Shown here one piece after another: positions 1-32,130 of a DNA stretch of 32,130 nucleotides (its first letter is position 1; each line of letters opens with the position of its first letter). The notes under the pieces are model-generated. The model ran no database searches. It saw nothing but the letters and a program-made list of their open reading frames with translations, and was not told the origin of the DNA. The stretch comes from Microcaldota archaeon (GTDB lineage: Archaea > Micrarchaeota > Micrarchaeia > Micrarchaeales > CABMGC01): NCBI GenBank assembly GCA_021804105.1, contig JAJZKP010000009.1:1-32130 (forward strand), in the 5' to 3' direction. The translations under genes and the position numbers were made by a program.

Positions 1-1352
1 ATATACTGTAATTGTATTTCCAGTAGTTATACTAAAACTACCTGTAACTTGAGAACCCGCAGTACCTACAGCTGTAGTAACAGTGTTTCCACCACTCGCA
101 TCACTACTTCCTGAACCTCCTCCTCCGCCAATTAGAGTGTAGCTTATCGTGGCAGTGTTGGGTATGTTGGCAAGGGTGTAGTTCGTGTATATTGTATCTG
201 TGCACTGCACTGCCGTGCTCGTGAATGTTGCAGTCTCGGATGCTGAACCAGAAGGCATGGTCACACCGCATGTAGTAAGACTGTTCGAGCATGAGAACGA
301 GCCCGACCATGAATTGAAGGTGTAGCCTGAACCTGCTGTTGCGGTAAGAGTAAGCTGCTGTCCCGAGATATAGTTACCTGAGGAGCATCCAGATGATTCA
401 GGAATGTTTGCTGAGAGTGTTCCTGTTCCTGAAGTTGAGAGGGTAAGTTGGTGGCTGCTGGCTGAATTGTAGATGCAGCAGTTGTGCTTGGAGCTGAGAA
501 TGTATTATACCACGTGTCTGTATAAATTACATTTACGGGGCTACCTGAATACTGGTTGCCTCCATAATCGTTTGAGTTTCCATTGAGCGGAAACCATGCC
601 ACAAGATTCTGAAGATCCTGTGGAACCCCGCCAATACCCTCGGCATACAGAGACTCAGCATCGCTCGCGGAGAGTGATATATTGTATATCTGCACGTTTG
701 ATATCATCCCAGAGAAGAAAGAATCAGGATTATTCGAATCTCCCCCGCCTATTATTAATGGCAAGCCTGTTGCAGGGGCATAAGAACCACTCGTATCAGG
801 AGCACTGGCCACGCCGTCAGTATAAATTATTGGCGTCAAGCCATTATATGTTATAATATAATTCTCCCACACATTGAGATTTACATTCGCGAAGCCGCTA
901 TCGAATTCGGACCCAGAGGAAGTGAACATGGACATATACACTGTGTTGCCGGAACTTGAACCAAGGAATATCCACCCCTGATTAGGGCTTGAATACTTAT
1001 CCAGTGACAAGATGCGCGTATAGCTTGAAGGGTATGAAGTTGCATATACCCACAATGATATGGTGAATTGCGAACCTGTTTGGACATTGTTCGCAATTAC
1101 GTAGCTGTTCTGCCCGTTGAATTTAGTTACGAATTTCGGCTGTTCTCCAGTGCACGTGCCTTCTAGGGCTATGAACTGATTTGTATTGGGTCCGTTTGGC
1201 CTGTCTACGTAGCATGCGCCGGGCTGCAGCCTGGGGGCCTGTGTCAACCCATTGAATATGCCTAGGAAATAAAGCACCCCAAGCACCACTGCAAGCATGA
1301 GGATCGCCCAGCCATATGTTGATAAGTACTCCATTGCAGCTTGCAATCTCAT
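1..1352 (-). CDS. Pilin-signal surface protein with LamG-like domain, frameshifted, 3' end outside window
   Basis: Probable cell-surface protein. The N-terminus MRLQAAMEYLSTYGWAILML is a class III (type IV pilin-like) signal: a Gln at +1, Glu at +5 and a long hydrophobic helix, so processing by an archaeal prepilin peptidase is expected. Residues about 55-235 look like a LamG/concanavalin-type jelly roll (FTISLWVYATS, LVAWFPLNGNSNDYGG). The initial frame then degenerates. From about base 500 down to base 1 a different frame is open and protein-like: QLTLTATAGSGYTFNSWSG matches a divergent InlB B-repeat, followed by a Gly/Ser-rich stretch (GGGGGSGSSDASGG). A single-base frameshift therefore lies between about 504 and 440. 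I chose ATG 1352, 6 bases after GGTAGTG; ATG 1370 is the alternative. A TATA-like GGTTAAATAA lies near 1385-1395. Adhesin or pilus-associated function is inference. Confidence 0.7.
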
Positions 1353-1406
1353 TGACCCACTACCTTGCATTTAATACCACACAATTATTTAACCTATATG
1401 TGCTTT

Positions 1407-2936
1407 TCACGTTGTATTGAAATCAACAGCTGAGAGTGTCATGCTCTTCGTTTCGTATATCGGCAACACCGCAGGAGAGGGAATATGCCCAAGTTTTACC
1501 TGGTATGAGGTACGCGCCTGCCACGTTCCGCTGTTTACTATAAGTGTGCCATGGTAATCCGAATAGCCGTTCTTGTGCACGTGCCCCATATGCAATATGT
1601 CAGGCACTTCATCGATGATCATTGCGTCGTGCTTGCTTGGTACGATGGGGTTGTCACCATAAATTGGTGAAAGGTGCCTTCTCTTGAGCACTTCGGTCAT
1701 GGCTATCTCGGGTTTCGTATAGCTGCATCCTGGAATGCCCTGTATTATAGAGTCAAGCGATGTGCCATGGTATCCCAATACCTTCAGCCCGTGCAGGGTC
1801 ATCCATCCCGGCCCTGACACGAAATGTATATTGCTTCTGTTGAACTTGCCTATCAGGTCCTCGCCTAGCGAGGGCTGCGGCTCAGCCCTTCTCACGGCAT
1901 CATGGTTGCCTGGAAGCAGGAAGACGTGTATATAATCCGGTATTGCTGACATGAACTCTAGGAAGACCTCATATTGTTTGTGTATGTCCTTTATTGAGAG
2001 CTCCCTGTCCTGGTCCGGGTATATGCCTATCCCGTCTACAAGATCCCCGCTTGCTACTATGTACTTCACCTTCGCTGCAAGGGACCTGTTCTGTTCAACA
2101 TCCCCATTGAGCCAGGAGAGGAATCGCGTGAACTGTTTCTCCTGAAAGAGCTTGCTGCCCACATGTATGTCGGACATGAATGCTATTGCAATATCCTCTT
2201 CTGTATGCTTCCTTGCCCTGATCGGTATATCAGGCCATAGGATTGTGTTAGCTATTATGAAAGGTCCAGATATCTTACCGCGTATTGCTATAACCTCGTC
2301 ACTTACAATACGCTTAGATGATTCGAATATGCCTATCATGTCTCTGCTGCCCTCTTTGGACGGTTTTACGAAAAGGATCTTTGCAGATCCTGTCTCGTCC
2401 TCAAGCGTGAGGAGGACATGCCCATTCTTTGTCACTATCTTGTCATATACCATCCCCACCACGCTGACTTCCCTCCCAGAAGTGTACTGCCTTACATTGT
2501 CTATGCTGTTCAGCATGCTCCCAAGGCTTGTTCCGCGCACATTCCCGAACATGTCGCGCAGCTTTCCGAATCTATCGTTGAAATATGCAGTAAAGTCTGA
2601 CACGCTTGAGGAAGCTATGTCCACTTCAACGCTCCTTATCTTGTAATCTGCTTCTATGTCCTTCGCAGCGGGCCTGTAGTTTGTTGGTTGTACCACCTCC
2701 ACTTGTATGGGTTTCTTTTCTTCGGGCTGCGATTCCAGTATCTTTTTAAGCACTGTCTTATCTAGTATCCTGGCTCCCTGCGCTTTCTCGAAATGGGATA
2801 TTACCTGCCCCGCAAGCGCCTCAAGGTCTGCGCCTTCTAGGTCAGTATCAGCTATATCTGAGCTTACCATGACCTTTCCACTAAGCCTTCCTGCAAGGTC
2901 CTGAACAAGTTTAGCACTAGGCATTACCTCCTCCAT
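1407..2936 (-). CDS. polB: DNA polymerase D small subunit DP1 (3'-5' exonuclease subunit)
   Basis: Small, proofreading subunit of the archaeal replicative polymerase PolD; it pairs with the large catalytic subunit DP2, which is not in this window. An N-terminal helical region is followed by an OB fold (REVSVVGMVYDKIVTKNGHV) and then a calcineurin-like (Mre11-type) phosphoesterase domain. All metal-site motifs are visible: SDIHVGS, SGDLVDGIGIYP, LPGNHD and MGHVHKNGY. This predicts an active nuclease, unlike the inactivated eukaryotic B-subunits. About 509 residues is in the family range. The start is uncertain: ATG 2966 (10 residues longer), ATG 2936, or ATG 2924, which has GGAGGT directly in front of it. 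The gene has its own upstream promoter region and is followed after a short gap by the surface-protein gene. Confidence 0.93.
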   Translation of the reverse strand: MEEVMPSAKLVQDLAGRLSGKVMVSSDIADTDLEGADLEALAGQVISHFEKAQGARILDKTVLKKILESQPEEKKPIQVEVVQPTNYRPAAKDIEADYKIRSVEVDIASSSVSDFTAYFNDRFGKLRDMFGNVRGTSLGSMLNSIDNVRQYTSGREVSVVGMVYDKIVTKNGHVLLTLEDETGSAKILFVKPSKEGSRDMIGIFESSKRIVSDEVIAIRGKISGPFIIANTILWPDIPIRARKHTEEDIAIAFMSDIHVGSKLFQEKQFTRFLSWLNGDVEQNRSLAAKVKYIVASGDLVDGIGIYPDQDRELSIKDIHKQYEVFLEFMSAIPDYIHVFLLPGNHDAVRRAEPQPSLGEDLIGKFNRSNIHFVSGPGWMTLHGLKVLGYHGTSLDSIIQGIPGCSYTKPEIAMTEVLKRRHLSPIYGDNPIVPSKHDAMIIDEVPDILHMGHVHKNGYSDYHGTLIVNSGTWQARTSYQVKLGHIPSPAVLPIYETKSMTLSAVDFNTT

Positions 2937-2980
2937 TGCCCTTCCAGGAAGCAGCCACAAAGGCATATATCCTGAGAGCG

Positions 2981-3009
2981 GAAGATATATCGCGCGGAAT
3001 ATATATTAA
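2981..3009 (-). promoter_or_regulatory. Two TATA-like boxes upstream of DP1
   Basis: On the minus strand TTAATATATATT (3009-2998) and GATATATC (about 2990-2983) are archaeal TATA-like boxes. The first would start transcription near 2976 (next to ATG 2966), the second near 2960 (leader for ATG 2936). The rest of the 2967-3131 gap shows no gene. Confidence 0.5.
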
Positions 3010-3131
3010 TCCATCAAGCATTTTCTCCATGCGCTATAAACAGTGCGCCCTGCAACTGGCAGTGACTATGCGGGCTTGCGCTTTAAGCAAACCGGAATCA
3101 AGAGTTAACTGCGCACGCAAGAAGTAGGGTC

Positions 3132-3398
3132 TCACTCCTTTACGGATTCGAGCAGACTGAGTATGTTCCAGATAACAGTCCTCGCATAAGGAGGCAAGTT
3201 TATATCGTTGCTTATCTCGTCTATCTTATAAGTGGCCGCAGATGACCTAACGGAATAACCCGTACTGTCATTGAGCGCCTTCTTGGCCTCTTCCAGTGCA
3301 TTTTTAACGTTCCTAGGAACACTGTTGTCGCTCAGCAGTATGTCTATCTGCTGTTTTACCTGATTGAGCGTCTCGTCGAATTTTTTATCGTCTCCCAT
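3132..3398 (-). CDS. UPF0147 family protein
   Basis: Small all-helical protein of the archaeal UPF0147 family, whose function is not established. The C-terminal block, IDEISNDINLPPYARTVIWNILSLLES, is the family signature. I chose ATG 3398 (MGDDKKFDE) because GGTGAT sits 4 bases in front of it; GTG 3407 and ATG 3404 are in frame but overlap that ribosome site. The mature length of 88 residues is normal for the family. The gene has its own promoter (TATA at about 3468-3478) and a leader of about 50 bases containing a hairpin. It lies on the same strand as DP1 but is separated from it by about 165 bases. Confidence 0.85.
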   Translation of the reverse strand: MGDDKKFDETLNQVKQQIDILLSDNSVPRNVKNALEEAKKALNDSTGYSVRSSAATYKIDEISNDINLPPYARTVIWNILSLLESVKE

Positions 3399-3411
3399 GG
3401 CCATCACCTAT

Positions 3412-3426
3412 CCGAGCAAAGCTCGG
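3412..3426 (-). promoter_or_regulatory. Hairpin in the 5' leader of the UPF0147 gene
   Basis: CCGAGC AAA GCTCGG forms a perfect 6-bp stem with a 3-base loop. It ends about 5 bases before the GGTGAT ribosome site of the UPF0147 gene. A TATA box (GAGTATATAAAAAGG, minus strand, about 3466-3480) would start transcription near 3446, so the hairpin would be in the mRNA leader. Confidence 0.5.
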
Positions 3427-3495
3427 CCAACAACCTTTTTCAATACTTTTATTCTATGCAGTGCACCTTTTTATATACTCCCTTCTACCTTCAGA

Positions 3496-4665
3496 TTAGC
3501 CGCTATTATTGCCAGTTTTCCTGAAGGAAAGTACAAGGAGTATGAATGCAACCACTTGCATCGCAATGACATATTCTATAATTGAGCCGATCGAATAGAA
3601 AAGGTAGCCTACCACAACACCAGATACAAGGAATCCGAATCCATAGAACGCATTGAAAATGCCGAATGCTGAGCCGCGTTTTTCCGGAGATATCATCGTA
3701 CCAACCACTGCGCGCATCACTGTATCCTGCACACCTATTACCGCGCCATAAAAAAGGGCCGCCACAGCAAAAAAGAGCAGCCCTCCGCCTGCAAATAATA
3801 TAGGGATGAATATGGGAAGCGCCAGGCCCGCGTAAACCAGGTTCCTTCCTACCCTGTCATAAAGCAGCCCAAAGACGAATCCAAAGACACCCTCTCCGGC
3901 CATCGCCACAAGAAAGATGAGCGGGATCACATAAGCTGTTATTCCGGAGTCATTCGCTCCGTAAAGAACGAAAGCGGCCTGGTACAGGCCTGCCGCGCTC
4001 ACGGCTATTGCAACCGAATAAAGCATGAACCTCCCAGACGACATCGGGCTTATTGGCACATTCTTTTTCCTTGCAAGCTTCTCCCTGCCATAGTACCTGT
4101 ATGCCAGAAAGAGCACTATTATTGCTATGATTGCAGGTATTAGTAGAAATGAGAATGCGGTTTGATATGTCATCCTGTAGAAGAGGACCAGTGCCATGGA
4201 AAGCGGACCTATTATGGCCCCGGTCTGGTCAAGGCCTTCCTCTATTGCAAATGCCCTGCCCACCTTGCCCTTCGAAGCAGCATTTGAGATTACATAATCT
4301 CTTGGCGGAACGCGTATTCCGCGACCGAACCTCTCCAGGAATATCAATACCGCAGCGACAATATAGTTGCCCGCAAGCGCCAGGAGCGGCACTGCAAATA
4401 AGTTTATTGCATAGCCTACGAACATTATCTGCCAATAATTCCTGTGCTTGTCAGCGAACCTTCCGCTTACAAGCCTTATTGCGTAGCCTGCGAACTCGCT
4501 TACTCCAAGTACTATGCCTAGGAGAAGAGCGGATCCCCCGAGGGTTGCAAAATACTGAGGTATTATGCTTCTTGCCCCTTCATACGTGAAGTCGCCAAAC
4601 AGGCTTACGAATCCTATTATGACTATCAGCAGCGTCCCTTTTCCTATCCTTCTGTCAAGTTTCAT
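3496..4665 (-). CDS. Major facilitator superfamily transporter
   Basis: Integral membrane transporter of 389 residues with a hydrophobic pattern consistent with 12 membrane helices in two halves. The loop-2/3 MFS signature is seen as SGRFADKHRNYWQ (residues about 66-78), and its second-half copy as LLYDRVGRN (about 265-273). GRGIRVPPRDYVISNA in the first half resembles the drug/sugar efflux-like subgroup often annotated as a permease next to archaeal housekeeping genes. The substrate cannot be read from sequence. The start ATG 4665 lies 25 bases downstream of tRNA-Arg, so the gene may be read from the tRNA or tatD promoter. Assignment to the superfamily is firm; the role is unknown. Confidence 0.85.
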   Translation of the reverse strand: MKLDRRIGKGTLLIVIIGFVSLFGDFTYEGARSIIPQYFATLGGSALLLGIVLGVSEFAGYAIRLVSGRFADKHRNYWQIMFVGYAINLFAVPLLALAGNYIVAAVLIFLERFGRGIRVPPRDYVISNAASKGKVGRAFAIEEGLDQTGAIIGPLSMALVLFYRMTYQTAFSFLLIPAIIAIIVLFLAYRYYGREKLARKKNVPISPMSSGRFMLYSVAIAVSAAGLYQAAFVLYGANDSGITAYVIPLIFLVAMAGEGVFGFVFGLLYDRVGRNLVYAGLALPIFIPILFAGGGLLFFAVAALFYGAVIGVQDTVMRAVVGTMISPEKRGSAFGIFNAFYGFGFLVSGVVVGYLFYSIGSIIEYVIAMQVVAFILLVLSFRKTGNNSG

Positions 4666-4690
4666 TCCACTTCACGCGTTTTGCATGTCT

Positions 4691-4765
4691 CGGGCCCGGC
4701 GGGATTTGAACCCGCGACCATCACCTTAGAAGGGTGCTGCTCTATCCAAGCTGAGCTACGGGCCC
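4691..4765 (-). tRNA. tRNA-Arg (anticodon UCU)
   Basis: A full 75-base cloverleaf. The acceptor GGGCCCG/CGGGCCC, D stem GCTC/GAGC, and T arm GCGGG-TTCAAAT-CCCGC are all paired. The anticodon loop CTTCTAA gives UCU (Arg). The discriminator is G and CCA is not encoded. The anticodon stem has four good pairs, but the outermost pair (27-43) is G/A. The 5' end is only 8 bases after the tatD stop codon. A weak TATA-like GGTATTTTT lies inside the tatD 3' end. Confidence 0.95.
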
Positions 4766-4773
4766 GTCTGGGG

Positions 4774-5541
4774 CTATATGTGGAAAAATACCTTGGCATT
4801 CTCGGAGAGCGCTTCCGCCACGTCACCGAAGTCAAGCTTCTTTATGGATGATATGGTTTCTACCACTTCCCTTATGTCCGAAGGCGTCTTTCCTGCTACC
4901 GGAGCATCTGTCTCTGCTACCATACTACTTAAGTCTATCTCGTTTATGATTCTTTTCATGCGGCTCGAATAACGTGGCGGTATAGATATCATATGCCCCT
5001 TTCCCGCAAGGTATCTTGCCTGCTCCACGTCTCCTTCAAAGAAGTGGAACATAGCCTTCTCTGGCTTATGCTCGTCAGTTACCTTGATTACGTCGGCCAT
5101 CCTGCCACGCGAGTGTATGACAACCGGCACTCCAAGCTCGTTGGCAATGCGTATCTGCCTTATGAATGCGCTCTTCTGTACCTCAGGCGGGTTCTTCTCC
5201 TCAACATGTGAGTCAAGGCCGATCTCCCCTATTCCTATGAGCCTGGGATTGCTTTTTATCATTGCCACATAACTGTCTATATACTCGGATTCTGCTCCTG
5301 AAGAAGCAGGGTCTATCCCAACAACACCGAAGACGCTCAATATCTTAACAATCTTTGATGTAGCTTCATTCCCCTTGGCGCTTCCGCCAGAAGTTATTAT
5401 CGTTCTAACCCCATGCGAGAATGCATCATTTACTATCACAGATGCATTCTGGAACAAGTCAAGATGGCAATGCGCGTCTGTAAGCGGCGGGACCTCCTGT
5501 ACATACCTAACTTTCTCTATAGACTGCAGAGCCTGTGCCAC
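4774..5541 (-). CDS. tatD: TatD family metal-dependent hydrolase (DNase-like)
   Basis: TIM-barrel metal-dependent hydrolase of the TatD family, members of which are 3'-5' DNases or uncharacterised phosphoesterases. Motifs in order: DAHCHLD (residues 22-28, metal His pair), GEIGLD (about 99-104), VVIHSRG (about 139-145), MFHFFEG (about 164-170) and AETDAP (about 209-214). All metal ligands are present, so activity is likely. The length of 255 residues is typical. The start is GTG 5541, supported by GGAGGA about 6 bases upstream; a TATA box at 5583-5593 fits a short leader. The tRNA-Arg gene follows immediately. Confidence 0.9.
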   Translation of the reverse strand: MAQALQSIEKVRYVQEVPPLTDAHCHLDLFQNASVIVNDAFSHGVRTIITSGGSAKGNEATSKIVKILSVFGVVGIDPASSGAESEYIDSYVAMIKSNPRLIGIGEIGLDSHVEEKNPPEVQKSAFIRQIRIANELGVPVVIHSRGRMADVIKVTDEHKPEKAMFHFFEGDVEQARYLAGKGHMISIPPRYSSRMKRIINEIDLSSMVAETDAPVAGKTPSDIREVVETISSIKKLDFGDVAEALSENAKVFFHI

Positions 5542-5582
5542 TAAATCCTCCCATATCTGACAAGAATAGTGTCTAACTAAAG

Positions 5583-5593
5583 AATTTTATACG
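5583..5593 (-). promoter_or_regulatory. TATA-like box for tatD
   Basis: CGTATAAAATT on the minus strand lies about 47 bases before the GTG start at 5541, and GGAGGA (about 5546-5551) serves as ribosome site. The dnaJ stop codon is at 5618, so this short gap holds the tatD promoter and nothing else visible. Confidence 0.55.
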
Positions 5594-5617
5594 TTATTTT
5601 TGATTCGGCAAAACCAG

Positions 5618-6733
5618 TTAGAGGAATCCAAATCTCTTCTTGCCCTCCTCCTCTGAACTCCTGAACTTCTCAATAAGCTCCTTCTGCTGCTGGGTGATGG
5701 ATTTTGGTATGTCTATGCTTACAGTGATAATCTCATCCCCGACCCCTCCTCCGCGGAGCCTCTTTATGCCTGCACCCTTCAACACAATCCGTTTGCCCTG
5801 CTGCGTGCCCTGGTCTATAGTTAATTCCCTGTGTCCATCAAGAGTTGGCACTACTATCCTGCCGCCAAGCACCGCAGTGTAGAATGGCACTTTGGCTTCC
5901 GTGCGTATGTCATCACCGTCCCTGATAAATACCTCGTGTTTCAGTTCGTGCACCTCCACGTACAAGTCCCCATTTCCCTCAGCGCCATAGTCTCCCATGC
6001 CCTCAAGCCTGAGACGCATGCCTTCTGTCACACCTGCAGGAATCGCTACGCTTATCTTCTCCGTAGATATCACGCCGCCCTTGCCGTTGCATACCCTGCA
6101 TTTCTTATCGTAAATCCTGCCCTTTCCTCCGCACCTCCCGCACGTGGTTACGGTCTGCATCCTCCCGAAGAATGTATTGCTTGTAGTAACTACCTGACCT
6201 TTTCCGCTGCAATCCGGGCACTTGATAGTTTTGGATCCCGGCTCGGCACCTGTGCCCTTGCAGTTATCGCATCTCTTAACATGTTTTATTGTAATATCCT
6301 GCTGCGTACCTTTCGCTATCTGTTCAAGAGTCAGGTCCATCTTATACAGTATACTCTGGCCAACATCCCTCCTCCGAGACGGCCCCTGACCAAAAAAACT
6401 GCCGAATATATCATTCGGACCCATTCCCCCGATTCCGCCGAAATTGACCCCCATGTCCCTAAAGATCTGATCGAAATCGAAGTTCCTGAATATTTCCTCC
6501 TGGCTGTAATGCTGCCCAAATGCCGCTGGACCGTATGCGTCATACTGCTTCCTCTTCTCCGGGTCGCCCAGGACTGCATAAGCTTCGTTCACCTCCTTGA
6601 AGCGTTCCGATGCCTCTTTGCTTGGATTCCTGTCTGGGTGCAACTGCAAAGCAAGATTCCTATACGCCTTCTTTATCTCATCGGAGCTAGCGTCCTTCGG
6701 AACTCCCAGGATTTCATAATAGTCTCTTGGCAT
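5618..6733 (-). CDS. dnaJ: Chaperone DnaJ (type I Hsp40)
   Basis: Co-chaperone that delivers unfolded clients to DnaK and stimulates its ATPase. It has the full type I layout: a J domain at residues 1-70 with HPD at 32-34; a G/F-rich linker ([19 protein letters not shown]); four zinc repeats [24 protein letters not shown] and CRVCNGKG (about 135-200); then two beta-sandwich client-binding domains. The length of 371 residues is normal. The start ATG 6733 lies 5 bases after the dnaK stop, so the two genes are co-transcribed as the last genes of the heat-shock operon. Archaeal dnaKJ-grpE sets are thought to be of bacterial origin by ancient transfer (established knowledge). Confidence 0.97.
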
Positions 6734-6738
6734 GGAAA

Positions 6739-8604
6739 TTACTTCTCTACCTTGAAGTTGGCATCAACAGTATCCCCATCCCCTCCAGCTCCTGGTTCCG
6801 GACTCTGGCCTGGCTGACCCGATTCAGGTCCCGGTCCTCCGCCTTCAGGTCCCTGCCCCTGACCGTACATACCCTTACCTATTTCTTGGAGTACGTCCCT
6901 CAACTCATCCATCTTCGCCTTCATCCCGTCGTAGTCTTCCTTCTCGATCACTTCCTGGAGTGCAGCCCTGGCCTTCTCAATCTTGTCAGCAAGCTCTTTA
7001 GGCACTTTATCCTTGAACTGTTTCACCGTGTGCTCAGTTGTGTATATCATGGCCTCGGCGTCGTTCCTGACCTTGACCTTCTCCAACTCCTTCTTGTCTG
7101 CCTCGGCAAACTCTTCTGCTTCCTTGACTTTTTTCTCGATGTCATCCCTGCTCATCTTGTTGGGCGCCACAACCTGCATGCTCTGCTCCTTCCCTGTAGC
7201 CTTGTCCTTGGCGCTTACATGCAGTATTCCGTTTGCATCTATATCGAAAGTAACTTCTATTTGGGGAACGCCCCTTGGTGCTGGTGGTATGCCCTGGAGC
7301 TGGAACCTTCCCAACGCCACATTGTCCTTGGCCATAGGCCTCTCGCCCTGCAGTATGTTTATATCTACTGCAGGTTGGTTGTCGTCAGCAGTGCTGAATG
7401 TCTGTGTTTTCTTGATCGGTATGGTGGTATTCTTTTCTATTATCTTTGTCATTACCCCCCCTAGCGTCTCAAGGCCAAGTGAGAGGGGAGTTACGTCCAG
7501 GAGGACTATGTCTTTCACCTCTCCGGTAAGCACTCCTGCCTGTATTGCTGCACCGAAAGCGACTGCTTCCATCGGGTCTACGCCGCGCTCTATCTTCTTA
7601 CCCAGAAACTGCTCCACATATCTCTGCACTATGGGCATTCTTGTAGGTCCTCCCACAAGTATTATCTTGTCTATGTCCTTTGGCTCCAGCTTAGCGTCCT
7701 TGAGCGCCTGTATAACGGGCTTTGTTGTCTTTTCGACTATGGGCTGCACTATATCCTCAAGTTTTGCCCTTGTGAACGAGTATGTGAAATGCACAGGGCT
7801 GTTGTTAGGCCCCATGGTGAGGAAAGGCAGGTTTATCTCGCTTGTAAGGGTTGTTGAAAGCTCTATTTTCGCCCTCTCCCCCGCTTCCCTGAGTCTCTGC
7901 ACAGCCTGCTTGTCGTTTGAGATGTCTACCCCCGACTGTTTCTTTATCTCCCCAAGCAGGAAAGTAACTATGGCATTATCCATATCTGTGCCCCCAAGCT
8001 GCGTGTCACCGTTCGTGGACTTGACCTCAAAGACACCATTCCCGAATTCCATTATAGTTACGTCAAGCGTGCCGCCTCCGAAGTCGTAAACCAGTATTTT
8101 CATGTCCTTACCAAGCTTGTCGACTCCGTATGCCAGTGACGCTGCTGTAGGTTCATTGACAAGCCTTACCACTTCCAACCCGGCGATTTCTCCCGCATCC
8201 TTGGTGGCCTGCCTCTGGTTATCATTGAAATACGCAGGCACCGTGATCACTGCCTTCTTCACTTCCTCTCCAAGGAATGCCTCTGCGTCCTTCTTTATCT
8301 TCTGCAAAAGTATTGCTGATAGCTCCTGTGGCGTATAATCCTTGCCGAATATCCTGTACTTGAAATCAGTACCCATCTTTCTCTTGAACGCATTTACCGT
8401 GCCGTCGGTATTCGCCACAGCCTGCCTCTTTGCCGGTTCTCCAATCAGTCTCTGACCATCCTTTGTAAATGCCACATAGCTAGGGAAAGACTTCCCATAA
8501 AGCGATGTACCTTCTGCACTCGGGATAAGCACAGGCCTCCCGCCTTCAAGTACCGCAGCAGCGCTATTTGATGTTCCCAAATCAATTCCTATTATTTTTG
8601 CCAT
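6739..8604 (-). CDS. dnaK: Molecular chaperone DnaK (Hsp70)
   Basis: ATP-dependent Hsp70 chaperone. The nucleotide-binding domain starts with [15 protein letters not shown], has [16 protein letters not shown] and [13 protein letters not shown]; the interdomain linker [15 protein letters not shown] is intact; substrate-binding and helical lid domains follow. The tail is Gly/Pro/Gln-rich and ends in FKVEK instead of the bacterial EEVKD-type tail. The length of 621 residues is typical. It sits between grpE (8 bases upstream) and dnaJ (5 bases downstream), so the three parts of the folding cycle are made together. Starts at ATG 8604 after GTGGTAAT. Confidence 0.98.
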
Positions 8605-8612
8605 ATTACCAC

Positions 8613-9176
8613 TTATTTTGTTTCTCCAGGATTCTCTTCCTCGTTCTTTTCCTCTACACTGCCATTCGACACGATGACAGATGCGGGTCTTAGCATGATC
8701 CCGTTTAATGTGTATCCTTTCCTCACAACTTCTAGTATAGTGCCCTCATTTTCTTTGCTTGCCTTGGCAAGCATTATCTCGTGTTTATAGGGATCGAATT
8801 TTCCGTCTGCCTCTATCTCCTTGAGCCCCAGGCCTTTCAGCGCATTCACAAGGTTAGAGTAAACGAGCTTTATGCCCCTATCCTTGCCATCGCTATTCAT
8901 TGCAGCCATAGCCAACTCCAATTCATCCAGGCTCGGTAATATCTTTGATATTGCCTCTGCTTTCCCTACATTCTTAGATCCTTCTATCTCCTTTGCAACT
9001 CTTTTCTTGTAATTGTCAAATTCTGCTGCGAGCCTGACCAGTCTCTCCCTGATTGCGTCCGCAGTTTCTTGACCCTCATTTTGATTGCCTTGTTCCTCTG
9101 TCCGTTCATCCTTGCTCTCCGGAGCAGCATTTTTCCTGGCTTCATCAGCGTCTTCTTCGTTCTTTTCTTCTGCCAT
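8613..9176 (-). CDS. grpE: Nucleotide exchange factor GrpE
   Basis: Exchange factor that releases ADP from DnaK. It has an acidic, low-complexity N-terminus, then a long coiled coil ([20 protein letters not shown]), a four-helix region and the C-terminal beta-wing ([20 protein letters not shown]), which is the family signature. The 187 residues are in range. I chose ATG 9176 (MAEEKNEED) because GGGAGAT lies 4 bases upstream; an in-frame start at 9200 would add eight residues. The 5' end overlaps the 3' end of the upstream regulator gene by 32 bases in another frame, which suggests translational coupling. Confidence 0.95.
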
Positions 9177-9588
9177 GAGTATCTCCCTCAAGTATCTCAT
9201 CCAGTTTCTCCGCCATGGCCATCATGCGCTGGAATTCGCGCATCATGTCCGCCTGAAGCTCCTCGAGAGTGCTTTCCATGTCTTCTGATCTCAGGTAATA
9301 CTTCCTCCCTTTCCTGACTACAAGGCCGGAATAGATGAACCTGTTAAGGTGGTATATTACTGTGGTGCGTGGAGCTTCCAGCTTGCTGTTTAGTTCCTTG
9401 CTCGTAACTCCGTCGCCTTTCCTGCTCCCGCTTATTATTTCCTTGAGCATGAAGGGCTCAAGACCCTTCTTCTCATCCGACAGGTCAAAAGCCTGCAGGA
9501 ACCACGACACGAGTGTATCAACATCTTCCTTCTGCGGCCTGCCAACCGGCTTTATTACCAACTTCTCTTCGGTTGCCATGGGATGCAA
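9145..9588 (-). CDS. Winged-helix transcriptional regulator heading the grpE-dnaK-dnaJ operon
   Basis: DNA-binding protein of 147 residues. After an N-terminal tail, VTSKELNSKLEAPRTTVIYHLNRFIYSGLVVRKGRKYYL (residues about 64-102) reads as a helix-turn-helix plus wing of the ArsR/MarR-like type. A C-terminal amphipathic helix (MESTLEELQADMMREFQRMM) probably dimerises it, followed by a very basic tail (GRRKERRRR). As first gene of the chaperone operon it is the obvious candidate repressor of heat-shock genes, analogous to HrcA/HspR in bacteria or Phr in Pyrococcus, but it is not recognisably any of these. Start ATG 9588 (or 9579) lies about 24 bases from a TATA box, suggesting a leaderless transcript. 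The repressor role is inference. Confidence 0.8.
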   Translation of the reverse strand: MHPMATEEKLVIKPVGRPQKEDVDTLVSWFLQAFDLSDEKKGLEPFMLKEIISGSRKGDGVTSKELNSKLEAPRTTVIYHLNRFIYSGLVVRKGRKYYLRSEDMESTLEELQADMMREFQRMMAMAEKLDEILEGDTHGRRKERRRR

Positions 9589-9593
9589 TAAAC

Positions 9594-9626
9594 AATACAG
9601 CCTTTAGATATATAAATGTTTGTATT
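9594..9626 (-). promoter_or_regulatory. Heat-shock operon promoter with inverted repeat around the TATA box
   Basis: A TATA box (ATTTATATATC, minus strand, 9617-9607) lies 24 bases before ATG 9588. It is flanked by a perfect 6-base inverted repeat, AATACA (9594-9599) and TGTATT (9621-9626), symmetric about the box. A dimeric repressor bound here would block TBP. The site is the natural candidate for autoregulation by the adjoining winged-helix protein. Confidence 0.5.
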
Positions 9627-9742
9627 ATTTCAACAAATCATTGTAAATAACCATATTATATTGTCTATTTACCACTTTTCCTAATAATGCATGCGACAAT
9701 GCTGTGGCATCATCATATGGCAAATGATTGTCATGGTTGTAG

Positions 9743-9750
9743 TATAAATA
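9743..9750 (+). promoter_or_regulatory. TATA box for the thioredoxin/NHL operon
   Basis: TATAAATA lies about 30 bases before the GTG start at 9780; GAGG at 9772-9775 is a short ribosome site. The rest of the 9627-9742 gap shows only an imperfectly supported repeat, GACAAT (9695-9700) with ATTGTC (9727-9732). Confidence 0.5.
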
Positions 9751-9779
9751 CTTTCGATCAAACATGTTGTTGAGGACCT

Positions 9780-11306
9780 GTGAACAGCATACTAGACATA
9801 CTCTCACCTTTCAATATATTCACCGAGAAGGAATTCCCGCCAGGTTCGGTCTGGCCCAATCTTAGCGAGCCGTTGCGCCTCGAAGACCTTAAAGGCAACG
9901 TGGTTATACTTGATTTCTGGACATACTGTTGCATAAACTGCATGCACATGCTGCACGAACTTGAGGAAGTGGAGAAAAAATACACGGATTCGCCGGTCAT
10001 AATCATCGGGGTGCATTCGGCCAAGTTCGCAAACGAGAAGGATAAGCGGAACATAGAGAACGCCATAGCAAGGTATGACATAAGGCACCCAGTGGTGATA
10101 GACAACGACATGAAGATCTGGAGGGCTTACGGCTCGCAAGGGTGGCCTACTATAATGATAATAGATCCTACCGGCAAGATCGTGTATCGCCAATCCGGCG
10201 AAGGACAGGTTACCAGCATTGAGCATACAGTTGACAGGCTTCTTGAAGAAGCCAAGAAAAACAATACCCTAAAGCCGCGCGTGCGCATGAAACTGGTCGG
10301 CCAGAAGAAGCACGGATCCATACTATCGTATCCTGGAAAGCTTGCATTATCCCCTGACGGCTCAAGGCTAGCGGTAAGCGACTCTGGCAACAATCGTATA
10401 CTGATAATAAACCTTAATAACAATGTAATAACAACATCTATAGGCGGCGTCAACCCTGGGTTTGCTGACGGTAACTTCGCCAAAGCGCTCTTTTACAGGC
10501 CACAGGGAGTAGCATGGCCTAAAAATGATATTATCTATGTTGCAGATACAGACAACCATTCAATAAGGCAGATAGACCTGGATGAAGAATGCGTTTCTAC
10601 CATAGCCGGTACAGGACACGAATCCAATTGGCTAGCCCTGGGCGGGGATGCATTGAAAGTAGCACTCAACTCTCCGTGGGACATTGCATACAACGAAGGC
10701 ATGCTATATATTGCCATGGCAGGTACGCACCAGATCTGGAAATACAACATAAACAAGAAGGACATACGCCCGTTTGCCGGGAGCGGCTACGAGGGCATAG
10801 AGGACGGAAAGGGGATGGGATCTTTGCTGGCACAGCCTAGCGGACTCAGCGTCAGCGGCGATTATATCTACTTTGTCGACAGCGAAGCTTCTGCTATCAG
10901 AAGGGCAAGCATTTCGACACAAAGGATAGAGACCTTAGTAGGCACTGGTCTATTCAACTTTGGCTATAAGGACGGCAAGTTCGGGCAGGCGCTATTCCAG
11001 CACCCGCTTGGCATCTGCACAGGCGATTCTAACTTATATGTTGCAGATACTTACAACGGCATGATAAGGATGCTTGATCTAAAGAAAGGCGAAGTCAATA
11101 CAGCGGTCGGAGGCAAGGATCATTACGGCATGTGCAAGTTCGATGACCCAAAATGCGATGTGTTGGGCCTTTACGAGCCTGGGGATGTCAAGATGGGCAA
11201 TAGAAAGCTGTATATTGCCGATACCAACAATCATCTCGTCAGAGCATTCGACTTAAACGAGAAAGTGCTAACGACCCTGGAGTTGTCAGAAAGGCTGAAG
11301 ACATGA
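9780..11306 (+). CDS. NHLRC2-like thioredoxin-fold / NHL beta-propeller protein
   Basis: Two-domain protein of 508 residues. Residues about 15-150 form a thioredoxin/TlpA-like domain with FWTYCCINCMHML. This CCxxC active site (Cys50, Cys51, Cys54) is the hallmark of the NHLRC2 family. HPVVIDNDMKIWRAYGSQGWPT supplies the conserved cis-Pro region. Residues about 170-500 are a six-bladed NHL propeller with repeated YVADTDNHSIRQIDL-type blades (VADTYNGMIRMLDL, IADTNNHLVRAFDL). There is no signal peptide or membrane helix, so it is probably cytosolic. The family occurs from bacteria to humans; its biochemical role is poorly defined. Starts at GTG 9780 and shares ATGA with the next gene, so the two are translationally coupled. 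Confidence 0.85.
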   Translation: MNSILDILSPFNIFTEKEFPPGSVWPNLSEPLRLEDLKGNVVILDFWTYCCINCMHMLHELEEVEKKYTDSPVIIIGVHSAKFANEKDKRNIENAIARYDIRHPVVIDNDMKIWRAYGSQGWPTIMIIDPTGKIVYRQSGEGQVTSIEHTVDRLLEEAKKNNTLKPRVRMKLVGQKKHGSILSYPGKLALSPDGSRLAVSDSGNNRILIINLNNNVITTSIGGVNPGFADGNFAKALFYRPQGVAWPKNDIIYVADTDNHSIRQIDLDEECVSTIAGTGHESNWLALGGDALKVALNSPWDIAYNEGMLYIAMAGTHQIWKYNINKKDIRPFAGSGYEGIEDGKGMGSLLAQPSGLSVSGDYIYFVDSEASAIRRASISTQRIETLVGTGLFNFGYKDGKFGQALFQHPLGICTGDSNLYVADTYNGMIRMLDLKKGEVNTAVGGKDHYGMCKFDDPKCDVLGLYEPGDVKMGNRKLYIADTNNHLVRAFDLNEKVLTTLELSERLKT

Positions 11307-12178
11307 TAAAAGGAATACCGAACTCTATTGACGGGAAACTTGTAACATTCCTTGCTACCGATAGGCTTATACTAAACGGATTTCTGGTAGAGAAAGAAAG
11401 CTCGCGGTCATGTATAGTCTATGTGCATGGGATGACCGGGAATTTCTACGGCGGCCTTCTCTCAAAGACACTTGCCAAGCGTGCACTCAAATACAACTAC
11501 TCCACTTTTGTAGTCAATACGCGGGGCCATGATATCTTGAGTAGCGGCAGGCTCGCAAATCAAGCAATGAAGCATGTTACTATAGGTACAATGGTGGAAA
11601 AATTCGAAGACAGCATAAAGGATCTAGACGGTGCACTTCGATACCTTAAAAGCATTGGATATGCCAGGTTCTTTCTTGTAGGGCATAGTACTGGCTGCCA
11701 GAAAATACTATATTACCAGTACGTGCGCAAACGCAGAGATGTTAAGGCGCTGGCACTCCTTGCTCCGGATGACGACTACAACCTGAATAAAAGGAACTTG
11801 GGAAACAAATGGAGAACTACTGTGTCCCGGGCCAGGGTACTGTCAAGGACAAGGAAAAGCAGGGAATACAACCCCGGCATCCCTTTCTCTCCAGCCCGTT
11901 TCATGTCTATCGCAGACCCGAAGAGGATCGAGGCAAGGCTATTCAACTACGAAGGCGGGCTTGTAGAATTTACCAGCGTGAATACCCCTATGTATGTTGT
12001 TTTCGGGACAAAGGATGAAGGCGCAGTAAAGCCGGTAAAGGAATATGTCGCAACGCTCTGGAGAAAGACCTCATCAAGCAACTATGGGTCGCTAATAATA
12101 AAGAACGCACGCCATTCCTTCAGTGGATACGAGAAAGTAGTCTCTGACTCTGTAATCAAATGGATCTCCAGCATCTAA
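11303..12178 (+). CDS. Alpha/beta hydrolase
   Basis: Serine hydrolase of the alpha/beta fold with no signal peptide. The oxyanion segment is VYVHGMTGNFYGG (residues 39-51), the nucleophile elbow GHSTG puts Ser129 in place, and Asp238 (GTKDEG) and His271 (NARHSF) complete a plausible triad. The overall pattern (NTRGHD, nucleophile, long lid from about 158 to 220) resembles DUF1749-like hydrolases; the substrate is unknown. The ATG overlaps the upstream stop codon by four bases, so it works in an operon with the thioredoxin/NHL protein. The stop codon overlaps the stop of the convergent gene by four bases. Confidence 0.85.
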   Translation: MIKGIPNSIDGKLVTFLATDRLILNGFLVEKESSRSCIVYVHGMTGNFYGGLLSKTLAKRALKYNYSTFVVNTRGHDILSSGRLANQAMKHVTIGTMVEKFEDSIKDLDGALRYLKSIGYARFFLVGHSTGCQKILYYQYVRKRRDVKALALLAPDDDYNLNKRNLGNKWRTTVSRARVLSRTRKSREYNPGIPFSPARFMSIADPKRIEARLFNYEGGLVEFTSVNTPMYVVFGTKDEGAVKPVKEYVATLWRKTSSSNYGSLIIKNARHSFSGYEKVVSDSVIKWISSI

Positions 12179-12750
12179 ACTGGCTTGTTCCTACTCCTTC
12201 TTCCAAGGAAGACCACCGCAAGTATCACAATAATGATTATTGCTGCAATCAGTGCGTATAGTTCAACAGGGGATCCGGAAGTGGAGCTCTGTGTCTGTCC
12301 AGGTGCTTGGCCAGACGCACCGGAGCTATTTGTAGGTGCTGACTGCGATACTATTATCGTAAGCACGGCATTGTTTGTACTTGGATCATCACCTGTTGCA
12401 CTGAGCATTGCCTTGTACGTGCCTGGCTTTGCGAACTGGGTAAGTTGTATCGATAGAACCCCGCTGAAAGGTGGCTCACCAGTATTGACGCTGGGGCTAA
12501 GGTCAATCCCCAACTGCTGTAATGCGCTCTGGTTGTCTATGACTAGATTTGTACCCCACGTCTTTCCACTTGACAAGTTTACGGTATATCCTACAGTGGC
12601 TGCGCCTCCCAGCGCAACAGTAACGCTGCTACTATTAAGCAATATTGTAGACGTGCCATAGCCGCCTGCGGCATGTGCTGTGGTAATAAGCATCATGGCA
12701 ATTATTGCTGCTGTTAATCCAATCTTCGGGGTACCAACCATCCAAACCAC
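12175..12750 (-). CDS. Secreted or cell-surface protein with C-terminal membrane anchor
   Basis: Not recognised by family. It has an N-terminal signal sequence (IGLTAAIIAMMLITTAHAAGG, cleavage likely after AHA). A beta-rich domain of about 110 residues (TVALGGAATVGYTVNLSSG, FSGVLSIQLTQFAKPGTYK) resembles an Ig-like/CARDB-type extracellular module. A Ser/Gly/Gln/Thr-rich stalk follows, then a C-terminal membrane helix (ELYALIAAIIIIVILAVVFL) with a basic stop-transfer tail RRSRNKPV. It is thus predicted to be anchored and to face outward. A TATA box at 12771-12784 places the transcript start at about GTG 12750 (leaderless); ATG 12741 is the alternative start. Function unknown. Confidence 0.7.
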   Translation of the reverse strand: MVWMVGTPKIGLTAAIIAMMLITTAHAAGGYGTSTILLNSSSVTVALGGAATVGYTVNLSSGKTWGTNLVIDNQSALQQLGIDLSPSVNTGEPPFSGVLSIQLTQFAKPGTYKAMLSATGDDPSTNNAVLTIIVSQSAPTNSSGASGQAPGQTQSSTSGSPVELYALIAAIIIIVILAVVFLGRRSRNKPV

Positions 12751-12770
12751 AATTAGATGTATATTGGTAT

Positions 12771-12814
12771 GTTATATTATAAACGTAACTGATCAGGCCA
12801 AGGAACCTTGGGCC
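12771..12814 (-). promoter_or_regulatory. Promoter of the anchored surface protein with upstream hairpin
   Basis: On the minus strand GTTTATAATATAAC (12784-12771) is a good TATA box. Directly upstream, GGCCAAGG AA CCTTGGGCC (12796-12814) is an 8-bp inverted repeat with one bulged G. It could be the transcription end of the upstream minus-strand gene (stop at 12863) or an operator. No T-run follows, so a classical terminator is not supported. Confidence 0.4.
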
Positions 12815-12862
12815 TTAGCTTGACAGTAATGCCATACGCCACAAAGCGACCCGCTGGCTTGG

Positions 12863-13195
12863 TCACTCGCCCTGCACAGCGAGCCTTCTCAGCGACTTCA
12901 TGGAAATATTCGGAAATGTCCTTCTAAAGGCTGCCGCATTGATCCTTGCCTGGCTTATCATTGCTGGAGTTCCCAATCCTCCGACTACCATTGCCCATGC
13001 AACTACGTTGCCATGCGATACATCGATATGTACTCCCATGGCTGTTCCTACTGCACCAGCAACGCCTACTCCTGCCGCGAGTACCGCGCCTCTCCTAGCC
13101 CCTATAATATCCCTAGCTGCGCTCTCCGGGCCTATTGCTACGAACCTATCCTGAGCATGCCTTATATATCGTTCTCTGAAGGTCATCGAATTCAC
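12863..13195 (-). CDS. Hypothetical small membrane protein
   Basis: Not recognised. It is 110 residues with a basic, polar N-terminus (FRERYIRHAQDRFV), then two hydrophobic Gly/Ala-rich segments (AVLAAGVGVAGAVGTAMGV and VVAWAMVVGGLGTPAMI) likely to form a membrane hairpin, and a basic C-terminal tail (FRRTFPNISMKSLRRL). A TATA box (TTTTATATATC, minus strand, 13227-13217) lies 27 bases before GTG 13195, arguing that this is an expressed, leaderless gene; ATG 13186 is an alternative start. It is divergent from the membrane-tethered regulator at 13392, so the two may share control sequences. Confidence 0.55.
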   Translation of the reverse strand: MNSMTFRERYIRHAQDRFVAIGPESAARDIIGARRGAVLAAGVGVAGAVGTAMGVHIDVSHGNVVAWAMVVGGLGTPAMISQARINAAAFRRTFPNISMKSLRRLAVQGE

Positions 13196-13216
13196 GCTAT
13201 TCTATATCACTTTCCT

Positions 13217-13227
13217 GATATATAAAA
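13217..13227 (-). promoter_or_regulatory. TATA box of the small membrane protein gene
   Basis: TTTTATATATC (minus strand) lies 22-32 bases before GTG 13195, the spacing expected for a leaderless archaeal transcript. Confidence 0.5.
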
Positions 13228-13251
13228 GACCATGAAAATGCACAATTTCTG

Positions 13252-13307
13252 GGCCATCTTTGATTAAACTGCGCATGGATGGCCTGAGGAATGACATATG
13301 TTATGTC
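13252..13307. promoter_or_regulatory. Two inverted repeats in the divergent 13196-13391 intergenic region
   Basis: GGCCATC (13252-13258) and GATGGCC (13278-13284) form a 7-base inverted repeat with a 19-base spacer. GACATA-TGT-TATGTC (13293-13307) is a perfect 6+6 palindrome with a 3-base spacer, the size of a dimeric winged-helix operator. Both lie between the divergent TATA boxes at 13217-13227 and 13359-13365. They are candidate operators for the regulator gene that follows. Confidence 0.45.
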
Positions 13308-13358
13308 CTTGTCTTATAAGAGTAAAACCTTCAAAAAACCTATTCTTCCGGTAACCAA

Positions 13359-13365
13359 TTTATAC
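13359..13365 (+). promoter_or_regulatory. TATA box of the membrane-tethered regulator
   Basis: TTTATAC lies 27-33 bases before ATG 13392, the spacing for a leaderless transcript. This supports ATG 13392 as start over the in-frame codon at 13371. Confidence 0.45.
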
Positions 13366-13391
13366 CTGCATTGATATGGATTATTGATTTT

Positions 13392-14276
13392 ATGAGCAAA
13401 ATGCTAGAAACCAAGAACAAGATTCTAGCCCTTCTAAAAAGTCGGCAGATGACAATAAGCGAACTGAGCAGGGAGCTTAAACTCTCCACAGCAACAGTAA
13501 GCCAGCACATGGATGAGCTGCAGCGGATGGGATCAATAGAGCGAGTGGAGAACCGACACTTCAAGAAATTGAAGTATTACCGAATAACTGAGCACACAAG
13601 CGAGGCAAGGCAGCAGGTCATGCCCATGGCAAGGTACCTTGCCGGAGTTGCTGTAGTTATCGTAGTCCTTGCATTCATGGTTGCTGTGTACACTCCGGGG
13701 CTGTTTAAGCGCAGTCAGAGTTCACCCGTAACCACAACAGCTCCAAATTCCAGCGCCGTACCAGCAATAACAAGTACTGCTTCAGCACCCTCTCCTGCAG
13801 GCGTGCAGTCGCTAGCATGCCCTATGATTGCATATACGCTAAACGGGAGCATAAGTGGGTACACTGGAGCAGACTTGTATAATATCAGTTACAACAACGG
13901 TACAGTAGCCGATTATGCAATCAGGGCTGGCTCTAATGCCACGCTGAATGTTACTGAACTTGTTGAAAACGTGCTTAACCTTAACTCAAGCATAAATTAC
14001 AACAGGCAGCATTCAATGATACTATTCCGCGAAGGCCAGGGATTCAACGAGTCGCATCCTGGCATTAGCATGAGCATAACCCCTGCCACTTACAACGCAG
14101 TTGATAACGAGACACTGCATGCTACTGCAACACTCTCCGTGAATGCCAGTGCCAGCGGCACATACTGGCTGTACATAGACGGCCCATGCGGAGGAGGAGT
14201 AAGGCCGGTGTTAATAACCATAGGGAGCAAGCCGTACAACGGCACTGTCATCATGCCTTCCGGCACATTCATATGA
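13392..14276 (+). CDS. Membrane-tethered winged-helix regulator with extracellular domain
   Basis: One-component transmembrane regulator by layout. Residues about 1-70 are a winged helix of the ArsR/MarR type (MTISELSRELKLSTATVSQHMDELQRMGSIERV); one membrane helix follows (ARYLAGVAVVIVVLAFMVAV). A Ser/Thr/Pro-rich stalk of about 45 residues leads to a 130-residue outer domain with many N-glycosylation sequons (NGS, NIS, NGT, NAT, NVT, NSS, NES, NAS) and three cysteines (ACP, and PCGGG near the end). The DNA-binding part would be cytoplasmic and the sensor outside. Archaeal HTH-membrane proteins of this kind are known, but the outer domain is not recognised. ATG 13392 fits a TATA box at 13359. 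The gene is convergent with the next one across a hairpin. Confidence 0.75.
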   Translation: MSKMLETKNKILALLKSRQMTISELSRELKLSTATVSQHMDELQRMGSIERVENRHFKKLKYYRITEHTSEARQQVMPMARYLAGVAVVIVVLAFMVAVYTPGLFKRSQSSPVTTTAPNSSAVPAITSTASAPSPAGVQSLACPMIAYTLNGSISGYTGADLYNISYNNGTVADYAIRAGSNATLNVTELVENVLNLNSSINYNRQHSMILFREGQGFNESHPGISMSITPATYNAVDNETLHATATLSVNASASGTYWLYIDGPCGGGVRPVLITIGSKPYNGTVIMPSGTFI

Positions 14277-14291
14277 TCCGGCACGGTGTAT

Positions 14292-14312
14292 CATGCAAGA
14301 CGCACTTGCATG
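14292..14312. terminator. Hairpin between convergent genes
   Basis: CATGCAAG (14292-14299), a 5-base loop, then CTTGCATG (14305-14312): a perfect 8-bp stem in the 53-base gap between two convergent stop codons. The placement suggests a bidirectional transcription end. No T-run flanks it, so intrinsic termination is inference. Confidence 0.45.
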
Positions 14313-14329
14313 GTCAGAGGCTGTACTAC

Positions 14330-15031
14330 CTATGCTTTTCTAGAAAGGGCCTTTAGTAAGTCTTCCATTGATTTAATTGCTTCTTCCTGGAGGCTATCAA
14401 AAGATATCATGTTGTGCATGCCACTCCTCCCTGAATCGCTTATCGCAAAAGCACGTATGATTCCGTTGTTATCACACAATACGCCATTCCCTGTCTTGAA
14501 TATGTCCCAGCATGCTTCGGCGAACGCGATGTGATTTGCCTTGCCTGAAAAATTAAGGTCTTTTACTACAAGAAGGCTTACCATCAACTCCGCATAATAA
14601 GGCACATTCTCAAGAGCCGCCCAGCTTGCCAGAGTAGTTGAGTTCATTGGATTAGTGCCTGCCCATCTGCGATCTCCCACAATTGCCCCGGCAACGTAAT
14701 CAAAAGACTTAGCGCTTGCGCTTTCCCTAAGTCTCTTGCCTGCTGCTGATCTAGAGGCACTGCGTTCTGCTGTCTTTGCAGCATGCAACGCAGCGTTTCC
14801 AGCAGCATCTTCGCTTCTAGGATTAATGCCTGCCCTGATTTCTGCTTTCATAGCTGCATTTATGGCATCAGGCCAGGTAGCACCTACTGATATCTCAACT
14901 GCAATGCCCTTTGCCTTTAGGTCCTTTGCAAGCTCCCTAAGCCTCTTCAAATCCGAATGCCAGAACCTCACGTTCTTAATGCCTGATACGAAATCGTTGG
15001 CCTCTTTGAGAAAATGTTCATGCATCTGCAC
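14330..15031 (-). CDS. Hypothetical protein, Ala-rich, helical
   Basis: Not recognised. It has 233 residues, no signal peptide and no membrane helix. The N-terminal third is charged and helical (FWHSDLKRLRELAKDLKAKGIAVEISVG). The middle is Ala/Ser/Arg-rich (GNAALHAAKTAERSASRSAAGKRLRESASA), and the C-terminal third contains FAEACWDIFKTGNGVLCDNNGIIRAFAIS. The ALENVPYYAELMVSLLVVKDL segment could be a buried core helix. The start is unclear: GTG 15031 or ATG 15025. Neither has a convincing ribosome site, although GGTGGT lies about 27 bases upstream. A TATA box at 15096-15109 suggests its own promoter. Its convergent neighbour ends 53 bases away. Confidence 0.6.
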   Translation of the reverse strand: MQMHEHFLKEANDFVSGIKNVRFWHSDLKRLRELAKDLKAKGIAVEISVGATWPDAINAAMKAEIRAGINPRSEDAAGNAALHAAKTAERSASRSAAGKRLRESASAKSFDYVAGAIVGDRRWAGTNPMNSTTLASWAALENVPYYAELMVSLLVVKDLNFSGKANHIAFAEACWDIFKTGNGVLCDNNGIIRAFAISDSGRSGMHNMISFDSLQEEAIKSMEDLLKALSRKA

Positions 15032-15340
15032 AGGCTTAATGCGTTCTATCCTACCACCGTATGTCGTTACCTAATCTTTAGAGTGGCGTTGAAGGTTTAT
15101 AATATAATCACTTCCAATAAAATGAAAGTTCCTCCTTATTTTCGGTTGTTATGGATTGTATACACGGCAGGCAGCTGCGACCAGTTTTGAAGAATAGACC
15201 TCCTGCAGCAATGGAGCCATACCTTGCGCCTACAGCCCCGTCGAGTTACAACTGTGAAAGTATTACAAATATGTATTGCGCACTTTCTGGTTCAATGGGC
15301 TTTTAGTCCGTCATGCCTTTGCATGACAAAACAGTGAAAA
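15032..15340. other. Intergenic region of 309 bases: promoter and hairpin, no convincing gene
   Basis: The left part holds the promoter of the minus-strand gene (TATA GATTATATTATAAA, 15109-15096); the same AT block could also serve the plus strand. The right part holds a perfect 7-bp hairpin, GTCATGC CTTT GCATGAC (15310-15327), 14 bases beyond the tRNA-Ala 3' end, possibly its transcription end. Open frames of up to 51 codons (plus strand, ATG 15150 to TAG 15306) show no protein-like pattern, so I do not call a gene. Confidence 0.4.
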
Positions 15341-15412
15341 TGGACTCCGCGGGATTTGAACCCGCAACCTCCTGCATGCCATGCAGGCGCGCTACCGTTG
15401 CGCTAGGAGCCC
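15341..15412 (-). tRNA. tRNA-Ala (anticodon GGC)
   Basis: A 72-base cloverleaf: acceptor GGGCTCC/GGAGTCC, D stem GCGC/GCGC with a 7-base loop, anticodon stem CCTGC/GCAGG with loop ATGGCAT, and T arm GCGGG-TTCAAAT-CCCGC. The G3-U70 wobble pair, the alanine identity element, is present and agrees with the GGC anticodon. The discriminator is A and CCA is not encoded. A TATA box (CTTTATATG, minus strand, 15452-15444) lies about 35 bases upstream of the 5' end. Confidence 0.96.
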
Positions 15413-15502
15413 ATAAAACAACAGTTAGAATTGGTTCCTTCAACATATAAAGTTTATGCACGCATCTCGGTGTAGAGCGCTAGGCAGTAATGCTTGCAAC
15501 GG

Positions 15503-15778
15503 TCATCTCCGACCCAAACCATTTACTGGCTTCCACCTTCTTGCCAAAGCCTGTATGGCTATTCCTGCAGCCAAGAAGACCACGCTCCACTCGAGGCTGA
15601 AAACTGCCGCCTGGTTGACGCAGTTGCACATGCCTTGGATTCCTGCAAGCTGTACTGGGCAGGAGCACGCAGCATCATTGTATTTTACGGCTCCGAACAC
15701 GAGAAAGATAACCCCGGAGAAAATCCAGATCAGGCTCCAGTTAATGGCCTTTGAGTAATTTTTCTTGTCGAGTCTCAT
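15503..15778 (-). CDS. Small two-helix membrane protein with cysteine motif
   Basis: Not recognised. It has 91 residues: a basic N-terminus (MRLDKKNYSK), membrane helix 1 (INWSLIWIFSGVIFLVFGAV), and an outer loop with four cysteines (ACSCPVQLAGIQGMCNC). Membrane helix 2 (FSLEWSVVFLAAGIAIQALA) and a basic tail (RRWKPVNGLGRR) follow. The positive ends predict both termini inside and the Cys loop outside, where it could bind a metal or form disulfides. ATG 15778 lies 55 bases after the lsm stop on the same strand; a TATA-like ACTATTTATATC is present in the lsm 3' end. Coding potential is supported by the coherent topology, not by a known family. Confidence 0.55.
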   Translation of the reverse strand: MRLDKKNYSKAINWSLIWIFSGVIFLVFGAVKYNDAACSCPVQLAGIQGMCNCVNQAAVFSLEWSVVFLAAGIAIQALARRWKPVNGLGRR

Positions 15779-15833
15779 CGCATCATGTCAAGGCCGCAGT
15801 GGCTCCGGCAGACTATGGAAGCTATTTCAGCTG

Positions 15834-16064
15834 TCAGGCCGGTGATATAAATAGTATATTCCCTCCCCTGAGGAGTATCGTGCCAAGCTTGGTCTTCAAG
15901 TTTCCGTCTTCAACTTCCTCTGCGCTGTCCAGTACAATATTCATGTGAGCATCGAATGATGTGACCTTGCCCCTTATATCCGTTCCATTCTTAAGCCGTA
16001 TCATTACCTGCTGCCCTATGGCCTTGTTCAACAAATCAAATGGCCTTTCCTGTGTCGTTGTCAT
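15834..16064 (-). CDS. lsm: Archaeal Sm-like (LSm) RNA-binding protein
   Basis: Sm-fold protein that forms a ring and binds U-rich RNA. The Sm1 motif (GQQVMIRLKNGTDIRGKVTSFDAHMNIVLD) with the conserved D-x-x-M-N and the Sm2 motif (ILLRGGNILFI, matching the IRGxxI signature) are intact. The 76 residues are the usual length. I chose ATG 16064 (MTTTQERPFDLL); an upstream in-frame TTG at 16088 is less likely. It follows rpoA'' on the same strand after about 58 bases and may be read through from the RNA polymerase operon. Confidence 0.93.
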   Translation of the reverse strand: MTTTQERPFDLLNKAIGQQVMIRLKNGTDIRGKVTSFDAHMNIVLDSAEEVEDGNLKTKLGTILLRGGNILFISPA

Positions 16065-16122
16065 AGAATCCACACAAATATAACTCAAATTTTGATGAGT
16101 AGTGTATGTACTGGCGTATTTA

Positions 16123-17169
16123 TTAGGCTTTAGGTTTTACCTTGGCCATGTCCTCCTTTCTTATCGCAAGCTTTACGGAACCCGTACCAACAGGGATCTG
16201 CTTTCCGACAAGTATGTTCTCGGTGACTCCGCGCATAGGATCTATCTCCCCAAATGCAGCAGCATTTATGAGGTGCTTGATAGTTTCTTCATACGCCGCC
16301 CTTGCGAATACCGAGTGCTTTTCTCCGCTCAGTCCATGCCTTCCCACTCCCTTTATGTTGCCGCTTGCAGTCATCGCGTCGGCTATGAGGAGCAGATGTC
16401 TTATGTCTACAGAGATCTTCTGTTCATCAAGCGTGGCCTTCAGCTCCCTGGCCAGCGCGTTCCTTGCTGCTTCTATGCCGAACTGCCTGTACATTGCGAA
16501 AACGTCATTTGTATAAGTCCTTGATTTGTCAACTCCCTCAACAGTAATTATGCTCTCTATATTGCTTCCTGCAGATATCAGGTAAAGCTCCCCTGTCTTG
16601 TTGTCCTTCTGCACTACTGCCTTTCCAGCTCCGTCTATGCCGCTTATCACCGCGCGCATTATCTTGACCCGCACAGCCCTGATCTCTCGCAGGTTCTTTG
16701 TATGCATGCTTATGGTTATCGCAAAACCCTCAACGGAGCAATCAAGCTTCATCAGCTTTCCCAGCTTGTCCGCCACTTGCTTTGGCGTCAGCTCCTCCGA
16801 CTCAAGCTCCTGCCCGCTTAGCAGAATCTTTATTGTACCTTTGGAGAAATTCTCGACTATCCTCCTTACGAGAGTATTCATCTTGACTTCCGTTATCTTC
16901 CTGGACACCTTCTCTGCGGCTTCTATGTCCTTGGCTGCGCTTCCAGTGAGGTATATGGTTGAGAGTGGCGTGGCAGGCTTCTTCTTTGCGTCTACAAGCT
17001 CCACTATCCTCGGCAGCCCGGAAGTAGCTATTGCCGACTCTATTCCTGCAAAGTGGAATGATCTTAGAATCATCTGTGTGCCTGGTTCTCCTACCGATTG
17101 CGCAGCCATCATGCCTACCGGCTCGCTGAACTTTACCTTGAATTCATCATCTTTCTTCTCTTTTGCCAT
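16123..17169 (-). CDS. rpoA2: DNA-directed RNA polymerase subunit A''
   Basis: C-terminal part of the largest subunit (beta'-like), holding the jaw and part of the bridge-helix/trigger-loop area. It begins with the conserved FSEPVGMMAAQSVGEPGTQM block. It ends with GRHGLSGEKHSVFARAAYEETIKHL and GVTENILVGKQIPVGTGSV, which are A'' signatures. The 348 residues are typical. ATG 17169 is chosen over TTG 17178. The gene follows rpoA' after 10 bases. Confidence 0.97.
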   Translation of the reverse strand: MAKEKKDDEFKVKFSEPVGMMAAQSVGEPGTQMILRSFHFAGIESAIATSGLPRIVELVDAKKKPATPLSTIYLTGSAAKDIEAAEKVSRKITEVKMNTLVRRIVENFSKGTIKILLSGQELESEELTPKQVADKLGKLMKLDCSVEGFAITISMHTKNLREIRAVRVKIMRAVISGIDGAGKAVVQKDNKTGELYLISAGSNIESIITVEGVDKSRTYTNDVFAMYRQFGIEAARNALARELKATLDEQKISVDIRHLLLIADAMTASGNIKGVGRHGLSGEKHSVFARAAYEETIKHLINAAAFGEIDPMRGVTENILVGKQIPVGTGSVKLAIRKEDMAKVKPKA

Positions 17170-17179
17170 GCTTGTCAAC

Positions 17180-19762
17180 TCACTTGCTCTCCTTCTCCCT
17201 CATCTTCATGAACTGCACGCTCAGCGGTTCTACCGCGTCGCCTCCATATATTGTCTGCACGATGTTGTTGCTTGTGTCCCTGACGCTGAAATCCCTCTCT
17301 ACATAAAGGTCCTGGAGGGCATTAGAGAGCCTCCTGTACAGATATCCGCTGCGTGCCGTAAGCAGAGCCTTGTATACCTCGGAACCCCTAGATCCAACCG
17401 CATGCATGAACAGGTCTATCGGAGACAAGCCCGTGTAATAGTTGGTCGAAACGAATCCACGAGCCCCTGGCCTTACGTCACCCGGCACAATGTGCGGGAG
17501 CACTCTCCTGGTGTAATAGCCTCTCTTGATCCTTCCTCCTGAGAGCGTTGCCTGCTGCCCGAGGAACATGCTCATTTGCTCATACTGGAATATGCTTCCC
17601 CTGGACCCTGCCCGAGCCATCTGCATTGCGCTGTTCGCCGGGTCAACGTTCTTTATCAGTACCTCACCCGCCTTCTCTCTCGCTATGTTGAGGTCAACTA
17701 TGATCATCCTTTCGAGCGATTCCCTTCTTGTGTAACCTATCAGCGGCTCGAGTTTCCTGGCCTTGTACTGCTCTATCTTCTCATCAATCATCTTGAACGT
17801 GTTTTCGAGGAGTTCTGCTCTTCCCTTCTCGATCTGCTCGGTTGTGATGTATTCCTTGACCCCTATTGTTGCTCCTATGAACGTGACATAAGCATCGGAT
17901 AGCTTCGATGAGAGGAAGAGGAATCTCTTAAGCACTTCGGTTCCGTAGTCCATGCCTATCTTTATCAAGAGCTTGTTGTTGCCTCTACCGTACGTTTCCT
18001 TGGTGAGCACTCCGTCAACGAGCTTTCCGTTGACTATCTTGAGGGTGCCCCCAGATATCTTTGTCTCGAAGTTAAGGTCCTTTGGGAGAAGCATAGAGAA
18101 TACGTCCTTGCCCTTGTAGAGCCCGCTCTTCTCCGGTTTAGGCAATTCATATATGCCCGCTATTCCGAGTATATACGATGCCTCGTCCTTAGTGAGCCTA
18201 GTGTCGTCTTTTGTCAGGAAGTACATTCCTGTAATGCCGTCTTCGTTGTTGGTTATAAGCGCCTCCCCGTCCCGTGGCGAGAATATCTGGTATTGCACCT
18301 CGAGCAGGTACTTCGCCTCCGCCTGCGCCTCCAGTGTCTGCGGTACATGAAGGTTCATTTCGTCTCCGTCGAAGTCTGCATTGTATGGAGGGGTTACGCA
18401 GAAATTTATCCTGAACGTCTTCCCCGGGAGTACTCTGACTCGATGTGCCATTATGGACATCCTGTGCAGTGAAGGCTGTCTGTTAAATAGTACGATGTCG
18501 CCGTCTATGAGCTGCCTCTCAAGTATGTCTCCCGGCTTCATCTCCTTGAGTAGGTCTTCCCTGTTGGTGTCTATGACGCGCTTCCTCTTGCCGTCTATGC
18601 TTATCAGATTCAGTATCATTGGATATGCTGCCCTTGAGAGAAGCTCCCTGGCCTTGTCAATGTTCCAGAGAGTCACGTAGAATGGCACTGTAAGTTTTGA
18701 CGCTATGTCAAACGGTACGCCCACCTCATCCAGGTCTATGTACGGATCGACGCTTATCACTGTCCTTGCGCTGTAATTGACCCTCTTCCCGGACAGGTTG
18801 TACCTGAATCTCCCTTCCTTGCCCTTGAGCCTCTGTGCAAGTGTCTTGAGTGCCCTTCCGCTCCTGTGCCTTGCAGGAGGTATTCCCGAGGTCTCATTGT
18901 TAAAGTATGCAGTGACGTGGTACTGCAGCAGTTCCCACAGGTCGTCTATTATTATCTGCGGGGCTCCGGCATTTATGTTCTGCGCAAGGCGCTGGTTTAT
19001 CCTCATTATGTCCACAAGCTTGTGTGTAAGATCGTCCTCGCTCCTCTCTCCGCTTTCGAGAGTGATGGAAGGCCTCACATTGACTGGAGGCACCAGCAGC
19101 AGCGTGAGCACGAGCCATTCCGGCCTGCTTACATTAGGATCTATGCCAAGCATTTCAAGGTCATCGCTATTTATCCCAGCAAGCGCGTCCCTTATCTCGT
19201 CTGGCTTGAGCTTCTTGTCACCAACGTAGAAGTATGTAGGCGAAGAGAACTTTATCTTGTCCTGTACTGCTCCGCAGTGCGGGCACTTCCTGGCGCTTCT
19301 GATCTTCTTTAGTATGCTCTTGCCGCTCTTCCTGCCCTCTATCTCCTCATCGTGCTCAGCAATCTCTTCCTCAGTCAGGTTCTGCGCTTCAAGTGCTACT
19401 ATGCCCTTTACCTTGTCCTTGACTCCTTTTATTTCATCGTCGCTCATGAGTATCCTGTGGCACGATCCGCATGTCGACTGGAGAAGCATGTATATGATCT
19501 TTGAGAATTCAGAGTGTATGACCGGCCTAATGAGCTCTATGTGGCCAAAGTGGCCTGGGCAGGTCTTTGCCCTTGCCCCGCAGGTCTTGCACACAAGCCC
19601 AGGGTCTATTACTCCCAGGCGCTGGTCCAGCAGGCCTCCATCTATGGGATAGCCGTCTTCGTTGTATGTGTCAGGCACGCTGAGCTTTACTACACTCAGC
19701 TTCTTGGTCTGCTCAGGGGATATTATCCCGAATTTCACGCTCTGGATTACTTCTGCCTGCAT
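17180..19762 (-). CDS. rpoA1: DNA-directed RNA polymerase subunit A'
   Basis: N-terminal part of the largest subunit, carrying the catalytic Mg-binding loop NADFDGDEMN (residues about 460-470). The clamp zinc site is visible as CKTCGARAKTCPGHFGHIEL, and a second zinc site as CGSCHRIL with CPHCGAVQ. The lid/rudder and bridge regions are present (RFRYNLSGKRVNYSARTVIS; MARAGSRGSIFQYEQM; RGFVSTNYYTGLSPIDLFMHAVGSR). The 860 residues are normal. The start ATG 19762 lies 7 bases after rpoB', with GTGAT upstream. Confidence 0.98.
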   Translation of the reverse strand: MQAEVIQSVKFGIISPEQTKKLSVVKLSVPDTYNEDGYPIDGGLLDQRLGVIDPGLVCKTCGARAKTCPGHFGHIELIRPVIHSEFSKIIYMLLQSTCGSCHRILMSDDEIKGVKDKVKGIVALEAQNLTEEEIAEHDEEIEGRKSGKSILKKIRSARKCPHCGAVQDKIKFSSPTYFYVGDKKLKPDEIRDALAGINSDDLEMLGIDPNVSRPEWLVLTLLLVPPVNVRPSITLESGERSEDDLTHKLVDIMRINQRLAQNINAGAPQIIIDDLWELLQYHVTAYFNNETSGIPPARHRSGRALKTLAQRLKGKEGRFRYNLSGKRVNYSARTVISVDPYIDLDEVGVPFDIASKLTVPFYVTLWNIDKARELLSRAAYPMILNLISIDGKRKRVIDTNREDLLKEMKPGDILERQLIDGDIVLFNRQPSLHRMSIMAHRVRVLPGKTFRINFCVTPPYNADFDGDEMNLHVPQTLEAQAEAKYLLEVQYQIFSPRDGEALITNNEDGITGMYFLTKDDTRLTKDEASYILGIAGIYELPKPEKSGLYKGKDVFSMLLPKDLNFETKISGGTLKIVNGKLVDGVLTKETYGRGNNKLLIKIGMDYGTEVLKRFLFLSSKLSDAYVTFIGATIGVKEYITTEQIEKGRAELLENTFKMIDEKIEQYKARKLEPLIGYTRRESLERMIIVDLNIAREKAGEVLIKNVDPANSAMQMARAGSRGSIFQYEQMSMFLGQQATLSGGRIKRGYYTRRVLPHIVPGDVRPGARGFVSTNYYTGLSPIDLFMHAVGSRGSEVYKALLTARSGYLYRRLSNALQDLYVERDFSVRDTSNNIVQTIYGGDAVEPLSVQFMKMREKESK

Positions 19763-19769
19763 ATTATCA

Positions 19770-21599
19770 TCACAAATTCAGCTTGATGCTCGGCATTATG
19801 TGCAGAGACTTTATTTCATCAAGCAGTATCTTGAAAGCATAACTTATCTCAACTTCTTCGAACGAGCTGCTGCCGTCCAGCGGGCAGACTGCTACTCTCT
19901 TTATCCTGTCGTAGTAGCCTATATCGCCGCACTGCTTGCATATAAGCACCTCTGCCTTGTCGCTCTGGTCAAGAAGCCTTTCCTTGAGTAGCAGGCTCGC
20001 TCCGTATCCTATCAGCGCGTCACGTTCCATTTCCCCGAATCTGAGCGCACCCTGCCTGGCCTTTCCTTCAGTAGGCTGGTGCGTTAATATCTGTACTTTG
20101 CCCCTGCTCCTTACCTGCATCTTGTTGCTCACCATATGGTAGAGCCTGTTGTAATACACTACACCGGTAAATATCTTCGCCTTGAATGGCATTCCAGTTA
20201 TTCCATCGTAGAGCACTTCCTCTCCGTTCCTGTCAAATCCGTGCTTCTCAAGCATCTTGCTGTACTCTTCCATGCGCACGGAGCCCTTCTCCGCAAATGC
20301 CGTGCCGTTTATTATCTTCCCATCTACTGCTCCGGCCTTCCCGGCCAGCTCCTCAAGCAAGTGACCAAATGTAAGTCTTGTGGGTATCGAGTGCGGGTTA
20401 AGCAGCAGGTCAGGCACCACTCCATTTTCAGTGAATGGCATGTCCTCCTGCGGCACTATCATGGCAATGACTCCTTTCTGCCCGTGCCTGCTGGCAAACT
20501 TATCCCCTCTCTCTGGTACCCTCAGGCTCCTTACCCTCACCTTGACTATCTTTGTAGCTCCTGTTGACTCGGTGAACACAACGCTGTCCACGTCCCCGAA
20601 TTCCCCTGTCTTTAGAATTGACGAATCGTCGCGCATCTTCTCTTCCAGTCCTCCAGCCCCTATGTTCTCTTCAAGGAACCTTGGCGGCGCTACCTTCCCA
20701 ATAAGTGCATCTCCCTCGTCAACGTGCATCTCAGGCTCTATTATTCCGTCGTCTCCAAGTTTCGAATATACGTGCTCGCCCATGTAGCCTTCGGCCGTAG
20801 GCGCGGGTATCTTGAACTTGTCCTTCTGGCCTCCTGGGTACCTCCTTTCCTCGTCTACATATGTCTTGTAGAAGATGCTCCTCCCCAGGCCCCTGTCAAC
20901 GGCAGACTTGTTGATTACTACTGCATCTGCCATGTTGTATCCGTAGTAAGTGGAAAGCGCAACGACGAAATTCTGCCCGCTTGGGTGGTGCTTTATGTTG
21001 ACCCCTTCATACGCCGATGTCGTTACTATAGGCGCTTGCGGGTAGAACAGGAGGTATGCACGCGAATCGAATCTGATGTTGAAGTTAGATGCATAAAGTC
21101 CCTCTGCCTGCTTTGTGAAGTTTGCTAGCATCGCGTGCCTTGCGATGTTGTTGTGCTCCGGGAATGGCGTGGTGTTGACCGTGAATCCAAATATTGCCGT
21201 TACGTCTATTTCCATGTGTGTGGTCTGGTCAGTTATGTCTTCGTCGCCAAACGCCACTATGGCATTCTCCTCCTCCTCAGCGTCTAGATATTCCAACACT
21301 CCGTTCCTAAGCAGGTAATTGAAGTCGATCTCATGCTTCCAGAGCTTGTCCAGTAACTCAGGGGTCAGCTTCGACTTCTTATCTTCTATTATTATATAGG
21401 GCTTCCTTATCCTTCCCTTGTCGGTGTTTATGTCTATTGAGTTGAGCTTCTCAATGAGCGCCACATTGACCTCTCCGGAGATAAGCCCCTTTCTCCTGGC
21501 CTCCCTGACTTCCTTAACATAGGTCTTCGGGTCGTCCACATATCCAAGGATTCTCCCGTTCAGATACAAGTAATACTTATTGTTATCTTCTTTTGCCAT
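19770..21599 (-). CDS. rpoB1: DNA-directed RNA polymerase subunit B'
   Basis: C-terminal part of the second-largest subunit. It contains the hybrid-binding and wall regions (KHHPSGQNFVVALSTYYGYNMADAVVIN; SRHGQKGVIAMIV; LLNPHSIPTRLTFGHLLE) and the anchor RFGEMERDALIGYGAS. The split of B into two genes is usual in many euryarchaeal and DPANN genomes. One detail is unusual: the C-terminal zinc ribbon reads CKQCG ... VCPLDG, so the fourth cysteine normally found in CPxCG is Asp. Start ATG 21599 lies 4 bases after the rpoB'' stop, preceded by GGTCTGAT. Confidence 0.97.
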   Translation of the reverse strand: MAKEDNNKYYLYLNGRILGYVDDPKTYVKEVREARRKGLISGEVNVALIEKLNSIDINTDKGRIRKPYIIIEDKKSKLTPELLDKLWKHEIDFNYLLRNGVLEYLDAEEEENAIVAFGDEDITDQTTHMEIDVTAIFGFTVNTTPFPEHNNIARHAMLANFTKQAEGLYASNFNIRFDSRAYLLFYPQAPIVTTSAYEGVNIKHHPSGQNFVVALSTYYGYNMADAVVINKSAVDRGLGRSIFYKTYVDEERRYPGGQKDKFKIPAPTAEGYMGEHVYSKLGDDGIIEPEMHVDEGDALIGKVAPPRFLEENIGAGGLEEKMRDDSSILKTGEFGDVDSVVFTESTGATKIVKVRVRSLRVPERGDKFASRHGQKGVIAMIVPQEDMPFTENGVVPDLLLNPHSIPTRLTFGHLLEELAGKAGAVDGKIINGTAFAEKGSVRMEEYSKMLEKHGFDRNGEEVLYDGITGMPFKAKIFTGVVYYNRLYHMVSNKMQVRSRGKVQILTHQPTEGKARQGALRFGEMERDALIGYGASLLLKERLLDQSDKAEVLICKQCGDIGYYDRIKRVAVCPLDGSSSFEEVEISYAFKILLDEIKSLHIMPSIKLNL

Positions 21600-21603
21600 A
21601 ATA

Positions 21604-23079
21604 TCAGACCTGCTCTACCTTACCTATGCCCTTAAGCTTCTGTTCTATCTGCCCTTCCTCTGCCCCTACAGTGACCTTCGACATTATAGCAAGGTATTTG
21701 GTAAGCCCAACCTCCTGTCCTTCCGGGGTCTCAGACGGGCATATCTTCCCCCACTGGGTTCCGTGTACATCCCTTGCCCTGAAGTGCGGGTGCTTCTTTG
21801 CGAGAGGGGACTTGACCCTCCTCAGATGAGTGTACGAACTTATGAAATTGGTCCTGTCAAGAACCTGAGAGACTCCGGTCTGGCCTGCAACCCATGTCCC
21901 CGTACCCATTGCGTAAGCGATCTTCTCAGTCAGTGTGTCTGGATTGATTATCGCCTGTATGCTGAGCTTTCTGCCTCTTGCGCTTGTCCTCTCAATCTGA
22001 TACTTTACCTCTTTGACGAAGAACCTGAACGCGTACGCAAAGAGCTCCTCCATGAGCTCGCCAGAGAACTTGACTCTCTTGTTGGCATAGTGGTCCTTGT
22101 CGTCCTGACGCGCTAGCCTGTTCCCTATTATAGTAGCCTTCCTTGCCATTTGTATAAGGTACTTGCCCTTCTCCCTCCTATCTTCGCTGCCACCGCCTAT
22201 ATGCGGGAGAAGATAATTGTCTAGTTGCATCTCAGCCCTTTTCTCCTGATACTTGCTTGCTTGACCCGGTGCCGCCATCTTACCAAGCTCAAGCAGTGCA
22301 TCCTTCGGCTGAAGGTCCTTTGCATCGCTTGTCTCTATGCTTAGAAGCAGGTCGTTCTTGAAAGGAAGCAGATCGCTGGCGAAGTTCAGCACCTCGTCTA
22401 TCTGCAGGCCGAGTGCCCTTAGAAGCATTATGAGGTCGATGCTCTTGCTTGTCGTTGGAAAGTCAACAGAGAAAGTACCATTCTGGTTTCTAGTCACTAC
22501 ACAGCGTGCCCTGAATCCCGGAGTCGTTGAGAAGACGCGGCTCTTCACTTCACGCCCATCCCCCTCCCTGGTAGTTATTATCCTATTTGGCGCCACATCT
22601 TCAAGTCCTATAAGTACTCTCTCTACGCCTTTGATTATGAAGTAGCCTCCAGGATCCTCTGGGTCTTCGCCATTCTCTATCAACTGGCTTCTAGCCATTG
22701 TCTTTGTATTGCAGAGGTTGCTCCTGACCATTATGGGTAATTCGCCTACGAACACTTCTCCATATGCGGCTGTCTTCTCTATTCCCCTTATGATGGGCAC
22801 TACCTCTATGAATATTGGTGTGGCATATGTGAGGTTCCTAAGCCGCGCTTCATTCGGCAGTATGCTCCTCCTTGAACCGTCAGACTCGATTATTGAGACG
22901 CGGTCTAGCCGTATGTTCCCCAACTTTAGCGCAAAGCCCTCCACGCTAGGCTCTATAAGATTCTGCCTGCTGACTACCTTCTGCAAGCTTGAGTCAAGAA
23001 ATCTGTTGAAGCTCTCCGTCTGGTGCGAGACCAAGGAAGTTGAGTTGAGATACGAATCTAACAAACCATATTGTTTCAT
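21604..23079 (-). CDS. rpoB2: DNA-directed RNA polymerase subunit B''
   Basis: N-terminal part of the second-largest subunit (protrusion, lobe and fork). Signatures include GYFIIKGVERVLIGLEDVAPN, GTWVAGQTGVSQVLDRTNFIS and HPHFRARDVHGTQWGKICPSETPEGQ, the last marking the fork just before the split point. I chose ATG 23079 (MKQYGLLDSYL) because GGTGTGAT lies 4 bases upstream; GTG 23088 and ATG 23085 are in frame but lie inside that site. It is the second gene of the operon, 14 bases after rpoH. Confidence 0.97.
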   Translation of the reverse strand: MKQYGLLDSYLNSTSLVSHQTESFNRFLDSSLQKVVSRQNLIEPSVEGFALKLGNIRLDRVSIIESDGSRRSILPNEARLRNLTYATPIFIEVVPIIRGIEKTAAYGEVFVGELPIMVRSNLCNTKTMARSQLIENGEDPEDPGGYFIIKGVERVLIGLEDVAPNRIITTREGDGREVKSRVFSTTPGFRARCVVTRNQNGTFSVDFPTTSKSIDLIMLLRALGLQIDEVLNFASDLLPFKNDLLLSIETSDAKDLQPKDALLELGKMAAPGQASKYQEKRAEMQLDNYLLPHIGGGSEDRREKGKYLIQMARKATIIGNRLARQDDKDHYANKRVKFSGELMEELFAYAFRFFVKEVKYQIERTSARGRKLSIQAIINPDTLTEKIAYAMGTGTWVAGQTGVSQVLDRTNFISSYTHLRRVKSPLAKKHPHFRARDVHGTQWGKICPSETPEGQEVGLTKYLAIMSKVTVGAEEGQIEQKLKGIGKVEQV

Positions 23080-23101
23080 GTACATCACACCGTAGAGGAA
23101 A

Positions 23102-23332
23102 TTAACCCTCTACTACGACTCTGTAATAAAGATATGCATTGCCGTTGTCGTTCCTGCTTATCTTTATGACATGCCCGGGCTTTGCACCCAGCTTCCTGCA
23201 CTGCGGGTCACTCTCCATGATCTTTGGGAGATTCTCCAGCGCTATGTGCTTTTCCTGCAAGAGTTCGTTCACTTCCTTAAGCCTGAGTATCTCATGTACC
23301 GGTACAATTTCATGGTCGCTTTTACCTGCCAA
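23102..23332 (-). CDS. rpoH: DNA-directed RNA polymerase subunit H
   Basis: Small subunit homologous to the C-terminal domain of eukaryotic Rpb5. HEIVPVHEILRLKEVNELL at the N-terminus and the final LPKIMESDPQCRKLGAKPGHVIKISR match the family. I prefer the TTG start at 23332 (mature N-terminus AGKSDHEIVP), because AGGTGGAT precedes it and RpoH usually begins just before this block. An in-frame TTG at 23359 would add nine hydrophobic residues untypical of RpoH. First gene of the polymerase operon. Confidence 0.93.
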   Translation of the reverse strand: MAGKSDHEIVPVHEILRLKEVNELLQEKHIALENLPKIMESDPQCRKLGAKPGHVIKISRNDNGNAYLYYRVVVEG

Positions 23333-23376
23333 AGATCCACCTAAAAAGAGCACTAACAACGACGCGCATGCCGTAA

Positions 23377-23388
23377 GGTATATATATC
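23377..23388 (-). promoter_or_regulatory. Promoter of the RNA polymerase operon
   Basis: GATATATATACC (minus strand) is a strong TATA box. It would start transcription near 23356, giving a leader of about 20 bases before the TTG start of rpoH. The divergent YciI-like gene has its own box at 23494-23507. Confidence 0.6.
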
Positions 23389-23493
23389 AAAACCTTTATA
23401 ACCCCTCCGCTCATTCGTGTGACTGCCACTATCCTGCACATGTGGGGGCTTTGTAGCATGCCACTTCTATTTATAGAGCAAAGCCACATATAT

Positions 23494-23507
23494 GAATATA
23501 ATAAAGG
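23494..23507 (+). promoter_or_regulatory. TATA box of the YciI-like gene
   Basis: GAATATAATAAAGG lies 26-39 bases before ATG 23533, suggesting a nearly leaderless transcript and supporting that start over an upstream in-frame ATG at 23419. Confidence 0.5.
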
Positions 23508-23532
23508 AAATTCCTATCAAAAGTGTGCTAAG

Positions 23533-23847
23533 ATGCAATTCCTGCTTATAGCCAAAGACTTCAAGGAAGGTGGCCTTGAAAGACGCATGAAATGCCGCGC
23601 AGATCACGTGCGATTATGCGATAAGCTGGTAGCCGAGGGCAAATACATATACGGGGTTGCAACCCTCGATGATAAGGGAAAGATGACAGGCTCTGTCATG
23701 ATATTCGATTTTCCTAGCAGGAAAGAGCTTGACGACTACCTGAAGATAGAGCCATATGTCCTAGGGAACGTATGGGACTCCATAGACATAATACCTTGCC
23801 AGCCCGGGCCTTCTTTTACCGAAGGGCACAAGAAGACATTAAAGTGA
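23533..23847 (+). CDS. YciI-like protein
   Basis: Small ferredoxin-like-fold protein of the YciI/YCII family. MQFLLIAKDFKEGGLERRM is the first strand; RADHVRLCDKLVAEGKYIYGVATLDDKG carries the conserved His24 and the helix-turn typical of the fold. SVMIFDFPSRKELDDYLKIEPYVLGNVWDSIDIIPC gives the last helix and strand. The length (104 residues) is typical. Bacterial relatives include dehydrochlorinase-like enzymes and domains fused to sigma factors, so the cellular role here is unknown. It precedes trpS by 49 bases on the same strand. Confidence 0.8.
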   Translation: MQFLLIAKDFKEGGLERRMKCRADHVRLCDKLVAEGKYIYGVATLDDKGKMTGSVMIFDFPSRKELDDYLKIEPYVLGNVWDSIDIIPCQPGPSFTEGHKKTLK

Positions 23848-23896
23848 TCAGTGACGAAACAGTTAAATGCATCATTTATGAAGTATCCATGGTACA

Positions 23897-25021
23897 ATGC
23901 CCGCAGACTTCAATGTAACGGCTTACGACGTGGAAGGTCAAGTAGACTACAACAAGCTTATTGAGAGATTCGGCATCAAGCCGATAACCAGGGAGCTCGA
24001 GAGGCGCATGGAGAGGGATGCTGGAGAGCTGCATTTCATGATGCGCCGTGGAGTGGTCTTTGCGCATCGCGACCTCGATTGGCTCCTTGACGAGTACGAG
24101 AAAGGAAACAAGTTTTACCTGTACACCGGACTTGCACCATCAGGGAACATGACAATAGCGCATCTGGTCCCATTCATATTCACCAAATGGCTGCAGGAGA
24201 GCTTCGGCGTAGAGGTATATATTCAGATTCCGGACGAAGAGAAGTTCCTTACCAGGCACGACCCTAACCTTACGCTTGATAAGGTCCATGACCTGGCCAC
24301 TGAAGCCGCGCTAAACATACTTGCGCTTGGATTCGACCCTGGCAAGACCAAGATCTTCATGGACACTGACTATGCGGGATTCATGTACAAGCAGGCAGTC
24401 AGGATATCAAAATACATAACATTCTCCATAGCCAAGGATGCATACGGTTTTGGCAACGACACGAATGTGGGCACACTTTTCTATCCAAGCATGCAGGCAG
24501 TTCCTGCCTTCATGAAATCCGTACAGGAGGGAAGGAATATACCATGCCTGATACCGCTGGGAGTTGACCAGGATGTGCACTTCAGGGTAGCAAGGAATGC
24601 CATAGATAAACTAGGATATTACAAGCCTGCAATATTGCACGCGAAGTTCCTCCCCGGGCTGAAAGGGGAGCCAAAGATGTCAGCAAGCGATCCTGACACG
24701 GCAATTTATCTTTCTGATACCCCTGAAGTTGTCAGGAAGAAGGTGAACAAGGCCATCACGGGCCAGCAAGCAACAGCGGAATTGCAGAAAAAGCTCGGCG
24801 GGGATCCTGAGAAGTGCTCAGTTTGCCAATATTACAAATTCCTGTTTGAGCCTGATGACGCGAAGCTTGAGAAGATATTCGAGGGCGAGAGGAAGGGTAC
24901 CATGCTTGCGGGTGAGCACAAGGCCGCACTTGCAAAAGCCATCAACGAATTCCTTGCAGAGCACAGGAACAGGAAAGAAGAGCTCCGGGGCACGCTAGGC
25001 AGCGTCATGTTGAAAGGCTGA
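23897..25021 (+). CDS. trpS: Tryptophanyl-tRNA synthetase
   Basis: Class I synthetase that charges tRNA-Trp, of the archaeal/eukaryal type. FYLYTGLAPSGNMTIAHLVP (residues about 75-94) occupies the first nucleotide-binding motif; KWLQESFGVEVYIQIPDEEKF and VGTLFYPSMQAVPAF shape the Trp pocket; IPLGVDQDVHFRVARN is strongly conserved; GEPKMSAS is the KMSKS motif. The HIGH equivalent is degenerate here (TIAH, where archaeal relatives have HIGH/HLGH). The 374 residues are in range. ATG 23897 lies about 30 bases after GTTAAATGC, a weak TATA box. Confidence 0.95.
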   Translation: MPADFNVTAYDVEGQVDYNKLIERFGIKPITRELERRMERDAGELHFMMRRGVVFAHRDLDWLLDEYEKGNKFYLYTGLAPSGNMTIAHLVPFIFTKWLQESFGVEVYIQIPDEEKFLTRHDPNLTLDKVHDLATEAALNILALGFDPGKTKIFMDTDYAGFMYKQAVRISKYITFSIAKDAYGFGNDTNVGTLFYPSMQAVPAFMKSVQEGRNIPCLIPLGVDQDVHFRVARNAIDKLGYYKPAILHAKFLPGLKGEPKMSASDPDTAIYLSDTPEVVRKKVNKAITGQQATAELQKKLGGDPEKCSVCQYYKFLFEPDDAKLEKIFEGERKGTMLAGEHKAALAKAINEFLAEHRNRKEELRGTLGSVMLKG

Positions 25022-25041
25022 AAGGTAGCCATCCCTGCAGC

Positions 25042-25068
25042 AAAACCTTTGAGAGTAGAAAGGGTTTT
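25042..25068 (+). terminator. Hairpin between trpS and smc
   Basis: AAAACCTTT (25042-25050) pairs with AAAGGGTTTT (25059-25068) with one bulge and an 8-base loop. It starts 20 bases after the trpS stop and ends in TTTT, so it may end or attenuate trpS transcription. The TTTTAAGCC at its end could also act as TATA box for smc. Confidence 0.4.
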
Positions 25069-25110
25069 AAGCCTTCTTTGCATTCGTCTTATAGCCGACC
25101 AGTGATATGA

Positions 25111-28100
25111 GTGCTATACCTTAAGTCACTCACTATAGACAAGTTCAAGTCGTTCAAGCACGCAGAGATAGTGGTAAGCAAGGGCTTCACCTGCGTTGTC
25201 GGACCCAACGGCAGCGGAAAAAGCAACATATGCGATGCACTCCTTTTCGGGTTAGGAGAAAACTCAATGAACAGGCTCCGCGTCAACAAGCTCGACGAGC
25301 TGATAGACTTCAGCATAAAGAGGAAGCGTTCCGATGTAGCGAAAGCCCATGTCAAGCTTGAGCTTGCAGGCGACCAGGACTACGTCATAGTGAGGACGGT
25401 CAGGTCTGACGGGAAAACGCAGTACAGCGTCAATGGAAAACATATGACAAGGCAGGAAGTGCTTGAAATACTCAACGTAAATAGGATACGCGCAGATGAG
25501 ACCAGTACTATAACTCAGGGGGAGATAAACAGGATAATATCCCTGAGTCCCAAGGAGCGCAGGGAGCTAATAGACATCGCTTCCGGAATAAAGGAGTTTG
25601 AGGCGAAGAAGGCCGATGCTCTGCGGGAGCTCGATAAAGTCAGCCAGAGGATACTTGAAACGCAGGGAATGCTGAACGAGAAGGTCTCTTTCCTCAGGGA
25701 ACTTGAGAAGGAGAAGGAATCTGCAGAGCGGTTTATAGAATACACCGCAAAACTAAAGTCGCTCAGGTACAGCATACTGGTTACTAGGAAGGAAATGCTG
25801 AAGACAGCACTTGATGGATTCACAAAAGATCTTGCCGTTGCCGACTCGAAGCGGAACGAGACTGAGTTCAGGAGAAGCGAGATAGCCAAGAAGCTAAACG
25901 ACTATGAGTCCGAGCGCGAGAGCCTGACCCACAACATAGGAGCGAGCAGCGCCGCAGTGAATGATGTCAATTCTAGATACGAGGCAATAAACAAGGAGAT
26001 GGCGACTCTTGAAGCAGAGATAAGCGGACACAAAAGCGCCCTCATAGACATAGGCACGTTCACTGACGAGGCTGAGAAGGAGATCGAGAGGATAAAAGAG
26101 ACTCTTGAAGCAGGCAGCAGGCAAGTTATCGAGCACCAGCAGAAGCTCAAGGTTCTGGAGAAGAATGCTGCCCCTGCGACAACCATTGAAGAGGCAAACA
26201 GCAAGGAAAAAGAGATAGATATTCTGAACAAGGCTATCCATATTCTGGAGAAGCAGGTATCCGAGAGCCAGGCAGCCCTAGTTAAGCTAGACTCTGAGAG
26301 CGCATCGCTAGTCACCGTCATAGAGGAACTCTCAAAATCCGTAGAAAGCGGCAAGCTAACTATAAAGGAGAAGGAAGGCGCAGTCGAGAAGATACGGAAG
26401 GAGATAGAAGGTCTTAGGGAAGCTGTGCAAAAGTCATCTGTGGCTGTAAAGAAGAACGAATCAGAGCGCTCAAGGATCGAGAAGGAGATAGAAGGTCTTG
26501 ACGAGACACTTATTGACCTAAAGGAACAGAAGAGTTACATTTCCTCGAAGAGCAACAATATGGCAGAGAAGCTGGCCGTCCATTTCAAGGAATCTGACGG
26601 TTTTTTTGGTAGTGCGTCATCTTTGTGCTCGTACGACACGCAATATTCTATTGCCGTTGAGACAGCTGCAGGCAGCAGGCTCGACTATTTCGTTACAGAT
26701 ACAATAGCAAACGCTGACAAGATGATTGCATTCCTTAAGAAGAACGAGCTTGGAAGGGCCACATTCATACCCATTAAGGAGATACGTTCTGACGATGTCA
26801 ATGCCACCGAGAAGGGCCTTGATTCTGTAATCAGCGTGGTCAGGTATGAGAAAAGATTCGAGAAGGTCTTCAGATACATATTCAACAATTCCTTCATAGT
26901 ATCGGGTCCCGATGAGGCGAAGAAGTACGGCATAGGAAAACACAGGTACGTAACGCGTGATGGCGAGCTAATAGAGTTGTCCGGAACGGTCTCGGGAGGA
27001 TTCTTCAAGCGAAGGGTCTCTCTTGCATCTATCGAGAACCAGATAAAGGAGGCCACATCACTGAGGGCTAAGCTTCACGAGGATCGTGCAAAAGCAGAGG
27101 AAACTGCATTTGAGGAGCGCAAGGCACAGGCAGCCGCGGAGATGAAGCTCGATTCCGAGTCCAGGGAACAATCGAGACTTGAGTCAGAAGTGGCTAGCAC
27201 AAGGAAAGCGCTTGCAAGTGCCGCATCAAGAATGGAGGAAGCAAAGCATAGATTGTCGGCTATACAAGAAAAGAAGTTATCTGAGTCAAAAGTGCATGAT
27301 TCTTCAGATGAAGCGCTTTTCAAGGCCAAGGAAAAGCTCATGCAGCTGTATAACGAGGCTGTCGAGGCAACAAAAGAGATGGCCACGCACGGTGCCAGCA
27401 AGGCAGAGCGCGAGAAACAGGAGAAGTTGCGCAAGGAAGCAGAAGACATACGTATAAAGGTCGCTGAGACTAAGAAGGAAGCGCAGATTCTGGAATCAAG
27501 GAAGCTGGAGCTAGAACGGCAGGCCGAGGAGAAGAGAAAACTTGCGAAGAGCCTCGACACATCGATAAATGAGAAGACAAAGAGAATAGAGGCCCTGGGA
27601 AAGGAAAGGAAGGAAATGGAATCAAAGATCAAGAACAGCGGCGAATTGAGCAAGAAGGCAATGGAGAGGCTTTCGAAGATCAACGAGGAAGTGGAGAGGC
27701 TCAGGGAGGACAACGGCCGGGTAAATATGCAGCTAAATGAGGTTGATAGGGAGCTAGGTGATATAAAAGTGAAAAGGAGCCAGACCGAGACACGGCTAAG
27801 CGACATAATCGCAGAGCTTGCAGCTTATGGCAATGGCATACCGCTTGTCAAGGGTGACATAGACATAATGCAGAGGGAAACGGATGTCCTGGAGTCGAAG
27901 CTCCAGGATCTCGGCACGGTCAACATGAGGGCCCCGGAGCTCTACGACGATAAGAAGAAGAGCGTCGACGAAGCGCTCACAAAATCGAATACCCTCGAGA
28001 CTGAAAAGCAAGCCGTAATAAGAATGATAGAAGAGATAGACTCAAAGAAACTCCAAGTCTTCATGAGCACATTCAACGATGTTAACAAGAACTTCTCAAA

Positions 28101-28509
28101 GCTCTACAACTACATCTTCCCCGGAAAGGCATATATAGAACTCGAGAATCCCGGAGACCCCTTCAATGGCGGCATAGAGATCAAGATAACAGACTCAAAC
28201 CTTAACAAGGCGCTGAAATCCATGTCCGGCGGGCAGAAATCGCTCATATTGCTCATGATGCTTTTCTCCATACATCTGTGCAAACCTTCCTCCCTGTACG
28301 TATTCGATGAAGTAGACTCCGCACTAGACAAGGAAAACTCTAAGAAGCTTTCGCAGCTCATAAAGGAGATGAGCAAGGAGGCCCAGTTCGTGGTGGTAAG
28401 CCACAACGATTCGCTGATCATAAATTCAGACACTGCAGTGGGGGTTGTAATGGCCAACGGCGAGTCGAAGGCCCTGGGACTGGAGGTCTCGAGCATCTCA
28501 AAGAAATAA
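25111..28509 (+). CDS. smc: Chromosome segregation ATPase SMC
   Basis: Condensin-type SMC of 1132 residues. Walker A is GPNGSGKSN (residues about 31-39), the Q-loop STITQGEIN lies near 132-140, a first coiled coil runs from about 160 to 490, and the hinge from about 490 to 635 (YSIAVETAAGSRLDYFVTDT; ELGRATFIPI; SGTVSGGFF). A second coiled coil follows to about 970, and the C-terminal head has the signature LKSMSGGQKSL and Walker B LYVFDEVDSALD. The start is GTG 25111, with GTGAT 4 bases upstream; a nearby ATG at 25107 is out of frame. Kleisin partners ScpA/ScpB are not in the window. The next gene starts 11 bases after the stop, suggesting an operon. Confidence 0.98.
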   Translation: MLYLKSLTIDKFKSFKHAEIVVSKGFTCVVGPNGSGKSNICDALLFGLGENSMNRLRVNKLDELIDFSIKRKRSDVAKAHVKLELAGDQDYVIVRTVRSDGKTQYSVNGKHMTRQEVLEILNVNRIRADETSTITQGEINRIISLSPKERRELIDIASGIKEFEAKKADALRELDKVSQRILETQGMLNEKVSFLRELEKEKESAERFIEYTAKLKSLRYSILVTRKEMLKTALDGFTKDLAVADSKRNETEFRRSEIAKKLNDYESERESLTHNIGASSAAVNDVNSRYEAINKEMATLEAEISGHKSALIDIGTFTDEAEKEIERIKETLEAGSRQVIEHQQKLKVLEKNAAPATTIEEANSKEKEIDILNKAIHILEKQVSESQAALVKLDSESASLVTVIEELSKSVESGKLTIKEKEGAVEKIRKEIEGLREAVQKSSVAVKKNESERSRIEKEIEGLDETLIDLKEQKSYISSKSNNMAEKLAVHFKESDGFFGSASSLCSYDTQYSIAVETAAGSRLDYFVTDTIANADKMIAFLKKNELGRATFIPIKEIRSDDVNATEKGLDSVISVVRYEKRFEKVFRYIFNNSFIVSGPDEAKKYGIGKHRYVTRDGELIELSGTVSGGFFKRRVSLASIENQIKEATSLRAKLHEDRAKAEETAFEERKAQAAAEMKLDSESREQSRLESEVASTRKALASAASRMEEAKHRLSAIQEKKLSESKVHDSSDEALFKAKEKLMQLYNEAVEATKEMATHGASKAEREKQEKLRKEAEDIRIKVAETKKEAQILESRKLELERQAEEKRKLAKSLDTSINEKTKRIEALGKERKEMESKIKNSGELSKKAMERLSKINEEVERLREDNGRVNMQLNEVDRELGDIKVKRSQTETRLSDIIAELAAYGNGIPLVKGDIDIMQRETDVLESKLQDLGTVNMRAPELYDDKKKSVDEALTKSNTLETEKQAVIRMIEEIDSKKLQVFMSTFNDVNKNFSKLYNYIFPGKAYIELENPGDPFNGGIEIKITDSNLNKALKSMSGGQKSLILLMMLFSIHLCKPSSLYVFDEVDSALDKENSKKLSQLIKEMSKEAQFVVVSHNDSLIINSDTAVGVVMANGESKALGLEVSSISKK

Positions 28510-28520
28510 TATGTGATCTA

Positions 28521-29534
28521 TTGGCAAGGAACAAGAAGGCAAAGAATCCAGGCTCGCTGATGTGGGTTCTCTACGCATTGCTGGTAGCGCTTATAGCACT
28601 CTACATATTCCACAACAGCGTGGCCATCGGAATAGGCGTGGTAGTGCTTATCATAGTCATACTCGTCTTGGAATTCGGCCTCAGTGTGCATTACGATGGT
28701 GCCAAGAGCAGTATCATTGACCTTGGTGTCGCAATCCTTGCCGTAGTAATAATATTTGCGGTGCTGATGGTAATCCTGCAGACAAGCTCTCCCATCGACG
28801 TGGTCACGAGCTGCAGCATGCTTCCCGTGCTCTCGCGCGGAGAAATGCTGCTTCTCCACGGAATATCCAACATGTCCTCATTTCTGGTCTCTCACCATGT
28901 GCCTATAGTCAACGTAAGCCAATCGCAATTCAATGGCATGATCAACAACATGAGCTCCGAGTTCCTGGCATTCTATGCGTATAACCCGTCAAATAAGTCA
29001 GACATAGCAGATATAACAAACCTGGGGGCGCAGCTACCTATCGGCCTGTACAATAGCGCATGCGTGGACAGATATAGTGCTGAAAATGAACCTTACAACT
29101 ATTACCGATGCTATGTGCCGCCGCAGGCACAGGCTAACAACCTGATAAAGTACAACTATTCAATAGGCAAGCTGCTGATGAACGGCACTTACTACAGCGT
29201 AATTTACACATCAAGCATAGTTATAGCAAATACCACCATAGTCGAAAATTACTCAAACCCAATCGTGGTCTACAGAACAAACGCGAGTGATACTTTCAGT
29301 GGAGACATAATACACCGTGCTGTAGCCGCAATCCACGTTGGGGACAAGTATTACATCTTGACAAAAGGTGACAATAATCCTGGCCTTGACATTCAGTTTG
29401 CCAATTATCCGCCATCGCAGAGCAATATAGTGGGCTATTTCCTTGGCGGTCTGCCTTATATCGGCTACCTTAAGCTCATAGTTAGCGGGCAGCTAGCCTC
29501 TGATCCACAATGCGGCCAAGTGATCCAGCACTGA
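28521..29534 (+). CDS. Signal peptidase I, ER/archaeal type, with large insertion
   Basis: Membrane-bound serine peptidase that removes signal peptides. It has three N-terminal membrane helices (residues about 13-31, 34-55 and 64-87), then the catalytic box SCSMLP with Ser99. After a long insertion, SNPIVVYR and GDIIHRAVA carry His265, and TKGDNNPGLD supplies the Asp box. His in place of the bacterial Lys is the Sec11-like, archaeal form. Between box B and the rest lie about 150 residues where relatives have a few dozen. The insert is Asn/Ser/Tyr-rich with N-glycosylation sequons and two or three cysteines, and would be outside the cell. The start is TTG 28521, with GTGATC 2 bases before it. 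Confidence 0.85.
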   Translation: MARNKKAKNPGSLMWVLYALLVALIALYIFHNSVAIGIGVVVLIIVILVLEFGLSVHYDGAKSSIIDLGVAILAVVIIFAVLMVILQTSSPIDVVTSCSMLPVLSRGEMLLLHGISNMSSFLVSHHVPIVNVSQSQFNGMINNMSSEFLAFYAYNPSNKSDIADITNLGAQLPIGLYNSACVDRYSAENEPYNYYRCYVPPQAQANNLIKYNYSIGKLLMNGTYYSVIYTSSIVIANTTIVENYSNPIVVYRTNASDTFSGDIIHRAVAAIHVGDKYYILTKGDNNPGLDIQFANYPPSQSNIVGYFLGGLPYIGYLKLIVSGQLASDPQCGQVIQH

Positions 29535-29550
29535 GACTTGCTGAAGCTAT

Positions 29551-29570
29551 GGATTATTCTTGTTTTTTGG
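29551..29570 (+). terminator. T-rich transcription end after the smc/signal peptidase operon
   Basis: A T-rich run (TTATTCTTGTTTTTTGG) begins about 15 bases after the stop at 29534 and lies just before the convergent speD stop. Oligo-T signals terminate archaeal RNA polymerase; no stem is needed. Confidence 0.4.
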
Positions 29571-29588
29571 CGGAACAACCAACTGCGT

Positions 29589-30029
29589 TTAGCTGCTCCT
29601 ATCTGCGAAGAATCTCTTATGCCTCTTTGGCTTGAGCTGCTGCACTATATAGTCAAATGCAGCATTCGGGTTGCTCTTCTCCCCGCATGTGTATATGTCT
29701 AGTGTTGCGTACTTGTACTCATTCCAAGTATGCAGCACCACATGACTCTCTGTAATAAGCGCCATAACCGTCACGCCTCCTTTCTTGCCCCCGAATCCCC
29801 ATGCCTTGTGCTCTACAAGCGTCATGTTAGCCACTTCAACGGCCTTGAGCACAGTGCTCCTCAAAAATTCCTTGTCAGTCATGAGCTTTGGGTCTAATTC
29901 ATAGAGGTTTCCAAACACATGCATTCCTACTATGTGCTCCTCGTTTTCCACTAGCCTCTCAGGAGTAGTTTCTTTCGGTAAACGCTGAACCTGCTGGACT
30001 ATGCTATTCTGTCTCGGATTGGTTCCCAT
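29589..30029 (-). CDS. speD: S-adenosylmethionine decarboxylase (pyruvoyl), possibly arginine decarboxylase
   Basis: Polyamine-pathway enzyme made as a proenzyme that self-cleaves to form a pyruvoyl group. The cleavage site is in [20 protein letters not shown]: the Glu-Ser bond, with Ser becoming pyruvoyl. [11 protein letters not shown] and [19 protein letters not shown] are family blocks. The 146 residues include an N-terminal extension of about 33 residues ([15 protein letters not shown]) not usual in the short class. In Crenarchaeota a close paralogue decarboxylates arginine, and substrate choice cannot be decided by eye. A TATA box at 30091-30103 would give a leader of about 40 bases. The gene is divergent from the next one. 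Confidence 0.9.
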
Positions 30030-30090
30030 CTATGTTCGCGCCTTGGTACGCCTTTCTAATTTCCTGAAATTATTGTGTAGTATATTACTA

Positions 30091-30103
30091 TTTAAATATA
30101 TCT
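30091..30103 (-). promoter_or_regulatory. TATA box of speD
   Basis: GATATATTTAAA on the minus strand within a very AT-rich divergent gap (30055-30180). A second TATA-like run, TAATATTTTAAG (30164-30175, plus strand), serves the gene at 30189, about 20 bases before its GTG. Confidence 0.5.
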
Positions 30104-30188
30104 TTTGCAATCTTATCAATTAATACAAAATCATCTACGATAATATAAAATCTATATCATCGGTAATATTTTAAGCAATTTTTACGTC

Positions 30189-30494
30189 GTGAATGCTTTG
30201 CAGATAATATGCAAACCGGGTGAGCAGTTGGAATTGTCGACTAATGCCAAGAACATACTGAAGGAAGGATCTGTCAAGATACGCGTCGTCAGGAGCGGAA
30301 TGTTCCAGCAGATGACATTTACAGTAAGGAGAGTAACGCTTGGGAATGTGACATATGCTGAACTTTACACGGATCGCATTATAGACATATCGGAACTAAC
30401 GCGAATATCCAACGAGATTGGCCTGCCAGCGGAATCACAGAATGGGAAAGCTTTTCCCAAAGGCACTTCCTCCACCGACTTCCAAGACCTCTGA
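30189..30494 (+). CDS. Small conserved-looking protein of unknown function
   Basis: Not recognised. It has 101 residues and is soluble. The beta-rich first half (ALQIICKPGEQLELSTNAKNI, VKIRVVRSGMFQQMTFTVRR, NVTYAELYTDRIID) could form a small barrel. It is followed by one helix (ISELTRISNEIGLP) and a flexible tail with NGKAFPKGTSSTDF. GTG 30189 lies about 20 bases after TAATATTTTAAG, so a leaderless transcript is likely. The stop codon directly abuts the stop codon of the convergent zinc-finger gene (30495), leaving no room for a terminator. Confidence 0.6.
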   Translation: MNALQIICKPGEQLELSTNAKNILKEGSVKIRVVRSGMFQQMTFTVRRVTLGNVTYAELYTDRIIDISELTRISNEIGLPAESQNGKAFPKGTSSTDFQDL

Positions 30495-30644
30495 TCATGC
30501 TCCTGCCCTAGGTCTGTGAACATTATGGGCAGAGCACACGCCATTCTCATCCATGTGCTTATCGCAGGCTGCCCTGCCGCAGAGTTTGCAGACCCTATGG
30601 GCCACATTCCCGCATATATGGCACAGAGAACGCATTTCCTCCAT
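30495..30644 (-). CDS. 49-residue zinc-finger protein
   Basis: Short gene found by reading the minus strand. MEEMRSLCHICGNVAHRVC begins a protein with CHIC, CKLC, CDKH and CSAH pairs (Cys8, Cys11, Cys19, Cys22, Cys27, His30, Cys37, His40). This is two interleaved zinc sites of the B-box/HIT-like treble type seen in many tiny archaeal proteins. The tail is basic (HNVHRPRAGA). ATG 30644 has AGGT about 9 bases upstream. The regular Cys/His spacing makes it a convincing gene. It follows the possible Sm-fold gene by 78 bases on the same strand and is tail to tail with the 30189 gene. Nucleic-acid or protein binding is likely; the target is unknown. Confidence 0.75.
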   Translation of the reverse strand: MEEMRSLCHICGNVAHRVCKLCGRAACDKHMDENGVCSAHNVHRPRAGA

Positions 30645-30722
30645 ATTGGTATACCTGCAATAAGACTAATAAGCACGGCATCAAGACGAATAAACTGGCA
30701 AACAAGTATACAACAGCAAGTT

Positions 30723-31172
30723 TCAGTTCTTGAGCAATTTCAGCAATTCCCTTGGGTTTCTTTTGTATCTGCGCAAGGTTTGCGCAAAAGTGGGCTCATG
30801 TTCCTTAACAAGCACAAATTCTGTAGCCTCGCTTCCGAATGTGGCCCTCTTCAGATCATTGTACCCGTCAAGCCCTCTAACAACAAGATCTTGGGTCACG
30901 TGCGCAGAGTTGTCATATACTAAAGTATCTCCAGAATAGATGGTCCTTATTGCTCCGTTTAATCCGACGAATGGGAATCCCGAGAGATCTGTAGGGTCAT
31001 CCGGAGCTATCCTTAAGTTCTTGAACGGAACTACCTCAAGCAGGGTGCCACTTACCTTGTGCGATTCTCCATAGGCAGCAAATTCCACGGACACTTTACT
31101 TCCCACCAGCCCGCTAAGCCTTTCCATCGCATTGCCGCCAACCTGCGTTTTTACTTCCCTTATTGCAACCAC
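30723..31172 (-). CDS. Hypothetical protein, possible Sm-like fold
   Basis: Not firmly recognised. The N-terminal half (LSGLVGSKVSVEFAAYG, KVSGTLLEVVPFKNLRIA, FPFVGLNGAIRTIYSGDTLV) has the strand pattern of an Sm barrel, with an Sm1-like G-x-V-x-V-x-F start and a final strand pair near an Sm2 position, but no IRGxxI signature. The C-terminal half is charged (GYNDLKRATFGSEATEFVLV; FAQTLRRYKRNPRELLKLL) and ends in a basic helix that could bind RNA. The start is GTG 31172 with GTGAT 3 bases upstream and a TATA box at 31202-31210. It is probably co-transcribed with the 49-residue zinc-finger gene downstream. Confidence 0.6.
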   Translation of the reverse strand: MVAIREVKTQVGGNAMERLSGLVGSKVSVEFAAYGESHKVSGTLLEVVPFKNLRIAPDDPTDLSGFPFVGLNGAIRTIYSGDTLVYDNSAHVTQDLVVRGLDGYNDLKRATFGSEATEFVLVKEHEPTFAQTLRRYKRNPRELLKLLKN

Positions 31173-31339
31173 AAAATCACAATAAATAACCTGGGCATCC
31201 TGATATAAAGATTACCTACAAGATCAAGAGGCATCTCTGCCGGCTTCAGTACCCTGCACATACGGCTTAGCAGGCGTACCCTCAATGCCCGCACCAGGAC
31301 TGCAAGCTCTGCGAGCGAATTCCCGCATTATACTTTATC

Positions 31340-31397
31340 AGGTTTTTAACAAAGCGAGCGGGAAACCCCACACCATTTATGGGTGGGAGGATGTCAC
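31340..31397 (+). mobile_element. IS200/IS605-type right end / omega-RNA-like remnant
   Basis: AGCGAGCGGGAAACC leads into a hairpin: CCCAC (31367-31371), one bulged A, CCAT, a 2-base loop, ATGG and GTGGG (31383-31387). Then comes GAGGATGTCAC. From memory of archaeal IS605/IS1341 elements, GGAAGCCCC-stem-GGGGAGGATGTCAC is the usual 3' end of TnpB elements and of their omega RNA. No intact tnpB lies to the left on this strand, so this would be a decayed element or a solo end. Sequence after 31397 would be its guide. Confidence 0.45.
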
Positions 31398-31489
31398 TAA
31401 TGCGAGGTCAGCTCATTTATGCAGGAAGAGACATATCCCCCGCTCAAAGCTATACTCCGTTTAAGTGCTATCCGTTCTGATAAATGATT

Positions 31490-31529
31490 CGCCCCGCAAA
31501 CCCATCATTTCAATGGTGGGTTAGGGGCG
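31490..31529 (+). mobile_element. Left-end hairpin of the tnpB element
   Basis: CGCCCC (31490-31495) pairs with GGGGCG (31524-31529). Inside, AACCCATCATT (31499-31509) pairs with AATGGTGGGTT (31512-31522) with one T-G wobble and a 2-base loop. The resulting stem of 17 pairs is interrupted only by a GCA/A internal loop. Subterminal hairpins like this, just before the gene, are what IS200/IS605 transposases recognise at the left end. Confidence 0.55.
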
Positions 31530-31535
31530 TGAAAA

Positions 31536-31548
31536 GGTATATAAAAAT
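31536..31548 (+). promoter_or_regulatory. tnpB promoter
   Basis: GGTATATAAAAAT gives a TATA box centred about 27 bases before ATG 31568, suggesting a leaderless tnpB mRNA starting inside the element. Confidence 0.5.
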
Positions 31549-31567
31549 GGAAAGCAAAACGGGAAGC

Positions 31568-32130
31568 ATGGAAACAATGCGTGCCTACAAGTTCAGGGTA
31601 TATCCCGACACGAAGAGGCAGAAGGCAATAGACGACGCTATTTCCATGTCCCAAAAGCTTTACAACAAACTTCTTGAGGAGACGATAGAAGCGCACAAAT
31701 CAAATCCTAATTCAAAAATCTCGCAGAGAACAATAAACCAATTCCTCAATGAAATAATAAAGGAGGACAAGGAATATCTGCAACTCTACGCACACGTCAG
31801 GGTGGACATACGCAACAGGCTCCTGAAGACCTACCAGAACTTCTTCATGAGATGCCAGCAGAAGAAATCAGGCGCAAAGATAAAGGCAGGATTTCCAAGA
31901 TTCAAATCAAAGGACAAATTCAACTCAATAACGCATATAGAGAACAACGGTTCGTTCAGGATAGAAAAAGGAAGGCTGAGGGTATCAAAGATAGGAACTA
32001 TGGGATAGAACAGCACAGGAACATCATAGGAAACGTAAAGACGATGACGATAAAGAGGGAAGGCAGGGAATACTATGCAGTATTCACCGCAGAGCAGATA
32101 ATAAACCAACCAGAGGTAAAGGACACGAAT
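31568..32130 (+). pseudogene. tnpB: TnpB (IS200/IS605 family), frameshifted, 3' end outside window
   Basis: RNA-guided nuclease encoded by IS200/IS605-type elements. The N-terminal domain is clear: MRAYKFRVYPDTKRQKAIDD, then YNKLLEETIEAHK, RTINQFLNEI, VRVDIRNRLLKTYQNFF and GFPRFKSKDKFNSITH. The first frame stops at TAG 32006-32008 after KIGTMG. Shifted by one base at the GGG of 32002-32004, the reading continues as GIEQHRNIIGNVKTMTIKRE and YYAVFTAEQII to the window edge, which is normal TnpB sequence. One G appears to be missing from what should be GGGG. The catalytic RuvC and zinc regions lie beyond the window. Start ATG 31568 or ATG 31577. Confidence 0.85.

Follow-up and report, generated by a model that had tools for sequence, protein, structure and literature searches.

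What lets a host-dependent archaeon pass a signal from its surface to its genes? Two-component systems are scarce in the host-dependent DPANN archaea, with one reported in the account of the first complete Micrarchaeota genome (PMC5847659). A gene on contig JAJZKP010000009.1 (assembly GCA_021804105.1; the 32,130-nucleotide stretch analyzed is called the window here) raises this question in a specific form: does its product, P0001, join the cell surface to DNA in a single chain, and which DNA element would it read? The features of the locus are collected in Table 1.

Table 1. Features of the P0001 locus (window coordinates; strand as + or -)
Feature	Position	Strand	Description or basis
Divergent 110-aa protein, no operator facing it	12863..13195	-	94.5% identical in the C21 copy; no Pfam family
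Inverted repeat GGCCATC (13252-13258) / GATGGCC (13278-13284), judged not conserved	13252..13284		Both arms altered in the C21 copy
Palindrome GACATATGTTATGTC, perfect 6-bp arms, judged not the operator	13293..13307		Disrupted in the 90%-identical C21 copy; no enrichment in the bin
Proposed operator AAAACCTTCAAAAAACCTA, tandem direct repeat	13324..13342	+	Conserved upstream of family members
TATA-like box TTTATA of the regulator promoter	13359..13364	+	35 nt from operator start
Regulator P0001, membrane-tethered one-component, 294 aa	13392..14276	+	Open frame from ATG 13392
MarR/ArsR-type winged helix, residues 1-67	13392..13592	+	Pfam HTH_5; model fit to ZitR 5yi1
Recognition helix, residues 33-45	13488..13526	+	Model and 14-orthologue comparison
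Single membrane helix, residues 77-100	13620..13691	+	Model and strongly hydrophobic sequence
Ser/Thr/Pro-rich stalk, residues 101-142	13692..13817	+	Composition; pLDDT <50 in the model
Outer beta-sandwich domain, residues 143-294, sequon-rich, with Cys143 and Cys266	13818..14273	+	Model, orthologue comparison and sequon count

Architecture of the regulator and its locus

P0001 and its orthologues have the start M-[S/G/T]-K in common. Residues 6-47 matched Pfam HTH_5 (E 5e-9), and HTH_11, HTH_24, MarR_2 and TrmB likewise scored above cut-off; Trans_reg_C was absent from the best 25 of the 40 Pfam matches, and the top Pfam and structural matches were ArsR/MarR-type. In the full-length AlphaFold2 model (mean pLDDT 70.4), helices 2-17, 22-29 and 33-45 and a wing (49-53/61-65) come first, then the helix at 77-100, a stalk predicted as disordered and, last, the all-beta outer part. 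Model residues 4-67 fitted ZitR (5yi1) with Z 12.8 over 64 residues at 1.1 A, the top fit to a MarR/ArsR chain. Within the recognition helix, Ala34, Thr35, Ser37, Gln38 and His39 are invariant (n=14 orthologues), and half of stalk residues 103-140 (50%) are Ser, Thr or Pro.

The outer 193 amino acids contain 11 sequons against a shuffle mean of 3.5, a count reached in 0 of 2000 shuffles, while residues 1-80 contain 0. When the outer domain was modelled alone, as the first-pass annotation of the window had suggested, an all-beta, Ig-like sandwich of eleven strands was predicted (pLDDT 84.4, pTM 0.81). Cys143 and Cys266 are invariant among the 14 orthologues, down to 29% identity, and the segment GTYW..DGPCGGG..TIG..PYNGT is almost invariant in the same set. 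A structure search with the outer domain gave no match that stood out (best Z 8.6, 105 residues, 2.8 A), the matches at Z 6-8 including carbohydrate-binding, S-layer and pilus-chaperone beta domains, and a profile search of PDB sequences returned nothing below E 0.48. Surface binding would be compatible with the predicted Ig-like fold, no particular partner being claimed, and a redox or folding signal with the invariant cysteines, by analogy with ToxR, where such a signal has been studied. Two relatives of the outer domain occur without a winged helix, at G043:C7:173638-174138 (L232) and on G023:C13 (L233); one is anchored and the other has a signal-like N-terminus. The tandem site described below lies upstream of L233 (2 mismatches), and none lies upstream of L232.

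Pfam, model and composition together confirmed the one-chain order of winged helix, membrane helix, stalk and sequon-rich outer domain that the first-pass annotation had proposed. There is good support for its broader proposal that a small archaeon has a one-component regulator linking surface and DNA: the named relatives belong to Candidatus Micrarchaeota, and a MarR/ArsR winged helix with a beta-sandwich outer domain is predicted. The layout, a single chain holding both a DNA-binding domain and a membrane helix, supports placing P0001 among the transmembrane one-component regulators (TTRs), and the conserved operator described below supports the predicted control of transcription from the membrane.

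The bin (G000) is 805 kb long, 74.6% complete and 4.2% contaminated. Window positions 8376-14437 have a second copy in it, on C21 (L039), in which gene order is unchanged and DNA identity is ~90% over 6 kb. C11 and C26 each hold one of two near-identical paralogues of DUF4382 type (L004, L003). The doubled locus and the near-identical paralogues probably represent a second strain binned together, not a duplication. The divergent small frame that had been noted beside the regulator is present, and no match to it was found beside the more distant orthologues. Further away, a thioredoxin-like domain fused to five NHL repeats is encoded at 9780-11306 (+) with an alpha/beta hydrolase directly after it (11303-12178), and 12175-12750 (-) encodes a small protein, likely a surface protein, with a signal-like N-terminus, sequons, a C-terminal membrane helix and no family match.

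A tandem repeat upstream of the TATA box

The first-pass annotation had named two elements between the divergent genes, the palindrome and the GGCCATC/GATGGCC repeat. Both are there, but the meaning given to them did not hold, since they occur near chance frequency and are broken in the C21 copy. The intergenic stretch contains 3 inverted repeats with arms of at least 6, a number reached in 42 of 500 shuffles, and 2 with arms of at least 7 and at most 30 bp between them, reached in 50 of 300. At the homologous positions the C21 copy reads GACCTATGTTCTGCC for the palindrome and GGTCGTT...GCCGGCC for the other repeat. A genome-wide search over the whole bin found 1 exact palindrome and four matches with 2 mismatches, against 3 for the backward control, and the region upstream of the nearest orthologue lacks the palindrome; absence near orthologues was the outcome that the annotation itself had said would speak against its proposal. 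Thus, although perfect 6-bp arms between two divergent genes could suggest that GACATATGTTATGTC is the operator, both of its sides are broken at 90% DNA identity, it is single in the genome and its near hits stay at control level. We rejected it as highly improbable. Of the idea of a DNA element in the promoter region, the element chosen was the wrong one, and the adjacent tandem repeat at 13324-13342 had been overlooked.

The half-sites of AAAACCTTCAAAAAACCTA (13324-13331 and 13335-13342) stand head-to-tail with the core AAAACCT. Their period of 11 bp is about one DNA turn, and both half-sites would therefore lie on one DNA face. The TATA-like box follows 16 bp after the operator end. In the C21 copy ~160 nt are added after the palindrome region, and homology comes back at 13311, just before AAAACCTTCAAAAAACCTA. 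Indeed, the site is kept while the flanking DNA diverges: 11 of the 13 named orthologue loci have it within 1 mismatch, the exceptions being L103 (4 mismatches) and L104 (5).

A motif-free test on 78 non-redundant upstream regions found period 11 in 37 (~1 expected), period 12 in 12, and every other period in 0-3. We then scored the pattern AAAACCKANNNAAAACCKA on the gene's strand in 81 members, which are the 85 family rows minus four lacking the N-terminus: 28 had it within 1 mismatch and 47 within 2, against 0 and 0.06 in shuffles. At the same two thresholds the controls gave 0 and 0 (backward), 1 and 2 (opposite strand), 0 and 2 (10-bp period) and 1 and 6 (12-bp period). The 34 members that have no site within 2 mismatches include some with the [A/G]CG class described below or a 12-bp period, and some that show no site at all (for example G055, G003:C55 and G050:C6:55441). 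A search with a wrong motif of 10-bp period, kept as a control, gave 4 sites within 1 mismatch in 60 genomes, 0 of them before family members, and 2 sites against 2 controls within 2 mismatches in the own genome.

The position of the site relative to the promoter is also constant. Counted from the start of the site, a TATA-like hexamer begins 32-37 nt downstream in 55 of the 64 members scored. In most members 14-17 bp separate the site from the TATA box downstream of it, while the spacing between TATA and the start codon varies. Relatives across the Micrarchaeota order have the site at the same TATA distance.

Scanned blind for the exact site with TATA, 164 genomes of the order yielded 28 sites against 0 backward controls. 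One site lies at a contig end, and 23 of the 27 assessable sites stand directly before a winged-helix membrane regulator; of the other 4, one precedes SIMPL, two precede secreted proteins and one an ABC ATPase. In the same run, which recovered the 164-genome result, 137 other genomes of the phylum had 0 sites with TATA. If the repeat were a general strong-promoter element of the order, its fixed TATA distance would follow; its rarity and its concentration before one gene family reject this explanation, to which we give practically no credence. Before the ABC ATPase gene (L256, G118:C47:7904) there are at least three tandem AAAAC[C]GAA units; a search of G118 for the regulator family found none, and the site there is unsupported.

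Among 60 relatives, 43 sites within 1 mismatch were found against 11 backward controls, 28 of them before family members. The regulator family is present in 47 of the 60, often with two or three members per genome that differ in their outer domains; a common alternative is DUF4382 (PF14321), found in all 3 of the other regulators scanned. Among named loci, the closest come from Candidatus Micrarchaeota MAGs (LSA5.bin112, 89%). The cultured Candidatus Micrarchaeum sp. A_DKE, which we take to be Ca. Micrarchaeum harzensis of the co-culture paper, has a family member (L106) with a different outer domain and the exact operator AAAACCTAACAAAAACCTA upstream.

Recognition helices, further candidate targets and the proposed circuit

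Differences in the repeat core go together with differences in the recognition helix encoded downstream. Helices of the form [x]AT-VSQH go with CCT, PST-VSQH with CCG, and PST-VSKH with GCG or ACG; by residue, Ala34 marks CCT, Ser34 CCG and Lys38 [A/G]CG. The second core was CCT in 16 of 18 members with Ala34 and [N]CG in 29 of 31 without it; likewise, [A/G]CG was found in 8 of 8 members with Lys38 and CC in 40 of 41 without it. A tree took in 63 of the 81 members (at least 8 of 10 A positions and a readable helix), with 49 having a scorable core per comparison, and gave one supported independent pair, which was not significant; we therefore do not claim significance. Because the changes on the tree are few, on few independent lineages, and the test had no power, the covariation is a strong hint and not proof.

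Members of at least two classes with scored sites occur together in 14 of the 60 genomes, and in most of these every gene is preceded by the site type of its class. The Lys38 members of G025, G041 and G043 match their class poorly, as does the Ser34 member of G026. Outside the first 60, G084 has three helix types with CCT, CCG and GCG sites, and G088 has one member with a CCG site and another without a site. The simple rule fails for Lys-Ser-Thr helices that go with a mixed CCG/CCT site. These data bear on the possibility that another regulator of the same lineage reads the repeat, the membrane proteins being only its targets, as sites before non-regulator genes might suggest. A single outside reader predicts one site type per genome, whereas the site variants follow the recognition helix of the downstream gene, also among paralogues of one genome, and nearly all exact sites with TATA precede this one family. 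We regard an outside reader as very unlikely.

In the genome of P0001, the other close site lies before P0002 on another contig. P0002 is a SIMPL-domain protein (PF04402, DUF541; E 1.6e-13; score 51.8 bits, cut-off 25.2; profile positions 1-205 of 205) with an N-terminal hydrophobic anchor. The SIMPL promoter carries the site in G000, G008, G026 and G039, that is, in 4 of 9 genomes with a P0001 orthologue and 0 of 23 without (Fisher, p 0.0035). In G012 the SIMPL gene starts 15 nt behind the regulator stop, and when this operon is counted the figure becomes 5 of 9 (p 0.0006); leaving out G008, a near relative of G000, gives 3 of 8 (p 0.012). SIMPL has no site in 4 of the 9 orthologue-holding genomes (G001, G022, G025 and G036). 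SIMPL was found in 36 genomes, of which G017, G019, G030 and G051 were left out of the site comparison. Comparison across genomes thus shows SIMPL as a second putative target of the regulator.

Fifteen sites within 1 mismatch in the 60 genomes do not precede the regulator, and the six with the right geometry all lie before anchored or secreted proteins: SIMPL (G000, G026 and G039), a sequon-rich membrane protein (G026), an Ala/Asn/Gly-rich secreted protein (G020) and a DUF4382-like protein (G040). The sequon-rich anchored protein is divergent from a family member (G026:C6), and the DUF4382-like outer domain has no winged helix. A secreted protein of G023 that resembles the P0001 outer domain has a site with 2 mismatches. 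The other nine sites, about the control level, are mostly intragenic or lack a correctly placed TATA, with one before an APC permease. Homology between the site-bearing secreted proteins of G020 and G084 is not clear. The well-placed non-self sites all look to serve outward-facing proteins and therefore fit an envelope role.

Taken together, the comparison showed the architecture, the conserved site with its fixed TATA distance and its near-exclusive link with the regulator, besides the SIMPL gene. From this we propose, as the probable reading, that these proteins are membrane-tethered, autoregulated one-component regulators of envelope genes and likely activators. The outer beta-sandwich, held on its stalk outside the cell, would sense a surface state, which might be the contact or envelope stress suggested by the first-pass annotation; passed on by the single membrane helix, this state would change how the cytoplasmic winged helix pairs or how far it reaches. 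On the AAAACCT repeat, two such domains would sit side by side, head to tail, an arrangement that we infer, as we do binding by P0001 and activation. MarR/ArsR-fold proteins usually bind palindromes as dimers, which counts against the reading of a direct repeat; the 11-bp period and the fixed TATA distance would suit two side-by-side tethered winged helices contacting TFB or TBP. From the site the regulators would most likely aid TBP/TFB binding, so that the circuit would probably be positive autoregulation with activation of one or a few envelope genes.

Archaeal activators are described just upstream of BRE/TATA, as for TFB-RF1, Ptr2 and, on some genes, TrmBL1 (PMC5937170, PMC4158304). Because the site occupies this position, positive autoregulation is favoured. 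The main rival keeps the repeat as the operator and makes the protein a repressor, which would hold its own and the SIMPL promoter low until an outer signal releases them. Negative autoregulation is common among MarR/ArsR-type proteins, and position alone cannot prove activation. However, archaeal repressors are reported to overlap or follow BRE/TATA (PMC4158304, PMC5937170), and most members have the site where an activator would stand; repression appears rather unlikely.

Beyond positive autoregulation, it is possible, rather than likely, that the paralogous receptor-regulators form parallel, mutually insulated surface-to-DNA wires, each with its own outer domain, of the P0001, DUF4382 or another type, and its own operator variant read by helix positions 34 and 38, and each switching on itself and one or two surface proteins, including free outer-domain copies. 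If so, they would be a main form of transmembrane signalling in archaea with almost no two-component systems, and possibly the way these archaea register their host. The paralogues, with their differing helices and operators, also form a natural series in which to follow regulator divergence without cross-talk. The surface of the cell seems directly wired to its genes: the protein spans from DNA to the outside, and in relatives a matching tandem address usually stands before the family gene and sometimes before those of other surface proteins. Receptor, operator, promoter geometry and first target were all derived from sequence comparison alone. A_DKE, with the exact site upstream of its family member, exists in co-culture (PMC8975820), which makes the proposal open to experiment.

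Comparison with known membrane and archaeal regulators

Membrane one-component regulators are a known kind (PMC10269533, PMC6396743, PMC8517210, PMC5430869). No account of the P0001 family or its site was found in the open-licence literature, supplements aside, nor in the portions covered of PMC5847659 and PMC8241124. Bacterial ToxR and CadC share with P0001 a cytoplasmic winged helix, one membrane helix and an outer domain (PMC8517210, PMC5430869). Their winged helices are OmpR/PhoB-type, whereas that of P0001 scores as MarR/ArsR-type, in archaea with TBP/TFB promoters. ToxR is described as reading the direct repeat TNAAA-N5-TNAAA, and the CadC domain as resembling PhoB on pho box DNA (PMC8517210, PMC5430869). 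Like ToxR, the P0001 family has a direct repeat, of 11 bp and by conservation only, and we do not claim membership in the ToxR family.

ArnR and ArnR1 of Sulfolobus are, like P0001, archaeal membrane-bound one-component regulators with an N-terminal HTH, and they activate surface-structure genes (PMC6396743). They are described with two C-terminal membrane helices, an inner HAMP/sensor part, inverted-repeat sites and no large outer domain (PMC6396743). P0001 has one membrane helix, 77-100, followed by an all-beta domain, and its conserved element is a direct repeat, the inverted repeats present not being conserved. TFB-RF1, Ptr2 and TrmBL1 resemble the P0001 family in having sites directly upstream of BRE/TATA and activate by TFB or TBP recruitment; unlike it, they are soluble and have mostly palindromic sites (PMC5937170, PMC4158304). 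The MarR/ArsR proteins ZitR, AdcR and ST1710 share the fold of the DNA-binding domain and lack the membrane helix and the outer domain. Their sites are palindromic.

Alike in layout are the TTRs of Demey et al. 2023 (PMC10269533), which combine a DNA-binding domain and a single-pass helix in one chain with an outer sensor, and for which archaeal cases are known. The main text of that study mentions neither 'Micrarchaeota' nor 'DPANN' nor the P0001 family. To the TTRs, the P0001 family would add a shared tandem operator, site variants matched to the recognition helix and swapped outer domains.
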